Shown one piece after another: positions 1-64,000 of a DNA stretch of 64,000 nt (position 1 is its first letter; every line of letters begins with the position of its first letter). The DNA is from Nitrosococcus halophilus Nc 4 (GTDB lineage: Bacteria > Pseudomonadota > Gammaproteobacteria > Nitrosococcales > Nitrosococcaceae), in the NCBI RefSeq assembly GCF_000024725.1, contig NC_013960.1:558001-622000 (forward strand). The letters run 5' to 3'. The translations under genes and the position numbers were made by a program. Under the pieces are notes generated by a model. That model did no database searches. It worked only from the letters and a program-made list of their open reading frames with translations, and had not been told where the DNA came from.

Positions 1-1152
1 AAAGATCCCATTGGGACCAAAGGGGCCCGCCTGACGACTCAGATCTCTGTGGCTTCCCGGTATTTGGTCTATATGCCGGAGATGTCTGGCATTGGGGTTT
101 CGTTGAAAATTGAGGATGAAGAAGAACGCCAGCGGCTTAAGAATTTATTGGCTTCCATATTGCTCGAAGACGACCAGGGGGGGTATATCATTCGCACGGT
201 AGCAGAGGGAGCCATTGCAGACGAACTCCAGACGGACATGGAATTTTTGCATCGACTCTGGCGCACTATTAAAGAGCGCAGCCAAACCGTTAAAGCCGGC
301 CGCGTCGTTCATGAAGATTTGTCTTTGGTGATGCGGACGATGCGTGATCTTGTCCACGAGAGAGTCGAGCGGGTTCGTGTTGATTCCCGCGAAACTTATC
401 ATAAACTGGTTGATTTTGCTGAGCATTTCGTCCCTGAGCTGCTTGCTACCCTGGAATATTATCAGGGAGAGCGCCCGATCTTTGATCTTTATGGTATTGA
501 GGATGAAATCCAAAAATCCTTAGGCCGCAAAGTGCAACTTAAGTCGGGTGGCTATCTTATTATCGACCAGACCGAGGCCATGACGACCATTGATGTGAAT
601 ACGGGCGCCTTTGTGGGTCACCGTAATTTAGAGGAGACCATTTTTAAGACAAATCTGGAGGCGGCCCAAGCCATCTGTAGGCAGCTGAGATTGCGCAACC
701 TGGGTGGGATTATCATTATTGATTTTATTGACATGGAGGAAGAGGATCACAAGCGGCAGGTATTGCGGGCTCTAGAAAAGGGATTGGAAAAGGACCATGC
801 CAAGACTCATATCAGCGAGGTTTCTTCCCTGGGATTAGTGGAAATGACCCGCAAGCGCACCCGGGAGAGCCTGGAGCAAATCCTCTGTGAGACCTGTCCT
901 ACCTGTGGCGGTCGGGGGACCGTCAAAACAGTAGAGACTGTCTGTTACGAAATCCTGCGCGAGATTTTACGAGAGGCCCGGCAATTCGAGGCAAGCCAGT
1001 ACTTGGTCATTGCTGCCCAAGAAGTTGTGGATCGCTTAATGGATGAGGAATCCGCCAGTGTGGCCGAACTGGAGGCCTTTATCGGCAAGCCTATCAAATT
1101 CCAGGCAGAATTGCTCTATATGCGCGAGCAATTCGATGTTGTGATGATGTAA
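1..1152 (+). CDS. rng: Ribonuclease G, 5' end cut off by window edge
   Basis: RNase E/G-family endoribonuclease that matures the 5' end of 16S rRNA and decays mRNAs. The reading frame is open from base 1, so the N-terminal S1 domain lies outside the window and 383 residues are visible. The DNase I-like catalytic core is clear: DVNTG near base 590 and DFIDM near base 720 carry the two Mg-binding aspartates. The zinc-link cysteines follow in CETCPTCGGRG near base 890. There is no long RNase E-type C-terminal scaffold, so RNase G fits better than RNase E. It is followed 23 bases later by yhdP, the usual rng-yhdP-tldD order of gammaproteobacteria. Confidence 0.95.
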   Translation, partial: KDPIGTKGARLTTQISVASRYLVYMPEMSGIGVSLKIEDEEERQRLKNLLASILLEDDQGGYIIRTVAEGAIADELQTDMEFLHRLWRTIKERSQTVKAGRVVHEDLSLVMRTMRDLVHERVERVRVDSRETYHKLVDFAEHFVPELLATLEYYQGERPIFDLYGIEDEIQKSLGRKVQLKSGGYLIIDQTEAMTTIDVNTGAFVGHRNLEETIFKTNLEAAQAICRQLRLRNLGGIIIIDFIDMEEEDHKRQVLRALEKGLEKDHAKTHISEVSSLGLVEMTRKRTRESLEQILCETCPTCGGRGTVKTVETVCYEILREILREARQFEASQYLVIAAQEVVDRLMDEESASVAELEAFIGKPIKFQAELLYMREQFDVVMM

Positions 1153-1175
1153 CCGCTCACCTAAAACTGGCATTT

Positions 1176-4100
1176 ATGGCTGTTATCCGTTTTTCCCTTC
1201 GTTGGTTTTATTTCTCCCTTGGGATACTCGCATTCTGTACTGTGTCCATTGTGGGGATGTTGTGGGTACTATGGGCAACGGTGGGAGAGGAGCCGGCCAC
1301 AGCCTCCCGTTGGCTCAGCACTTTCCTCGGGCGAGAGGTTCAGATTGGGCACATCGATCTGAGTTGGCGGGGGCTTGAGCCTAAATTACGGCTCACCGAA
1401 GTGCGGGTTCTGGACCCCAAAACCGAGGAGCAGTTGCTGAGTTTCAGGGAAGCCTATCTGGGAACCGCGCCCTATCGCTCCCTTATCGAAGGGGAATGGT
1501 TGCCGCGGCACCTGACCATTATGGGAGGGCAGCTTACCGTTGAGCGGAAACCAGAAGGGTGTGTTCGTGTCCATGGCTTGCAAAGCCTTGAGGCCCCTTG
1601 TCCCGATCCTCCCCGTTTGCCAGCGTGGTTGCTTGAGCTCACCCAGTTGACGCTGGTGGATGTGGATATCCGCTGGCTCGATCCCGCTTTGGAAAGAAAA
1701 CCCTTAAGCCTGAAAGTGGAGGAGTTGTGGCTAAAGAATAAGGGAGACCTTCATCAGGTTGAGGGGAAAGCAACCTTGCCGGAGGAATTTGGTAGAGAAA
1801 TTGCCATTAAGGCGAAATTTACCGGCAGAAGCATCCGGGGTTTCGAAAGTAAAGGGACCCTTCACCTTAAGGGGGAAAGCCTACAATTGGCTCCCTGGTA
1901 CCCTCATGACTTCCTTTATGGGCTGTATTTCACCCAGGGCAGGGGTAATCTAGAATTGGGTTTGCGTTGGAGCAAGGCGGCTTTGCGTCAGGCAGTGGTT
2001 AAGTTTGATTGGAAGAGCCTGCAAATTGTCGGTAAGGCCCAAGGGGCAGAGGCCCCTCCCCCCATTGCTTTTCAGCAGTTGGCCGGCACGGCCCACTATC
2101 ATTCATTGGCACAGGGATGGTCTCTGAAGATCCCCCGGTTAGTGGTAGTCCGAAATGACAAGGCATGGCCAGCCACGGCGCTACAGGTCAGAATGGAAAG
2201 GGAACCCACCTTTAAGCTCCAAGGCCAGTTTACGTTTCTTCGTTTGCAGGATATTGCCGCTCTCTTTCAACTCAGCGACCAGCTAGATCCTCAATTGCGT
2301 CTCTTGCTGCTAGAGGTTCAACCGGTGGGAGAACTGCGGGATGTCAAGGTGGTTTTACCGCTCGGGGAAGCGCAAGGAAAGAATTGGAAATTTTCTGCTA
2401 GTACAGCGCAATTTGGGGTTCGACCTTGGCAACATTGGCCTGGTTGCCAAGGCTTGTCCTTTGATGTGCAGTTAATCGGTGGCGAAGGGCAACTGCATAT
2501 TAATAGTCGCCATGTCCAGCTTTTCAGTGACGACTTGGAGAAGCCGGTGATGGTGGATAGTCTGGGGGGGCGAATCACCTGGCTGCAGAAGAAGGCGGGT
2601 TGGCGAGTTCTTGCTGACCACATCCAATTGCGGAACTCCGATCTGGCCTTGACTGCCGCACTGCGCCTTAAGGAGCCGCCCCAGGCCAATAGCCCCTATT
2701 TGGACCTGTCCGTGGAGTTGGAAAAACTGGATCTCGCAGCATTATCTCAGTATCTCCCTTCACGCTATATGAAGCCTGGCTTAGTACGGTGGTTGAATCA
2801 AGCTTTTCCCAAGGGAGGGAGCGCGAAAGGCGGTCTTGTTTTCCAGGGTCCCGTGGATCGCTTTCCTCCCCCCCAGGACCAGGGCCGGTTTACTACGAAC
2901 TTGGACATTCAGGGGCCTACATTGAACTACGCTAGGGGGTGGCCGGCATTGGAAGGGGTGGAGGCTCATCTCCATAGCGATGGTCGGCATATCACTATCC
3001 AGGCGACTGAAGGCCGGATGTTCAATGCCCGAGTGACAGAGGCGGCGGTTCGGATTGCTGATCTTGGCGCTAGGACAATCCCGCTAACAGTGGTAGGTTG
3101 GGCCCAAGGAGATGCTGAAGATGCCAGGCGTTTTATTCAGCACAGTCCCTTGCAGAAGAAATATGGAGGATTTCTTGAGGAAATAAAATTGAGCGGTGAT
3201 ACTCGCCTGAAGCTGAAGTTGATGATGCCTCTAGGAAAAAAGAAAAAACGGCCCGAAGTGGATGGAGAATTAATTTTTGCAGATGCTCATTTGCGCCAGC
3301 GGGTTCATCCTTTCTTAACATTCACTGCCATTAACGGCAGCGTGTCTTTTACTCAGGCGGGACTTAACTCGGAAGGCTTGGCTGCCCAGTTCTTAGAACA
3401 GCCGATTAAGGCCGATCTCCGCAGCTTATCTAACCAGAAGGGGGAGGCAGAGGTTCGGTTGCGTCTCAATGGTCACCTGGAAGCGCTACGACTTGCGGAG
3501 AAGTGGTTTCCCTCCTGGTCCCCCTGGTTTCAGGGTGCTGCTGATTTTACCGCCCATATCATCTTTCGAAAGGCTAAGACGAGTGGAGACAAGGTCACCA
3601 CAGTCCGGGTGAGTTCTGCGCTGAAGGGGATCGAGGTGACTTTGCCGCCGCCGTTGGCAAAGCCAGCTGACCAGGGGCAAAAGTTGCTATGGGAGATTCG
3701 TGGGACCCATGGAGATAAAAAACAAATCACCCTCACCTATGGCGATGGGCTACAGGGGGTGTTCGAGATTACAGGAAGTGGGAAGTCATTGCGTCTTTTA
3801 AAAGGGAAGATAAGGGTGGGAAATGGTCCGCCTGTCCTGCCTGAACGGGGGATTTGGCTGGTGGGCACCCTGCCTCAACTTTCAATAGATGCTTGGCGAA
3901 AAGTACTCACGAAAACTGCCCGAGGGGATTCCAGTAAATTGGTGCAGCCCGATCACATGGTCTTGCAAGTGGAGCAGATGGAGCTGTTTGGGTGGCATTT
4001 TGGGGGGGTCACAGTGAAGGTCAACCGGGAACTCTCCCATTGGCAAACTCAGGTATCGGGGCCTTCTTTGAAAGGGAGTATCACGATACCTGCTCAAGGT

Positions 4101-5036
4101 TCGAAGGGACCTTTAACCGCTGATTTGGATTATTTGCACTTACATTCGAGGGCATTGGAGGGTGAATTTCAACTTGCCCATCCCCAGTCGTGGCCGGCGC
4201 TCGATCTGATCTGCCGTCAGTGCCAATACAACAATTATGATTTGGGCGTGATTAAAGTGTACGCCAGCCCCTATGCCAATGGCTTACATCTAGAAGAGCT
4301 GGAAATGGTCTCGCCGGTTATGCAACTTAGGGCCAGTGGAGATTGGACCGTGCACGGGGAGACCCAATGGTCCCACTTGGATATCAAAGCCCATAGCCCG
4401 GATCTGGGTCAATTACTGACTAAATTTAATTATCAAACCAATATTGCTGGAGGAAAAACGGAGGTTGAGATTGTCGCCGGTTGGCCCGGCGCGCCCACTT
4501 TATTCGACCTTGAGCGGCTAGACGGCAGTATGCGGTTGACAGTGGGCAAGGGCCGTTTGTTGAATGTGGAGCCTGGAGCGGGACGGTTATTCGGTCTACT
4601 GAGTGTTTCAACCCTTCCGCGGCGGTTGGCACTGGATTTCAGCGATATTTTTAGTAAGGGCTTTGCCTTTGACCGAATTCAGGGTACATTCGCCATCCGT
4701 CAGGGGAATGCTTATTCCAACCAATTGGTTATGGAAGGCCCCACTGCTCAGGTCCAGGCAAGCGGAAGGATTGGCTTGGCAACTCAAGACTATGACCAGA
4801 TAATAGCGGTAACCCCCAATGTCTTTTCAAGTTTGCCTCTCGCTGGGGCGGTGGCCGGTGGGCCAGTGGGCCTGGGAGTCGGTACTGCCATTATGCTAGC
4901 GGATAAATTAGTGGATAAGATGTTCGGCACTCAGGTGGGACAGCTGCTGACTTATTATTACACGGTTTCTGGCCCTTGGGCCAAACCGCTCGTGTCCCGA
5001 GTCAATAAACTTCTCCCGTCCCAAGAAGACGACTAG
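1176..5036 (+). CDS. yhdP: YhdP-family AsmA-like envelope protein
   Basis: Very large (1286 aa) inner-membrane-anchored periplasmic protein of the YhdP/TamB/AsmA superfamily. In E. coli these proteins help move phospholipid between the inner and outer membranes. One N-terminal membrane helix (about residues 10-32) is followed by a long beta-rich periplasmic region. The C-terminal part, with RLFGLLSVSTLPRRL and LDFSDIFSKGFAFD, is typical of the family. The length matches the usual 1250-1300 aa. It lies directly after rng and was probably co-transcribed with it. The function is taken from the family. Confidence 0.9.
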   Translation: MAVIRFSLRWFYFSLGILAFCTVSIVGMLWVLWATVGEEPATASRWLSTFLGREVQIGHIDLSWRGLEPKLRLTEVRVLDPKTEEQLLSFREAYLGTAPYRSLIEGEWLPRHLTIMGGQLTVERKPEGCVRVHGLQSLEAPCPDPPRLPAWLLELTQLTLVDVDIRWLDPALERKPLSLKVEELWLKNKGDLHQVEGKATLPEEFGREIAIKAKFTGRSIRGFESKGTLHLKGESLQLAPWYPHDFLYGLYFTQGRGNLELGLRWSKAALRQAVVKFDWKSLQIVGKAQGAEAPPPIAFQQLAGTAHYHSLAQGWSLKIPRLVVVRNDKAWPATALQVRMEREPTFKLQGQFTFLRLQDIAALFQLSDQLDPQLRLLLLEVQPVGELRDVKVVLPLGEAQGKNWKFSASTAQFGVRPWQHWPGCQGLSFDVQLIGGEGQLHINSRHVQLFSDDLEKPVMVDSLGGRITWLQKKAGWRVLADHIQLRNSDLALTAALRLKEPPQANSPYLDLSVELEKLDLAALSQYLPSRYMKPGLVRWLNQAFPKGGSAKGGLVFQGPVDRFPPPQDQGRFTTNLDIQGPTLNYARGWPALEGVEAHLHSDGRHITIQATEGRMFNARVTEAAVRIADLGARTIPLTVVGWAQGDAEDARRFIQHSPLQKKYGGFLEEIKLSGDTRLKLKLMMPLGKKKKRPEVDGELIFADAHLRQRVHPFLTFTAINGSVSFTQAGLNSEGLAAQFLEQPIKADLRSLSNQKGEAEVRLRLNGHLEALRLAEKWFPSWSPWFQGAADFTAHIIFRKAKTSGDKVTTVRVSSALKGIEVTLPPPLAKPADQGQKLLWEIRGTHGDKKQITLTYGDGLQGVFEITGSGKSLRLLKGKIRVGNGPPVLPERGIWLVGTLPQLSIDAWRKVLTKTARGDSSKLVQPDHMVLQVEQMELFGWHFGGVTVKVNRELSHWQTQVSGPSLKGSITIPAQGSKGPLTADLDYLHLHSRALEGEFQLAHPQSWPALDLICRQCQYNNYDLGVIKVYASPYANGLHLEELEMVSPVMQLRASGDWTVHGETQWSHLDIKAHSPDLGQLLTKFNYQTNIAGGKTEVEIVAGWPGAPTLFDLERLDGSMRLTVGKGRLLNVEPGAGRLFGLLSVSTLPRRLALDFSDIFSKGFAFDRIQGTFAIRQGNAYSNQLVMEGPTAQVQASGRIGLATQDYDQIIAVTPNVFSSLPLAGAVAGGPVGLGVGTAIMLADKLVDKMFGTQVGQLLTYYYTVSGPWAKPLVSRVNKLLPSQEDD

Positions 5037-5161
5037 CAAAAAACAAGGTTGAGAGGGAAAATCTAACTGGAGTGGGAACTTAGGGGTTGCGGTGCTTATC
5101 CCATATCCATAGATATTCCTTACCCATATTGGATTAAATATAAATAAATAGGAGAGAGCGT

Positions 5162-5989
5162 GTGAGTTTTGTCGCGGCCATTCAAATGGCATCGGGGCCA
5201 AATGTAGGGGCCAACCTGCTCGAGGTGGAGCGGCTTATTGCCCAAGCTGCTGCCGAAGGAGCAAATTTGGTAGTGCTCCCCGAAAATTTTGCCCTCATGG
5301 GAGAGAAGGATGATGCTCTGCTGAGTATTGTTGAGGAGGAGGGAGAAGGTCCACTTCAGAGTTTCCTAGCGCAGCAGGCAGCTAGGTATAAACTCTGGTT
5401 GGTGGGGGGTACGGTGCCATTGCGGGCTTCTGAAACGGGCAAGGTCCGCGCAGCATGCCTGCTCTTTGATGCCAGTGGCCGGCGGGTAGCACGCTACGAT
5501 AAACTTCATTTATTCGATGTTTCTCTTCCCGGTGGAGGAGAGAGATACTGTGAGTCTCTGACTATTGAGCCTGGTCGGGAGGTAGTCGTTGCCGATACCC
5601 CCTTTGGCAAAATAGGGCTTGCTGTTTGTTATGATCTGCGTTTCCCAGAGTTGTTTCGTTGCTTAGTGGAGCAAGGGATGGAAATCCTGGCTTTACCATC
5701 GGCTTTTACCGCATTGACGGGTCGGGCCCACTGGGAGCCCTTAGTGCGGGCACGGGCGATTGAAAATCTATGCTATGTGGTGGCGGCGGGTCAGGGAGGT
5801 TTTCATGCCAGCGGGCGAACCACTCATGGGGATAGCATGATTGTTGACCCTTGGGGTGTCGTGCTAGCCCGTTTGCCCCGCGGTTCTGGCGTGATCACCG
5901 CGGAGTTGGACCCGGAGCGGCTGCGTAGCACTCGCCGCAATTTTCCAACTATCGAGCATCGACGCCTGAGCTGTAAGTTATCCTCCTAG
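5162..5989 (+). CDS. Carbon-nitrogen hydrolase (nitrilase superfamily, Nit1-like)
   Basis: 275-aa hydrolase of the nitrilase superfamily. The catalytic triad is visible as Glu41 (LPENFALMG), Lys114 (YDKLHLFD) and Cys156 (AVCYDLRFPELF). Length and the YDLRFPELFR signature fit the Nit1/deaminated-glutathione amidase branch, which repairs side products of transaminases; that substrate is inferred. The start is a GTG preceded by AGGAGAG. The gene sits between yhdP and tldD, a common place for such a gene in gammaproteobacteria. Its stop codon lies inside the left arm of an inverted-repeat element that fills the gap to tldD. Confidence 0.88.
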   Translation: MSFVAAIQMASGPNVGANLLEVERLIAQAAAEGANLVVLPENFALMGEKDDALLSIVEEEGEGPLQSFLAQQAARYKLWLVGGTVPLRASETGKVRAACLLFDASGRRVARYDKLHLFDVSLPGGGERYCESLTIEPGREVVVADTPFGKIGLAVCYDLRFPELFRCLVEQGMEILALPSAFTALTGRAHWEPLVRARAIENLCYVVAAGQGGFHASGRTTHGDSMIVDPWGVVLARLPRGSGVITAELDPERLRSTRRNFPTIEHRRLSCKLSS

Positions 5990-6209
5990 AAACGGGAGTT
6001 GACTGCTTAGAAGCACGGGAAAGGTTCTATGAATTTTGACTTTCTGGCCGCTGATCGGCTTCCCCCTTTAGGTGGCGCGGCTACGGGCCTGATGGCCGGT
6101 TGGCGGTGTTGCTCCTCCTGGTGGAGGATGGCCCCACGGCGTCGTCGCACCTTGCCATCCCGCAGGCTCACCGCACCCTTGGGCACGCCCAACTGCCGTT
6201 TCTAGGAGG
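5982..6209. repeat. 228-bp element bounded by 14-bp perfect inverted repeats
   Basis: The gap between the nitrilase gene and tldD is bounded by CCTCCTAGAAACGG (5982-5995) and its exact reverse complement (6196-6209). The left arm overlaps the nitrilase stop codon. The right arm contains AGGAGG just before tldD. The same core arms form a compact hairpin at 37008-37049. No convincing gene is inside; one frame from 6030 is open for about 58 codons but matches nothing I recognise. It is probably a MITE- or REP-like mobile repeat; mobility is inferred. Confidence 0.6.
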
Positions 6210-6218
6210 ATGAGTCAA

Positions 6219-7658
6219 ATGGAACTCAAGGAGACGGCCAAGGCGTTGTTGTTGGCGCCTGCTGGCCTTAGCGAGACAGACCTGGAACGGGTGCTAGGGC
6301 AATTGATGAGTCGGCATGTTGATAGCGCTGACCTTTACTTTCAATTGAGTCGACAGGAAAGTTGGGTGTTAGAAGATGGGGTTGTCAAGGAGGGGAGTCA
6401 TAGCCGGGATCAAGGGGTTGGCGTACGGGCCATCAGCGGAGAAAAGACGGGATTTGCTTATTCTGACGAAGTGTTATTACCCGCTTTGACTCAGGCTGCG
6501 GCTGCAGCCCGTGCTATCGCCCATCACGGTGCCCAGGGAAGCCTCCAGGCTTGGCGTGCTCAGCCGGAGAGAAAGTTGTATGCGTCTATCGATCCTTTGG
6601 ACACTTTATCCACAGAGGATAAAGTGTCCTTGTTGCAGCAAGTTGATCAAGAAGCTCGGCGCCAAGATCCCCGGGTCAAGCAGGTGGTGATCAGCCTGCT
6701 GGGAACCCAGGACGTGGTGTTAATCGCCGCTAACGATGGCACCCTAGCGGCCGATATTCGTCCCCTTGTGAGGCTTAACGTCAGTGTTATTGTGGAACAA
6801 TCAGGACGGCGGGAGCAGGGCAGTGCCGGAGGTGGTGCCCGTTTGGGCTACGATTATTTCCTGGAACAGGAGCGGGCCTTGGGTTATGCTCGCGAAGCTA
6901 CTCGCCAGGCCCTCATCAACTTAGAGGCCAAGGAAGCGCCTGCTGGAACCATGACTGTAGTATTGGGGGCGGGTTGGCCGGGAGTGCTGTTGCACGAAGC
7001 CGTAGGCCATGGTTTGGAAGGAGATTTTAACCGTAAGGGCAGTTCCACGTACGCGGGGCGGATCGGGGAAAAAGTAGCCTCAAAGTATTGTACTGTGGTG
7101 GATGATGGTACCCTGGCTAACCGTCGCGGCTCGCTTACGGTTGATGATGAGGGCACTCCGGCACACTGCACCTTATTAATCGAGAATGGGGTGCTTCGAG
7201 GCTATATGCAGGATAAACTGAATGCCCGGCTTAGCAGCGCCCAACCGACCGGTAATGGCCGCCGCCAGTCCTATGCCCATTTGCCTATGCCGCGCATGAC
7301 CAATACTTACCTGCTGCCAGGACAGCATGATCCGGGTGAGATCATCGCCTCTGTTGAGAAAGGACTGTATGCGGTCAATTTTGGGGGTGGCCAGGTGGAT
7401 ATCACCTCTGGAAAATTTGTTTTTACCACCAGTGAAGCCTACCTCATTGAAAATGGTAGGGTCACTTGCCCGGTTAAGGGAGCGACTTTAATTGGAAATG
7501 GGCCTGAGGTGATGGCACAAGTGGCGATGGTGGGCAATGATCTAAGGCTCGATCCGGGGGTGGGAACCTGTGGCAAAGAAGGCCAAAGGGTGCCTGTCGG
7601 TGTGGGGCAGCCTACCTTGCGGATTGATGGTTTAACCATAGGTGGGACTTCGATATAA
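6219..7658 (+). CDS. tldD: Metalloprotease TldD
   Basis: Zinc metallopeptidase subunit of the TldD/TldE pair, which processes ribosomally made peptides such as microcin B17 and degrades the CcdA antitoxin in E. coli. The metal-binding HEAVGH motif is encoded at 6993-7010 and is followed by the expected [12 protein letters not shown] stretch. Full length is about 479 aa. An ATG also exists at 6210, but AGGAGG at 6204-6209 is spaced correctly (9 bases) only for the ATG at 6219, so that start is chosen. The partner gene (pmbA/tldE) is not in this window. Confidence 0.95.
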
Positions 7659-7678
7659 AAGTCAGCAACAGAGAGGTT

Positions 7679-8722
7679 ATGGAAAAACAGCGTAAAGCCG
7701 TAGCCCTGATTTCAGGAGGGCTAGATTCCATGCTTGCTGCCAAGGTGATGCAGGAGCAGGGTATCCACGTAGAAGGAATCAATTTTTTTACTGGTTTCTG
7801 TGTAGAAGGTCATACCCACGCCATTCGAAACAAGGATAAAAAGCGAGCTAAGCGCAATAATGCCTTATGGGCCGCTGAGCAACTAGGGATCAAGTTGCAT
7901 ATGGTAGAGGTTATCGATGAATACAAGGATGTTGTGCTCAATCCAAAATATGGCTATGGGGCTCATCTTAATCCCTGCCTGGATTGTAAGTGCTTTATGG
8001 TGACTAAGGCGTTGGCGTGGATGAAAGAGAATGGCTTTGATTTTATCGTCACGGGCGAGGTCGTGGGCCAGCGGCCCAAGTCTCAGCGGGCGGACACTAT
8101 GCCGGTTGTGGCGCGAGAGTCGGGGGCTCATGATTTATTATTGCGGCCTCTTTGCGCTAAGAATCTGCCGCCAACCCTTCCGGAGCGTGAAGGTTGGGTG
8201 GATCGGGATAAACTTTATGATTTTAGTGGGCGCTCGCGTAAGCCGCAAATGGCTTTGGTGGCCCGTTTTGGGATTGAGGATTACGCCCAGCCGGCGGGTG
8301 GCTGCTGTTTCCTGACCGATGCGAACTATTCGGCTAAGTTGGCTGATTTATGGCAGGCCCGTAGTGCCCGAGACTACGATTTAGACGATATTATGTTGCT
8401 TAAAGTCGGGCGACATCTGCGGCCACGCCCCCATTTTAAACTTATTGTGGCGCGTGATGGGGGGGAAAGTAATTACTTGGAAGGCTATGCCAAAGAGTTT
8501 ATTCACTTGCGGACGGTCAGTCACAAGGGGCCGTTAACGTTGGTTGATGGTGCTCTGGAAGAAGAAGATATGATCCTGGCTGGCCAATTGGTGGCCCGCT
8601 TTAGCCAAGGACGAGAGGCGCAGCAAGTACAGGTAAAAGTCGTCCGTCCCAGTGGATTGACACAGACCTTGGAGGTTGCGCCTCTCTCCAATGAAGATAT
8701 ACCCAAAGAGTGGTATGTCTGA
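7679..8722 (+). CDS. PP-loop ATPase, MnmA/ThiI-like thiolase candidate
   Basis: 347-aa protein. The N-terminal PP-loop SGGLDSMLA marks an ATP-pyrophosphatase that adenylates a substrate, as in MnmA and ThiI tRNA thiolases. Further cysteine motifs (NPCLDCKCFM near residue 100 and GGCCFLTD near 205) could carry persulfide or metal. The C-terminal part (about 240-347) is not MnmA-like and resembles an NFACT-R-type RNA-binding segment. Such proteins are often annotated as tRNA thiouridylate enzymes; the exact substrate is unknown. A TusA-like sulfur carrier gene follows directly, which supports a sulfur-transfer role. It starts 20 bases after tldD. Confidence 0.7.
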   Translation: MEKQRKAVALISGGLDSMLAAKVMQEQGIHVEGINFFTGFCVEGHTHAIRNKDKKRAKRNNALWAAEQLGIKLHMVEVIDEYKDVVLNPKYGYGAHLNPCLDCKCFMVTKALAWMKENGFDFIVTGEVVGQRPKSQRADTMPVVARESGAHDLLLRPLCAKNLPPTLPEREGWVDRDKLYDFSGRSRKPQMALVARFGIEDYAQPAGGCCFLTDANYSAKLADLWQARSARDYDLDDIMLLKVGRHLRPRPHFKLIVARDGGESNYLEGYAKEFIHLRTVSHKGPLTLVDGALEEEDMILAGQLVARFSQGREAQQVQVKVVRPSGLTQTLEVAPLSNEDIPKEWYV

Positions 8723-8776
8723 TTGTGCTCATTAAGCTGTAGTTGGCTTTTGATTAGCCACCCTGAGGAGATGTTG

Positions 8777-9013
8777 ATGAACGTGCAAACATTGGATGTT
8801 CGCCATTTACTCTGCCCGTTACCTGTGATTCGGACCCAACAAAAAGTTAAGGAACTGATACCAGGGGATGTTTTGGAGGTCATAAGCACCGATCCGGGGG
8901 CGTTGAACGATATTCCCGCATGGTGCCGGGTCAATGGCCATCGCGTGCTTAAAGCGACCGAACGTGACCGGGAAGTGGTGGTACGTTTGGAAGTGGGTAA
9001 AACAGCAAATTAA
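8777..9013 (+). CDS. TusA-family sulfur carrier protein
   Basis: 78-aa protein with the CPxP motif of the TusA/SirA family (LCPLPVIRTQQKV near residue 12). The cysteine carries a persulfide and passes sulfur to a thiolase such as MnmA. The ATG at 8777 is chosen because GAGGAG at 8765-8770 lies 6 bases upstream; the ATG at 8771 is too close. The frame remains open upstream to 8723, but that sequence is not family-like. It sits 54 bases after a PP-loop thiolase-like gene, so the two may form a dedicated pair. Sequence alone cannot separate TusA from paralogues used in sulfur oxidation. Confidence 0.88.
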   Translation: MNVQTLDVRHLLCPLPVIRTQQKVKELIPGDVLEVISTDPGALNDIPAWCRVNGHRVLKATERDREVVVRLEVGKTAN

Positions 9014-9022
9014 ATTCTGAAA

Positions 9023-9037
9023 GCACTATCATGGTGC
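9023..9037 (+). promoter_or_regulatory. NtrC-type binding site upstream of glnA
   Basis: GCAC-TATCA-TGGTGC fits the NtrC box GCAC-N5-TGGTGC exactly and lies 49 bases before the glnA start. I find no matching sigma-54 -24/-12 element between it and the gene, so the site may act on an overlapping sigma-70 promoter, as at glnAp1 of E. coli. Regulation is inferred from the motif. Confidence 0.7.
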
Positions 9038-9085
9038 ACTATGATATTTTTGAACCTAAATAGATCTTGACCGGAGGGGACTTCG

Positions 9086-10495
9086 ATGGCTGTTGATGAT
9101 GTGTTGAAAACCATCAAGGAGGAGGAGATAAAATTTGTTGATTTCCGTTTTACGGATAGCCGAGGGAAAGAACAACATCTTTCCATGCCTGCCTACCGCT
9201 TGGATGAGGAGGCCTTCAGGGAGGGCAAGATGTTTGATGGTTCTTCCATTGCGGGTTGGAAGGCGATTCAAGAATCGGACATGATTCTGATGCCCGATCC
9301 AGAGACGGCAGTGCTCGATCCTTTCATGGAGGAGAAGACCTTGGTGCTCCGCTGCGACATTGTGGAGCCAACGACCCTCCAGGGCTATGAGCGGGATCCG
9401 CGGTCTGTTGCAAAGCGTGCCGAAGCCTATTTGAAGTCCACGGGTATTGCCGATACGGCTTATTTTGGCCCAGAGCCTGAATTTTTCGTGTTGGATGATG
9501 TGCGTTGGGGGACGGATATCTCCGGAGCTTTCTATAAGATTGATGCTGAAGAGTCCCATTGGAATTCTGAGCGGGTCTATGATAGAGGCAACATTGGACA
9601 TCGGCCCACCATCAAGGGGGGGTATTTCCCCGTGCCTCCGGTTGATTCCCTCCAGGATCTTCGTTCCACCATGTGCCTGATCATGGAGCAAATGGGATTG
9701 CCAGTTGAGGTGCATCATCACGAAGTGGCTACGGCAGGGCAGTGCGAGATTGGGACCCAATTCAATACCCTGGTGCGGCGAGCCGATGAACTCCAGATTC
9801 TTAAATATGTGGTGCTCAATGTTGCCCACTCTTTTGGCAAAACCGCTACCTTTATGCCTAAGCCCTTAGTAGGGGATAATGGCAGTGGCATGCATACCCA
9901 TCAGTCCCTTGCCAAAGAGGGGCAAAATATTTTCGCTGGCGATAAGTATGGGGGGCTATCCGAGACTGCCCTGTACTATATTGGGGGTATTATTAAACAT
10001 GCCCGGGCGCTTAATGCTTTTACCAATGCGTCGACTAATTCCTATAAGCGCCTAGTACCGGGTTTCGAAGCGCCGGTATTGTTGGCTTATTCTGCCCGGA
10101 ATCGCTCTGCGTCGATTCGGGTGCCTTATGTGACCAGCCCTAAGGCACGGCGGATAGAGGTCCGGTTTCCCGATTCAACGGCTAACCCCTATTTTGCCTT
10201 TACCGCAATGCTAATGGCCGGGCTTGATGGTATTCAAAATCAGATTCATCCTGGTGATGCCATGGATAAGAATCTTTATGACTTACCCCCCGAGGAGATG
10301 AAAGAGATTCCGACGGTTTGTTTTTCTCTTGAACAGGCCCTGGAGGCCTTGGATCGGGATCGGGATTTTCTCAAGGGAGGAGGGGTATTCACTGATGATG
10401 CCATTGATGCTTATATTGCGCTAAAGATGGACGATGTTACCCGCTTGCGGATGACCACTCATCCCATCGAGTTTGATATGTATTACAGCCTTTAA
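9086..10495 (+). CDS. glnA: Glutamine synthetase, type I
   Basis: 469-aa GlnA that makes glutamine from glutamate, ammonia and ATP; it is the entry point of ammonium assimilation. Hallmarks are FDGSSIAGW near residue 51, the metal-binding [12 protein letters not shown], the ATP-site motif [10 protein letters not shown], and NLYDLPPEE near the C-terminus, whose tyrosine is the adenylylation site in enterobacterial enzymes. Length matches the dodecameric GSI-beta type. An SD (GGAGGGG) precedes the ATG. An NtrC-type box lies upstream and a strong terminator downstream, so it is probably transcribed alone. Confidence 0.98.
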
Positions 10496-10524
10496 TATGA
10501 GTCTGCTGACTATTTGGAGATTGG

Positions 10525-10555
10525 AAACGCCCCCGCAAAGGGGGCGTTTTTTTTT
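10525..10555 (+). terminator. Rho-independent terminator of glnA
   Basis: Perfect 10-bp stem AAACGCCCCC/GGGGGCGTTT with a five-base loop (GCAAA), followed by an uninterrupted T run, 30 bases after the glnA stop. Confidence 0.93.
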
Positions 10556-10687
10556 AGCACTATTGGCTTTCTTTTCAAGCTTGCAGCAGTGGGGCTAGCC
10601 CAGGCAAAAATAAACCATTCTTTTAAACTAAACTAGATTGTTGCCGAATATATTGGCAGGCTTCTATTTTTTGGCTTGCTATTGAAT

Positions 10688-11308
10688 ATGCGAACACTTC
10701 TTTTATTGTTTGGTTTAATGCCGGCGCTTGTAGCGGCTGGCATCTACAAGTATGTCACTCCGGATGGGCGGGTTGAGTACTCCGATCAACCGCGGGAAGG
10801 AGCCGCAGAAGTGGAAGTAACGCCACTGCAAACATATACGCCACCACCGCTACCTAAAATGAAAACGATCGGTCAAACTAAAACTCAAGCGCAAGCAACC
10901 ACTGCCTACCAGGTTAGCATCATCACTCCCCAAGACGATGCTACCGTGCGGGAAAATACCGGTAGGGTTGAAGTGGCTCTTCAGGTCACTCCCTCCCTTG
11001 AAGCCGATTCTAACTATTCACTCCAGCTTTTATTCGACGGTCAGCCAGTAGGTAAGACAGGCAGCAGCCTCAAATATACCCTGACCAATGTGGATCGGGG
11101 AACCCATACACTACAGGCAAAATTACTTGGTCCATCAGGGACTTCAGTGGCTCATTCCAAGGCCATCACCTTTCATATGCGACGCATATCCATACTATTT
11201 CGTGGTGACGACAATGGCCAGCCAGGGGGTGTACAAAGAGCACCTCGGGCGCCACAAATGCCCAAAATGCCTGGTCCCCCCAATCCTGGCGGCGCGCCCA
11301 CTCCTTAG
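10688..11308 (+). CDS. DUF4124-domain periplasmic protein
   Basis: 206-aa exported protein of unknown function. A signal peptide (MRTLLLLFGLMPALVAA) is followed by the DUF4124 signature GIYKYVTPDGRVEYSDQP. A beta-rich middle region (about residues 75-165) resembles an immunoglobulin-like fold, and the tail is rich in proline, glycine and methionine. The ATG at 10688 gives a clean signal peptide; an upstream in-frame TTG at 10676 would add four residues. DUF4124 proteins are common in gammaproteobacteria, often beside glnA, but no biochemical role is established. Confidence 0.8.
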   Translation: MRTLLLLFGLMPALVAAGIYKYVTPDGRVEYSDQPREGAAEVEVTPLQTYTPPPLPKMKTIGQTKTQAQATTAYQVSIITPQDDATVRENTGRVEVALQVTPSLEADSNYSLQLLFDGQPVGKTGSSLKYTLTNVDRGTHTLQAKLLGPSGTSVAHSKAITFHMRRISILFRGDDNGQPGGVQRAPRAPQMPKMPGPPNPGGAPTP

Positions 11309-11351
11309 ATTGTAGCTTAGCCTGCCTTTCTTCTGTTTGAGATACCCGACC

Positions 11352-11546
11352 TTAAGATTTTGATCGGTTTGCAGCAAGCGCTAGAATTTCTTGGTCGTTT
11401 ATCTGTTGAGCATAAGGCTGCATGGGAGAAAGGGAACCGCGATAATTTTGAGCAGGCCTATAATCATCGGGTTTGGTGAGCCAGCCGATGAGATTAATCA
11501 AGGCGACGATAACTGCGATAGTAATAAGAATTTTAGGTACACTCAT
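11352..11546 (-). CDS. Small single-pass membrane protein, hypothetical
   Basis: 64-aa reading frame with one clear N-terminal transmembrane helix (ILITIAVIVALINLIGWL) followed by a polar tail. It lies between the DUF4124 gene and mutM, about 210 bases downstream of mutM on the same strand. The hydrophobic profile and the absence of a competing frame support a real gene, but I recognise no family and the Shine-Dalgarno signal is weak. Confidence 0.45.
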   Translation of the reverse strand: MSVPKILITIAVIVALINLIGWLTKPDDYRPAQNYRGSLSPMQPYAQQINDQEILALAANRSKS

Positions 11547-11755
11547 AAGCTTTTACTTCCAAGGTGCAATTCCAGTCCGTCTTTCAAATGTTTTGAGTTG
11601 ATGTTTCGTGAGTATATTTTTACTCACAATATAAGGCCAACGATATATATAGATTTTATCTGCTTAGGAGGAAAATCTTACCATAACTGGCGGTATAATC
11701 TACCTTTATGCCTGAGCGACCCATGAAAAATATGTGAATATCGTGATGGCTCGAA

Positions 11756-12571
11756 TCAATGCTGGCATTGGGTGCAGTAGTAACTGGCCCGTTGACCAAT
11801 ATGATCAAGGTGGATGGGATTCCCACAAGTAGGACAAGGATGGGCCGTACGGCCATAGATTTGGAGTTGGTGGCTAAAATAGCCGGGTTTGCCATCGCTG
11901 GCTACAAAATCCCGCAGCGTTGTTCCGCCTGCCTGGATGGCCTGATATAACACCGTTTTGATAGCTTCGGCTAGTCGTTGGTAGCGGGCCAAACTGATAC
12001 GGCCCGCTGCCCGTCGGGGATGGATCCCCGCTTGGAACAGTGCCTCGCTAGCATAGATATTGCCAATGCCGACCACTACCCGAGGGTTCATGATAAAAAC
12101 TTTGACTGGGGCTTGCCGATGACGAGATCGTTTAAAAAGATAGGGGCCATCAAACAACGGATCCAGGGGTTCCGGCCCTAGGGTTTTCAAGAGGGGGTGG
12201 CGCCAGGGATTCTCCTGGGTCCAAAGGACTGATCCAAATCGGCGGGGATCATTGAAGCGTAAGCAGCGGCCATTGCTCAATACGATATCGAGATGGTCAT
12301 GTTTCTTGGGTGGTAAATTGCTTGGTACCAGGCGGAGACTGCCCGACATGCCAAGGTGGAGGAGCACGGTGCCTCGTGGACAGTTCAGAAGGAGGTATTT
12401 ACCGCGGCGTTGCACGGTTAAGAAAGATTGGCCCGTAAGATTTTCGGATAAGGATAGGGGTACGGGCCACCGCAAGCGCGGTTCACGGACAATGACTGTG
12501 CGTACTTGGCAGCCTACCAGGTGGGGCTCAATGCCGCAACGAACGGTCTCGACCTCCGGCAATTCGGGCAC
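11756..12571 (-). CDS. mutM: Formamidopyrimidine-DNA glycosylase
   Basis: 271-aa base-excision repair enzyme (Fpg) that removes 8-oxoguanine and cleaves the abasic site. It begins MPELPEVETV, where the exposed Pro2 is the catalytic nucleophile and Glu3 assists. The helix-two-turn-helix region contains NPRVVVGIGNIYASEALF, and the C-terminus carries a four-cysteine zinc finger (CPTCGNP to YYCTQCQ). Length is normal. It lies 29 bases downstream of the DUF4340 gene on the same strand and may be the last gene of the ABC operon. Confidence 0.97.
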   Translation of the reverse strand: MPELPEVETVRCGIEPHLVGCQVRTVIVREPRLRWPVPLSLSENLTGQSFLTVQRRGKYLLLNCPRGTVLLHLGMSGSLRLVPSNLPPKKHDHLDIVLSNGRCLRFNDPRRFGSVLWTQENPWRHPLLKTLGPEPLDPLFDGPYLFKRSRHRQAPVKVFIMNPRVVVGIGNIYASEALFQAGIHPRRAAGRISLARYQRLAEAIKTVLYQAIQAGGTTLRDFVASDGKPGYFSHQLQIYGRTAHPCPTCGNPIHLDHIGQRASYYCTQCQH

Positions 12572-12600
12572 GTGGTTCGCCTGCTGATAGTTTTTCTAAG

Positions 12601-13485
12601 CTACTTCCGGGGCAATTGGAATAGGGTATTCCAGGCGGGGGGAGATAGATGATATTGCACTCCGAGATCTGAGCGCACCAGGATGAGGCGTGGCAGGGAC
12701 GCCTGGAGATCAAAGTAGACCGGGGGAACCCCTTCTCGCCGTATTTCTATAGTTGCCAGGGTTGCCCTGTCTCCTTTTAGTTTAACTTGTTGGGCGGTAT
12801 GCTGTTGCCATGCCTCCACCAATTTAGCAATTGCTTCGCTAGCTACCTCGCCACTGCTGCCCTCGGCAATCCAGCCGTCCTGATTTCGGCGCAAGGTGAT
12901 GGTGCCTTTAGGGCTGACTTTTGGGTTGCCCCCGTAGTCTGTGACCTGGGGGAGGCGAATTTGGGTGATAGGGTGATTGCCAGGGAGCAGTGCTGGATCG
13001 ACAAAACGGGCAGTGCTTGAAGCGACAGTTTGAAAGGCGTCGTCACTGATGAGGTGAATGGTGTCTTCTCGCAAAGCATAACGGCGCTGGTTGAGGGGCT
13101 CAATAGTACCAAAGGCGATAGCTACGCCATCCAGGGACAAGTGGGCTTCCGGGGGTTCTAGACCTAGGTTGGCCAGCGCTACGTCTTCAATCGGATAGCG
13201 GCTGAGGCTGGGGGTTTGAGCAATACCTAATAGGGTTTCAACCATGGCTTTGTTAGCAGGTGCTTGGATGGGGGCGGTAATGAACCAGTTTCCTTCCTTG
13301 CGCTCCAGTTGAATCTCTTCGCGGAACTTGTGGGCTATACGAATAGCCTGAATATGCTCGGGGTCCAATGGGGTCAATGGAGGGGAAGGTGGTTCAGGGG
13401 CGATGCCTGGCTTATAAAAGACGACCCACCCTAGGAGGATGGCAATGGCCACGAGGGCAAGATTAAGCAAGGTGCGTGTATTCAT
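12601..13485 (-). CDS. DUF4340-domain membrane-anchored protein
   Basis: 294-aa protein with one N-terminal membrane helix (LLNLALVAIAILLGWVVFY) and a periplasmic body of the DUF4340 type. Such proteins are regularly encoded after GldG-like genes in ABC exporter clusters of unknown substrate, as here. Only 12 bases separate it from the GldG-like gene upstream, so it is very probably in one operon with the ATPase, the permease and GldG. Confidence 0.8.
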   Translation of the reverse strand: MNTRTLLNLALVAIAILLGWVVFYKPGIAPEPPSPPLTPLDPEHIQAIRIAHKFREEIQLERKEGNWFITAPIQAPANKAMVETLLGIAQTPSLSRYPIEDVALANLGLEPPEAHLSLDGVAIAFGTIEPLNQRRYALREDTIHLISDDAFQTVASSTARFVDPALLPGNHPITQIRLPQVTDYGGNPKVSPKGTITLRRNQDGWIAEGSSGEVASEAIAKLVEAWQQHTAQQVKLKGDRATLATIEIRREGVPPVYFDLQASLPRLILVRSDLGVQYHLSPPAWNTLFQLPRK

Positions 13486-13497
13486 AGGAGTTGCGCT

Positions 13498-14910
13498 TTA
13501 GCGTTGACGGCGTCGCCACCAGATAAGCAACCCTGTTCCTAGCAAGATTACGGGCAATACCAAGAGAAATCCCAGGCCTATTATCCATGAGGCCATGGAA
13601 GAGAGTTGGAGAGAGGTGTCTGGGCGCGTTCGCGCTGGAATGGTGATAAAGCGATCCTCATGGGCGAGCCAGTTAATAAGGCTTAGGCCCAGGTCCAGGT
13701 TGGCGCCAGTACCCAGGTAGGCATTGGAGAGAAAATCTCCATCGCTGATAATGGCTATTCGCTGAGTCGTGCTTCCAGATTTGTTTTGCTCTTCCCTGGC
13801 CTCTTCCTGTTGAGAGGAGGGATGTTCTCGGCTTAAGGCAAAACCGATGGTAAAGGGACCGACGGCATCTTCCCCTTGATTAAATTCAATGTCTCCATCC
13901 AGCCTGGAAGTTTCGAGCCAGGTTCGGGATAAGGTAGAGAGTATGGGTTGTGGTTGCCATTTGCTCTTTTTTGTGGCTTCCAGTGCGGCAGCTTGGGGGA
14001 ATAACGTGGCTGAAGTAAGGCGTTCACTGACGGGGTGATCCCCATATTCTGGGACTAAGGCAAAAGCGGTGTTGCCGCGGCCCATTAGCAATTGGGCGCT
14101 GGGATCGATGATCGTCCCAGCTAGGATCTTGATACCCAGTTCTTCTACCAAGGGGTCTAGACCATGGAGGGGGCCTGGTTCGGTGAGCCAAAGCAAATGG
14201 CCGCCATGGTTAACATAGCGTTGGATCAAGGTTACCTCGCCAGGCAGGAGATCAACCTGAGGGCTGGCTATGACCAGGACTTGGGTATCCTCTGGGAGCT
14301 GAGGCTGTGTTGATAAATTTAGTGACTGGATCTGGAAGCCCTTGGTTTGTAGGTGATGGCTAAAATTTCCGAGATCAAAATTGGCACGCCCCTGAGGGCC
14401 ACGTTCGCCATGGCCCTCCAGGAAAACAATCAATGTTCCCGCACTACGGGCAACCCGGTTTAGGGCATTGGTTAAGCCTTCCTCGGACAAATCCTGCAGC
14501 TTTTCCTGCCGGCCATCTTTTTTAATTACTATTTCCGTATCAGAGGCAACCCCGAGTTTTCGGACTTGATCAGGGGCTGTTTCCGGATTGATGTACTCTA
14601 ATTCCAGATCCGGTTTGTAACGCTGGTAGCGTTCAATGAGTTGGCTAATTTGCTGCTTGGCACTGGGCCCCTGGGCAAAACTAATGATGGTGACTGGACC
14701 CTCAAGTTGTTTCAGAAGCGCTTGGCTTGCTTCAGAGAGGGTATTGCGCCCGCTAGCGGTCCAGTCAGCCTGATAATTATAGCGTATGCTAAGGGCTGCG
14801 ATTAGGCCAACGATAGCGAGGAATAGGACGGTAAAAAAAAGATTTTGCAGTCTGATTTGCCAGTGGGTTTTTCGAGTGACGCGCATACGCTGTCCCGGTT
14901 TGCTCCTCAA
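13498..14910 (-). CDS. GldG-like auxiliary component of ABC transporter
   Basis: 470-aa protein of the GldG/ABC_transp_aux family. One membrane helix lies near residues 22-45 (LFFTVLFLAIVGLIAALSI) and a second near the C-terminus (IIGLGFLLVLPVILLGTGLLIWW). The large periplasmic region between them contains FLEGHGERGP and the Rossmann-like QVLVIASPQVDLLPGEV. In Bacteroidetes GldG works with GldA and GldF in gliding; in gammaproteobacteria the substrate is unknown. It lies between the permease and the DUF4340 gene on the same strand. Confidence 0.85.
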   Translation of the reverse strand: MRSKPGQRMRVTRKTHWQIRLQNLFFTVLFLAIVGLIAALSIRYNYQADWTASGRNTLSEASQALLKQLEGPVTIISFAQGPSAKQQISQLIERYQRYKPDLELEYINPETAPDQVRKLGVASDTEIVIKKDGRQEKLQDLSEEGLTNALNRVARSAGTLIVFLEGHGERGPQGRANFDLGNFSHHLQTKGFQIQSLNLSTQPQLPEDTQVLVIASPQVDLLPGEVTLIQRYVNHGGHLLWLTEPGPLHGLDPLVEELGIKILAGTIIDPSAQLLMGRGNTAFALVPEYGDHPVSERLTSATLFPQAAALEATKKSKWQPQPILSTLSRTWLETSRLDGDIEFNQGEDAVGPFTIGFALSREHPSSQQEEAREEQNKSGSTTQRIAIISDGDFLSNAYLGTGANLDLGLSLINWLAHEDRFITIPARTRPDTSLQLSSMASWIIGLGFLLVLPVILLGTGLLIWWRRRQR

Positions 14911-14931
14911 TACCTATGCAATCGAAAAAAA

Positions 14932-15693
14932 TCAATGGGGTAGCCGATCAGCATCAAGCCGACGGATACTAAGCGTGAGAAAGGTGATAATAATCAATAG
15001 GTAGTAGATAATATCGCTGCTGTTAAATTGACCTTTCAGCAAAGCTTGGTAGTGCTGCAGTAGGGAGAGATAATTGAGTACTTCGCTCCCTTTAGCTAAA
15101 AGGCCGCTACTGCCTGCCCAATCGATAATCCAGAGCAACAGTAATACTCCAAAGGAGCCAACGGCTGCTAGCGTGGCCTGCTGGGTTAAGCAGGAAAGAA
15201 ATAACCCGATGGCAGTGAAACTAGCAAGAAGTAGTCCTAATCCAAGCAGTCCTGCCGCCAAAAGTCCCAAATCTAGGGTACCCCCTATGAGCAAGGACAG
15301 CGGCATTAAAGTAAGCAAGAGAGTCATGATGGCAAAGAAAGCCAATGTTCCCAAATACTTACCCAGCACGATTTCGGTCATGGAGAGGGGGGCTGAGAAT
15401 AATAAAGCCAGGGTATGGCTCCGTCTTTCGTCGGCCACCAGACGCATGGTCATCAGGGGGACTATCAAGAGCATGACCACGGCGGCATTCTGAAACAGGG
15501 GCATGGCCACTACCTCAGTGACGCCAGGCATCTCGGGAAGGCCCATTAGGCGGGACTGGACCTGCAGAAAGTAGGCCACCTGGGATAAGAACATATAGCC
15601 AAGCAGGATCTGGCTGACGGCTAGAGTGGCCCAGGCCAAGGGTGAGAGAAATAAACGGCGTAATTCGTGCAATGCCAAGGTAAAGACCATCAT
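14932..15693 (-). CDS. ABC transporter permease, GldF-like
   Basis: ABC-2-type permease of about 253 aa with six hydrophobic segments, including LLSPLAW-like entry motifs and ERRSHTLALLFSAPLSMTEIVLGKYLG, which is typical of the family. The frame stays open further upstream, but the start is placed at the ATG at 15693: its ATGATG overlaps the TGA of the ATPase gene and AGGAGG lies 7 bases before it. Translational coupling with the ATPase is therefore likely. Confidence 0.88.
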   Translation of the reverse strand: MMVFTLALHELRRLFLSPLAWATLAVSQILLGYMFLSQVAYFLQVQSRLMGLPEMPGVTEVVAMPLFQNAAVVMLLIVPLMTMRLVADERRSHTLALLFSAPLSMTEIVLGKYLGTLAFFAIMTLLLTLMPLSLLIGGTLDLGLLAAGLLGLGLLLASFTAIGLFLSCLTQQATLAAVGSFGVLLLLWIIDWAGSSGLLAKGSEVLNYLSLLQHYQALLKGQFNSSDIIYYLLIIITFLTLSIRRLDADRLPH

Positions 15694-16637
15694 GCGGCAG
15701 CCTCCTGTTGGTCTTCGGTCTGGGTAATGGACACGAAGATTTCTTCTAGGGTCCGCCGTTCCGGGGTAAGTTCCCGCAAACGCCAATTTTCATTGACGGC
15801 GCGGCGAACCAACTCATCCACCGGATCCTGTTCAGGTCGATAGCGAAGCCGGATCCGCCCATCTCCCTGGCTTGCTACGTTTTCTACACCCCTAAGCGAC
15901 ATGAGAACCTCTGTTGCGGGGGGATTATCAAACCTGACTAAGACGCTGGTGGATTCCATACGCTGACTGAGCCCCGCAATGGTGTCAGTCAGGACTAACT
16001 CTCCCTGATTGATGATCTGTACCCGGTCGCAGATGGTTTGAACTTCTGGCAGGATGTGGGTGGAAAGGATAACGCTATGCTCCTGGGCTAGCTCCCGAAT
16101 AAGTTCGCGGATCTCCCGGATTTGGATGGGGTCTAAGCCCACGGTCGGTTCATCTAGGATAATCACGGAAGGGGAGTGGATAATTGCCTGGGCAATGCCT
16201 ACCCGCTGTTGGTAGCCTTTAGAAAGGTTACCGATCAGCCGCTTAGTCACTTCTTTTAAGCCGCAGCGCTCCACCGCCGAAGCGATGGCTTTGGTTTGCT
16301 GGTTTCGTGGTATGTAGTTGAGGCGAGCGCAGAAGGCAAGGTACTCTTTTACCGTAAGTTCCCGATAAAGCGGAGGGGCTTCAGGGAGGTAGCCTAGACC
16401 TCGCTTAGCTTGCTTGGGTCTATCCAACAAGTCCAAGCCATTGATCCATACCTGTCCGGAACTGGGTGCTAAGTTGCCCGTCAACATTTGCATGGTGGTT
16501 GATTTCCCTGCGCCGTTAGGCCCCAGGAAACCAAGGACTTCACCTCGCCGAACGTCGAAACTCACGCCCTTAACAGCGCAGTTCTCGCCGTAATACCGAT
16601 AAAGTTGCTCTGCGCGTATTAGTACATCCTGTTTCAT
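15690..16637 (-). CDS. ABC transporter ATP-binding protein, GldA-like
   Basis: 315-aa ATPase. Walker A is GPNGAGKST near residue 39, the signature is LSKGYQQRVG near 138, and Walker B is VIILDEPTVGLDP near 158, followed by the H-loop STHI. A C-terminal regulatory extension of about 80 residues is typical of GldA/CcmA-type ABC-2 exporters. It is the first gene of the ATPase-permease-GldG-DUF4340 operon. The exported substrate cannot be read from the sequence. Confidence 0.92.
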   Translation of the reverse strand: MKQDVLIRAEQLYRYYGENCAVKGVSFDVRRGEVLGFLGPNGAGKSTTMQMLTGNLAPSSGQVWINGLDLLDRPKQAKRGLGYLPEAPPLYRELTVKEYLAFCARLNYIPRNQQTKAIASAVERCGLKEVTKRLIGNLSKGYQQRVGIAQAIIHSPSVIILDEPTVGLDPIQIREIRELIRELAQEHSVILSTHILPEVQTICDRVQIINQGELVLTDTIAGLSQRMESTSVLVRFDNPPATEVLMSLRGVENVASQGDGRIRLRYRPEQDPVDELVRRAVNENWRLRELTPERRTLEEIFVSITQTEDQQEAAA

Positions 16638-16703
16638 GGACCACTATTATATTCGTTGTGTGCTATTTTGCCACTACCTTTTTGCCCCCTATTGGCGCGT
16701 CAT

Positions 16704-17153
16704 TTAGTCTGAACCTGCAGGGTGGATGGGCGCAAGTTCGCCAATAGAGCGGTAGCGGGTGTAATCGGCTAAGATTTGACGGTGGTCGAAAGCTAAATTC
16801 TTAGGCAGTTTGTCCAGCGAAAATAAGGCTGCTTCGGCCGCATCATCGGCCGCTTTAGGCATTCCAGAAGCACTGGCGGTGTAAACGGCGCTGACCGTAT
16901 GACCACGAGGATCTCGCGTCGGGTTAGAGTAACAGCCTAGGAGTGTCTCAAGCCTAACACTAAGCCCCGTTTCTTCCCGTGCTTCCCGGGTTGCTGCCTG
17001 CTCCAACATTTCCCCGACATTGACAAAGCCACCAGGTAAGGCCCATCCGAGGGGAGGGTGGCGCCGTTTGATGAGGACAATAGGCTGATTAGGCTGATCT
17101 TTTAGAGTAATGATGATGTCGACTGCCAAGAGTGGGGTGGTGGGTTTGGGCAT
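16704..17153 (-). CDS. NUDIX hydrolase
   Basis: 149-aa NUDIX pyrophosphohydrolase. The NUDIX box is intact: GGFVNVGE is followed by REAREETGL. The protein is close in style to ADP-ribose pyrophosphatases (TPLLAVDIIITLKD, IVLIKRRHPPLGWALPGG). It probably hydrolyses a nucleoside diphosphate derivative; the exact substrate is inferred only from family resemblance. It is upstream of the ABC operon on the same strand but separated by 66 bases. Confidence 0.88.
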   Translation of the reverse strand: MPKPTTPLLAVDIIITLKDQPNQPIVLIKRRHPPLGWALPGGFVNVGEMLEQAATREAREETGLSVRLETLLGCYSNPTRDPRGHTVSAVYTASASGMPKAADDAAEAALFSLDKLPKNLAFDHRQILADYTRYRSIGELAPIHPAGSD

Positions 17154-17302
17154 GGTTATGTCCTGAATGAGGGGGTGTTAGGGATAAGGTGCAAGGATAT
17201 TGCGTCTTTTGTAGACGCTGATTGCCACATCGGCTAGTATTCGGCTTCCGTTGGGAGAATAAATATCGATATAAAAATTATAAAGTCGGAGAATTAAATT
17301 TC

Positions 17303-18472
17303 ATGTTTTTGGGTCTTTTAGATTTATCTTTTTGGGGCTATCTTGCCGCCATTCTGCTGCTTACCCATATCACTATTATCAGTGTTACCGTTTATCTTCA
17401 TCGCCATCAAGCCCATCGGGCATTGGATCTGCATCCGGCGCTCAGCCATTTCTTCCGTTTTTGGCTGTGGTTGACCACGGGGATAATCACCAAGGAGTGG
17501 GCTGCGGTGCACCGTAAACACCACGCTAAGTGTGAGACCGAGGAAGATCCTCATAGCCCGCAAATGGTGGGTATTCATCCGGTTTTATGGCGAGGCGCCA
17601 CCCTGTACCGGGTGGCGGCGAGAAATCCGGAAGTAACGGAAAAATACGGCCATGGAACCCCCGATGATTGGATAGAACGCAACCTTTATACCAAGCACAG
17701 CTATTTAGGGATTGGTTTGATGTTGTTGATTGACTTGGGGCTGTTTGGAGTGCCTGGGTTGTTGGTATGGGCTATTCAGATGCATTGGATTCCCTTCTTT
17801 GCGGCGGGAGTGATTAACGGGCTGGGCCATTACTGGGGCTATCGTAATTATGAAGTGGCCGATGCCTCCACCAATCTTTTCCCCTGGGGCATTCTCATCG
17901 GGGGTGAGGAGCTGCATAACAACCATCATGCTTACGGCAGTTCGGCCAAGCTCTCCTCCAAGTGGTATGAGTTTGATATTGGATGGATGTACATTCGGCT
18001 ATTTCAGGCGTTGAAATTGGCCCGGGTGAAAAAGGTCGCCCCCAAGCTACTTATCAGGCCCGAGAAGCAGTGGGTGGATTTGGACACGGCCCGGGCGGTG
18101 GTGGCGCACCGCTTCCATCTGATGACCTCCTATGGCCGGAAGGTGATGCTGCCGGTGCTGAAAGAGGAAGCCGCCCACTTCTCAGGCAACGAGCTGTATC
18201 GGCGGGCCCGGAATTGGCTGGTACGCCATGAGGCTTTAGTGGATGCCAAAGCCCGGCAGGAGTTGAAAGCCCTTTTGGAAGAAAGCCATCGCTTGGAGAC
18301 GGTGTACCGTTTCCGCCAGCAGTTGCAGGAAATCTGGTCTCAGGCTTGGTCTAGCCAGGAGGCGTTATTACAAGCCTTGCAGGATTGGTGTAAGCGGGCC
18401 GAGGAGTCCGGCATTAAGGCCTTGCAGGATTTCGCCCTGTCTTTGCGGGGATATTCCCTCCAGCAGGCTTAG
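17303..18472 (+). CDS. Acyl-lipid/acyl-CoA delta-9-type fatty acid desaturase
   Basis: Membrane di-iron desaturase of about 389 aa. All three histidine boxes are present: HRHQAH, HRKHH and HNNHH, separated by hydrophobic pairs of helices. It should introduce a double bond into saturated acyl chains and thus tune membrane fluidity. The ATG at 17303 is chosen (GGAG about 10 bases upstream); the frame is open from 17222 but upstream residues are not family-like. After the third box the protein has an unusual soluble C-terminal extension of about 130 residues rich in charged helices, of unknown role. A strong bidirectional terminator follows. Confidence 0.9.
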   Translation: MFLGLLDLSFWGYLAAILLLTHITIISVTVYLHRHQAHRALDLHPALSHFFRFWLWLTTGIITKEWAAVHRKHHAKCETEEDPHSPQMVGIHPVLWRGATLYRVAARNPEVTEKYGHGTPDDWIERNLYTKHSYLGIGLMLLIDLGLFGVPGLLVWAIQMHWIPFFAAGVINGLGHYWGYRNYEVADASTNLFPWGILIGGEELHNNHHAYGSSAKLSSKWYEFDIGWMYIRLFQALKLARVKKVAPKLLIRPEKQWVDLDTARAVVAHRFHLMTSYGRKVMLPVLKEEAAHFSGNELYRRARNWLVRHEALVDAKARQELKALLEESHRLETVYRFRQQLQEIWSQAWSSQEALLQALQDWCKRAEESGIKALQDFALSLRGYSLQQA

Positions 18473-18499
18473 ACCCTTAGTTGTTTAAGAAAACTAGAA

Positions 18500-18537
18500 C
18501 CACTAAAAAACCCGCCGTTTGGCGGGTTTTTTAGTGG
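18500..18537. terminator. Bidirectional terminator between desaturase and rpmG
   Basis: Long perfect stem CCACTAAAAAACCCGCC / GGCGGGTTTTTTAGTGG with a four-base loop (GTTT). A/T runs flank the GC core on both sides, so it can end transcription of both convergent genes. Confidence 0.92.
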
Positions 18538-18558
18538 GGGGAACCCAGCACAATGAAG

Positions 18559-18714
18559 CTATTTAATCTTAGCTTCCTTGTAAATGACATGCTTACGCAC
18601 CACAGGATCGTATTTTTTCTTTTCTAGTTTTTCCGGGGTAGTGCGTTTGTTTTTGGTTGTGGTGTAAAAATGGCCTGTGCCCGCACTCGATACCAGCTTG
18701 ATTTTATCACGCAT
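18559..18714 (-). CDS. rpmG: 50S ribosomal protein L33
   Basis: 51-aa protein that translates as [20 protein letters not shown] followed by a lysine-rich stretch ending KEAKIK, a full L33. It lacks the zinc-binding cysteines, i.e. the C-minus form usual in gammaproteobacteria. It lies 12 bases downstream of rpmB on the same strand, the standard rpmB-rpmG pair, with an SD (AAGGAG-like) before the ATG. Confidence 0.95.
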
Positions 18715-18726
18715 AATGTTTTCTCC

Positions 18727-18963
18727 TTATACTCTCTCACCCCGAGTTCGCAGATCCGCTAAAACTTGATCGATACCCCGTTTGTCGATGATGCGGAGGC
18801 CTTTGCTGCTCACTTTGAGTTTTACCCAGCGTTTCTCGCTCTCTACCCAGAACCGGTGGGTATGGAGATTGGGTAAGAACCGTCGCTTGGTTTTGTTATG
18901 GGCATGGGAAACGTTATTACCGCTGACGGGACGCTTGCCCGTTACCTGACATACTCTGGACAT
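18727..18963 (-). CDS. rpmB: 50S ribosomal protein L28
   Basis: 78-aa L28, beginning [20 protein letters not shown] with the typical [17 protein letters not shown] region. It is preceded by AAGGAG about 9 bases upstream of the ATG. First gene of the rpmB-rpmG pair. Confidence 0.98.
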
Positions 18964-19076
18964 GACTGATTACTCCTTGATATGCTCCCGGAGGACCTTT
19001 TGGGATTTTACGCCAAACGGATCCAAAAAGGCCTTTTTATATCAAATCTGAGACAAATTTTGTAGCAAATTAAAGT

Positions 19077-19937
19077 CTAAGCAACTTTTTGGCTAATTTC
19101 AGGGTTGCTTTTGGTGGGTAAACCGGAAGCGTTATCACCCCATAGCCCTATCTCCGCCGGAACCAGGATTTCTGTAGCCAGTGGAAGGTGATCAGAAACA
19201 GTATGCTCTAAGGCACAAACTTGAGTCACTTCTAAGGAGGGACTCACTAAGATATGGTCAATATGCCGTTTTGGCCGCCAACTGGGGTAGGTTGCAATCT
19301 TAGTCGCCGGTGCTTTTAACCCCGTTTTTTGTAATAAGGCGCTTAACTCCGGGCTGTGAGGTTGGCAATTTAAATCCCCCATGACCACCACATAGGGATG
19401 CTCGTGAACTAAGTGGCTGATTAGACTAAGCTGCTGCGTTCGTGAGCGACGGCCTAGGGCAAGGTGGATGATGAGTACGATTAAAGGATTTTCAGGATTG
19501 CCAAAATGGGCCAGGATAGCACCCCGGCCGGGCACTAGGCCTGGTAGTCGATAGGAGCGAACATAGTTGGGTTGAATGCGGCTAAGGAGAGCATTGCTTT
19601 GTTGAGCAATGTTAGCAAAGCGGCGAGTAGCCTGTTGGTGCCAATGGGGGAAATGGCAGAGTTCCGCCAGCAGCTCTGCCTGGTTGACGAAGCCGGTACG
19701 CAAACTGCCAACGTCTGCCTCTTGTAAACCCACAATATCAAAATCGGATATGACCCCGGCAATGCTAGCCATGGTCTTATGGCGGTGTACATCAGGGAGT
19801 ATGTGTTTCCAGCTACGGGTAAGGTAGTGATGATAACGGCTAGTGGTGACGCCAGCTTGGATATTGTAGCTTAACAAGCGTAAGGGGTGTCTTTTAGTAC
19901 TAGAGACTAGCGGCGAATGAAGGGCTAACGTGGGCAT
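19077..19937 (-). CDS. Endonuclease/exonuclease/phosphatase-family protein
   Basis: 286-aa EEP-superfamily hydrolase. The ordered motifs are LLSYNIQAG, GLQEAD (metal-binding Glu), GDLNCQPHS (Asp/Asn), RHIDHILVS and SDHLPLATEI (catalytic His). No signal peptide is evident. Members include DNases, phosphodiesterases and sphingomyelinase-like enzymes; the substrate cannot be assigned. The gene follows the nucleotide-sugar epimerase on the same strand after 35 bases, but no functional link is clear. Confidence 0.82.
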   Translation of the reverse strand: MPTLALHSPLVSSTKRHPLRLLSYNIQAGVTTSRYHHYLTRSWKHILPDVHRHKTMASIAGVISDFDIVGLQEADVGSLRTGFVNQAELLAELCHFPHWHQQATRRFANIAQQSNALLSRIQPNYVRSYRLPGLVPGRGAILAHFGNPENPLIVLIIHLALGRRSRTQQLSLISHLVHEHPYVVVMGDLNCQPHSPELSALLQKTGLKAPATKIATYPSWRPKRHIDHILVSPSLEVTQVCALEHTVSDHLPLATEILVPAEIGLWGDNASGLPTKSNPEISQKVA

Positions 19938-19972
19938 CCTACCTTTCCTCGAGAAAATATTCTTATCTTATT

Positions 19973-20983
19973 TTATCTTACCTTATAGTAATCTTTATAC
20001 CAGGTAACGAAGCGAGCAATTCCCTGCTCAATAGGCGTAGCAGGATGGAACCCCACATCCCGCATTAAATCATCCACATCGGCGTAAGTCGCCGGGACAT
20101 CGCCAGGCTGCATCGGTAGTAAATTCTTTTTTGCTTCACAACCCAGGCACTCTTCTAATGTTTTAATAAAATCAGAGAGTTCTACAGGCTGGTGGTTGCC
20201 TATATTGTAGAGCCGATAGGGAGCGGTGCTCGTGCTAGGATCAGGGGCTGCCCCATTCCAGTTGGAATTAGGGGTGGGGAGCCGATCTAGGGTACGAATC
20301 ACGCCCTCTACAATATCATCGATATAGGTAAAATCTCGTTGGTGGTGGCCATAATTATAGACGTCAATAGGCCTGCCTGCCAGGATATTGCGAGTGAACT
20401 TAAAGAGGGCCATATCCGGCCGCCCCCAGGGGCCGTAGACAGTGAAAAAACGCAATCCGGTGACCGGGAGTTGATAAAGGTGGCTGTAGGTATGGGCCAT
20501 TAATTCATTGGCCTTTTTGGAAGCCGCGTAGAGACTTAAGGGGTGATCCACATTATCATGGACAGAATAGGGCATTTTGGTATTGGCCCCATAAACGGAA
20601 CTGCTTGAGGCAAAGACTAGATGTTCTACCTGGTAATGGCGGCAATTTTCTAGGATATTGAGGAAACCCTGCAAGTTGCTGTCTACATAAGCATGGGGAT
20701 TTTCTAAAGAATAGCGGACGCCAGCCTGGGCCGCTAAGTTAACTACCCGTTGGGGACGATGTTTGGCAAAGACAGTGTTTAAAGCTTCGCGATTTTCCAG
20801 ACCCATACGGGCTTCGGTAAAAGCTGGCTGGTCTTGAAAGCGGGCAAGGCGAGCAAGCTTGAGATTGACATCATAATAGTCATTAAGGTTATCAACCCCA
20901 ATGATCTCATCACCGCGCTTTAATAATTTTTCGGTCAAGGCAGCGCCGATAAAGCCAGCGCTTCCGGTCACCATAATTTTCAT
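19973..20983 (-). CDS. NAD-dependent epimerase, UDP-glucuronate 4-epimerase-like
   Basis: 336-aa extended SDR enzyme. The NAD-binding [10 protein letters not shown] is at the N-terminus; the catalytic YAASKKANE and [18 protein letters not shown] are typical of the UDP-glucuronate 4-epimerase (Cap1J/LpsL) group. It should interconvert UDP-glucuronate and UDP-galacturonate for surface polysaccharide. It lies 38 bases after a nucleotide-sugar dehydrogenase that could supply uronic-acid sugars. Confidence 0.88.
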
Positions 20984-21021
20984 CTAGACATTTCCTGAGA
21001 TTTGTCTCGAATAGAAATTGC

Positions 21022-22299
21022 CTAAAGGCGACCATCCACGGTCTCCTTAGGGAGAAGATGTTTGACATCATAGAGAATGCTTCCTGGCTTCCCTAACGCA
21101 CGGATACCTTCGGCGCTGAATTCTGCAAATTGTTGGTGGGCAACCGTCACGACGATGGCATCGTAATAGCCTTTGTTTAAACTGGTCACAAGGGTGATCC
21201 CATATTCTTTTAGGGCTTCTTTGGCGTCCGCCCAGGGATCGTAGATATCGACTTGGGCGTGGTAGCCTTCAAGTTCGGCGATAATATCCGTGACCCGTGT
21301 GTTCCGCAAATCAGGGCAGTTTTCCTTGAAAGTGAGTCCTAGGATCAATATCCGGCTATCGACCACATGGATGCGACGTTGAGTCATGAGTTTAACGACT
21401 TGGCTGGCCACATAGCTTCCCATGCCATCATTGACTCGGCGTCCAGCAAGGATCATCTCTGGCTGGAAACCGATCGCCTGCGCTTTGTGGGTAAGGTAGT
21501 AGGGATCAATACCGATGCAATGCCCTCCCACGAGGCCCGGACGGAAGGGCAAGAAATTCCATTTGGTGGCTGCTGCTTGCAAGACCTCTTGGGTATCGAT
21601 GCCCAAACGGTTAAACAACATTGCCAGTTCATTAATCAGGGCAATGTTGACATCCCGTTGGGTGTTTTCAATCACTTTGGCAGCCTCAGCGACCCGGATA
21701 CTACTGGTTCTATGGGTACCCGCGGTAATGATGGTGCCATAGAGTTGATCAACAAACTCGGCCGCCTCAGCCGTGGAAGCTGAGGTTACCTTGCGGATAG
21801 AGGTCACCCGGTGCTGTTTGTCTCCAGGATTAATTCGTTCGGGACTATAACCGGCAAAAAAATCTCGGTTGTAAATAAGCCCTGACTCCTGCTCCAGGAT
21901 GGGAACGCAAACTTCTTCTGTAGCGCCCGGATAGACAGTGGATTCAAAAATGGCGATATTGCCCGGCTTGAGCACTTTGCCGACAGTACTACTGGCGCTT
22001 TCTAGAGGACGGAGATCGGGACGTTTATGTTCGTCAATGGGAGTAGGAACGGTAATGATGTAGACATTACAGTCGGCTAGATCTTGGAGTTGGCGGGTGT
22101 ATTGGAGTTGGTTGGCCGCTGCAAGTAGTTCCGGTTCTACTTCCAAGGTGCTGTCATAGCCTTCCTTTAATTCCGTAATCCGGGTTGAATTGATGTCAAA
22201 CCCCAGGGTAGGAAATTTTTTACCGAACTCTACCGCCAGGGGTAGCCCGACATAACCTAGACCGATAATCCCGATCCGTACTTCTCCCAATGTGAGCAT
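21022..22299 (-). CDS. UDP-sugar 6-dehydrogenase, TviB/WbpO-like
   Basis: 425-aa NAD-dependent nucleotide-sugar dehydrogenase. [14 protein letters not shown] is the Rossmann motif, and [12 protein letters not shown] carries the catalytic cysteine. The sequence style ([25 protein letters not shown]) places it with UDP-GlcNAc/GalNAc dehydrogenases such as TviB and WbpO rather than UDP-glucose dehydrogenase. It probably makes a HexNAc uronic acid for capsule or LPS. The two sugar genes occupy the place downstream of gatA where gatB is often found. Confidence 0.87.
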
Positions 22300-22392
22300 C
22301 GCATGGGTCTCCCTTATGTTAGCCGTTCGGCAATGGGTGTGGTGACTTCCTTTCTTCTGCTTCCACGGACTATCGGACTGGTGGTTAAATTC

Positions 22393-23844
22393 TTAATAGT
22401 CCGTAGGCGTATGGCAATGCCAGTCAGTTATTTGTTGGTAGCGATGAGCAATATTAAGCAGGTGCGCTTCGCTGAAATAATTACCAATGATCTGCAAACC
22501 CACAGGTAACCCTTGGGTAAAGCCTGCCGGAATGGAGAGCGCAGGCAACCCGGCTAGGTTGGTGCTGATGGTGTAAATATCAGCCAAGTACATCGCAACC
22601 GGATCGTCGGTTTTTTCTCCCAGTTGAAAAGCAGGCGTGGGTGACGTGGGGCCCATAATCACATCCACCTCAGTAAAGGCCCGTTTAAAGTCGTCGCTGA
22701 TAAGACGCCGCAACTTTTGGGCTTTGAGGTAATAGGCATCGTAATAGCCTGCTGAGAGAACATAGGTGCCTATCAAAATTCGGCGCTTTACTTCAGGGCC
22801 AAAGCCTTCACCCCGGGAGCGACAATAAAGATCGAGGAGATCTTTCGGGTTATGGCAGCGATAACCAAAGCGAACGCCGTCGTAGCGGGAGAGATTGGAA
22901 GAGCATTCCGCCGGCGCAACCACATAATAGGTGGGGACGGCAAGTTCCGTATTGGGTAAGCTGATTTCCCGGATCTGGGCGCCGAGGCCTTCGAATTCTT
23001 TGATGGCGGCGTCAATGGTGGCGGCGATATTGGGATCGAGGCCTTCGCCGAAATATTCCTTCGGGAGACCAATTTTAATTCCCTCAATACTTTCCTCAAG
23101 GGAAAGGGTGTAATCAGGAACCTCTTGCACCACCGAGGTGGAGTCTGAGGGGTCAAAACCGGCCATGGCGTTAAGCAGGAGCGCCACATCTTGGGCACTG
23201 TGGGCCATGGGCCCTCCCTGGTCAAGGCTAGAAGCAAAGGCGATCATGCCGTAACGGGAAACTCGGCCATAAGTGGGCTTTAATCCAGTAATACCGCATA
23301 AAGCCGCTGGTTGGCGAATAGATCCGCCCGTATCCGTCCCCGTGGCGGCGGGAGAGAGCTTTGCCGCTACTGCTGCTGCCGAGCCCCCTGAAGACCCACC
23401 CGGGACTCGCTCGTGAGCCCAGGGATTCTTGACCGGGCCGTAGAAGCTGGTTTCATTACTGGAACCCATGGCAAACTCGTCCATGTTGGTTTTGCCAAGC
23501 ATGATAGCACCGGCCGCTTTAAGGCGGGAGACCACCGTAGCGTCATAGGGTGCGATAAAATTGTCTAGCATCTTCGAGCCGCAGCTCGTTTTCATTCCTG
23601 CGGTGCAGAAAATGTCCTTATGGGCTAAGGGAATGCCCGTCATGGCGTTGCCTTCCCCCGAGTGCAAGAGGGTATCAGCAGCCTTGGCTTGTTGCAGGGC
23701 TTCTTCGGCCGACACCGAAATAAAGCTATTTAGGTTCTCATCCAACTGCTCAATACGTTTGAGATAATGTTGGGTGAGTTCTTCACTCGAAAACTCACGA
23801 GCTTTTAGGGCACGAGCTAATTCAGCTAAAGACTTATGGTGCAT
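22393..23844 (-). CDS. gatA: Asp/Glu-tRNA amidotransferase subunit A
   Basis: 483-aa amidase subunit of GatCAB, which converts Glu-tRNA(Gln) and Asp-tRNA(Asn) to the amidated forms. The Ser-cisSer-Lys machinery is seen in HKDIFCTAG (Lys) and [15 protein letters not shown]. Length is normal. It lies 28 bases downstream of gatC. No gatB follows in the window; the next gene on this strand is a sugar dehydrogenase, so gatB must be elsewhere. Confidence 0.97.
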
Positions 23845-23872
23845 AGGTTATTTTCCAGAGAACTGCGGTAGT

Positions 23873-24160
23873 CTAATCAATGACTTTGGGGACTAAGTAC
23901 ACGCCTGCCTCGATTTGGGGAGCGGTCGCTTGGAAAATCTCCCGCTGATCAATTTCAGTCACTTCATCAGGACGCAGTCGTTGGATAGCCTCTAGGGGAT
24001 GGGCCATAGGTTCGATGCCTGTAGTGTCGACTTTATTCATTTGCTCCACAAACTCAAGGATGCGACTTAAATCACGTACGTAATGAGGAACAGCCTCCGC
24101 GTCAATAGCGAGGCGAGCGAGATGGGCGATATATTCAATGTCAGTTGTCTTTAATGCCAT
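23873..24160 (-). CDS. gatC: Asp/Glu-tRNA amidotransferase subunit C
   Basis: 95-aa GatC that wraps around GatA and stabilises the complex. It begins [20 protein letters not shown] and contains the typical [16 protein letters not shown]. The ATG at 24160 is chosen because GGGGGAA lies just upstream and the family starts there; the frame is open for 19 more codons. It is divergent from mreB, a common arrangement in gammaproteobacteria. Confidence 0.95.
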
Positions 24161-24258
24161 GATTGTTTCCCCCGCGAATGGTACCAAGAATTTTGACACA
24201 GTTTCTTGCTTGCTCAAAAGCCTTTGCCATTGCTAAAGTACGGCGCTTTCAGTATTAG

Positions 24259-25323
<1,065 letters not shown>

Positions 25324-25400
25324 AAGACTATACGTGACAAATCATTGTTATTATTATGATTTGTTCTTAGACCTGTCTTTTATATAAGTCGCTGTTTATT

Positions 25401-26327
25401 GTGAGACCTTCATTAACCACGCGCCTTGTCATCTGCGCCATACTCTCTCTTGCATTGATTGTCTTGGACCAGCGGCTCCATTACCTTGCTTCGCTGCGGT
25501 CTACGCTTTTGGCGGTCACCTACCCCTTACAGGTCGTTGTGGATGCGCCGGCAAGCATTGGGGAGTGGTTAAGTCAAATGTTTGCTTCTCGCACTGAGTT
25601 GCAGGAGGAGAACATGACCCTACGTTCCCGTAACCTGTTACTTGAGGCAAGATTACAAAAAATGGCTGCTTTGGAGCGGGAGAACCGGCGGCTTCGGGAG
25701 CTGCTTGATGCTTCCTTCCGATTGCCCGATCGGGTCCTAGTGACGGAATTGCTGGCAGTTGATTTGGAGGCCCTGTCCCATCGTGTGGTACTCAACAAGG
25801 GGGATCTGCAGGGGGTATTCAAAGGGCAGCCACTGCTGGATGCCAAAGGTATTATGGGGCAGGTCGTCCAGGTAGGGCCGTTGTCCAGTGTGGCGCTTTT
25901 GATTACCGATCCTAGCCATGCGCTACCTGTAGAAGTCAACCGTAATGGTCTCCGGGCCATTGCCGTTGGAACAGGGACCACGGGGGGATTGCAGCTTTTG
26001 CATATCGCCCATAACGCGGATGTCCGTAAAGGCGATTTACTGGTTTCTTCAGGGTTGGGGGGACGTTTCCCACCCGGCTATCCTGTGGGAACGGTGACCC
26101 GGGTGGTTCATGATGCCAGTGCGGCTTTTGCGCAAGTTTTTGCAAACTCCGCCGCCGAGTTGGAAAAGACCCGGGAAGCACTGCTAGTCGTATCTGCTAC
26201 GCCCCGCCATCAGGCCGGAGAAAAAATAGTTCGGGAACTCTCTAGGGCGACCAACACTATGGAGGCAGCGGATATCTCCCCATTACCCCCTACCCTGAAC
26301 AGCCCCGCTCCAGATGTCACCCAATGA
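25401..26327 (+). CDS. mreC: Rod-shape-determining protein MreC
   Basis: 308-aa bitopic protein. An N-terminal membrane helix (about residues 7-35) is followed by a coiled coil (about 62-100, ELQEENMTLRSRNLLLEARL) and a periplasmic beta domain with the conserved GVFKGQPLLDAKGIMGQV. It organises the elongasome and activates PBP2/RodA. It starts with GTG at 25401, and its end overlaps the mreD start by 14 bases. Confidence 0.95.
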   Translation: MRPSLTTRLVICAILSLALIVLDQRLHYLASLRSTLLAVTYPLQVVVDAPASIGEWLSQMFASRTELQEENMTLRSRNLLLEARLQKMAALERENRRLRELLDASFRLPDRVLVTELLAVDLEALSHRVVLNKGDLQGVFKGQPLLDAKGIMGQVVQVGPLSSVALLITDPSHALPVEVNRNGLRAIAVGTGTTGGLQLLHIAHNADVRKGDLLVSSGLGGRFPPGYPVGTVTRVVHDASAAFAQVFANSAAELEKTREALLVVSATPRHQAGEKIVRELSRATNTMEAADISPLPPTLNSPAPDVTQ

Positions 26328-26808
26328 CCGACGACATTCCGGTGGCGGGGTCATTATTCTTAGTTTTGTGACGGCTTATGTATTGACCCTGATCCCTCTC
26401 CCTGCCTGGGCGATGTTTTACCGTCCCGAATGGGGGGGGTTAATATTAATTTATTGGTGTCTGTTTTTACCTCAACGGGTCGGTGTGGTGGGGGCCTGGT
26501 TGGTGGGATTACTGATGGATGCTTTGACCGGTGCAGTGTTAGGCCAGCATGCCCTGGCTTTTGCTTTAATCGCTTATATTACGCTGTGCTGGCAACGTCG
26601 CCTCAGTCAGCAAACAATTTGGCAACAGGCGGTGAATGTGTTGTTTCTCGTGGCCTTGGGGCAGTTTCTGGAGGCTTGGGTGCGAGGACTCGATGGCCAA
26701 TTGATGGGAGGGTGGCGCTTTTGGATGCCCGCAGTGACGAGTATGCTGTTGTGGCCCTGGTTGTCTGTTGTGCTTAGAAATATTCAGCAGCGTTTTGCGG
26801 TTCGTTAA
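26314..26808 (+). CDS. mreD: Rod-shape-determining protein MreD
   Basis: 164-aa integral membrane protein with about five hydrophobic helices and the family motif GLLMDALTGAVLGQHALAFA. Part of the elongasome with MreC, RodA and PBP2. It overlaps mreC, suggesting translational coupling. Confidence 0.93.
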   Translation: MSPNDRRHSGGGVIILSFVTAYVLTLIPLPAWAMFYRPEWGGLILIYWCLFLPQRVGVVGAWLVGLLMDALTGAVLGQHALAFALIAYITLCWQRRLSQQTIWQQAVNVLFLVALGQFLEAWVRGLDGQLMGGWRFWMPAVTSMLLWPWLSVVLRNIQQRFAVR

Positions 26809-26820
26809 TTAGGGGCTGCC

Positions 26821-28662
26821 ATGGGGGCTTACTTTAAGATCAAAGACCATTTCCAGGAGAGCCGGTTGTTCCAAGAGCGTATCGTCGTTGCCTTGGTGCT
26901 CACCGCTTTCTTGGTTTTGGGGGTACTGGCCCGATTGCTCTATCTGCAAGTCTATGCCCACGAGCATTTTACAATGCTCTCCCATGATAACCGTGTAGAT
27001 ATGAGGCCACTGCTTCCTAGGCGGGGTCTTATTTACGACCGTAATGGGGTACTGCTTGCTGAAAATGTTCCCTCCTTTAGCTTGGAAGTGGTGCCGGAGC
27101 GAGTGGGGGACTTGGATGGCACGCTTGCTGCCTTGCAAGAACTCATTCCACTAGGGGGTGAGGAAGTCGCCGATTTTCGTCGGCGCATGAAAAAAAAAGG
27201 GATTTTTGAGAAGGTGCCACTAAGCCTCCATTTAGGTGAAGAAGAGGTGGCCCGCTTTGCCGTCAATCGGCACCGTTTTCCTGGGGTCTCCGTTGAGGCG
27301 CGACTGATTCGGTACTATCCCCAAAAAGAATTATTTGCCCATGTGGTAGGGTATGTTGGCCGGATCAATGAGGCTGAGTTGCAACGACTTGATCCTGTGA
27401 ACTATCGCGGTAGTCGCTATCTTGGCAAGACTGGAGTAGAAAAGGCCTATGAGGCCATCTTGCATGGTTCTGTGGGATTTGAGCAGGTGGAGGTTAATGC
27501 CCAGGGGCGGGTAATCCAAGTCCTCAGGCAAATGCCGCCAGTTCCTGGCCATGATCTCTATTTAAGCCTTGATAGTCGTTTACAAGCGGCTGCCATTGAC
27601 GCCTTGGGTGAATATAATGGGGCGGTGGTAGCGCTGGATCCGAAAACCGGCGATGTGTTGGCTATGGTGAGTCGTCCTGGTTTTGATCCCAATGTTTTTG
27701 TGACCGGGCTAAGCACCCAGTCCTTCGCTGCGCTGAGGGACTCGCCGGATCGTCCCCTCTACGATCGAGCCCTGCGTGGTTTGTATCCACCCGGGTCGAC
27801 CTTGAAACCTTTTATGGCGCTGGCCGGCCTGGAGTGGGGATTAGCCGGGCACGATAAAGCGACCTATTGCCCGGGTTGGTATAAGCTTCCTGGGCATAGC
27901 CGTCGTTATCGGTGTTGGCGCCGTCGTGGGCATGGCCCCGTCGATTTGGTCAAAGCGGTGGCGGAGTCCTGTGACGTTTACTTTTATGATTTGGCGGTCG
28001 CTTTAGGAATCGACCGTATTTATGAGTATTTGGGCCGTTTTGGATTTGGTCGCAGGGCGCAAGTTGATATTCCAGGGGAACGTGCCGGCCTCCTGCCCTC
28101 TAGGGATTGGAAGCGGCAGGTTCATCAACTCCCCTGGTTTCCGGGGGAAACCGTGATTACGGGGATTGGGCAAGGCTTTATCCAGGCGACCCCTTTGCAA
28201 TTAGCCACCGCTGTGGCCGTGTTGGCGGAGCAAGGTTTGAAAAGGACCCCTGGTGTGGTTTATGCCAGCCGTGCTCCGGGGGCGGAGAAAATAACTCTTC
28301 GTCCTACTCGGGCACCAGAGGTCGTCAGTATCAATAAAGCGAAACATTGGGAGCGGGTCGAGGCGGCCATGGTGGAGGTGGTTCATGGTGAGCGTGGGAC
28401 TGCCCGTCAGATAGGCAAAGATTTATCCTTTCAAATAGCTGGCAAGACAGGGACGGCCCAGGTTTTTAGTGTTAAACAGAACGAGCATTACACAGAAGCC
28501 GAGGTACCCATGAATTTGCGGGACCATGCCCTGTTTATTGCCTATGCCCCTGTTGCCGAGCCTGCTATTGCGGTTGCGGTGGTCGTAGAGAATGGCGGCC
28601 ATGGCGGCAGTGTGGCTGCGCCCATTGGGCGTCGATTGATTGATGTTTACTTAAACTCCTAA
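26821..28662 (+). CDS. mrdA: Penicillin-binding protein 2 (elongation transpeptidase)
   Basis: 613-aa class B PBP that cross-links lateral peptidoglycan. An N-terminal membrane anchor (VALVLTAFLVLGVLARLLYL) precedes the pedestal domain (RRGLIYDRNGVLLAEN). The transpeptidase motifs are STLK (in YPPGSTLKPF), the SxN-equivalent SCD (AESCDVYFYD) and KTGT (AGKTGTAQVF). The cysteine-containing GWYKLPGHSRRYRCW loop is typical of PBP2. It lies 12 bases after mreD and 8 before rodA. Confidence 0.97.
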   Translation: MGAYFKIKDHFQESRLFQERIVVALVLTAFLVLGVLARLLYLQVYAHEHFTMLSHDNRVDMRPLLPRRGLIYDRNGVLLAENVPSFSLEVVPERVGDLDGTLAALQELIPLGGEEVADFRRRMKKKGIFEKVPLSLHLGEEEVARFAVNRHRFPGVSVEARLIRYYPQKELFAHVVGYVGRINEAELQRLDPVNYRGSRYLGKTGVEKAYEAILHGSVGFEQVEVNAQGRVIQVLRQMPPVPGHDLYLSLDSRLQAAAIDALGEYNGAVVALDPKTGDVLAMVSRPGFDPNVFVTGLSTQSFAALRDSPDRPLYDRALRGLYPPGSTLKPFMALAGLEWGLAGHDKATYCPGWYKLPGHSRRYRCWRRRGHGPVDLVKAVAESCDVYFYDLAVALGIDRIYEYLGRFGFGRRAQVDIPGERAGLLPSRDWKRQVHQLPWFPGETVITGIGQGFIQATPLQLATAVAVLAEQGLKRTPGVVYASRAPGAEKITLRPTRAPEVVSINKAKHWERVEAAMVEVVHGERGTARQIGKDLSFQIAGKTGTAQVFSVKQNEHYTEAEVPMNLRDHALFIAYAPVAEPAIAVAVVVENGGHGGSVAAPIGRRLIDVYLNS

Positions 28663-28670
28663 GCAGTGAG

Positions 28671-29810
28671 ATGGCTCAGGCGCGGATAGAACCTCCGGGA
28701 TGGTTGGAGCGGCGGCGGCGGCCGAACAGCGGGTTACTCTACTGTCTCCATCTGGACTCCCCCTTATTACTAGGGCTGGTATTGCTCTCGAGCTTTGGGT
28801 TAGTTGTACTTTTTAGCGCAGGGGGGCAAGATATAGACTTGATCCAACGCCAGCTGTTGCGTTTGGGAGTTGCTTTGGTAGCCCTTATAGGATTAGCTCA
28901 AGTGCCCCCACGCCAATTTGAACGGTGGGCGCCATGGCTTTATGGTCTAGGTTTAGGGCTGTTAATTTTTGTGCTGGTTTATGGTCATGTAGGTAAGGGG
29001 GCTCAGCGCTGGCTTGATTTTGGGATATTTCGATTCCAGCCCTCTGAAATCATGAAGATCGCAGTGCCGATGATGATAGCGCACTTTTTTGCTCAGGCGG
29101 CCCTACCCCCGCGATGGTGGCAACTGCTATTGGCCTTGGTCCTGATTATCCTGCCGGCAGGGCTTATTGCTAAACAACCGGATCTCGGGACTGCTTTGCT
29201 GATTGCCGTTGCTGGATTGTGGGTGTTATTCCTGGCGGGAGTCACTTGGCGTCTTATCATGGGGTTTGGTGGGGTTGTTTTAGCGTTGGTGCCGGTACTG
29301 TGGTATCAGATGCATGATTATCAGCAGCAGCGGGTACTGACTTTCCTTAACCCTGAAAATGATCCGCTGGGCGCCGGTTACCACATGATTCAATCAAAGA
29401 TTGCCATTGGTTCGGGGGGCCTCTATGGTAAGGGGTGGCTAAATGGGAGCCAGGCCCATTTGGATTTTCTGCCGGAGCAGTCTACGGACTTTATCTTTGC
29501 GGTTATCGGAGAGGAATTCGGCTTAGTGGGGGCAGCTCTCATAGTGCTGCTTTATTGGTTGCTAGCTGCGCGTGGTTTATACATTGCTTTCCAAGCCCAG
29601 GATAGCTTTAGCCGACTGCTTGCGGGTAGCCTTTCTCTAACATTTTTTATTTATGTTTTTGTAAATGTGGGGATGGTTACCGGTCTTCTCCCTGTAGTCG
29701 GGGTACCGTTACCCCTGATTTCTTATGGCGGAACCTCAATGGTGACCTTGTTTTCAGCTTTCGGTATCTTGATGTCGATTCACACTCACCGTCGGTTGAT
29801 CCCTAGGTAG
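28671..29810 (+). CDS. rodA: Peptidoglycan polymerase RodA (SEDS)
   Basis: 379-aa SEDS glycosyltransferase with about ten membrane helices that polymerises lipid II together with PBP2. Family motifs include FQPSEIMKIAVPM, KQPDLGTALLI, LPEQSTDFIFAVIGEEFGL and PLISYGGTSM near the C-terminus. The start lies 8 bases after mrdA. Confidence 0.97.
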   Translation: MAQARIEPPGWLERRRRPNSGLLYCLHLDSPLLLGLVLLSSFGLVVLFSAGGQDIDLIQRQLLRLGVALVALIGLAQVPPRQFERWAPWLYGLGLGLLIFVLVYGHVGKGAQRWLDFGIFRFQPSEIMKIAVPMMIAHFFAQAALPPRWWQLLLALVLIILPAGLIAKQPDLGTALLIAVAGLWVLFLAGVTWRLIMGFGGVVLALVPVLWYQMHDYQQQRVLTFLNPENDPLGAGYHMIQSKIAIGSGGLYGKGWLNGSQAHLDFLPEQSTDFIFAVIGEEFGLVGAALIVLLYWLLAARGLYIAFQAQDSFSRLLAGSLSLTFFIYVFVNVGMVTGLLPVVGVPLPLISYGGTSMVTLFSAFGILMSIHTHRRLIPR

Positions 29811-29830
29811 ATGTTGTTGCGGAATAAATA

Positions 29831-30826
29831 ATGAGAAAAACAATCACTGCTCTTATAGTCATCGTATACGCCTTTTTACCGCTAAGAGTTGTTGCCGCCG
29901 ATAACGACTTGCCGGGTATTGATGACTTTATCGACGAGATGACTGTCCAGCACGGTTTTGACAAAAATGAACTCAACCAATTATTTACTGAAATTGAAGT
30001 CAAGGAGAACATCCTCCGGGTGATTTCCCGGCCAGCGGAGAAGAGCAAGCCTTGGTATGAGTACCGCCGTATCTTTCTGACTCCCGAGCACATTCAGGGG
30101 GGAGTCTCATTTTGGGAGCTGAATCAACATAGCCTTGCCCGTGCGCAAGAGGTTTTTGGGGTGGCCCCGGAAGTCATCGTGGCCATCCTGGGGGTAGAGA
30201 CCCGTTATGGTCGTCATACGGGCCGTTACCGGGTCATTGATTCTCTCGCTACGCTGGCTTTTCGTTATCCGCCGCGCAGCCGCTTTTTTCGCCAGCAACT
30301 GGTGGAGTTCTTATTGCTCACCCGGGAAGAGAACCGGGATCCGCGTCATTTTACGGGATCCTATGCGGGAGCCATGGGACTTGCCCAGTTTATGCCGGAC
30401 AGCTTTCGTGATTATGCCGTGGATTTCGATCAGGACGGTTGGCGAGACATTTGGGAAAATCCAGAAGATGCGGTGGGCAGCATTGCTAATTTTCTGAAGC
30501 GCAAAGGGGGTTGGCAAGCAAAAGCCCCCGTGGTCAGCGCTGCTGCAGCCAATGGGGTCGACTATCGCCATTGGTTGCAGCAGGGGCTTAAACCGTCGAT
30601 ACCCTTGCGGCAATTGCGCCAAGAGGGGATTGAGGTGGCAGAGCCAATTCCTGAAGATGAACTGGTTTCTCTGTTCCAGCTGGAACAGGAAAAGGGTCCC
30701 GAGCTTTGGGTAGGGTTTCACAATTTTTATGCCATCATTCGCTATAATCCCAGCCCTCTCTATGCCATGGCAGTTTACCAACTGGCGGAGGCAATTAAAG
30801 CGCAGCGAGAGGGTGGCAGTTCATGA
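29831..30826 (+). CDS. mltB: Lytic murein transglycosylase B
   Basis: 331-aa family-3 lytic transglycosylase that cleaves glycan strands to 1,6-anhydro ends. A signal peptide (ALIVIVYAFLPLRVVA) is present without a lipobox, so this is a soluble SltB-like form rather than a lipoprotein. The catalytic glutamate sits in AILGVETRYGRHTG, and SYAGAMGLAQFMPDSFRDYA and GSIANFLKRKGGW are diagnostic. It overlaps rlpA by 4 bases. Confidence 0.95.
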   Translation: MRKTITALIVIVYAFLPLRVVAADNDLPGIDDFIDEMTVQHGFDKNELNQLFTEIEVKENILRVISRPAEKSKPWYEYRRIFLTPEHIQGGVSFWELNQHSLARAQEVFGVAPEVIVAILGVETRYGRHTGRYRVIDSLATLAFRYPPRSRFFRQQLVEFLLLTREENRDPRHFTGSYAGAMGLAQFMPDSFRDYAVDFDQDGWRDIWENPEDAVGSIANFLKRKGGWQAKAPVVSAAAANGVDYRHWLQQGLKPSIPLRQLRQEGIEVAEPIPEDELVSLFQLEQEKGPELWVGFHNFYAIIRYNPSPLYAMAVYQLAEAIKAQREGGSS

Positions 30827-31602
30827 GGTCGGTGGTTCCCTCCTTCCTTCTTCCTCTGGTGGTGTTGTTCAATGTCTCCTGTAGCAATATTTCCGAAACC
30901 CGAGAGAGCAAACCACCCGCAAATGATATGCCAGGTGATGTTTCAGATCCCCTTTTCCGGTTTGAACCCCTCAGTAAGTACGGCAATCCTCCTGTTTACG
31001 AGGTCAATGGCCAGCGCTACCATACCCTTCGCAGTAGTCGCGGTTATCGGGAAAAAGGCATTGCCTCCTGGTATGGCTCTAAATTCCATGGCCGCCGCAC
31101 TTCCAGTGGCGAAACTTATGACATGTATGGGATGACCGCAGCCCATCGTAGTTTGCCTCTGCCCTCTTATGTGGTCGTGACCAATCTAAGCAACCAGCGC
31201 CAGGTGGTTTTGCGGGTCAATGATCGAGGACCGTTTCACTCCGATCGGATCATTGACCTTTCCTACGCGGCGGCGGTAAAGCTCGGTTTGGCGAGGGAAG
31301 GTACGGGTTTGGTGGAGGTGCGTGCCATCGAGCCAAGATCGGTTTCAGGCCGTAAGGGGGAGGTTGCGGAGAAAGAGATCTATCTCCAGGTCGGCGCCTT
31401 CCAGAACCGCCGCCATGCGGAGCGATTGCAAAAGCAGCTACAGTCCGTCCTTGGTACGGGGGTGAACGTCAGCCCGACAACGGCGCAGCAAGTCCCCTTC
31501 TATCGGGTGCGTGTTGGCCCTCTGCCAAACGTGGAAAAGCTTGATAATCTGGCTAAGCAACTTGCTGAGCTGGGTTACCCGGATCATATCATTGTTCACT
31601 AA
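30823..31602 (+). CDS. rlpA: RlpA septal-ring lytic transglycosylase with SPOR domain
   Basis: 259-aa RlpA. The double-psi beta barrel (about residues 78-165) contains GIASWYGSKFHGRRTSSGE and VRVNDRGPFHSDRIIDLS, including the catalytic Asp. A C-terminal SPOR domain (about 180-259, EIYLQVGAFQNRRHAERL) binds denuded glycan at the septum. The N-terminus resembles a lipoprotein signal, but the residues before the cysteine are NVS, a poor lipobox, so lipidation is uncertain. The start overlaps mltB. Confidence 0.94.
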   Translation: MRSVVPSFLLPLVVLFNVSCSNISETRESKPPANDMPGDVSDPLFRFEPLSKYGNPPVYEVNGQRYHTLRSSRGYREKGIASWYGSKFHGRRTSSGETYDMYGMTAAHRSLPLPSYVVVTNLSNQRQVVLRVNDRGPFHSDRIIDLSYAAAVKLGLAREGTGLVEVRAIEPRSVSGRKGEVAEKEIYLQVGAFQNRRHAERLQKQLQSVLGTGVNVSPTTAQQVPFYRVRVGPLPNVEKLDNLAKQLAELGYPDHIIVH

Positions 31603-31668
31603 ATTGATTGCCGCTATGCTGTAGCCCGATTGAATTTACCCTAGCTTGCTTGATATTTCTTATGGCCC

Positions 31669-32838
31669 ATGAAATCTGAGATAAAGACAATGAAATCACT
31701 TGGTTCCCTTTTCTCTTGGTATTGGCTTCTCTTGCTTTTCATGGGGGGGACTGTCTGGGGACAACCCCTGCCTATTCCGGCGGCGCCCTCACTTAGTGCT
31801 AAGGCTTATATTCTGCAGGACTTTGCAACCGGTCAAGTGCTTGCTGAGGCCCAGGCCGATCAGCGGGTTGAGCCCGCGAGTATCACCAAGTTGATGACGG
31901 CCTATGTGGTATTTGCCGAGCTCAAGCGTGGCAATATCCATCTTGAAGATAAAGTCCTCATTAGCGAAAAAGCTTGGCGTACTGGGGGGTCGCGGACCTT
32001 TATCGAGGTCGACAGCCGGGTCTCTGTAGAGACCCTTCTGCAAGGGATGATCATTCAATCAGGCAATGATGCCAGTGTGGCCCTAGCGGAATATGTGGGC
32101 GGGACCGAGGAAATTTTTGCGACCTTGATGAACCAACAAGCGCAAGCGCTGGGAATGACGGGCTCCCACTTTGTCAATAGTACAGGGTTACCCCATGAAA
32201 ATCATTATATGACAACGCGGGATATCGCGACTTTGGCAAGGGCGCTCATTCGAGATTTTCCCGAATACTACGGTTGGTATTCTGAGCAGGAATTTACTTA
32301 TAACAATATTACTCAGTATAACCGTAATGTTTTGTTAAGGCGTGATCCCAGTGTCGATGGTTGTAAGACGGGCTATACGGAAGCCGCAGGGTACTGTCTA
32401 GTCTCTTCTGCGATGCGGGAAGGGATGCGGTTGATCGCGGTAGTCATGGGAACGAAGGGCCCTAAAATTCGCGCTCGGGAGTCCTTGGCTTTGTTGAACT
32501 ATGGTTTTCGTTTTTATGACACCCGCAGCCTTTACGCGGCTAGAGAGCCTGTGACTAGTGCGCGGGTTTGGCAGGGAGCAAATAAGGAGCTGTCGCTAGG
32601 GGTGGCGGATGATCTTGCAGTGACTTTGCAGCGGGGACGTTGGCAGGAGTTATCCTCGTCAATACAGTTGCAAGATCCTATTACGGCCCCTATTACCGAA
32701 GGGCAAAGATTGGGGGTGGTGATTGTAAAACTAGGTGAGGAAGCCTTGCTTAAAAGACCGCTGGTAGCCCTAACAGCTATCCCGGAAGGGAGTTGGTGGC
32801 AACGGTTTGTTGACTGGCTGCTGTCCTTTTTTACTTAG
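31669..32838 (+). CDS. dacC: D-alanyl-D-alanine carboxypeptidase (PBP5/6 type)
   Basis: 389-aa class C PBP that trims the terminal D-Ala from stem peptides. A signal peptide (WYWLLLLFMGGTVWG) is followed by SITK (ASITKLMTAYV), SGN (QSGNDASVALAE) and KTG (DGCKTGYTEAAGY). The C-terminal WWQRFVDWLLSFF is the amphipathic membrane-anchoring helix. ATGs at 31669 and 31690 are both possible; either retains the signal peptide. It sits in the elongation cluster before the D-amino-acid transaminase. Confidence 0.94.
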   Translation: MKSEIKTMKSLGSLFSWYWLLLLFMGGTVWGQPLPIPAAPSLSAKAYILQDFATGQVLAEAQADQRVEPASITKLMTAYVVFAELKRGNIHLEDKVLISEKAWRTGGSRTFIEVDSRVSVETLLQGMIIQSGNDASVALAEYVGGTEEIFATLMNQQAQALGMTGSHFVNSTGLPHENHYMTTRDIATLARALIRDFPEYYGWYSEQEFTYNNITQYNRNVLLRRDPSVDGCKTGYTEAAGYCLVSSAMREGMRLIAVVMGTKGPKIRARESLALLNYGFRFYDTRSLYAAREPVTSARVWQGANKELSLGVADDLAVTLQRGRWQELSSSIQLQDPITAPITEGQRLGVVIVKLGEEALLKRPLVALTAIPEGSWWQRFVDWLLSFFT

Positions 32839-32845
32839 AGATACT

Positions 32846-33709
32846 TTGGCTCTCGTTTATCTCAACGGCGAGTTTTTGCCTTTAGCGCAGGCCAAGGTTT
32901 CTGTGCTAGATCGGGGATTCTTATTTGGCGACGGGGTCTATGAAGTGATCCCGGTCTATGGCGGACATTTTTTCCGTTTATCCTTGCACCTGCAGCGTCT
33001 TGAACACAGTCTTCAAGCCATCCATTTAGAAAACCCCCTCTCGCCCAGCCAGTGGCGAGAAGTCCTCCAGCGCCTAGTCGCCCGCAACGAGGGTCTGGAT
33101 CAAGCGGTTTATTTGCAGGTAACCCGGGGGCCTGCGGCGCGGGATCATGCCTTCCCGCAGCCGGTCGAACCCACAGTGTTTGCGATGAGCAATCCTCTCA
33201 AACCTTTACCGACGGAGTGGCGGTTGAAAGGGGTGGCTGCTGTGACCCGGGAAGATATTCGTTGGAAGTACTGTCACATTAAATCGGTGGCCTTGCTAGC
33301 GAATATTTTATTGCGCCAAGAGGCAATTGAGGCAGGGGCTCAAGAGGCGCTCCTGTTGCGGGATGAGCAGCTCACTGAGGGAGCGGCAAGCAATGTATTT
33401 ATCGTTCGTGGAGGAGTACTGGCGACGCCCCCCAAGGGTCCTTTTTTATTGTCTGGGATCACCCGGGATCTAATACTGGAATTAGCAGGAGAGGGCGGGA
33501 TCCCTTGCCGCGAGAGGGTGATCACTGCCTGGGATTTGACTCAAGCGGATGAGCTTTGGCTAACCAGTTCTACCCGAGAAATTGTCCCCGTGACTCGGCT
33601 CGATGGAATCGAAGTCGGCAGCGGCAAGCCTGGTCCCCTATGGGGGCAAATGGATATACTGTATCAAGAGTACAAGGCGAGGGTGCGAGCAGGTCTCTAC
33701 GAAAATTGA
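32846..33709 (+). CDS. dat: D-amino-acid aminotransferase, class IV PLP enzyme
   Basis: Fold-type IV aminotransferase of about 287 aa. It begins LVYLNGEFLPLAQAKVSVLDRGFLFGDG-like, a classic Dat/IlvE start. The PLP lysine lies in WKYCHIKSVALLAN, and EGAASNVFIV and LLSGITRD bind the cofactor phosphate. It probably interconverts D-alanine and D-glutamate for peptidoglycan. The start is a TTG at 32846 just after the dacC stop (AGAG upstream); the frame is open into dacC, but that part is not family-like. It lies between dacC and lipB. Confidence 0.88.
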   Translation: MALVYLNGEFLPLAQAKVSVLDRGFLFGDGVYEVIPVYGGHFFRLSLHLQRLEHSLQAIHLENPLSPSQWREVLQRLVARNEGLDQAVYLQVTRGPAARDHAFPQPVEPTVFAMSNPLKPLPTEWRLKGVAAVTREDIRWKYCHIKSVALLANILLRQEAIEAGAQEALLLRDEQLTEGAASNVFIVRGGVLATPPKGPFLLSGITRDLILELAGEGGIPCRERVITAWDLTQADELWLTSSTREIVPVTRLDGIEVGSGKPGPLWGQMDILYQEYKARVRAGLYEN

Positions 33710-33731
33710 AACCATAGATGAGGGGACTGCG

Positions 33732-34370
33732 GTGTCCATGGATACACTGCGGATACGGAATCTTCACCTTCAAGAGTACGGTGCCGTATGGCAGGCGATG
33801 CGGGATTTTACCGCTAGCCGTGACAGCGCCACCGTCGATGAATTATGGTGGGTGGAGCATCCTCCCGTCTTTACTTTAGGTTTGAATGGCAGAGAATGTC
33901 ATGTGCGAGAGGTGGGTGACATTCCCGTGGTGCACTGTGATCGGGGTGGCCAGGTCACTTACCATGGACCGGGGCAAGTGGTGGTCTATGCCTTGATTGA
34001 CCTGCGGCGCCGGGCTTTGGGGGTACGGCAACTGGTGGATGCGTTGGAGCTATCCGTGGTTGACTTGCTACAATCCTATGGTATCGAGGGAAGTCGCAGG
34101 ACAGAGGCCCCTGGGGTTTATGTCCAAGGCAGAAAGATTGCATCCCTGGGTCTGCGGGTGCGGGGAGGCTGTTCCTATCATGGGCTTAGCTTGAATGTCG
34201 CCATGGACTTATCACCTTTCGATTATATTGACCCCTGCGGTTACCCAGGCATGAAAGTGATTGATTTGAGGAGTTTAGGGGTGATTGTTCCGGTGGCGAC
34301 CCTCCGACGGACATTATCTCAGCATCTAGCGCGGCGGTTGGGATATCCAGCCCCGCTATATGAGGAATAA
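33732..34370 (+). CDS. lipB: Octanoyltransferase LipB
   Basis: Transfers octanoate from acyl carrier protein to lipoyl domains. RGGQVTYHGPGQ is the conserved active-site stretch, GRKIASLGLRV holds the catalytic lysine, and DPCGYPGMKV the catalytic cysteine. The start is placed at GTG 33732 (212 aa), preceded by GAGGGG; ATG 33738 is an alternative. The upstream open frame overlaps dat and is not LipB-like. No ybeD gene lies between dat and lipB. Confidence 0.95.
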   Translation: MSMDTLRIRNLHLQEYGAVWQAMRDFTASRDSATVDELWWVEHPPVFTLGLNGRECHVREVGDIPVVHCDRGGQVTYHGPGQVVVYALIDLRRRALGVRQLVDALELSVVDLLQSYGIEGSRRTEAPGVYVQGRKIASLGLRVRGGCSYHGLSLNVAMDLSPFDYIDPCGYPGMKVIDLRSLGVIVPVATLRRTLSQHLARRLGYPAPLYEE

Positions 34371-34390
34371 AATAGGATTATTAAGTAAAC

Positions 34391-34660
34391 GACCGACCTG
34401 CTAAAGCAGGTGGCTTTTTCAGACCCAACCCCAAAAGGAGCGGTCATTTATGGTAGTCAAGAGACCCCACATACGGACGGCTTACCCCCCAGGGGCGCCC
34501 GTTGCCAAGCTGATAAGCAAAGCAATCCCTCGTTATTTATTTACGCCTGTCTGGCAGGCTGGACATCGACGTGGGATACGCGCGCCAAGCCAACAGTATA
34601 CACCGCTTAATCTCGTAGTTAAAACTGACCGTCTAAAGACGGTGGTATCAACCTTTGGAA
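34391..34660 (+). ncRNA. HEARO/omega-RNA-like structured element, no nuclease gene
   Basis: The 300-bp lipB-lipA gap holds no convincing gene but a well-folded RNA-like segment. GGCTT (34479-34483) pairs with AAGCC (34587-34591), and GGCGC (34494-34498) with GCGCC (34582-34586). Inside are hairpins TTGC/GCAA (34502-34520), ATCCC/GGGAT (34525-34577) and GCCTG/CAGGC (34545-34559). The segment is framed by two similar end hairpins, ACCTGC-TAAA-GCAGGT (34396-34411) and ACCGTC-TAAA-GACGGT (34628-34643), each followed by GG. This layout and the GTTGCCAAGCTGATAAGCAA stretch resemble HEARO RNA, the guide scaffold of IscB elements in the IS200/IS605 superfamily. The name is from memory and needs a covariance search. 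Confidence 0.5.
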
Positions 34661-34670
34661 GAGTGCGATC

Positions 34671-35651
34671 ATGAATTCAAAAACGCCACCGTCTAGCGGT
34701 GAGTTAAAGCGGGATAGGGATATTCGGGCTTTGAAGGGCGCCTCTAAGGTCGCCCGGATCCCGGTGAAGGTTGAACCGACGACAGAACGCCAACGCAAAC
34801 CCCGCTGGATCCGGGCTAAGGCGCCCATAGGTTCCGAGGTCTTACGGCTTAAAGGGTTGTTGCGCGAGCATGAGCTTCATACTGTTTGCGAGGAAGCCTC
34901 TTGCCCTAATCTTGGGGAGTGCTTCGGCCACGGCACGGCGACTTTCCTGATCATGGGTAATATTTGTACCCGCCGTTGTCCCTTTTGCGATGTGGCCCAT
35001 GGGCGGCCAGATCCCCTCGATGCTGGGGAACCCATGCATTTGGCTCAAGCCGTCCGCGCCATGGGGCTTCGTCATGTGGTGGTGACATCGGTGGATCGGG
35101 ATGATTTGCGTGATGGGGGCGCTGCCCATTTTGCACGCTGTATTCAGGCGCTTCGCACCCAGTCGCCCCAGACTTGCATTGAAGTCTTGGTGCCGGATTT
35201 TCGGGGACGCATGGATCGGGCTTTGGAGGCATTGGCAGTGGCGCCCCCCGATATTTTTAACCACAATTTGGAGACGATACCCCGTCTCTACAAGGCCGTC
35301 CGCCCCGGTGCCGATTACCAGTGGTCTTTGCGCTTGCTAGAACGTTTCAAGGAGGGACATTCCGCTGTGCCGACCAAATCAGGTTTGATGCTTGGCCTGG
35401 GAGAAGAGTTAGCAGAAGTGGAGCAAGTCATGAGGGATCTGCGTGATCATGGTTGCGATATGCTCACCCTAGGCCAGTACCTGCAACCCAGCCTCCATCA
35501 TTTGCCGGTGAAGCGCTTCGTTACCCCGGCGGAGTTTGATGCGTTAGGGGAGAAAGCCCGCGCCATGGGGTTTTCCCATGTGGCCAGTGGCCCCATGGTC
35601 CGCTCTTCTTATCATGCCGATCGTCAAGCTGCCGGTGAAGCCATTACCTAG
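34671..35651 (+). CDS. lipA: Lipoyl synthase
   Basis: 326-aa radical-SAM enzyme that inserts two sulfurs into octanoyl groups. The auxiliary cluster cysteines are in [12 protein letters not shown], the radical-SAM CxxxCxxC in CTRRCPFC, and the C-terminal [11 protein letters not shown] supplies the conserved serine ligand. The N-terminus carries about 40 extra polar residues before the core. It is separated from lipB by a structured repeat instead of the usual short gap. Confidence 0.97.
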
Positions 35652-35835
35652 CGTTAAGCTTCTCCTCAGAAAGCGATCTGTTTTCTGCTATCATTACTTT
35701 TAAATTTGAGGTATCTCACGCCCTGCCAGTGGGAGGCGGTTTCTATTTTTATTTGCCTAGTTATCAGGGGCTATCCTGGATGGATTTACCGCCACGGCAT
35801 TGGGGATATGTAGATACTAAGGTGAGGAGGCCTAC

Positions 35836-36996
35836 ATGAGTGAATATCTGCCCGGTCTCGAAGGGGTTCCGGCGACCCGGTCCAATATCTCAGAGGTTGA
35901 TGGTGAGCACGGCATACTGACCTATCGGGGTTACCCTATTGAAGATTTGGCCGAGCGTAGCACCTTTGAAGAGACGGTTTTGCTGTTGTTAGACGGGGAA
36001 TTGCCTACAGCTCAGCGCCTTGAAGAGTTTACCCAGGAATTACGGCAAAATTATCGGGTAAAGTACAATATCCGGACCCTGATGACGGCATTGCCGAGTA
36101 CCGGGTCTCCGATGGAGATGCTACAGGCGGGTGTTTCTGCGCTGGGCATGTTCTATCCGGGGAATGAATGCTTAACGGGTTCTGCTTCTTGCACTGATCG
36201 CAATTACGTCGATAACATGACGGTCAAGATCATTGCCCGCATGCCTGCCTTAGTGGCGATGTGGGAGCATATCCGCAACGGCTATGACCCGGTTCCTCCT
36301 CGCCCCGATCTGCCCATTGCCCAGAATCTGTTATACATGTTCCATGGTGAAGAGCCGGATCCGTTGATGGCAAAGATCATGGATACCTGCTTAATACTCC
36401 ACGCCGAGCACACTATCAATGCCTCGACTTTTGCGACTTTAGTGGCCGGTTCCACCTTAGCCAGCCCCTATGCGGTGATTTCTGGTGCCATTGGGACCCT
36501 GTCGGGCCCCTTACATGGAGGGGCCAATGAACGGGTGGTAGAGATGCTGCGGGAAATTGGCCGCCCCGAGAAGGTAAAATCATGGCTCGACGAGAGACTC
36601 GCCCATAAGCAAAAAATTTGGGGATTTGGTCATCGGGTCTATAAAACCAAGGATCCCCGGGCTAAAATCCTGCAAAAATTGATGGAGCGATTACCAGCCG
36701 AACGGGGCGGTCAGCTCAGCCCGTTATTCGAAACGGCCCTCGCCTTAGAAGAGGCGGCCACGGAACGGTTGGGCCATAAGGGCATTTATGCCAACGTAGA
36801 TTTTTACTCAGGCATTCTTTACAGGGAATTAGGGATACCTACAGACCAATTTACGCCCTTATTTGCCGTCTCTCGCTCAGGGGGTTGGTTGGCCCACTGG
36901 CGGGAGCAACTCTCCGATAACCGCATTTTCCGGCCTACTCAAGTGTATGTGGGCAGTCCCCTGCGGCATTATGTTCCGTTGAACGAACGGGGTTAG
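35836..36996 (+). CDS. gltA: Citrate synthase
   Basis: 386-aa citrate synthase that condenses oxaloacetate and acetyl-CoA. GPLHGGANERV, GFGHRVYKTKDPRAK and the late DFYSGILYRELGIP give the catalytic His, His and Asp. The length and the MSEYLPGLEGVPATRSNISEVDG-type start fit the short dimeric form rather than the hexameric enterobacterial enzyme. An SD (GTGAGGAGG) lies upstream. The 184 bases before it hold no gene that I can see. Confidence 0.96.
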   Translation: MSEYLPGLEGVPATRSNISEVDGEHGILTYRGYPIEDLAERSTFEETVLLLLDGELPTAQRLEEFTQELRQNYRVKYNIRTLMTALPSTGSPMEMLQAGVSALGMFYPGNECLTGSASCTDRNYVDNMTVKIIARMPALVAMWEHIRNGYDPVPPRPDLPIAQNLLYMFHGEEPDPLMAKIMDTCLILHAEHTINASTFATLVAGSTLASPYAVISGAIGTLSGPLHGGANERVVEMLREIGRPEKVKSWLDERLAHKQKIWGFGHRVYKTKDPRAKILQKLMERLPAERGGQLSPLFETALALEEAATERLGHKGIYANVDFYSGILYRELGIPTDQFTPLFAVSRSGGWLAHWREQLSDNRIFRPTQVYVGSPLRHYVPLNERG

Positions 36997-37007
36997 CGGT
37001 TGCGCTC

Positions 37008-37049
37008 TCCTAGAAACGGTAGCCGAGCGCTTAACTGCCGTTTCTAGGA
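37008..37049. repeat. Inverted-repeat hairpin, same family as 5982-6209
   Basis: TCCTAGAAACGG (37008-37019) and its exact reverse complement (37038-37049) flank an 18-base loop. It is a compact copy of the repeat whose arms bound the element before tldD. Lying between the convergent gltA and epmB genes, it may also serve as a bidirectional terminator. Confidence 0.75.
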
Positions 37050-38060
37050 TTATCCTTCCAGGGGCAACTTGCTGGGCGCGCCTGCCAGCTCTTGCACCAG
37101 CAGGGGCACTAAGTAGCCGGGCAAGCGGGCGCGCAGTGTTCGGTGCAGGCATTGGGCGGTGGGAGTATCCACTTCAAAATGGGCGGCTCCCTGGACTCTG
37201 TCCAATAGGTGGAGGTAATAGGGGATGACGCCTGCATCGAACAAGCTTTCGCTCAAATCACACAGAGCACTCACCCTATCATTAATCCCCCGTAACAGCA
37301 CCGTCTGATTGAAGAGACGGCATCCGGCGCGGGAAAGCCCCTCAAGCGCCTCGCCTACCCTATCATCAAGCTCGTTAGCGTGATTGGCATGGATAACCAC
37401 CACTTTTTGCAGGGAGGTATGCTCAAGCCACTGGAGCAAGTGGCTATCGACTCGCTCTGGCAATACCACTGGCAAGCGGGTGTGGATGCGCAGCCGCTTG
37501 ACATGGGAAATGGCGGCCAGGGCCTGGACCAGTTCGGTTAAGCGGTTATCAGTAAGGGTTAAGGGGTCGCCGCCGCTCAAAATCACCTCCTGAGTGCTTG
37601 GGTTCTGGGCAATATATTGTAGTGCTTGCTGCCACTGGCTTGGAGCAGGGTTATGGTCGGCATAGGGAAAATGGCGGCGAAAGCAATAGCGGCAGTGAAT
37701 GGCACAGGCCCCCGTGGTGACCAGAAGCACTCTTCCGGCGTATTTTTGCAGGACTCCAGGGGCGGGCATGGCGGCCAAGTCGCCGACAGGATCGGCGCTA
37801 AAACCGGGCGAAATTTGATCTTCGGCAATCAAGGGAAAAACTTGCCGGAAGAGTGGGTCGTTAGGATCCCCCTTTTTCATGCGGGCGATGTAACCGCGGG
37901 GCACTCGGAGGGGAAATTGCCGACGGGTGGCTTCGCCGGCAAGTTGCGGATGATGATTTAAACCTATGAGAGCAAGCAATTCTTGTGGATTGCGGACAGC
38001 CCGGGCAAGTTCCGTTTGCCAAGCTGGCCTCTGTAGAGGAGGAGGTGATTGGGTTATCAT
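37050..38060 (-). CDS. epmB: EF-P (R)-beta-lysine modification: lysine 2,3-aminomutase
   Basis: 336-aa radical-SAM enzyme (YjeK/EpmB) that converts L-lysine to (R)-beta-lysine for attachment to EF-P. The radical-SAM cysteines are in CAIHCRYCFRRHFPY, followed by EVILSGGDPLTL and RLRIHTRLPVVLPERV, typical of the aminomutase family. The short length and lack of a long C-terminal domain separate EpmB from clostridial enzymes. It is divergent from efp, 59 bases away. Confidence 0.95.
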   Translation of the reverse strand: MITQSPPPLQRPAWQTELARAVRNPQELLALIGLNHHPQLAGEATRRQFPLRVPRGYIARMKKGDPNDPLFRQVFPLIAEDQISPGFSADPVGDLAAMPAPGVLQKYAGRVLLVTTGACAIHCRYCFRRHFPYADHNPAPSQWQQALQYIAQNPSTQEVILSGGDPLTLTDNRLTELVQALAAISHVKRLRIHTRLPVVLPERVDSHLLQWLEHTSLQKVVVIHANHANELDDRVGEALEGLSRAGCRLFNQTVLLRGINDRVSALCDLSESLFDAGVIPYYLHLLDRVQGAAHFEVDTPTAQCLHRTLRARLPGYLVPLLVQELAGAPSKLPLEG

Positions 38061-38119
38061 AGTCGGTTTTTGTAACTAGAAAGCCTAATTAATCTTAAAT
38101 AATTTTTGGAGAGGGGAGT

Positions 38120-38689
38120 ATGGCAGCCTATAGTACCAATGAATTTAAATCCGGGCTCAAAGTCATGATGGATGGGGATCCCTGTTCCATCGTGGAGAAT
38201 GAATTTGTCAAGCCCGGTAAGGGGCAGGCTTTCAATCGGGTCAAGCTGCGTAACTTAAAAACGGGCCGGGTAATTGATCGGACCTTTAAGTCTGGGGAAA
38301 CCCTAGAGGCAGCGGATGTCCTTGAGACCCAATTGCAGTACCTTTATTCAGATGGAGAGTTTTGGCATTTTATGTCGCCAGAGACCTTTGAGCAGTACTC
38401 AGCCGATGGGGCTGCTGTGGGTGATGCGGCCAAATGGCTCAAGGAACAAGATATTTGTACTGTTACCCTGTGGAATGGGGTACCCCTCTCGGTGGCCCCC
38501 CCCAATTTTGTCACCCTTAAGGTGACCGAAACCGATCCGGGCCTTCGTGGGGACACCTCTAGCGGTGGCAACAAACCGGCTACATTAGAGACGGGCGCAG
38601 TAGTGCGAGTTCCGTTGTTCATTGATGTGGGCGAAGTGCTCAAGATTGATACCCGTACGGGCGAGTATGTGGAACGGGCCAAGGAATAA
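38120..38689 (+). CDS. efp: Translation elongation factor P
   Basis: 189-aa EF-P that rescues ribosomes stalled at polyproline. The modification-site lysine is Lys34 in [10 protein letters not shown], exactly where EpmA attaches beta-lysine. The three beta-barrel domains and the C-terminal [17 protein letters not shown] are intact. An SD (GGAGAGGGGAG) precedes the ATG. The flanking epmB and epmA form a complete modification module. Confidence 0.97.
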
Positions 38690-38735
38690 CCGGGGCGTTG
38701 TGCTTTCTCATCATTATCCCTAGGTATTGGCCCCT

Positions 38736-39731
38736 ATGGCGGAGGCAGAGACTCGATGGCGTCCTACAGCCAATAGGAGAGCCTTAGAGGCTAGGGCACG
38801 GCTCCTGGCGGACATTCGCCGTTTCTTCGCGGAGCGTGGAGTCTTAGAGGTAGAAACGCCTATACTCGCAACGGCGCCAGCAACTGCGCCTCATCTTCAT
38901 AGTCTAACGACTCACTATCAGGGGCCTCAGAACCCGGAAGGTCAGCGGCTTTTTTTGCAGACTTCCCCTGAACATGCCATGAAACGCCTATTGGCGGCGG
39001 GGAGTGGTCCGATTTATCAGCTCGCGCGGGTATTTCGCAACGGGGAAAGTGGACGGCGGCACAATCCCGAATTTACCCTGCTGGAGTGGTACCGCCCTGG
39101 TTTTGACCACTGGGCTCTCATGGAGGAAGTCGATATCTTTTTGTCGCTGCTTTTGGGAACACCCAAGGGGGAGCGCCTTAGCTATGGAGAGGCTTTTCAG
39201 CACTACCTAGAAGTCGATGTCTTTGCCGCCAGCCATAAGGTATTGGAAGGGCTCGCTAGAGCCCATGGCTTCCAGGGAGGGACAGAAAAGGGTGAAGAAG
39301 CAAGGCAAATTGCTCTAGATTTTTTGATGGCGGCGGTTATAGAACCCCAACTTGGACAGGGTCGGCCCTGTTTTGTTTACGACTATCCGGCCTCTGAAGC
39401 CCAATTAGCCCGTGTTCGTCCCCCTTCAAAAGCTTGTTCCGTTTCTCTGGCGGAGCGTTTTGAAGTGTACCTCAATGGTATGGAATTGGCCAATGGCTAC
39501 CATGAGTTGAGCGATGCCGCAGAACAGCGCCAACGCTTCCAAGCGGATCTGGCCCACCGAAAGGCGAGGGGGCTTGAGGAAGTGCCCTTGGATGAGCTTC
39601 TGTTGGCAGCCTTAGCCCAGGGGCTGCCGGATTGTGCGGGGGTGGCGCTGGGAGTGGACCGGCTCCTAATGCTGCTGTTAGGAAGCTTGCACATTGAGGA
39701 AGTTTTGGCTTTCCCTGTTGATCGGATCTAA
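38736..39731 (+). CDS. epmA: EF-P lysine ligase EpmA (GenX/PoxA)
   Basis: About 331-aa class II lysyl-tRNA-synthetase paralogue without the anticodon-binding domain; it ligates beta-lysine to Lys34 of EF-P. Class II motifs are visible: VETPIL (motif 1), FRNGESGRRHNPEFTLLEWY (motif 2) and GVALGVDRLLMLLLG (motif 3). The start is placed at ATG 38736; a TTG at 38727 is in frame. It lies 46 bases after efp. Confidence 0.95.
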   Translation: MAEAETRWRPTANRRALEARARLLADIRRFFAERGVLEVETPILATAPATAPHLHSLTTHYQGPQNPEGQRLFLQTSPEHAMKRLLAAGSGPIYQLARVFRNGESGRRHNPEFTLLEWYRPGFDHWALMEEVDIFLSLLLGTPKGERLSYGEAFQHYLEVDVFAASHKVLEGLARAHGFQGGTEKGEEARQIALDFLMAAVIEPQLGQGRPCFVYDYPASEAQLARVRPPSKACSVSLAERFEVYLNGMELANGYHELSDAAEQRQRFQADLAHRKARGLEEVPLDELLLAALAQGLPDCAGVALGVDRLLMLLLGSLHIEEVLAFPVDRI

Positions 39732-39743
39732 CCTTGAATTTTT

Positions 39744-39776
39744 CACCACCAAGACACAAAGGACACGAAGGTGAGG
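39744..39776. repeat. Short TTCACCACCAAGACAC-type repeat
   Basis: The text TTCACCACCAAGACACAAAG and the following ACACGAAGG resemble a widely scattered bacterial repeat related to CACCAAGGCACAAAG. Only one copy is in the window, so its repeat nature is recalled rather than shown. Confidence 0.3.
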
Positions 39777-39837
39777 GAATCTCAATTCTCCCCATTTAAA
39801 ACACAACCCTCCCTCTAAATGGCAGCCGCTATAAATA

Positions 39838-41166
39838 TTAACCTCCTAGCCCTTGCCAACGGTCCATGGTGGTAGGTAGCCAGAGACCTAGTTCAGGAAA
39901 GACCAAAAGGAGCACCAGGGCGATAAGCTGGATAGCGACAAAGGGCAATATGCCCCGGTAGATGTGGCTGATTTGAACCTCAGGGGGGGTGACGGCTTTC
40001 AGGTAAAAGAGAGAAAAGCCAAAAGGTGGAGTGAGAAAGGAGGTTTGCAAATTCAGGGCAATCAGTACCGCAAACCAGAGCGGATTAAGCCCCAGGTGGA
40101 TGGCCACCGGCGTAAGGATAGGCACCACGATAAAGCAAATTTCAAGAAAATCAAGAAAAAACCCTAGCAGGAAAATGAGTAACATGCTGATGGCGAGGAA
40201 GGTCCAAGCTCCCCCAGGCAGCCCAGACATTAATTCCAAGACCAAGGCATCGCCCCCCATCCCGCGAAAGACTAAACCAAAGGCAGTGGCGCCAATTAAA
40301 ATAATAAAAACCATGCTTGTCAGGCGCATGGTCTGAGCACTGGCTTCCCGCAGGTTATCCAGGGTCAGTCGCCGGTGGGAGAGCGCCAGAAGCATGGCGC
40401 CGAGGGCGCCCACTGCAGCCGACTCGGTGGGGGAAGCAATTCCAAAAAAGATCGAGCCCAGCACCGCAATCACTAAGGCCAAGGGAGGAATGAGGCTTTT
40501 GAGGATCTGTAGCCCTAAGCTAGGATGGCCGAGGGTGGCTGTTCTATTAAGGGCTGGAGCAACCTCTGGCCGTCGCCAGGCAGTGACCACAATATAGGCG
40601 ATATAGAGCAGGATGAGCAAGATCCCAGGAACGACGGCTGCCATGAAGAGCTGGCCTACCGGCACCCCCATGACATCTCCTAATAGGATCAGCACAATGC
40701 TGGGGGGGATGATTTGTCCTAAGGTTCCTGCAGAGGCAATAGTCCCGGTCGCCAACTCCTTGGCGTAGCCATGCTTAAGCATGGAGGGCAAGGCAATAAT
40801 CCCCATGGTGACCACGGTAGCCCCCACTACCCCGGTGGTTGCTGCCAGAAGCGCGCCGACCACTACAATGGAGATTCCCAACCCCCCCCGTAGCCGGCCA
40901 AATAATAGGCCCATGGTTTCAAGCAACTCTTCGGCTAGGCCTGATTTCTCTAGGATGACTCCCATAAATACAAACAGGGGCACCGCTAATAGGGTGAAGT
41001 TGGTGATGATGCCCCAGATACGCAAGGGCAAGAGTCGAAAGAAATCCATATCCAGGAATATCGTCCCGAAAGCTAACGCAACGCCACCAAGGGTGAAGGC
41101 AACCGGATAACCTAAAAGCAGCAGTGCAAATAGCACTGCAAACATCACGAGAGCCCACACTTCCAT
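39838..41166 (-). CDS. TRAP transporter large permease (DctM)
   Basis: 442-aa integral membrane protein with about twelve hydrophobic segments and DctM motifs such as GVVGATVVTMGIIALPSMLK, IIPPSIVLILLGDVMGV and FLDFLEICFIVVPILTP. It forms the sodium-driven channel of a TRAP uptake system. It overlaps the small permease gene by one base. No periplasmic DctP binding-protein gene is present nearby, so the substrate is open. Confidence 0.93.
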   Translation of the reverse strand: MEVWALVMFAVLFALLLLGYPVAFTLGGVALAFGTIFLDMDFFRLLPLRIWGIITNFTLLAVPLFVFMGVILEKSGLAEELLETMGLLFGRLRGGLGISIVVVGALLAATTGVVGATVVTMGIIALPSMLKHGYAKELATGTIASAGTLGQIIPPSIVLILLGDVMGVPVGQLFMAAVVPGILLILLYIAYIVVTAWRRPEVAPALNRTATLGHPSLGLQILKSLIPPLALVIAVLGSIFFGIASPTESAAVGALGAMLLALSHRRLTLDNLREASAQTMRLTSMVFIILIGATAFGLVFRGMGGDALVLELMSGLPGGAWTFLAISMLLIFLLGFFLDFLEICFIVVPILTPVAIHLGLNPLWFAVLIALNLQTSFLTPPFGFSLFYLKAVTPPEVQISHIYRGILPFVAIQLIALVLLLVFPELGLWLPTTMDRWQGLGG

Positions 41167-41705
41167 TATTCAGTCGCCTCCGAATCCTGTCTTAATTTCA
41201 GTAAGTTGCGAATAAGATCGGCAATACCTTGGAGGGCGAGTAAACTAAAAGCGAGGGGAATAACGGCTTTCAGAAGATAACGATAAGGGAGGCCACCGGG
41301 ATCAGGAGAACCTTCATTTTGTAGGAAAGCATTGCGGACAAAGGGCCAGGAGGCGGTAATCACCACAAGGCAGAAAGGGAGCAGGAAGGCGAGGGTTCCG
41401 AGGAGATTAATCCAGATTCGAGTTCGAGGACTAAACCAGTGACTGTGGTAGAGGACATCGACTCGCACATGGCCATCATTTTTTAAGGTGGGTGCGGCCC
41501 CTAGCAAAAAGATCAGCGCAAAGAGATGCCATTCCAATTCCTGCAAGGCTACGGAGCCGCTTTGGAAAAGATAGCGCATACTGACGTCGTAGCATACCAA
41601 CAACACCAAAAGCAGCACCAACCAGGCTACTAAGCGGCCCGTCCAACTACTTAATTTATCGATGGAAGTCGCGAATTGTTGAAGTTTTTGTTCTGGAAAT
41701 CCCAT
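41166..41705 (-). CDS. TRAP transporter small permease (DctQ)
   Basis: 179-aa membrane protein with four helices typical of DctQ (WTGRLVAWLVLLLVLLVCYDVSMRY-like start, AGAAPTLKNDGHVRVDVLY-type middle region). Together with DctM it makes the membrane part of a TRAP transporter. It ends at the dctM start and follows dtd by six bases on the same strand. Confidence 0.9.
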   Translation of the reverse strand: MGFPEQKLQQFATSIDKLSSWTGRLVAWLVLLLVLLVCYDVSMRYLFQSGSVALQELEWHLFALIFLLGAAPTLKNDGHVRVDVLYHSHWFSPRTRIWINLLGTLAFLLPFCLVVITASWPFVRNAFLQNEGSPDPGGLPYRYLLKAVIPLAFSLLALQGIADLIRNLLKLRQDSEATE

Positions 41706-41711
41706 TTTTGG

Positions 41712-42176
41712 TTATGTCGTTGTTGTTTTAACTTCTGGTGGAACCCGCAAAGTAAAGGTGACGGGACCATCATTGGTCAGGGAAACCTGCATGTGGGCGC
41801 CAAAGCGGCCTGCGGCAAGTCTGGGATAGCGGGTTTTAGCTCGAGTAAGCAGGTGTTCAAATATCTGTTGGCCCAGTGCCGGCGGTGCGGTTGGGGTAAA
41901 GCTGGGGCGTGTCCCCTTGCGGGTGTCAGCCGCTAAGGTGAATTGGGGTACCAATAACAGATCCCCCCCCATGTCGGTCAAGCTCCGGTTCATGTGTCCT
42001 TTGGAATCGGCAAAGACGCGGTAGCTGAGCAGGCGCTCTAATAGCCGCTCGGCTTGGGGGGCGCCGTCGCCCCGCTCGACTCCCACTAGTACCATCAACC
42101 CGGGGCCGATGTGAGCTATGGTTTCTCCGTCGACGGTAACTTGGGCATTGGTGACCCGCTGCAATAATGCAATCAT
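41712..42176 (-). CDS. dtd: D-aminoacyl-tRNA deacylase
   Basis: 154-aa Dtd that removes D-amino acids (and glycine from tRNA-Ala) from mischarged tRNAs. The SxQ-type region reads LLVPQFTLAADTRKG and the Gly-cisPro motif is NDGPVTFTLRV. Length is normal. It lies 9 bases downstream of the proline iminopeptidase gene and 6 bases upstream of dctQ, suggesting one operon. Confidence 0.95.
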   Translation of the reverse strand: MIALLQRVTNAQVTVDGETIAHIGPGLMVLVGVERGDGAPQAERLLERLLSYRVFADSKGHMNRSLTDMGGDLLLVPQFTLAADTRKGTRPSFTPTAPPALGQQIFEHLLTRAKTRYPRLAAGRFGAHMQVSLTNDGPVTFTLRVPPEVKTTTT

Positions 42177-42185
42177 GGGTGGTCT

Positions 42186-43130
42186 TTAGCCCACCCGCCG
42201 AGCCATGAGGTTCGTTGCCCGGACCAGGGCATCCACAATTGCCGGTTCAGTGGCTGCATGACCGGCGACGGGCACGATCTGCAATTCAGATAGAGGCCAA
42301 GCTTGGTGCAATTCCCAAGCATTGCCCACTGGGCAGAGCACATCATAGCGACCATGGATGATAATGCCAGGGATATTCGCCAGTTGGTGGGCATTGTTCA
42401 ATATCTGGTTGGGCTTGATAAAGTAATGATTCCTGGCATAGTGGATTCGCAGCCGGGCCTGGGCTAGAAGTGCGGGATGCGCCTGAGGGGAGGGCATCTT
42501 ACCGCTGACAAGACGACTGCAACTGGATTCCCAGGTATTGAGCGCTTTAGCCGCTGCCATTTGGGCTAGTTCATCGGGGCTATTAAGAAGGCGGTGGAAA
42601 GCCTCTATTAGATTATTTTGCTCTCCAGGGGGAATATCCTCTACCAAGGAGTCCCAGACATCGGGGAAAATTTGGGGAGTGCCCTCCTGGAGGAACCAGC
42701 GGGTGTCTTGCTCCCGGCCCAGGAAGATACCCCGCAATAGTAGCCCCAGGACTTGGTTGGGATAGGCCTCTGCGTAGAGCAGCCCTAGGGTGGCCCCCCA
42801 AGACCCTCCAAAAATAAGCCAGCGCTCAATCCCTAAATGCTTGCGGATATGTTCTATATCGGCCAGGAGCCCTGTGGTGGTGTTCTTTTCCAGCTCACCG
42901 TGGGGTTGAGATCTGCCGCAGCCCCGCTGATCGAATAAAATCACCCGATAGAGATCGGGATCAAAGAAACAGCGTTGGTGGGGTTGGCAGCCATTGCCGG
43001 GTCCTCCATGGAGAACGAGAACCGGCAGCCCTCCCGGATGACCACATTCTTCCACATAGAGTTGATGGGGCGCCTCCACCGCTAGGGTGTGGCGCACGTA
43101 AGGCTTGATATCGGGATAAAGAGACAGCAT
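42186..43130 (-). CDS. pip: Proline iminopeptidase
   Basis: 314-aa alpha/beta hydrolase that removes N-terminal proline from peptides. The nucleophile elbow is GGSWGATLGLLYA, the oxyanion region HGGPGNGC, and the acid and histidine lie in GRYDVLCP and VAGHAATEP. Family S33 features such as DQRGCGRSQPHGE are present. It is divergent from sucC and heads the pip-dtd-dctQ-dctM run. Confidence 0.95.
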   Translation of the reverse strand: MLSLYPDIKPYVRHTLAVEAPHQLYVEECGHPGGLPVLVLHGGPGNGCQPHQRCFFDPDLYRVILFDQRGCGRSQPHGELEKNTTTGLLADIEHIRKHLGIERWLIFGGSWGATLGLLYAEAYPNQVLGLLLRGIFLGREQDTRWFLQEGTPQIFPDVWDSLVEDIPPGEQNNLIEAFHRLLNSPDELAQMAAAKALNTWESSCSRLVSGKMPSPQAHPALLAQARLRIHYARNHYFIKPNQILNNAHQLANIPGIIIHGRYDVLCPVGNAWELHQAWPLSELQIVPVAGHAATEPAIVDALVRATNLMARRVG

Positions 43131-43191
43131 TCAATTATTTTGCCTAAAATTTATACTTAAGAACACTATTGTACCCAAACAGGTTCAGAAT

Positions 43192-44361
43192 ATGATTTTG
43201 CATGAATTTCAGGCTAAGCGCTTATTTGCGGATTATGGGATTCCCGTGCCCCCAGGAGGCCCGGCGGAGACTGCCGAAGAAGCAGGCGCACAGGCGCGGG
43301 AATTGGGGGGGGAACGCTGGGTCGTCAAGGCCCAAGTCCATGCCGGTGGGCGGGGCAAGGCCGGTGGAGTGCGGGTGGTCTCCAGTTTGGAGGAGCTGTC
43401 TGAGGTTGGCGCGCAATTGCTGGGAACCCGTTTAGTGACGGCCCAAACCGATGCCACGGGGCTGCCTGTTAAAACCCTCCTGATAGAACAGCCGGCGGCA
43501 GTGGCTCGGGAATTTTATCTTGCCACGACGGTGGATCGCCAACTAAAGCGAGTCGTGATCATGGTTTCAAGCCGCGGCGGGGTGGATATTGAGCAGGTGG
43601 CGGCGGAGCACCCGGGTGAGATTCTCCAATTGGTGATCAATCCCATCATGGGGTTGCAGCCTTATCAGTGCCGGGAGGTGGGGTTCGCTCTCGGGTTGAC
43701 TGGGGAGCAGCGCCGGCAGCTGAGCCAAATTATGGAGAAAATGTACCAGTTGTTTCGGGAACAAGATGGGAATTTAGTCGAGATGAATCCCTTGGTGGTC
43801 ACCGAACAGGGTAATCTGTTGGCCTTGGATGCCAAGGTGATATTGGATGATAACGCCTTCTTTCGGCACCCCGCTTGGGAAGCTCTGCGCGACCCTACCC
43901 AGGAAGACCCCAAAGAAGTTGAAGCCCGGGCCCATGGCTTGAGCTACATTGCCCTGGAAGGGGAAATTGCCTGCATGGTCAATGGCGCCGGTCTTGCCAT
44001 GGCCACTATGGATTTGATCAAGCTCCAGGGTGGGGAGCCGGCTAATTTCCTTGATGTAGGGGGGACGGCGACGGCTGACCGGGTGGCCGAAGCCTTCAAG
44101 TTGATCCTTGCCGATGGCAAAGTTAAATCGATTCTGGTCAACATTTTCGGCGGTATTGTACGTTGTGACCTGATTGCGGAAGGGATTATCCAGGCGGTGC
44201 AAGAGGTGGCGATCCAACTGCCTGTGGTGGTGCGTTTGGAAGGCACCAATGCCAAGCAGGGCCGTACCCTGTTGCAGGATAGCGGAATGAATCTGATCAC
44301 GGCGGATGATCTGACGGATGCCGCCCGCAAAGCGGTAGCTGCGGCAGGGGAGGAAAAATGA
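43192..44361 (+). CDS. sucC: Succinyl-CoA synthetase beta subunit
   Basis: 389-aa ATP-grasp subunit of succinyl-CoA synthetase (TCA cycle). The N-terminal [20 protein letters not shown], the [15 protein letters not shown] nucleotide loop and [18 protein letters not shown] are characteristic. Its end overlaps sucD by four bases, so the two are translationally coupled. Confidence 0.97.
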
Positions 44362-45239
44362 GTATTTTGGTTGATGAGCAGACGCGGGTGATTTGCCAAG
44401 GCTTTACCGGCAAACAGGGCACTTTCCATTCTCAGCAAGCCATAGAGTATGGCACTCAACTGGTGGGTGGGGTGACGCCGGGTAAAGGTGGACAGACTCA
44501 TCTGGAACGTCCCGTCTTTGACACGGTGGCAGAAGCCGTGGAGGCGACTGGCGCCGATGCCACCATGATTTATGTTCCCGCAGCGCTTGCCGCCGATGCG
44601 ATTTTAGAAGCCGCGGCGGGGGGGATCCGCCTGATTGTCTGCATCACCGAGGGAATTCCAGTACTTGATATGCTGAAGGTGAAAGCGGTCTTAGCAGACA
44701 CCCCCTCCCGTCTGGTGGGGCCTAATTGCCCCGGTGTCATTACGCCTGGAGCCTGTAAAATTGGTATTATGCCGGGGAATATTCATCAACCGGGTCGAAT
44801 TGGGATTGTCTCCCGCTCGGGTACCCTCACTTATGAGGCGGTCTACCAGACGAGTCAAAAGGGGCTGGGTCAAAGTACTTGTGTGGGGATTGGCGGTGAT
44901 CCTATTCAGGGTATGAGCTTCGTTGATTGCCTTGCGCTTTTTGAGCAAGATTCCCAGACCGAAGGGGTAATCTTGGTGGGGGAAATAGGCGGCAGCGCTG
45001 AAGAAGAGGCAGCCGAATATATCCAGCATCATGTTAGCAAGCCGGTCGTTGCCTATATCGCGGGAATCACCGCTCCCAAGGGGAAGCGCATGGGTCATGC
45101 GGGGGCCATTGTTAGTGGCGGCAAAGGGACCGCCAAAGGTAAGGTGGAAGCCCTCTCGGCGGCGGGAGTGGTGATAGCCCACTCACCCGCTGAGATGGGA
45201 GAGTGTATGGAGCAGGCTTTAAGTGGGGATGGAAGATAA
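44358..45239 (+). CDS. sucD: Succinyl-CoA synthetase alpha subunit
   Basis: 293-aa CoA-binding subunit. [19 protein letters not shown] binds CoA and the active-site phosphohistidine lies in [17 protein letters not shown]. Paired with sucC. No sucAB genes are adjacent. Confidence 0.97.
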
Positions 45240-45365
45240 GTCAGCCATGACTTAATCCTTGATTGCTGGGCCGCTGGCTGCTAAAAAGGGCCGGATTTTT
45301 GTGCGTCGGTGAGGCAGCAGCGATAACTGACGTGTCGAGATCCACTTTTTAGGGAGTAGTTGTAG

Positions 45366-45707
<342 letters not shown>

Positions 45708-45777
45708 CAACACCCTGGGTAAACCCTAGCTTGTTGCAGCGCGCGTTCAGGCAAGAGGACGGATGGGCGAGTTGCAT

Positions 45778-45806
45778 GAACCCCGCTGATCAAACCAGCG
45801 GGGTTC
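45778..45806. terminator. Terminator hairpin between glnB and bamD
   Basis: Stem GAACCCCGCTG/CAGCGGGGTTC (11 bp, perfect) with a seven-base loop lies between the convergent glnB and bamD genes. The T-rich sequence after it suits glnB. Confidence 0.85.
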
Positions 45807-45808
45807 TA

Positions 45809-46591
45809 TTACTCTATTATTTTGATTTGCCTGGCCTGGGCGATGCCAGGATGGCCTGGGAAGTTGGTTTCCAATACCCGCAGGGTATCTTCCGCCAATT
45901 CGTCTAAGCCCAGGACCTTGTAGCCTCGGGCCATAATAGTTAGGGCTTCAGGTACGGTGGGAGTGCGTTGATAATTCTCCACCACATATTTGGCCCGGTT
46001 AATGGCACCAATATAGGCCCCTCGTCGCATATAATACTGAGCGACGTTAATTTCATGCTGTGCCAGCCGATTACGCAAGTAAACAATGCGCTGAGCGCCA
46101 TCTTTGGCATACCGGCTGTCGGGGAAGCGCTTTACTAGGGTTCTGAAATCCTTTAGGGCATCCCGGGCCGATTCTGGGTCCCGCTGGGATTCATCCCGAG
46201 GAATATATTTTTCGATAAGGCCAATCCCGCGATGAAAATTTACCAATCCTTTAAGATAATGGGCGTAATCCATATGGGGATTGAGAGGATAAAGGCGAAT
46301 AAAACGGTCTAATGCCGCAAGTGCCGATTCCGGCTCATCGAATTTGTAATAGGCATAAGCGGATTCTAGCAATGCTTGTTGGGCATAAACCCCAAAGGGG
46401 TAACGGGCTTCTAATTGCTCATAAAGGGTAATGGCCTGTTGGTAATTGCCGGAATTGAGTGCAGCTTTGGCTTCGGAATAGTATCGTTCAACATTCCAGT
46501 CGGCTTCTGGTTGTTCTTGGGGTTTGCCAAGCCAGGAGCAACCTCCAAGCCAGAGGACGAGGAATAGAGAAAGAAAGTAAAAAATTCGCAT
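45809..46591 (-). CDS. bamD: Outer-membrane assembly lipoprotein BamD
   Basis: 260-aa TPR lipoprotein of the BAM complex that inserts beta-barrels. The lipobox LGGC follows the hydrophobic signal, and the TPR region contains YEQLEARYPFGVYAQQA, YLKGLVNFHRG and RFPDSRYAKDGAQRIVYLRN, the BamD/ComL hallmark. It is convergent with glnB. Confidence 0.95.
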   Translation of the reverse strand: MRIFYFLSLFLVLWLGGCSWLGKPQEQPEADWNVERYYSEAKAALNSGNYQQAITLYEQLEARYPFGVYAQQALLESAYAYYKFDEPESALAALDRFIRLYPLNPHMDYAHYLKGLVNFHRGIGLIEKYIPRDESQRDPESARDALKDFRTLVKRFPDSRYAKDGAQRIVYLRNRLAQHEINVAQYYMRRGAYIGAINRAKYVVENYQRTPTVPEALTIMARGYKVLGLDELAEDTLRVLETNFPGHPGIAQARQIKIIE

Positions 46592-46685
46592 ACCGTTAGA
46601 TTACCCCAACTAGGCGCAGGAGCAAAGCTCATAGTGGGTAAGGTCAGGGCTAGTTGAGGCTCTTTACCGAGAAAATAAGATTTTT

Positions 46686-47654
46686 ATGTTCAAATCAAAA
46701 ATAACCCCTCTTATTATTATCGTAAATTTTTATGTGACCATTATAGCTATCAGCCTCTTATTAACGACTGCTGTTTCGGCGGCCACTCTGGTACTGCCCT
46801 CGTCAGGGGAGTCTGTGGTGGGACGCAATCTTATCGTGCCTGCAAAAGCCTCCGAGACTTTGTTGGATATCGCTCGCCGCTATGATGTGGGTTACAGTGA
46901 AATCAAAGCCGCCAATCCCAATATCGATCCCTGGCTACCTAAGGAAGGCAGCCCGGTCGTGGTTCCCACACAGTATGTGTTGCCCCAGGCTCCCCGCAGA
47001 GGGATTGTAATCAACCTTGCTGAGATGCGGTTATATTATTTTCCGGAATCCCAACCGGGACAGCCAGGAGTCGTGGTGACCCATCCTATAGGCATTGGAC
47101 GAGAAGGTTGGTCAACCCCCTTGGGGAAGACTTCGGTCATTAGCAAGAAGAAGAACCCCACTTGGATTCCCCCCGAGTCGATACGGGCAGAGCATGAAGC
47201 TAACGGGGATCCATTACCGAAGGTGGTCCCCCCCGGTTCTGACAATCCCCTTGGAAAGTTCGCCTTACGCTTGGGTATGCCGGGGTATTTGATTCATGGC
47301 ACCAACCGTCCTTGGGGAGTAGGAATGCGTGTGAGCCATGGCTGTATCCGGCTCTACCCGGAAGATATTGCCAGCCTCTTTGCTCAGGTTAAGGTAGGCG
47401 CTTCGGTCAATATTGTTTATCAGCCTTTTAAAGCCGGGATCAAGGACGCCGTACTTTATCTTGAGGCCCATGTCCCCCTTCCAGAGTTGGAGAGCCCGGA
47501 ACAGGGTGGATTGACTAAGATGGTGGCAACCATCGTCGCCGCCACTGAAAAACCTATTCCTGAAATGTATTGGGAGGCGGCTAAGCGTGTCGCTGATGAG
47601 CGTACTGGGGTGGCGACTCAGGTAGGTAAAATTGAGGCTGGGGATACCCTATAG
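46686..47654 (+). CDS. L,D-transpeptidase with LysM domain (ErfK/YbiS type)
   Basis: 322-aa periplasmic enzyme. A signal peptide precedes a LysM-like segment (about residues 55-95, ETLLDIARRYDVGYSEIKAA) and a YkuD catalytic domain. The active-site motif is HGTNRP then SHGCIRL with the catalytic cysteine. Enzymes of this set either attach the Lpp lipoprotein to peptidoglycan or form 3-3 cross-links. The convergent neighbour is an Lpp-like lipoprotein ending in lysine, which favours the tethering role (inference). Confidence 0.93.
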   Translation: MFKSKITPLIIIVNFYVTIIAISLLLTTAVSAATLVLPSSGESVVGRNLIVPAKASETLLDIARRYDVGYSEIKAANPNIDPWLPKEGSPVVVPTQYVLPQAPRRGIVINLAEMRLYYFPESQPGQPGVVVTHPIGIGREGWSTPLGKTSVISKKKNPTWIPPESIRAEHEANGDPLPKVVPPGSDNPLGKFALRLGMPGYLIHGTNRPWGVGMRVSHGCIRLYPEDIASLFAQVKVGASVNIVYQPFKAGIKDAVLYLEAHVPLPELESPEQGGLTKMVATIVAATEKPIPEMYWEAAKRVADERTGVATQVGKIEAGDTL

Positions 47655-47670
47655 TGGCTAAAATACCATC

Positions 47671-47713
47671 CTAGCCCGGATGTTGCCCTAAATCAGCGCA
47701 ACATCCGGGCTAG
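47671..47713. terminator. Long perfect hairpin between convergent genes
   Basis: CTAGCCCGGATGTTGC and its exact reverse complement form a 16-bp stem with an 11-base loop between the L,D-transpeptidase and lipoprotein genes. No clear T run follows, so it may be a bidirectional terminator or a REP-like repeat. Confidence 0.65.
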
Positions 47714-47727
47714 ACGAGTCAGTATCG

Positions 47728-48039
47728 TTATTTGCTCATTGCTTTTTCGAACATGCGATCGACTTTAGCGCAGCATTCGGTGACCGCTTGGAAGGCCTCG
47801 TCGGCTGTCTGGTGGGCAGCGTCGGCCCTAGCAGCAGCATCTTCAGCCCTTTGTGCGGCAGAGTTGGCAGCGCTTTGGGCATTGCGGGCAGCGGTTTGAG
47901 CTTCATCGGCCGCGCTTTGCGCCTCCTGTACCAGGGCTTCCACTTGATCGACTCTGGAGGTGCTGGCACAGGCGCCAAGCAGCACCACAAGGGTCATCGC
48001 AATACTTAATTTTAAGACGTTACCAAAGCCTTTTTTCAT
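47728..48039 (-). CDS. Lpp/OprI-like alanine-zipper lipoprotein
   Basis: 103-aa lipoprotein with lipobox LGAC after a typical signal. The mature part is an alanine-rich heptad coiled coil (ADEAQTAARNAQSAANSAAQ and similar repeats), as in Lpp and OprI. It ends in lysine (KAMSK), the residue that in Lpp is joined to diaminopimelate by an L,D-transpeptidase. A CC pair near residue 90 is unusual. The gene for such an enzyme lies convergent and adjacent. The SD (GGAGG) is strong. Confidence 0.85.
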   Translation of the reverse strand: MKKGFGNVLKLSIAMTLVVLLGACASTSRVDQVEALVQEAQSAADEAQTAARNAQSAANSAAQRAEDAAARADAAHQTADEAFQAVTECCAKVDRMFEKAMSK

Positions 48040-48235
48040 TGTAGAACCTCCTTTACTATTTTTGGGAGAAATTATTGTGGAGAAGGTAGGGTTGAAAACA
48101 TTGTTGTGATCTTAAGGAGCATGTATGAAAACTAGCAGGAAAAATGGAAAAAGTCCAATAAGAGTTTTGTAGTTACAGCAATGACTTATCGCGATGTGAG
48201 AATATATCCGCTTCCCTGTGCTTAAAGCTTTGAAG

Positions 48236-48600
48236 GAGTGCATGAACGCACGACGCCCCTCAGCGAGAGTGCGAGGGCACAATAGTTTGTTGTTCGCTGC
48301 GGCGCGTTTGGGTTAAACTCGACCCTACGTTAAGGTGTGGTATCATAAAGATACCTCGGGGTTGTTATCAGAAGACTCGCCATAGCGTAAAACCCGACGA
48401 GCAATTCTCTACCAGAGCTACCGCGATGAGCGCGGGAACTTAGGCCTGTCGAGGGGCACAGCCTCCTGACGATACCGGGCAAGACCTGGGACAATAGGGG
48501 CCTCGATGAAGCAGGAAACGCGCAGGGCGCAACTTGGCAGGCGCCTAGTCGGCGAACGCAGATAAGCCGATAATTGCGACCCGTAAGTAGCGAACTCAAA
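48236..48600 (+). repeat. Structured non-coding repeat, copy 1 (upstream of suhB)
   Basis: The 579-bp gap before suhB contains no gene. It shares two identical blocks with the window's right edge: 22 nt at 48288-48309 (= 63907-63928) and 19 nt at 48358-48376 (= 63977-63995), with exactly the same spacing of 70 between block starts. Local helices are visible (CCGCG/CGCGG at 48421, TCGAGG/CCTCGA between 48449 and 48506, CCGGG/CCTGG at 48476). The late GATGAAGCAGGAAAC (48505) resembles sequence found after TnpB genes of IS200/IS605 elements. A decayed mobile RNA element is the likely explanation, unproven. Confidence 0.55.
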
Positions 48601-48618
48601 TTTAAAAAGGTTCTATTC

Positions 48619-49416
48619 ATGCATCCCCTCCTTAATATTGCAGTGCGCGCGGCGCGCAGTGCCGGTAACCTGATTGTGCGTTCTCTAGACCGAGTCGATC
48701 ACCTTGAGGTGACGGTAAAGGATCGCAACGACTTTGTCAGTGACGTCGATCGGCTGGCTGAGCGGGAGATTATCGGTATCATCCGCAAGGCCTACCCTAG
48801 CCATGGAATCCTAGCCGAGGAAGGGGGAGGACAGGCGGGGGACGATACGATTTGGGTGATCGATCCTCTGGATGGGACGACTAATTTCTTGCATGGGTTT
48901 CCCCAGTTTGCCATCTCTATTGCGGTAAAACATAGAGGTCGTTTGCAGCATGCCGTGATTTACGATCCCCTACGGCAGGAACTCTTTACTGCCTCCCGGG
49001 GCAGCGGGGCGCAACTTAACGAGCGGCGTATACGGGTAAGTCCACAAAAGGGGCTGGAAGGCGCCTTATTGGGGACAGGTTTTCCCTTTAAAAAGCATCA
49101 GTATTTGGATTGTTATCTGGCCACCTTTAAGGCTCTGTTTCGCGATACCGCCGGTATCCGCCGACCCGGCGCGGCGGCTTTGGATCTGGCCTATGTGGCG
49201 GCTGGACGCTTGGATGGGTTTTGGGAGCTCAGCCTTGCCGAATGGGACATGGCTGCCGGGGCGCTGCTGATTCAGGAAGCAGGGGGCATTATCACCGATT
49301 TTTCTGGAGGCCATGATTTCTTAACCACAGGCAATGTGGTGGCTGGAAATCTTTCGGTTCATAAGGCTATCCTTCAAACTATTCAACCCTTGTTAGTGGA
49401 GGAGCTTGCCCGGTGA
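48619..49416 (+). CDS. suhB: Inositol-1-monophosphatase family protein SuhB
   Basis: 265-aa Mg-dependent phosphatase that in E. coli also acts in rRNA antitermination. The family motifs are LAEEGG, WVIDPLDGTTNFLHGFP and EWDMAAGALLIQEAGG. The ATG at 48619 is chosen: AAGG lies 8 bases upstream and MHPLLNIAVRAARSAG is the standard start; upstream residues derive from the repeat. Confidence 0.95.
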   Translation: MHPLLNIAVRAARSAGNLIVRSLDRVDHLEVTVKDRNDFVSDVDRLAEREIIGIIRKAYPSHGILAEEGGGQAGDDTIWVIDPLDGTTNFLHGFPQFAISIAVKHRGRLQHAVIYDPLRQELFTASRGSGAQLNERRIRVSPQKGLEGALLGTGFPFKKHQYLDCYLATFKALFRDTAGIRRPGAAALDLAYVAAGRLDGFWELSLAEWDMAAGALLIQEAGGIITDFSGGHDFLTTGNVVAGNLSVHKAILQTIQPLLVEELAR

Positions 49417-49498
49417 TTCTTCTCCATTCAGCCCTCTAGCCATTAACGCCAGGTTATTTCTCCTTTCTAATTCGTAGGCGCAGCCTGCGGGCTGGATT

Positions 49499-49621
49499 TT
49501 AAGTCTCTCGGCAAAAATTTTGAGAAGAAGAATGTGATCGGTTTCGTGCGGTGACAGGCAGGCAGGTCAATCGCCCCTCACCAGGGAGTAAGTCGCGTGC
49601 GCCGTGCGCACGAAGAGGCTT
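49499..49621 (+). repeat. Repeat with conserved termini, copy 1 (upstream of typA)
   Basis: The 320-bp suhB-typA gap has no gene. This segment starts AAGTCTCTCGGCAAAA and ends TGCGCACGAAGAGGCT; the same ends occur at 62329-62429. The outer sequences AAGTCTCT and AGAGGCTT can pair to close the element, and the pairing is kept in the other copy despite base changes. The rest of the gap holds only a small hairpin (GAGCAATG/CATTGCTC, 49658-49679). Confidence 0.55.
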
Positions 49622-49737
49622 AACCCCAGTTTTGGCAGAAGAGAGTTATCATGCCCGGAGCAATGCGCCTACATTGCTCTCTATTTCACAGATTTCATCT
49701 TTATATCAAGGTAAATTCATAAAGTCGGTTGTTACCT

Positions 49738-51567
49738 ATGGTCGATAAACTTCGTAATATCGCTATCATCGCCCATGTGGATCATGGCAAAACCACCCTG
49801 GTTGATCAGCTACTGAAGCAATCAGGTACCTTTGGCGAGTGGGAGACCGTTGCTGAGCGGGTACTCGACTCCAATGATCTCGAACGGGAGCGGGGAATCA
49901 CCATCCTGGCAAAAAATACCGCCATTGAGTGGAACGGTTACCGGATTAATATCGTGGATACCCCCGGCCATGCGGATTTTGGGGGCGAGGTAGAACGGGT
50001 CCTATCCATGGTGGATTCCGTGCTATTGCTGGTTGACGCGGTGGATGGTCCCATGCCCCAGACCCGTTTTGTCACCCAGAAGGCTTTTGCTCTGGGTCTC
50101 CGTCCGATTGTAGTGATCAATAAAATCGATCGGCCAGGCAGTCGCCCAAACTGGGTGTTGGATCAAACTTTTGATTTATTTGATCGTCTTGGCGCCACGG
50201 ACGAACAGCTAGATTTTCCGGTGGTTTATGCTTCGGCGCTTCAGGGCTATGGAGGGCTGACGCCGGAGGTAGACGCTGGGGATATGACTCCCCTCTTTCA
50301 GACCATTGTCCAACAGGTTCCTCCTCCTCCGGTGGACTTGGAAGGCCCTTTCCAAATGCAAATTAGCAGCTTGGACTATAGCCCCTATGTGGGGGTGATT
50401 GGTATTGGCCGTATTCAACGGGGTGTAGTCAAAACCAACACCCCAGTGGAAATCTTGGATAGGGAAGGGCATCGGCGTAAGGGACGGGTGCTTCAAGTCA
50501 TGGGTTTTAGAGGGCTTGAGCGGGTTGAAATCCCTGAAGCCAGGGCGGGGGATATCATCGCGATTTCGGGGATCGAGAATCTGCGGATCTCCGATACTCT
50601 CTGTGATCCCGCCCAGGTTGAGGGTTTGCCGCCTCTAACGGTGGATGAACCTACGGTAAGCATGACCTTTCAAGTCAATAATTCCCCTTTTGCCGGTCGG
50701 GACGGAAAGTATGTGACCAGCCGTCAGTTGCGGGAGCGTTTGCTGAGGGAGCTGATCCATAACGTCGCCCTGCGGGTTGAGGAAAGCGATGATCCGGATA
50801 AATTCAAGGTTTCCGGGCGTGGCGAACTCCACCTTTCCATCCTGATCGAGAATATGCGGCGGGAAGGGTATGAGCTGGGTGTGTCCCGGCCCGAGGTGAT
50901 TGTTAAGGAAATTAAGGGTGAATTGTGTGAGCCCTATGAACAGCTGATGGTGGATGTGGAGGAGCAACACCAGGGCGCGGTGATGGAAAAGCTCGGTGAG
51001 CGCAAAGGGGAACTTGCCGATATGGTTCCCGATGGCAAGGGCCGGGTGCGCTTGGAGTATTCCATTCCATCCCGGGGACTTATCGGCTTTCAGACTGAAT
51101 TTCTGACTGCGACTTCCGGCACCGGGTTGATCTACCATGTTTTCGACCATTATGGCGCCATTAAAAAGGGCGCGGTGGTTCACCGCAAGAATGGGGTTCT
51201 GGTGGCCAACGGTGTGGGCAAAGCCTTGGGGTATGCCCTATTTAATCTCCAAGAGCGGGGTCGGCTCTTTATCGGGCCCGGCACCGAAGTTTACGAGGGA
51301 ATGATTCTCGGTATTCATTCGCGGGAAAACGATCTGGTGGTCAATCCCATGAAAGCCAAGCAGCTTACCAATATCCGGGCGGCGGGAAGTGATGAGAATA
51401 TTCTGTTGACCCCTCCCTTGCAGCTTAGCTTGGAGCAAGCATTAGAGTTTATTGATGAGGACGAATTGGTGGAGGTGACGCCCAAGCATATTCGTTTGCG
51501 CAAAAAATTGCTACTGGAGCATGAAAGAAAGCGGGCAGCGCGGAGCAAGGTAGCCGCGGGGGAATAG
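49738..51567 (+). CDS. typA: Ribosome-associated GTPase TypA/BipA
   Basis: 609-aa translational GTPase related to EF-G that assists 50S assembly and stress growth. The G1 motif is [10 protein letters not shown]3 is [12 protein letters not shown] and G4 is [11 protein letters not shown]-terminal [15 protein letters not shown] and LRKKLL are TypA-specific. The start at ATG 49738 ([20 protein letters not shown]) matches the family; a TTG at 49729 is in frame. Confidence 0.97.
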
Positions 51568-51571
51568 CGAA

Positions 51572-51799
51572 ATGCGATTATTATTTTTTATCTTGTTCGT
51601 GTTATTGGCCTATTTATTTTTAAGAAAGCTACTAAAGGATTATCAATCTGGCCGAAAGATTCAAGAAACAGATACCCGACATATGGTTCGCTGCGCCTAC
51701 TGTGGGGTTTTCCTGCCAGAGGGCGAAGCCCTAACAGAGGACAGTGACAATTTTTGTTGCCGTGAGCACCGTGAATTGGCGAAGAGGGATAAAAACTAA
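51572..51799 (+). CDS. PP0621-like small membrane zinc-ribbon protein
   Basis: 75-aa protein. One N-terminal membrane helix (LLFFILFVLLAYLFL) is followed by a CAYCGVFLPEGEAL / NFCCREH cysteine-histidine knuckle that probably binds zinc. Such proteins regularly precede pilS in gammaproteobacteria. Function unknown. Its end overlaps the pilS frame. Confidence 0.8.
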   Translation: MRLLFFILFVLLAYLFLRKLLKDYQSGRKIQETDTRHMVRCAYCGVFLPEGEALTEDSDNFCCREHRELAKRDKN

Positions 51800-53411
51800 G
51801 ATAACCACTGCGGTTAAGGGCCAAAGCCTAGTCCCTGCCTGGCGGCCGCTGGCTGTTTTTTGCGTCTATCGTTTGCTGATTGTTTTTTTGCTTTTAGGGG
51901 TGGTGATCACCGGTGTTGGCCCCAGATTTCTTGGCCAGTCTCAGCCGGATCTATTTTTGATCACTTGCCTTGTTTATGGGGCTGCCGCCATAGCGCTCAG
52001 TGTGGCGACTGTCGCCCGGATTGGCGGGTTTTATTTCCAAGTTTTGCTGCAGTTATCCTTAGACATCGGTGCTATCACCCTGCTGATGCATGCCAGCGGT
52101 GGAGTCCCCAGTGGTCTGGGGATGTTGTTGGTGGTGGTGATCGCCGCCGGGGGGATTTTAACCGTGGGGCGCACTGCCAATGCCCTTGCTGCCTTGGCGA
52201 CTCTGGCGGTGTTGTTTGAACAGTCTTACTCCCTGGTGTCCCGTGATTTTGAGGCTGTTCACTATACCCAGGCGGGTTTGTTAGGCGCCACCCTTTTTGC
52301 GACGGCACTATTGGCTCAGGTTTTGGCGGCTCGGATTCGAGAGAGCGAGGCCCTGGCGGCTCAACAAAGCCTGGACCTTGCGAATATCAGCCAGCTCAAT
52401 GGCTATATTATTCAGCGTTTGCAATCTGGAGTCCTGGTGGTGGATAGGAATGACACCATTCGGCTTATCAATCAGGCTGGAGAGGAACTGTTAGGATTGA
52501 AACCGGGGAGGGAAGGCGATCCCCTGGCCATGGCAGTGCCCCCCCTTGCCGAGCAGCTTGCCTGCTGGAGGAAAGAACACCACTCTTATCAACCTAAAGC
52601 TTTTCGGTCGGCTTTAGAACAATCCGAGATATTACCTAAATTCATCAGCCTGGGGGCTCCCTATGGGACCCTGATCTTTTTAGAAGACACTTCAGTTCTG
52701 GCGCGCCAAGCCCAGCAATTAAAGCTGGCTTCCCTAGGGCGCCTCACGGCGAGCATTGCCCATGAGATTCGCAATCCCTTGGGGGCGATTAGCCATGCCA
52801 GCCAACTCCTCAGGGAATCTTCCACTTTAAACCCAAGTGAGCGCCGACTATTGGAGATTATTCTTAATCACTGTGGGCGTGTAAATGATATTATCAAGAA
52901 TGTCTTGCAGCTTAGCCGCCGGAAGCATAGCCGCCTGGAAGCATTGCTTCTCAAACCCTGGTTGCTGCATTTTCTAGAAGAGTTCTGCCGTACCCATGGG
53001 ATTGACCGAGCAGCGGTAGTGCTCCAGGTGGATCCTGGAAAGGTCCGGGTTCATGTGGATCCTTCCCAACTTCACCAGATACTGTGGAATCTTTGCGACA
53101 ATGCCCGGCGGCATTCCCAAGATTCAGACGGTTCTCCATGCCTCCAAATTTCAGTGGGGATTAAAGCCAATACCGGCCAGGTTTTTTTGGATGTGATGGA
53201 TAGAGGGCCGGGTATTGCTAAGGAGGCGGTAGACAAAATATTCGAGCCCTTCTTCACCACCCAAGGCGCAGGGACCGGGCTGGGGCTTTATTTGGCTCGA
53301 GAACTTTCCGAGTGTAATGACGCCAGCCTGGAGTACTATCCCGTTCCCGGAGGGGGGAGCTGTTTCCGGCTTTGTTTTGCTCCCCTGGGTGTGGGGGCGA
53401 ATGCCGCATGA
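51744..53411 (+). CDS. pilS: Sensor histidine kinase PilS
   Basis: About 555-aa sensor kinase controlling type IV pilin expression. Around six N-terminal membrane helices (residues 35-200) are followed by a PAS-like region (QLNGYIIQRLQSGVLVVDRN), the phosphoacceptor AHEIRNPLGAISHASQLL and the ATP-binding boxes GPGIAKEAVDKIFEPFFTT and GTGLGLYLAREL. The exact start is uncertain (GTG at 51744 or 51771), both inside the preceding small gene. It ends in an ATGA overlap with pilR. Confidence 0.93.
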   Translation: MTIFVAVSTVNWRRGIKTKITTAVKGQSLVPAWRPLAVFCVYRLLIVFLLLGVVITGVGPRFLGQSQPDLFLITCLVYGAAAIALSVATVARIGGFYFQVLLQLSLDIGAITLLMHASGGVPSGLGMLLVVVIAAGGILTVGRTANALAALATLAVLFEQSYSLVSRDFEAVHYTQAGLLGATLFATALLAQVLAARIRESEALAAQQSLDLANISQLNGYIIQRLQSGVLVVDRNDTIRLINQAGEELLGLKPGREGDPLAMAVPPLAEQLACWRKEHHSYQPKAFRSALEQSEILPKFISLGAPYGTLIFLEDTSVLARQAQQLKLASLGRLTASIAHEIRNPLGAISHASQLLRESSTLNPSERRLLEIILNHCGRVNDIIKNVLQLSRRKHSRLEALLLKPWLLHFLEEFCRTHGIDRAAVVLQVDPGKVRVHVDPSQLHQILWNLCDNARRHSQDSDGSPCLQISVGIKANTGQVFLDVMDRGPGIAKEAVDKIFEPFFTTQGAGTGLGLYLARELSECNDASLEYYPVPGGGSCFRLCFAPLGVGANAA

Positions 53412-54742
53412 AAGAACATCCCTTGGCCCTCATTGTGGACGATGAGCCGGATATTCTAGAGTTACTTGAGCTTACCCTGGCGCCTATGGGCGTGGCTTGT
53501 CATAAGGCTGTCGATCTTGCCGAAGCCCGCCAATATTTGCAGCAGCATTCCTTCGATCTGTGCTTGACCGATATGCGCCTTCCGGATGGGGATGGTATTG
53601 AGTTGGTCAGGCTCATTAGCCAGCATTTCCCGGAGACACCGGTCGCGGTGATTACGGCCCATGGCAGTGTGGAGACCGCGGTTGAAGCCCTGAAGTCGGG
53701 CGCTTTTGATTTTATCTCCAAACCGGTGGATTTGCAGGCGCTTCGCAATCTGACCAACGCAGCCCTTAGACTCCCGCTTCGTTATCCCCAAAGGGAGCGG
53801 CGGACCCGCTACCGGTTACTGGGAGAATCAGCCGCCATGCGGGCGGTACGCTCCAAAATCGCCAAGCTGGCACGGAGCCAAGCGCCGGTCTACATTAGCG
53901 GTGAATCGGGCACCGGCAAGGAGCTGGTCGCCAGGCTCATCCATGAGCAAGGGCCCCGCTTGGAAGCGCCCTTTGTCCCGGTAAACTGTGGCGCTATCCC
54001 CAATGAGTTGATGGAAAGCGAGTTTTTCGGCCATAAAAAGGGCAGTTTTACCGGCGCCACCCATGATAAGCGAGGGCTGTTTCAAACCGCCGGTGGAGGG
54101 ACCCTGTTTTTGGATGAAGTGGCCGACTTACCTTTACCCATGCAGGTCAAACTTTTGCGGGCTATCCAGGAGAAAAGCGTGCGGCCTATTGGCAGCGAGA
54201 AAGAAATTTCCGTGGATGTGCGTATTCTCTGTGCTACCCACAAGGACTTAGCCGCCTTAGTAAAGGAAGGCAGCTTCCGCCAGGATCTCTTCTACCGGCT
54301 TAATGTTATTGAGTTGCCGGTTCCGCCCTTAAGACAACGGGCCAGTGATATTCCCCAGTTGGCCGAGCATATTTTGAGTAAACTCGCCGGGATTAACCAA
54401 ATCACTTGTCCTAAGTTGACTTCTGACGCCCTGGAGGCGCTACAAGTTTACCCTTTCCCAGGGAATGTCCGCGAGTTGGAAAACACCCTCGAGCGGGCCA
54501 TGACCTTGTGTGACTCCGAGATCATAGAGGCCAAAGATTTGCACTTGCCTAAGGCGGAACCCCCCAGTACCCCGACATCACTGCCGGTAGGTTCGTTAGA
54601 AGAGTGTTTGGAGGGCGTGGAAAGGCGGGCCATTCTCCAGGCTTTGGAACGAACCCATTACAACAAGACCGCTGCCGCCAAGCTCCTTGGCATTACCTTC
54701 CGGGCTTTGCGTTATCGTTTAAAAAAACTGGAGTTGGAGTAA
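53408..54742 (+). CDS. pilR: Sigma-54-dependent response regulator PilR
   Basis: 444-aa NtrC-type activator. The receiver domain has IVDDEPD and the phosphorylated Asp in LCLTDMRLPDGDG. The AAA+ domain has Walker A GESGTGKE, the sigma-54-contacting loop GSFTGAT and GGGTLFLDEVADLP. The C-terminus is a Fis-type HTH (NKTAAAKLLGITFRALRYRL). ATG 53408 overlaps the pilS TGA. It should activate pilA, whose sigma-54 promoter lies at 58613, after an accessory patch of about 3.9 kb. Confidence 0.96.
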   Translation: MKEHPLALIVDDEPDILELLELTLAPMGVACHKAVDLAEARQYLQQHSFDLCLTDMRLPDGDGIELVRLISQHFPETPVAVITAHGSVETAVEALKSGAFDFISKPVDLQALRNLTNAALRLPLRYPQRERRTRYRLLGESAAMRAVRSKIAKLARSQAPVYISGESGTGKELVARLIHEQGPRLEAPFVPVNCGAIPNELMESEFFGHKKGSFTGATHDKRGLFQTAGGGTLFLDEVADLPLPMQVKLLRAIQEKSVRPIGSEKEISVDVRILCATHKDLAALVKEGSFRQDLFYRLNVIELPVPPLRQRASDIPQLAEHILSKLAGINQITCPKLTSDALEALQVYPFPGNVRELENTLERAMTLCDSEIIEAKDLHLPKAEPPSTPTSLPVGSLEECLEGVERRAILQALERTHYNKTAAAKLLGITFRALRYRLKKLELE

Positions 54743-54769
54743 TACCAAAGGGTGCTCACGGTCATGATT

Positions 54770-54814
54770 TTGTGGGTCCTACCGTAGGGTGGCGTTGAGC
54801 GGAGCGAAACCCAC
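54770..54814. repeat. REP-like GTGGGT...ACCCAC repeat
   Basis: GTGGGTCCTACCGTAGGGTG followed by GAGCGGAGCGAAACCCACC forms a hairpin closed by GTGGGT/ACCCAC. It matches a short repeat widespread in proteobacteria. A diverged relative may lie at 56145-56172 (TGAGCGGAAGCCAAACCTACC). Confidence 0.5.
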
Positions 54815-54889
54815 CGATTGAAGTGGCTAGACTATTCCGGACACACGAACTCAAGTAATCTTAAAGACAAATGAGGAGAGTGTGTTGTG

Positions 54890-55300
54890 ATGGATACCAA
54901 GAAGAAAGCGAATCAGTATACAGCGGAATTTAAAGCGCGCGCGGTGAAGCTGGCAGTAGAGAGTGATCAACCGTTTAGCAAGACTGCCGGAGAATTAGGG
55001 GTCAACAAGAACACCCTGCATCCCTGGATTGGCAAGTACCATCGCGCTCAAGCGGTGGAGCATCCGGTGGGTGAAGAACACCTTTATGATGAACTCAAGC
55101 GCTTGAAAAAGGAGAATGCCCGCTTGAAGGAGGAGCGGGAGATATTAAAACGCTCTCGAGCGGAGATTGTGCGTGATGCCATAGAGCGTTATCTTGAGGA
55201 CTCTGATGATCTGCATATAGCCCTCGAACGTCTCCAGGATCCAAACGACCCGGTCCTAGAATGGGAAGATGTAAAACGTGGGCTACTTGCTCAGGATTAA
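54890..55300 (+). CDS. Chimeric ORF: IS3-family OrfA fused to RHH antitoxin tail
   Basis: 136-aa reading frame made of two unrelated parts. Residues 1 to about 88 are an IS3-family transposase OrfA: YTAEFKARAVKLAVES, the HTH ELGVNKNTLHPWI and the leucine-zipper LKRLKKENARLKEEREILK. A normal OrfA would continue with KAAAYFA; here it switches at about base 55150 to RSRAEIVRDAIERYLEDSDD and ends EWEDVKRGLLAQD, the C-terminal half of a ribbon-helix-helix/RelB-type antitoxin. No OrfB follows. The gene behind it is a broken RelE-like toxin that starts inside the antitoxin's end. It probably arose by insertion or deletion at an antitoxin gene; whether it is expressed is unknown. Confidence 0.75.
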   Translation: MDTKKKANQYTAEFKARAVKLAVESDQPFSKTAGELGVNKNTLHPWIGKYHRAQAVEHPVGEEHLYDELKRLKKENARLKEEREILKRSRAEIVRDAIERYLEDSDDLHIALERLQDPNDPVLEWEDVKRGLLAQD

Positions 55301-55523
55301 GGGCAGTGCTCGCAGGGAACTGGCTAGGATAGACAAGCCCTAGTATTGTTTTGCCGGATACGCGATGCTTAATTCGGCCTATGGGCTGCAAATTGGTATG
55401 AGTGGCCTTCGGCGGATTCGCGTTGGTGAATACCGTTTGATTTACGAAGTCGATGGCGGCAAATTAACTGTTTTGGTTGTCCGGGTTCGGCATCGTCGTG
55501 ACGCCTACCGCCGTTCGCGGTAA
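55278..55523 (+). pseudogene. Decayed RelE/ParE-family toxin
   Basis: From GTG 55278 the frame reads GYLLRIKGSARRELARIDKP and then hits a stop. After frameshifts the toxin resumes as RPMGCKL and then RRIRVGEYRLIYEVDGGKLT and VLVVRVRHRRDAYRR before a stop at 55521. These are the start and end of a typical RelE toxin, so the gene is broken by at least one in-frame stop and a shift. It overlaps the end of the chimeric antitoxin gene, as in intact relBE operons. Confidence 0.75.
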
Positions 55524-55569
55524 TAGGCAAGAAAAATGGCGGGTGGCTTTATAAGGAGGTAAGACTCTC

Positions 55570-56133
55570 ATGACCGTCACACTACCAAGACACCGCTTGA
55601 CCGTTGCTGACTATCACAAAATGGGGGAGATGGGTATTCTGTCAGAGGATGACAGAGTGGAAATGATTGAGGGGGAAATCATTGATATGGCGCCGATTGG
55701 AAGTGCCCACGCCGCCTGCGTGCGCTATTTATTACATTCCTTTGCTCCCCACCTGGGGGAGGCCGCCATGCTCGATATTCAGAATCCCCTTCGGCTTAGT
55801 GATTATTCAGAACCTCAGCCCGATATGATGCTTCTAAAACCTAGATCCGATTTTTATCGCCGGGTTCATCCCCAGGCTCAGGATGTGCTTTTATTGGTGG
55901 AAGTAGCAGAGACCTCAGTAGCCTATGATCGAGAGGTGAAGATTCCTCTCTACGCTTGCCATCAGATCCCGGAAACCTGGTTGTTTGATTTAAAAGCACA
56001 GCGGCTGGAAATTTTCTTAGATCCTTCATCGGAAGGGTATAAAAAAATCCTGCGCCCTGGGCGAGGGGAGCGGGTTGCACCGGGCTTATTGCCAGAGGCA
56101 ATCATTAACTGGGCAGAAGCCCTCTCAAACTGA
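55570..56133 (+). CDS. Uma2-family (DUF820) restriction-endonuclease-fold protein
   Basis: 187-aa protein with the PD-(D/E)XK-like core of the Uma2/DUF820 family: LTVADYHKMGEMGILSEDDR at the N-terminus, EMIEGEIIDMAPIGSAHA, SEPQPDMMLLKPR (Asp), VLLLVEVAETS (Glu) and YDREVKIPLYACHQIPETW (Lys). The family is frequent in cyanobacteria and mobile regions; its role is unsettled. A perfect SD (AAGGAGGT) precedes the ATG, so it is probably intact and expressed. Confidence 0.88.
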   Translation: MTVTLPRHRLTVADYHKMGEMGILSEDDRVEMIEGEIIDMAPIGSAHAACVRYLLHSFAPHLGEAAMLDIQNPLRLSDYSEPQPDMMLLKPRSDFYRRVHPQAQDVLLLVEVAETSVAYDREVKIPLYACHQIPETWLFDLKAQRLEIFLDPSSEGYKKILRPGRGERVAPGLLPEAIINWAEALSN

Positions 56134-56268
56134 CAATGCCAAAGGCGGGCTGAGCGGAAGCCAAACCTACCCAGTCTCTCGCTTTTGATGGTGTGTATCG
56201 CTTCGCTCTGCACCCCTACGGCGCCGGTATCTAGTCGGCGTTTTGGAAGTCACCTTGACTTTTTCTAG

Positions 56269-56297
56269 GGGTTACCCATAATAATTATGGGTAACCC
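56269..56297. promoter_or_regulatory. 29-bp perfect palindrome, probable TA operator
   Basis: GGGTTACCCATAAT and its exact reverse complement meet at a single central base (56283). It ends 22 bases before the first gene of a DUF4258/HTH pair. Each arm also contains the near-symmetric GGGTTACCC. Autoregulation by the downstream HTH protein is the natural guess. Confidence 0.65.
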
Positions 56298-56318
56298 ATA
56301 AATTTTATAGATTCTCCC

Positions 56319-56648
56319 TTGTCTAATAAAAACAAGATTGCCCAATTGCAGCTTAGCGACAAGCGCGCCAGAGAAATCATTCGCGAGGCAGTTTTAGACA
56401 CCTCGCGCATTCAATGGTCAAAACATGCGCGTAAGAGAATGCGGGAACGCCGTATCACCACGAGACAGGTCCTTGATGTGCTGAGCAAAGGTAAAATTAT
56501 CGAAGGGCCAGTACGTGGTACTACAGGAGACTGGGAGTGTACACTTGAAAGGTTTGTGGCGGGTGACAATGTAGTTGTAGTGGTTGCTATCGAAACAGAT
56601 AGCGCGGGTCAGCCGGTGATCATTGTCACCACCTACCACCATAGATAG
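56319..56648 (+). CDS. DUF4258-domain protein, putative toxin
   Basis: 109-aa protein with the DUF4258 core IQWSKHARKRMRERRITTRQVLDVLS, GDWECTLERF and VVVVVAIETD followed by VIIVTTY. DUF4258 resembles RelE/BrnT-like small toxins and is often paired with an HTH antitoxin. The only available start is TTG at 56319. It is followed after 60 bases by an MqsA-like HTH gene and preceded by a perfect palindrome, which fits a toxin-first TA module. Confidence 0.75.
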   Translation: MSNKNKIAQLQLSDKRAREIIREAVLDTSRIQWSKHARKRMRERRITTRQVLDVLSKGKIIEGPVRGTTGDWECTLERFVAGDNVVVVVAIETDSAGQPVIIVTTYHHR

Positions 56649-56708
56649 AAAGGGGGTAAGGAAGGGTTTCGATTTCCTCTTTAAGGAGGGTAGGATAACT
56701 GCATACGG

Positions 56709-57164
56709 ATGTCTAAGTTTATGTATCACTATACTGAGTGCGGATTGCGAAATATTTATCTCAAGAACGGTTATTACCTACGTAAAACTCCATACGGCGA
56801 GACAGTCTCTATTGAGAACATGGAAGATTTACACGGCGCAATTGCCTGTGATCTGATCTACCACAAGCCGAAACTCACGGGCGCAGAGTTTCGATTTTTA
56901 CGTAATGAGTTGTTGATGTCCCAGAAACGTCTGGCTGAATTATTAAGCACCAGTGAGCAGACGCTTTCCTTATGGGAGCGTAAGGGTAGGGTGCCCATGT
57001 GGGCAGACCGCATGATTCGGTTGGTGTATTTAGATTATTCGAATAAAAGTCCCGCTATCGTTAACTTGGTCGATCAGCTCAATCATCTCGATCGGAATGA
57101 ATATCAAAAGGCGCGCACTTTTTCGGATACCGAATCAGGTTGGAAACCCGATCTAGCTGCCTAA
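56709..57164 (+). CDS. HTH protein, putative antitoxin (MqsA-like C-terminal HTH)
   Basis: 151-aa protein. The N-terminal 55 residues (YHYTECGLRNIYLKNGYYLR) form a small domain typical of HTH partners of DUF4258 proteins; the middle is an XRE-type HTH (KLTGAEFRFLRNELLMSQKR, LLSTSEQTLSLWERKG). It probably neutralises the upstream DUF4258 protein and binds the 56269 palindrome. Both are inferences from arrangement. Confidence 0.75.
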   Translation: MSKFMYHYTECGLRNIYLKNGYYLRKTPYGETVSIENMEDLHGAIACDLIYHKPKLTGAEFRFLRNELLMSQKRLAELLSTSEQTLSLWERKGRVPMWADRMIRLVYLDYSNKSPAIVNLVDQLNHLDRNEYQKARTFSDTESGWKPDLAA

Positions 57165-57197
57165 ATGGGCTAAAGCCTGTTAATACTGCGGGGATCG

Positions 57198-57467
57198 GAA
57201 ATTTTCTTTCGCCTCTCCAGCAAAGGGCAAATCATTATCCCCAAATCTATCCGGGCGGTGCGTCATTGGGAGGCTGGAATGGAGTTCATTGTTGAAGAGC
57301 GGGACGATAGCATTATTCTTCGACCCCTAAAGCCCTTCCCTGCCACCTGCTTGGAAGAAGGACTAGGTTGTACGGGTTATCAAGGCAAAGCCAAATCCCT
57401 AGAGGAAATGGATAAAGGCATTGCCGAAAGCCTACGCTGGCGTTGGTCTAAAAAAGAAAAAAGATAA
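57198..57467 (+). pseudogene. AbrB/MazE-type antitoxin that has lost its start codon
   Basis: Translated from 57198 the frame gives EIFFRLSSKGQIIIPKSIRA and then VRHWEAGMEFIVEERDD, an almost perfect AbrB/VapB swapped-hairpin domain. The expected ATG before GAAATT is TCG, and no ATG, GTG or TTG lies upstream in frame. The first usable start, GTG 57258, would delete most of the DNA-binding fold. A PIN-domain remnant follows at once. Confidence 0.65.
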
Positions 57468-57703
57468 TCGCCGTAGATACCTACGTGCTGGTATGCTGTG
57501 TAACTAACGACGATGAGATCCAGGCACGGCAGGCAATGGAGCTGCTAGGCTCCAATGAGATCCTGGTAACCAAAACAGTACTACTAGAGCTAAGATGGAT
57601 TTTGCAAGCTGTTTATGAGCTACCGCTTAAGGCAGTATTGAAGGCTATGCTCCATATCCTCGGTTTACCTAATGTGCGAATTGAAAGGAATGAAAATAAT
57701 TAA
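57464..57703 (+). pseudogene. Truncated VapC-type PIN-domain toxin
   Basis: The frame from 57464 reads IIAVDTYVLVCCVTNDDEIQ and continues with VTKTVLLELRWILQAVYELP and GLPNVRIERN, the first half of a VapC ribonuclease with the first catalytic Asp (AVDTYVLV) and the Glu in LLELRW. The start codon is ATA in place of ATG, and the second half with the other acidic residues is missing. With the preceding AbrB remnant it forms a dead vapBC-like module. Confidence 0.7.
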
Positions 57704-57714
57704 ATGCAAAAATT

Positions 57715-58098
57715 TTATTCCCCTCCTCCCTCAGAAAGCGGGTAGAGATCATCTATATCCACCCGCAGCGTTTGAGCTATTCGCTTAAGCACCTTAATCG
57801 TCCCTTTCCGTTCTCCTTTTTCCATAGTAACGAGATGAGATTGGCTCAATCCAACTTGCTCGGCTAATTGCGCTTGAGTAAGCCCGCGATAGGTCCGCCA
57901 AACTTTAAGTGGGTTTTCTCCTGCCACCAAGCTTTCAACGACTTCTTGAGGGATATTCTCTTCATCAGCGGCTATCGCCTTATCATAAGCGGCAATATCA
58001 TCCAACATTTCTGCTTTCTCCAGCAATGCCTGGTATTCTTCATAGGGCAGAACAGCCCATTCTGGCTTGCCGTTTCGTTTAATTACTTGCGCTGTCAT
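57715..58098 (-). CDS. Antitoxin: Phd-like N-terminus plus XRE HTH
   Basis: 127-aa protein. The first 35 residues (VIKRNGKPEWAVLPYEEYQA) look like a Phd/YefM-type DNA-binding edge; a linker leads to an XRE HTH (RGLTQAQLAEQVGLSQSHLV) and a C-terminal IAQTLRVDIDDLYPL. It overlaps the toxin gene by four bases and is encoded after it, the HigBA-like order. A palindromic operator lies upstream of the toxin. Confidence 0.85.
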   Translation of the reverse strand: MTAQVIKRNGKPEWAVLPYEEYQALLEKAEMLDDIAAYDKAIAADEENIPQEVVESLVAGENPLKVWRTYRGLTQAQLAEQVGLSQSHLVTMEKGERKGTIKVLKRIAQTLRVDIDDLYPLSEGGGE

Positions 58099-58352
58099 TT
58101 ATACACATCTCCTCTCGCTCCAATTGTCAGAACATGTGTTACTAAGCGTTTCTGCTCTATCTGATAGATAGCCCGCCAACCTCCTATTCTCAAGCGAAAA
58201 CCCTCTCGGCCAGTGAGCGGATTGATGTCCAGGTCTTTTCGCGTGGGGTCTACCGCCAGCTTTTTAAATGACTCAATCACCTTTAAAGCCATTTTTCTAG
58301 GCATGCGCTGCAGCGATTTTTGCGCTGATTTTTTGTAGAGTATTGTATACAT
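58095..58352 (-). CDS. RelE/ParE-family toxin
   Basis: 85-aa toxin: YTILYKKSAQKSLQRMPRKM at the start, GREGFRLRIGGWRAIYQIEQ in the middle and LTIGARGDVYK at the end, the full RelE beta-sheet core. It probably cleaves mRNA on the ribosome or poisons gyrase, depending on the subgroup. It precedes its antitoxin. Start ATG 58352 is 7 bases from the operator palindrome. It appears intact, unlike its neighbours. Confidence 0.88.
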   Translation of the reverse strand: MYTILYKKSAQKSLQRMPRKMALKVIESFKKLAVDPTRKDLDINPLTGREGFRLRIGGWRAIYQIEQKRLVTHVLTIGARGDVYK

Positions 58353-58358
58353 ATTTTG

Positions 58359-58379
58359 GTTATCTCATAATGAGATAAC
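58359..58379. promoter_or_regulatory. 21-bp palindromic operator of the RelE/HTH module
   Basis: GTTATCTCAT-A-ATGAGATAAC is a perfect palindrome directly upstream of the toxin start. Its position fits autorepression by the HTH antitoxin. Confidence 0.7.
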
Positions 58380-58440
58380 TAATTCAAAAGCTAGATGAAT
58401 TATTTGCGGCTCACTGATTGTTTTCAATCCTGCCTATGAC

Positions 58441-58463
58441 AAAGTGACATAGAACGTCACTTT
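58441..58463. promoter_or_regulatory. Inverted repeat upstream of the pilA promoter
   Basis: AAAGTGAC and GTCACTTT flank seven bases, about 150 bases upstream of the sigma-54 promoter. This distance suits an enhancer site for PilR, but no direct evidence exists. The remaining 58380-58612 sequence shows no gene. Confidence 0.4.
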
Positions 58464-58612
58464 CTGTCCTCCCTCGACACCCCAAGCCCTGCCTTCTCTT
58501 TATTACTCCCAAGGTTCTAGTCCATATCACCAGCCTTACTTTGCGCTGTTAACTCCTGATTTTGTGAACCAGCCCCCATAAAGCCATCGCTCCTCTTGCC
58601 GAAATATAGGGA

Positions 58613-58628
58613 TGGCACGCTGATTGCT
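58613..58628 (+). promoter_or_regulatory. Sigma-54 promoter of pilA
   Basis: TGGCAC-GCTGA-TTGCT matches the consensus TGGCAC-N5-TTGCW perfectly. Transcription should start near 58639, about 80 bases before the pilA ATG. PilR encoded at 53408 is the expected activator. Confidence 0.93.
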
Positions 58629-58718
58629 CGATGGAGTATGCAGGCAGGTAAAGGATTTATCTGCTGCCAATATACAAATTTGGGTTTCCGTCAAATTAAT
58701 TTCAAGGAGTCGCTCGTA

Positions 58719-59210
58719 ATGAGAAAAGTACAACAGGGTTTTACGTTGATTGAATTGATGATCGTGGTGGCGATCATTGGTATCCTCGCTTCTATTGCAA
58801 TTCCCGCTTATCAGGACTACACCATCAGAACTCAGGTGACAGAGGGCTTGAATCTGGCTGCCGAAGCAAAGCAAAGTATCGGCGATTTCTGGAGTGCGCG
58901 GGGTAGGTTGCCTGGCGATAATGCTTCTGCGGGATTGGCTGATGCAACGTCTATTACCGGTAATTATATCACCCAGATGGCGGTAGATAATGGCCAAATA
59001 GCCCTTACCTATGGCAACCGGGCTAACAGCAATATTGAGAATGGCATACTTACTTTGACACCCGCTCAGAATCAGGCAGGCAGTCTCGTCTGGCTTTGCG
59101 GTAAAGCGTACGATAGCAAAGACGATTCTAAGCTGCCAGAAATTTCTGGTGTAGGAAGCACACAAACTGATATTGAAGATAAATACTTGCCCACAGAGTG
59201 TCGCAGCTAA
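58719..59210 (+). CDS. pilA: Type IV major pilin
   Basis: 163-aa pilin. The short leader MRKVQQG is cleaved before [20 protein letters not shown], with the invariant Glu5. Two C-terminal cysteines (WLCGKAYD and LPTECRS) form the D-loop disulfide. The last residue is serine, as in P. aeruginosa group I pilins that are O-glycosylated there. AAGGAG lies 10 bases before the ATG. It has its own sigma-54 promoter and terminator. Confidence 0.96.
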
Positions 59211-59234
59211 AAGCGATAGCCTAAGGTAAATGAT

Positions 59235-59268
59235 AAGGGCCGTCCCAAAGTGGATGGCCCTTTCTTTA
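59235..59268 (+). terminator. Probable terminator of pilA
   Basis: AAGGGCC and GGCCCTT pair over a 14-base loop and are followed by TCTTTAT. A second hairpin, GCCGTC-ATTA-GACGGC, follows at 59274-59289. Confidence 0.65.
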
Positions 59269-59320
59269 TATGAGCCGTCATTAGACGGCCACTCATTTCA
59301 CTCCCGAGGAGCCTTAATTC

Positions 59321-61285
59321 ATGCTTAACCCTGCAAGCCGTTCTCATTCTAAGCTGGCAACAAGTTATAGCCTTATGGGGCTTTTAGGGGTGTTGTTCCT
59401 TACCTTCTTTCTCTATAGCCCAGGTCTTGGCGGCACATTTCTATTCGATGACGAACATAACATCACCGATAATAAGGCTATTCAGATTGAAGATATTTCC
59501 CCAGAAAGCCTTTGGCAGGCCGCTTTTTCCACTGAGTCCGGACCCCTCAAGCGACCCTTGAGTCTGTTGAGTTTTGCCTTTAACCATTATGTAAGCGGGC
59601 TAGACCCTTACGCTTTCAAGTTGGTTAACCTGTTCGTTCATCTGGCTACCGGCATTCTCGTTTATTTTACCGCCTGGCAATTGCTTGCCGCCTATCGGCG
59701 TTGTCAGCAGAAGATATTGAATGACACCACCATTTCCTGGATAAGCCTTGGATGCGCGGCCCTCTGGTTGCTGCATCCGCTAAATCTGACTCCGGTGCTT
59801 TACGTGGTGCAGCGGATGACCAGTCTCGCGGCTTTATTTACCTTTGCTGGTCTTGGCCTTTATGCTTGGGGTCGTCGACGGCAGATGGAAGGCAAAAACG
59901 GCTGGATCGCCATTGCGCTGGCTTTGTTTATCGCGCTGCCCTTAGGGGCATTGAGCAAGGAAAATGCGTTCCTGTTGCCGCTTTTCCTTCTGCTGGCGGA
60001 ACTGACTTTGTTTCAGTTTAGTGCTGTTCGCCAAGGTACACGGCGACTGCTTATCGCAGGTCATGGATTGATTGTGGTGCTGCCCGTGATCCTGGGAGTC
60101 CTTTATCTGCTGTTTAACTTAGAATGGTTATTGGGAGGTTACGAGACCCGGGCGTTTACTTTGGGCGAACGCTTGCTGACCGAGGCCCGCGTTTTTTGGT
60201 ATTACTTGCAGCTTATTTTTTTGCCGCGATTGGCCAATTTTAGTTTGTACCACGACGATTTCGCGATTTCCCACGGTTGGCTGGAACCCACCACCACCTT
60301 ACCTGCGGTGCTTGGGGTCATCGCCCTGGGGATGGCTTGCCTGCTTTTGCGTAAGCGAGCGCCTGTGTTTGTTTTTGGTCTGGGATTTTTTCTCATCGGC
60401 CACAGTATGGAATCCACCATCTTTGGCCTAGAGTTGGTTCATGAGCACCGCAATTATGTCCCTTTATTTGGAATCGCCTTGATGCTTGCCTATGGCGCAG
60501 GGGTGTTGATCCCACAAAGGGGTTTGCGAATTTTTATGGCGAGCACAACCCTTGTTTTGCTTTCGACGATGACCGCCATCCGCGCCGATACCTGGGGTCA
60601 TCCTTTGGAGCATCTGCTGGTCAGTGCCCGCCATCATCCCCACTCGGCCCGTACTCATTACGGTGCAGGGCAGCTGTACTTTGATCTGGCTTTGGCTGAA
60701 AAAAAGGAAGCTGACCGGGAAGTGTATTATCAACGGGGAAAAGAATTTTTTTCCCAAGCTTATCGCAATGATCCGCGCTTCCTAAGCGCTTTACTTGCCA
60801 CATTGGCCATAAATTATACCTTTGAAAAATCAGTCAATGAAGCTCAAGTAAAATTACTGGCTCAGGAATTGGAGACCACGCCGTTAACGCCTTTTACCAT
60901 TCATAATCTCCAGAAAACCAATCAATGTCATCTCGAGGGAGAGTGCCGGTGGCCAGCGGAGCAGTTAAAAATGCTCTTTAGCGCCGCGGTCAAAAATCCA
61001 ACCCTGGTTCCCCAGGCAAAGGTCGTACTGCTGACGGAATATTCCATACTCTTGTTGGCGAAGGGGGATTTGAGTCAGGCATTGCAGGTGGCAGAGGAAG
61101 CCAAAAAAGTCAATCCGAGAGATCCTCAGCTCACACTAAATTACGCGGCGCTATTACGCTATGGGGGTCGTTACCAAGAAGCGCAAGCGGAGTATGCCGC
61201 GCTGAGTTCTTTGTCTCTTTCGAATCTTCATTCGCAGCGTTTACAGAAGGAGAAGAAAGCGTTAGAAGCATTGTTGGATGAATAA
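59321..61285 (+). CDS. Polytopic membrane protein with TPR tail, possible GT-C glycosyltransferase
   Basis: 654-aa protein. About ten membrane helices fill residues 17-425; the first periplasmic loop has FLFDDEHNITDN, an acidic pair like the metal-binding motif of GT-C enzymes such as TMTC and oligosaccharyl or mannosyl transferases. The C-terminal 200 residues are TPR-like helices (GRYQEAQAEYAALS). An SD (GAGGAG) precedes the ATG. It lies directly behind pilA, where other species keep pilin glycosyltransferases (TfpO/TfpW), and before two glycosyltransferase genes. The enzyme role is inferred, not shown. Confidence 0.65.
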   Translation: MLNPASRSHSKLATSYSLMGLLGVLFLTFFLYSPGLGGTFLFDDEHNITDNKAIQIEDISPESLWQAAFSTESGPLKRPLSLLSFAFNHYVSGLDPYAFKLVNLFVHLATGILVYFTAWQLLAAYRRCQQKILNDTTISWISLGCAALWLLHPLNLTPVLYVVQRMTSLAALFTFAGLGLYAWGRRRQMEGKNGWIAIALALFIALPLGALSKENAFLLPLFLLLAELTLFQFSAVRQGTRRLLIAGHGLIVVLPVILGVLYLLFNLEWLLGGYETRAFTLGERLLTEARVFWYYLQLIFLPRLANFSLYHDDFAISHGWLEPTTTLPAVLGVIALGMACLLLRKRAPVFVFGLGFFLIGHSMESTIFGLELVHEHRNYVPLFGIALMLAYGAGVLIPQRGLRIFMASTTLVLLSTMTAIRADTWGHPLEHLLVSARHHPHSARTHYGAGQLYFDLALAEKKEADREVYYQRGKEFFSQAYRNDPRFLSALLATLAINYTFEKSVNEAQVKLLAQELETTPLTPFTIHNLQKTNQCHLEGECRWPAEQLKMLFSAAVKNPTLVPQAKVVLLTEYSILLLAKGDLSQALQVAEEAKKVNPRDPQLTLNYAALLRYGGRYQEAQAEYAALSSLSLSNLHSQRLQKEKKALEALLDE

Positions 61286-61443
61286 AAAAAGAGGTAATGT
61301 CATTGCTTGGGAAAATTCATTCGGGGCCGATTAAAAGAAAGTATGGTTCAGCTAATAAAAAGTAATCGTTCAGCCCCTACTTCTCGATGCTCTCTTACGG
61401 GGAACGGTTACAATGAAAACACCTTGCCCGTTAGGATCAATTT

Positions 61444-62310
61444 ATGGCGCCGCCTACCCTGAGTATTGTTTTACCCGCTAAAAATGAAGCCAATAGCCTT
61501 AGAAAACTCTTACCAGCATTACGGGAAATTTATTCCGATGCGGAGATTCTCGTCGTCAATGATGGCTCTAGCGATGAAACCCTAGAGGTGGCCCAGGCTG
61601 CGGGGGCCAAGGTTGTGACCCATGCCTATAGTATGGGTAACGGGGCGGCGGTCAAACATGGCGCCCGTGCCGCTACGGGAGAAATCATTGTTTTCATGGA
61701 TGCCGATGGGCAACATGACCCTGGGGATATTCCCCGTTTATTGGAACGCCTTTTTGAAGGTTTTGACATGGTTGTCGGAGCTCGAGATTCCACTTCTCAG
61801 GCTTCCTTAAGCAGACGGCTGGGTAATAGTTTTTATAACCGTCTTTCTAGTTGGGTCACAGGGCACCGGATTGAAGATTTGACATCGGGCTTCCGTGTTG
61901 TTCGAGCTAAACGTTTCCGGGAGTTTCTCTACCTGTTGCCCAATGGTTTTTCCTATCCGACCACCAGCACCATGGCTTTTTTTCGCGCAGGCTATCTGGT
62001 CAGCTATGTCCCTATTCATGCCAATAAACGGGAAGGAAAAAGTCATATTAATTTAGTTAAAGACGGGATTCGCTTTTTTTTAATTATATTAAAGGTGGCG
62101 ACCCTCTATTCGCCATTAAAAGTATTTACCCCTATCAGTTTTGTCTTTTTTATGCTGGGTGCAGGTAATTATCTTTATACTTACCTGCTAGAGGGACGGT
62201 TTACTAATATGAGCGCGCTGATGTTTATTACCGCCATTCTCGTTTTTCTAATGGGATTGATTTCGGAGCAGATTGCTAATCTTTTGTACGCCAACACCTC
62301 CCAACGATAG
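61444..62310 (+). CDS. Glycosyltransferase family 2, dolichyl-phosphate-sugar synthase-like
   Basis: 288-aa GT2 enzyme. The GT-A fold starts LSIVLPAKNEANSLRKLL and contains VNDGSSDET and the DXD-type MDADGQHDP. A C-terminal pair of membrane helices (FFMLGAGNYLYTYLL, ALMFITAILVFLMGLI) anchors it. Such enzymes load a sugar onto a polyprenyl phosphate, which could feed a GT-C transferase such as the preceding protein. Confidence 0.88.
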   Translation: MAPPTLSIVLPAKNEANSLRKLLPALREIYSDAEILVVNDGSSDETLEVAQAAGAKVVTHAYSMGNGAAVKHGARAATGEIIVFMDADGQHDPGDIPRLLERLFEGFDMVVGARDSTSQASLSRRLGNSFYNRLSSWVTGHRIEDLTSGFRVVRAKRFREFLYLLPNGFSYPTTSTMAFFRAGYLVSYVPIHANKREGKSHINLVKDGIRFFLIILKVATLYSPLKVFTPISFVFFMLGAGNYLYTYLLEGRFTNMSALMFITAILVFLMGLISEQIANLLYANTSQR

Positions 62311-62321
62311 TTTTCCCCTGA

Positions 62322-63587
62322 ATGATGAAGCCTCTCAGCAAAAGTTTGGAGCAGAATAGGGGCGCTTTCCCGCGGCTCGACTGCTCCTCCGAACCGACAA
62401 GTAGTGTGGGCTATGCGCACGAAGAGGCTGAGAAAGCACGCCCAAAAATTTTAGTGATTACCCGCAATCTGCCTCCCTTGGTCGGCGGGATGGAGCGGTT
62501 GAATTGGCACATGATCGAAGAATTGGCCAAACGCGCCGAGGTGCGAGTGATTGGTCCCGAAGGCGCGGCGGCTATAGCGCCGGTAGGGGTTGTGCAACTG
62601 CGGGAAGCTCCACTGAAACCCTTGCCGGGTTTTCTGCTCGCGGCTCAGTGGCGCGCCTGGCGTGAGGCACGCGCCTGGCGACCCCATATCGTGCTGGCCG
62701 GCAGCGGCCTGACTGCGCCGATAAGCTGGTTGACTGCAAAATCTTGCGGGGCGCGCGCTGCTGTTTATGTGCATGGTTTGGATCTGGCAGTAAAACAATC
62801 GGTCTATCGCGCCCTGTGGCTACCCGCCATCCGCCGCATGGATAACGTCATTGCCAATAGCCATGCCACCGAAAAACTGGCTATCGATGCAGGTGTGGAC
62901 CTTGCGCGTATTACCATTGTTCCTCCCGGCGTCGAGTTGCCGCAAGGCGAACTGGACCCGGAAGCAATCACCCGTTTTCGCGCCGAACACCAACTTGGTC
63001 AACGTCCCGTATTACTTTCCGTGGGCCGTCTCACCCGGCGCAAGGGTCTGCGTGAGTTCGTTGCGAATGTATTGCCCCAGATCGTCGCCGCCAGGTCAGA
63101 TGTAATGCTGCTAGTGGTGGGTGATGCGCCCACACAATCCTTGCATGCCGAGTCCCAAACTCCCGAAAGCATCCAGGCGGCAGCCGACTCCAAGGGTATC
63201 GGTAACCACATCAAGTTTCTCGGCGTTATCACTGACCGCGACCGGCTTGCCACCGTGTATCAGTCAGCGGATGTTCACGTCTTTCCCGTGCAGCACATTC
63301 CCAACGATCCCGAAGGTTTCGGCATGGTCGCCATCGAAGCCGCAGCACAGGGCTTGCCCACGGTTGCCTACGCCACCGGCGGCATTGTCGATGCTGTGGC
63401 CGAAGGCAAGTCTGGATACCTCGTGGCTCCGGGTGATGATAGGGCCTTTGTAGGAGCAGTGATTCAGCTTCTGGAGCGATCGCTCCCGGCAGCGGTACTC
63501 CGGTTTCATGCTGAGGGGTTTTCCTGGAAACATTTTGGGAATGCAGTGTGGTCGCGAATTGGGGATGCTTTAAGTACCTATGAATAA
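62322..63587 (+). CDS. Glycosyltransferase family 4 (GT-B)
   Basis: GT4 enzyme of up to 421 aa. The core begins KILVITRNLPPLVGGMERL, and the second domain has SVGRLTRRKGLREFV and the nucleotide-sugar-binding VFPVQHIPNDPEGFGMVAIE. The first 40 or so codons lie in a non-coding repeat (62329-62429) and are not family-like. GTG 62406 (393 aa) is the most plausible downstream start, but no good SD decides it. It follows the GT2 gene by 11 bases. Confidence 0.85.
   Translation: MMKPLSKSLEQNRGAFPRLDCSSEPTSSVGYAHEEAEKARPKILVITRNLPPLVGGMERLNWHMIEELAKRAEVRVIGPEGAAAIAPVGVVQLREAPLKPLPGFLLAAQWRAWREARAWRPHIVLAGSGLTAPISWLTAKSCGARAAVYVHGLDLAVKQSVYRALWLPAIRRMDNVIANSHATEKLAIDAGVDLARITIVPPGVELPQGELDPEAITRFRAEHQLGQRPVLLSVGRLTRRKGLREFVANVLPQIVAARSDVMLLVVGDAPTQSLHAESQTPESIQAAADSKGIGNHIKFLGVITDRDRLATVYQSADVHVFPVQHIPNDPEGFGMVAIEAAAQGLPTVAYATGGIVDAVAEGKSGYLVAPGDDRAFVGAVIQLLERSLPAAVLRFHAEGFSWKHFGNAVWSRIGDALSTYE
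62329..62429 (+). repeat. Repeat with conserved termini, copy 2
   Basis: Begins AAGCCTCTCAGCAAAA and ends TGCGCACGAAGAGGCT, matching both ends of 49499-49621 (the last 16 bases are identical) while the middle differs. It overlaps the apparent 5' end of the GT4 gene. Confidence 0.5.
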
Positions 63588-63840
63588 AATATGAGGTTGT
63601 TTTGGGGGGGAGTTGATGGTGTTCCGCAAACCCGCTTTTCCTCCCAGAAAAAAGGTTTGCGGGGATTTCCCTGTCCCCTGGCTCCACGCCACCGGCTCGC
63701 TCCAGGAATATTTACTGAGATACTTATTCCCGCTTTCCAGTCTCTAAGATGCTATAGCGGTTCCCTAAAAAGTGATACCAAAATTGCTCAGCCTGGCTGT
63801 ATTTCTCTTATAAGGGAAATGCCTAGAAGTTCTCCATGGA

Positions 63841-64000
63841 TGGTGAACGACCCCCTAGCGAGGTCGCGAAGTGAAACGGCGCGCCGAGCACAAGGGCCAC
63901 ATAACGTGTTGTTCGCTGCGGCGCGTTTCGGTAACATCGACCCCAGGCTAGGGTGTGGTCTCAATAGGGAGGCCTTGGGGTTGTTATCAGAAGACCGGCC
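63841..64000 (+). repeat. Structured non-coding repeat, copy 2, cut by window edge
   Basis: The last 413 bases have no gene. From about 63843 (TGAACG) the sequence follows the repeat at 48236-48600, with identical 22-nt and 19-nt blocks at the same spacing. It runs off the window. The stretch 63588-63840 shows nothing I can name. Confidence 0.6.

Follow-up and report, generated by a model that had tools for sequence, protein, structure and literature searches.

A transposase-less IS200/IS605-type element, probably a PATE, between lipB and lipA of Nitrosococcus halophilus

What kind of DNA parts lipB from lipA in Nitrosococcus halophilus Nc 4? In the window, by which we mean the whole 64-kb stretch of DNA analysed here, an open frame on the plus strand (33603..34370) contains lipB, whose true start probably lies inside the frame, and is followed by a gene (34671..35651, plus strand) that we take, from its sequence, to be lipA, encoding lipoyl synthase. 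The first-pass annotation had read the intervening DNA as a stand-alone guide RNA of the HEARO/omega-RNA type that may depend on an IscB in trans and splits a normally tight lip operon. The split itself is borne out: 300 nt separate the lipA ATG from the end of lipB (stop at 34370), where three congeners have a short gap. The structured DNA in this gap is very probably a non-autonomous derivative of the IS200/IS605 transposons, that is, a palindrome-associated transposable element (PATE).

Extent, copies and empty sites

Copy boundaries, together with the empty sites of congeners, place the whole element at 34385..34670 on the minus strand (286 bp). One base of doubt attaches to its left boundary (34384 or 34385): an A at this position is common to six element copies, while the empty sites agree better with its absence. 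The structure originally reported for 34391-34660 is present there, but that span falls a few bases short of the element. As described at first, both end hairpins are exact on the plus strand, with ACCTGC-TAAA-GCAGGT at 34396-34411 and ACCGTC-TAAA-GACGGT at 34628-34643. The 64-kb window holds 27 perfect 6/4/6 hairpins, and the two with a TAAA or TTTA loop are the end hairpins of the element; when the element was shuffled with its dinucleotides preserved, at least two perfect 6/4/6 hairpins arose in 4 of 2000 shuffles. The element thus has near-terminal palindromes without terminal inverted repeats, a feature by which PATEs are recognised. Another is that they are too short for a transposase, and here the 286 bp hold no transposase-length frame, the longest ATG frame being 74 aa with no Pfam match.

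The window occupies C2:558001-622000 of the 4.15-Mb host genome (G000). Searching this genome with a 299-base query at E <= 1 returned seven matches, the query itself among them. The others are another two near-full copies (99% and 96% identity), a partial copy of 153 bases (97%; locus L004) and, at E 0.577, three short matches, so that the genome holds three near-full copies, the window copy included, and one partial copy. In the congener G003 there is one full copy and one truncated at its right end, the latter in the same place as the host copy L002 and with the same transporter genes adjoining; no copies were found in the congeners G001 and G002. Among 95 relatives, element DNA was matched in three genomes, one of which (G093) gave a 22-nt match alone. 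A relaxed hairpin pattern with at most one mismatch, run on the four genomes of the genus with the backward pattern as control, found fewer matches than the control (13 vs 36 in G000, 6 of the 13 being known copies) and one exact match in G001 (C1:572373), and we claim no further divergent copies from it. No parent was found in genome_contigs with the pattern AGTAAACGACNNACCNNCTAAAGNNGGT (0 matches).

The gap between lipB and lipA is empty of the element in all three congeners. Where the window reads GGATTATTAA, element, ATGAAT, G003 reads GGATTAGTAG-ATGAAT, and the site without the element in G001 and G002 is GGATGATTAA-ATGAGC. Likewise, the site of the copy L003 is without the element in G003, G001 and G002, and the copy L070, found in G003 only, has an empty counterpart in G000. 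At these three insertions with empty sites there is no target duplication. The flank is constant: ATGAA stands directly 3' of all four complete right ends in the plus-strand reading, which is TTCAT at all four left ends in the minus-strand reading. At the lip site this target pentanucleotide (34671..34675, minus strand) holds the lipA start codon, and the empty lip site has ATGAA in G003 and ATGAG in G001 and G002. Insertion 3' of a fixed tetra- or pentanucleotide that is not duplicated is again a PATE feature. The complete right ends of L002 and L070 were not seen at the start of any listed ORF.

Two of the tests proposed with the first-pass annotation, namely that other copies should occur in the genome and that the gap sequence should not be a conserved lipA leader in relatives, came out in its favour, since further copies were found and the sequence is absent from congeners. 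What these two observations show is mobility, not a guide-RNA function.

The copy at L003 (1501-1793) has a 6-base insertion in its right hairpin, which keeps the phase of the inner frame and would enlarge the loop, and it lies about 35 bases past the point where a decayed tnpB element apparently has its right end (L003 1415-1500; TnpB match C2:339110-339262). Another long palindromic repeat, CTGGAGCGAGCCGGTG ... CACCAGCTCGCTCC, occurs in L004 at about 1900-2070, with a similar one in the tail of L013, and is apparently a separate family.

Relatives of the two ends

The element is oriented with its transposase left end at 34670 on the minus strand, by homology to the left end of tnpA-bearing elements. 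In a search of 369 genomes sampled from the class (E <= 1e-4, at most two candidates scored per genome), which is a weak test of absence elsewhere, matches were found in two genomes, the host itself and G365. In G365, two loci match the element end near 34670 (88% over 43 nt), and at one of these, L116, the matching end lies just upstream of a contig-cut tnpA frame of 62 aa, read on the opposite strand. This 62-aa piece matched 167 plasmid records, annotated as IS200/IS605 TnpAs, of which six were examined (H1, H2, H3, H6, H7 and H11). In five of the six, tnpA is annotated without a neighbouring tnpB, as far as the incomplete gene tables show, and H11 (L124) has no tnpA annotated. A left end composed of GGTTRAAACCACCG and the hairpin is common to all six records, which have the same TnpA group. 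The element DNA as such had no match among plasmids.

Five relatives were matched by the element in blastn (3e-9 for L116, 6e-8 for L122, 4e-7 for L119, 2e-4 for L120 and 4e-4 for L121), in every case on the left end. Local alignment of the left end against relatives scored 22-34, with a largest shuffle maximum of 14. The left-end subterminal hairpin (34628..34643, minus strand, ACCGTC-TTTA-GACGGT in that reading) is homologous to that of IS200-type left ends: all 42 cells are paired in seven aligned sequences, one pair is changed on both sides in four of the seven, and the covariation score was reached by 1 of 500 shuffles. On these comparisons, the element end at 34670 is clearly an IS200-type left end. 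The placement in the IS200/IS605 superfamily made at first, with no protein gene of that family, is therefore very probably right, given this left-end homology to tnpA elements.

The other end, on the 34385 side, weakly suggests a counterpart, through an IS200-type right-end layout only. Its subterminal hairpin (34396..34411, minus strand, ACCTGC-TTTA-GCAGGT in that reading) shows no significant similarity: 86.7% of the hairpin cells are paired in five sequences, and the covariation was reached by 54 of 500 column shuffles. Local scores of 13-16 against relatives compare with shuffle maxima of 11-15, and G365 regions that lack a right end also gave 13; in blastn the right end had no match to relatives except one of E 0.17 to a left-end hairpin. 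The kinship of ends with IS200/IS605 transposons by which PATEs are also recognised was thus found at the left end. Between the ends, the 155-nt internal core (34445..34599), which folds on either strand, scored 9-10 against IS200-type relatives, at the level of shuffles, and had no relative in the sequences searched. As this core cannot be recognised as the remains of a tnpA element, a simple internal deletion is not established as its origin. The left flank is TTCAT in the Azotobacter and Methylomagnum relatives, where the boundary is inferred, and is not TTCAT at the likely boundary in the Pseudomonas, Vibrio and G365 relatives.

Because the left end is similar, with a compensated stem, to that of IS200-type tnpA elements, the end hairpins are most likely recognition hairpins for TnpA. 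A trans-acting Y1 HUH transposase of this type would bind to both subterminal hairpins on the minus strand of the window, cut out this strand and insert it 3' of TTCAT, leaving the target unduplicated. The closest matches to the TnpA group of the relatives are 38% identical in the host genome and 41% in the genus, with no close TnpA partner found in the genus, and so the TnpA that presumably mobilised the element may by now have been lost from the host.

The 22-nt match in G093 (L071, about 1500-1525) is a lone identical hairpin followed by GGTTGT, between atpC-like and ParM-like genes. It looks like either a terminator or the right end of an IS200-type element, and no tnpA was seen at this locus among ORFs of at least 80 aa.

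RNA, protein and leader readings

Both strands of the element fold. The plus strand is only a little more stable than expected by chance (z -1.85, matched by 6 of 200 shuffles), and its minimum-energy fold contains what had been pointed out at first, the helices GGCTT/AAGCC and GGCGC/GCGCC, nested and enclosing two arms. The minus strand (34385-34674) folds better, with none of 200 dinucleotide shuffles as good (z -2.56). No gene or RNA family is known on this better-folding strand.

The minus-strand fold is one reason to consider a TnpB-type omega RNA (reRNA), read from the minus strand with its guide in the left flank of the window and served by a TnpB of the genome. Right ends of TnpB elements have a hairpin-with-TTTA layout, and the minus-strand right end of the window element has the same; one tnpB element of the genome (L053-L055) ends in a comparable hairpin, and genome-wide there are 17 TnpA, 46 TnpB and 14 HEARO matches, none of them inside the window. 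Yet blastn at E <= 1 found no match of the element to 47 of these loci (17 TnpA and 30 of the 46 TnpB), although the positive control worked, and the five plasmid relatives with tnpA point away from tnpB, as far as their incomplete gene tables go. The base pairs also speak against it. Among five copies (the partial L004 left out), changes to minus-fold pairs comprised 7 one-sided changes that kept the pair and 10 that broke it, with 0 compensated, and in the plus fold 1 was kept, 5 were broken and 0 compensated. The copies thus appear to give no sign of a selected RNA, in a covariation test that is weak because they are so alike. We regard the TnpB-guided reading as improbable.

Very improbable, in our judgement, is a mobile cassette whose selected content is a protein of 74 aa. 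The frame in question (34450..34674, plus strand) has a TGA stop that overlaps the lipA ATG as ATGA, and is preceded by a Shine-Dalgarno sequence, AAAAGGAG (34433-34440), that ends 9 nt before its ATG and was rated good; an ATG frame as long arose in 30 of 2000 shuffles. It is whole in three of the five copies that span it (the window, L002 and L070). In the other two, however, it is broken, by a stop codon in L003 and a frameshift in L073, and the partial L004 ends earlier. Moreover, the frame belongs to no Pfam family and has no relative in genome_contigs, viral_contigs, plasmids or phages.

The stand-alone HEARO/IscB omega RNA proposed at first, transcribed from the plus strand with a guide in the left flank and an IscB in trans, now seems scarcely credible. 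HEARO elements habitually sit 5' of ATGA, and all four complete right ends of the element lie 5' of this motif. In the genome, RF02033 was detected at 12 places at E <= 1.4e-5 (L008-L019, all outside the window), one of which (L008) exceeds the Rfam cut-off, and at two more at E 0.48 and 1.99. Long frames adjoin L008 (458 aa) and L011 (427 aa), which by their motifs we take to be iscB, while a short frame (99 aa) lies at L009, and L008 also has ATGA shortly past its frame. Nevertheless, the cmscan check against HEARO (RF02033) that had been proposed for the locus went against the guide RNA: the whole window gave 0 matches at Rfam gathering thresholds, and at E <= 10 the region 34250-34750 gave three (E 2.6, 9.5 and 9.7), none of them HEARO, although the positive control recovered HEARO at three of three other loci of the genome (118, 61.8 and 35.9 bits). 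On this result the HEARO/IscB RNA was rejected. The plus-fold pair changes given above are against it as well, and one end of the element has its counterpart in IS200-type tnpA elements, at their left ends, and not in a guide scaffold. Fourteen ORFs of 80 aa or more lie at 31000-38000, and inspection of these revealed no iscB-like frame.

Finally, a cis-regulatory leader of lipA, whether riboswitch or attenuator, is hardly to be believed even though the element lies directly upstream of lipA and the hairpin at 34396-34411, followed by GGCTTTTTCA, is terminator-like on the plus strand, for the element is absent upstream of lipA in three of three congeners, the ground on which this reading was rejected, its copies sit at unrelated sites, and Rfam gave no match at gathering scores and chance-level ones alone at E <= 10.

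We consider it very probable that the element is a PATE. The one point of further interest is how lipA can still be expressed when the insertion has separated its ATG from its Shine-Dalgarno sequence. The element stands directly 5' of the lipA ATG, and both at lipA (AGGA) and at the L003 gene (GGAG) it sits between the likely old Shine-Dalgarno sequence and the ATG. Read on the opposite strand, TTCAT becomes ATGAA, which could plausibly start a gene, and so the element can land between the two. Its inner Shine-Dalgarno sequence and open frame may keep lipA translated, the stop of that frame being completed by the ATGA of the target. One could go further and suppose a start-codon-seeking miniature element, whose landing in fixed orientation, with a Shine-Dalgarno sequence and frame of its own, re-couples translation of the gene it interrupts; if so, insertion before an important gene such as lipA would be harmless by design of the element. 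We consider this unlikely. On the plus strand, the hairpin and GGCTTTTTCA (34396-34420) score as terminator-like, and the insertion may for that reason attenuate read-through from lipB into lipA.

A candidate orphan guide RNA is thereby replaced by a well-supported small parasite of IS200 type with defined boundaries, orientation, target and empty sites. More generally, paired CTAAAG/CTTTAG hairpins around a segment of a few hundred bases can be ends recognised by a transposase, and ends of the IS200/IS605 type alone do not imply a guide RNA.

Comparison with known systems

HEARO/IscB elements belong to the IS200/IS605 superfamily. The window element shares with them this superfamily and the ATGA on its right, and differs in having no match to the covariance model (RF02033), no adjacent long frame of the iscB kind, and other ends and core. 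With IS200-type tnpA elements such as those of WP_153448263.1 (Vibrio algicola plasmid) and WP_040107288.1 (Azotobacter plasmid) it has the same left-end hairpin and flanks and a right-end layout that is weakly similar; those elements carry tnpA, whereas the window element is without it, and the cores are unrelated.

Among elements without a transposase, a PATE-like, ends-only IS605 element of Halanaerobium hydrogeniformans is of a kind described as movable by a trans-acting transposase (PMC7290912). Like the window element, it is an IS200/IS605 derivative that lacks a transposase (PMC7290912). It differs in that its right end is complete and 58 nt of tnpB are retained, whereas the core of the window element matches no transposon gene found.

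The PATEs of Haloquadratum walsbyi have near-terminal palindromes resembling those of IS605-type transposons and no terminal inverted repeats, cause no target duplication, are too short for a transposase, and in some families occur as near-identical copies (PMC3119063). The window element differs in its bacterial host and its few copies, and, unlike those PATEs, its end has gammaproteobacterial IS200-type tnpA elements as relatives. It agrees with them in its palindromic ends, the absence of inverted repeats and of target duplication, and the lack of a transposase. On the features tested, therefore, the window element falls among the PATEs, with a right end that is weakly matched. Strain-specific insertions of H. 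walsbyi PATEs are reported even though one strain has only pseudogenes for its IS200-type transposases (PMC3119063), a situation that resembles the want of a close TnpA for the window element.
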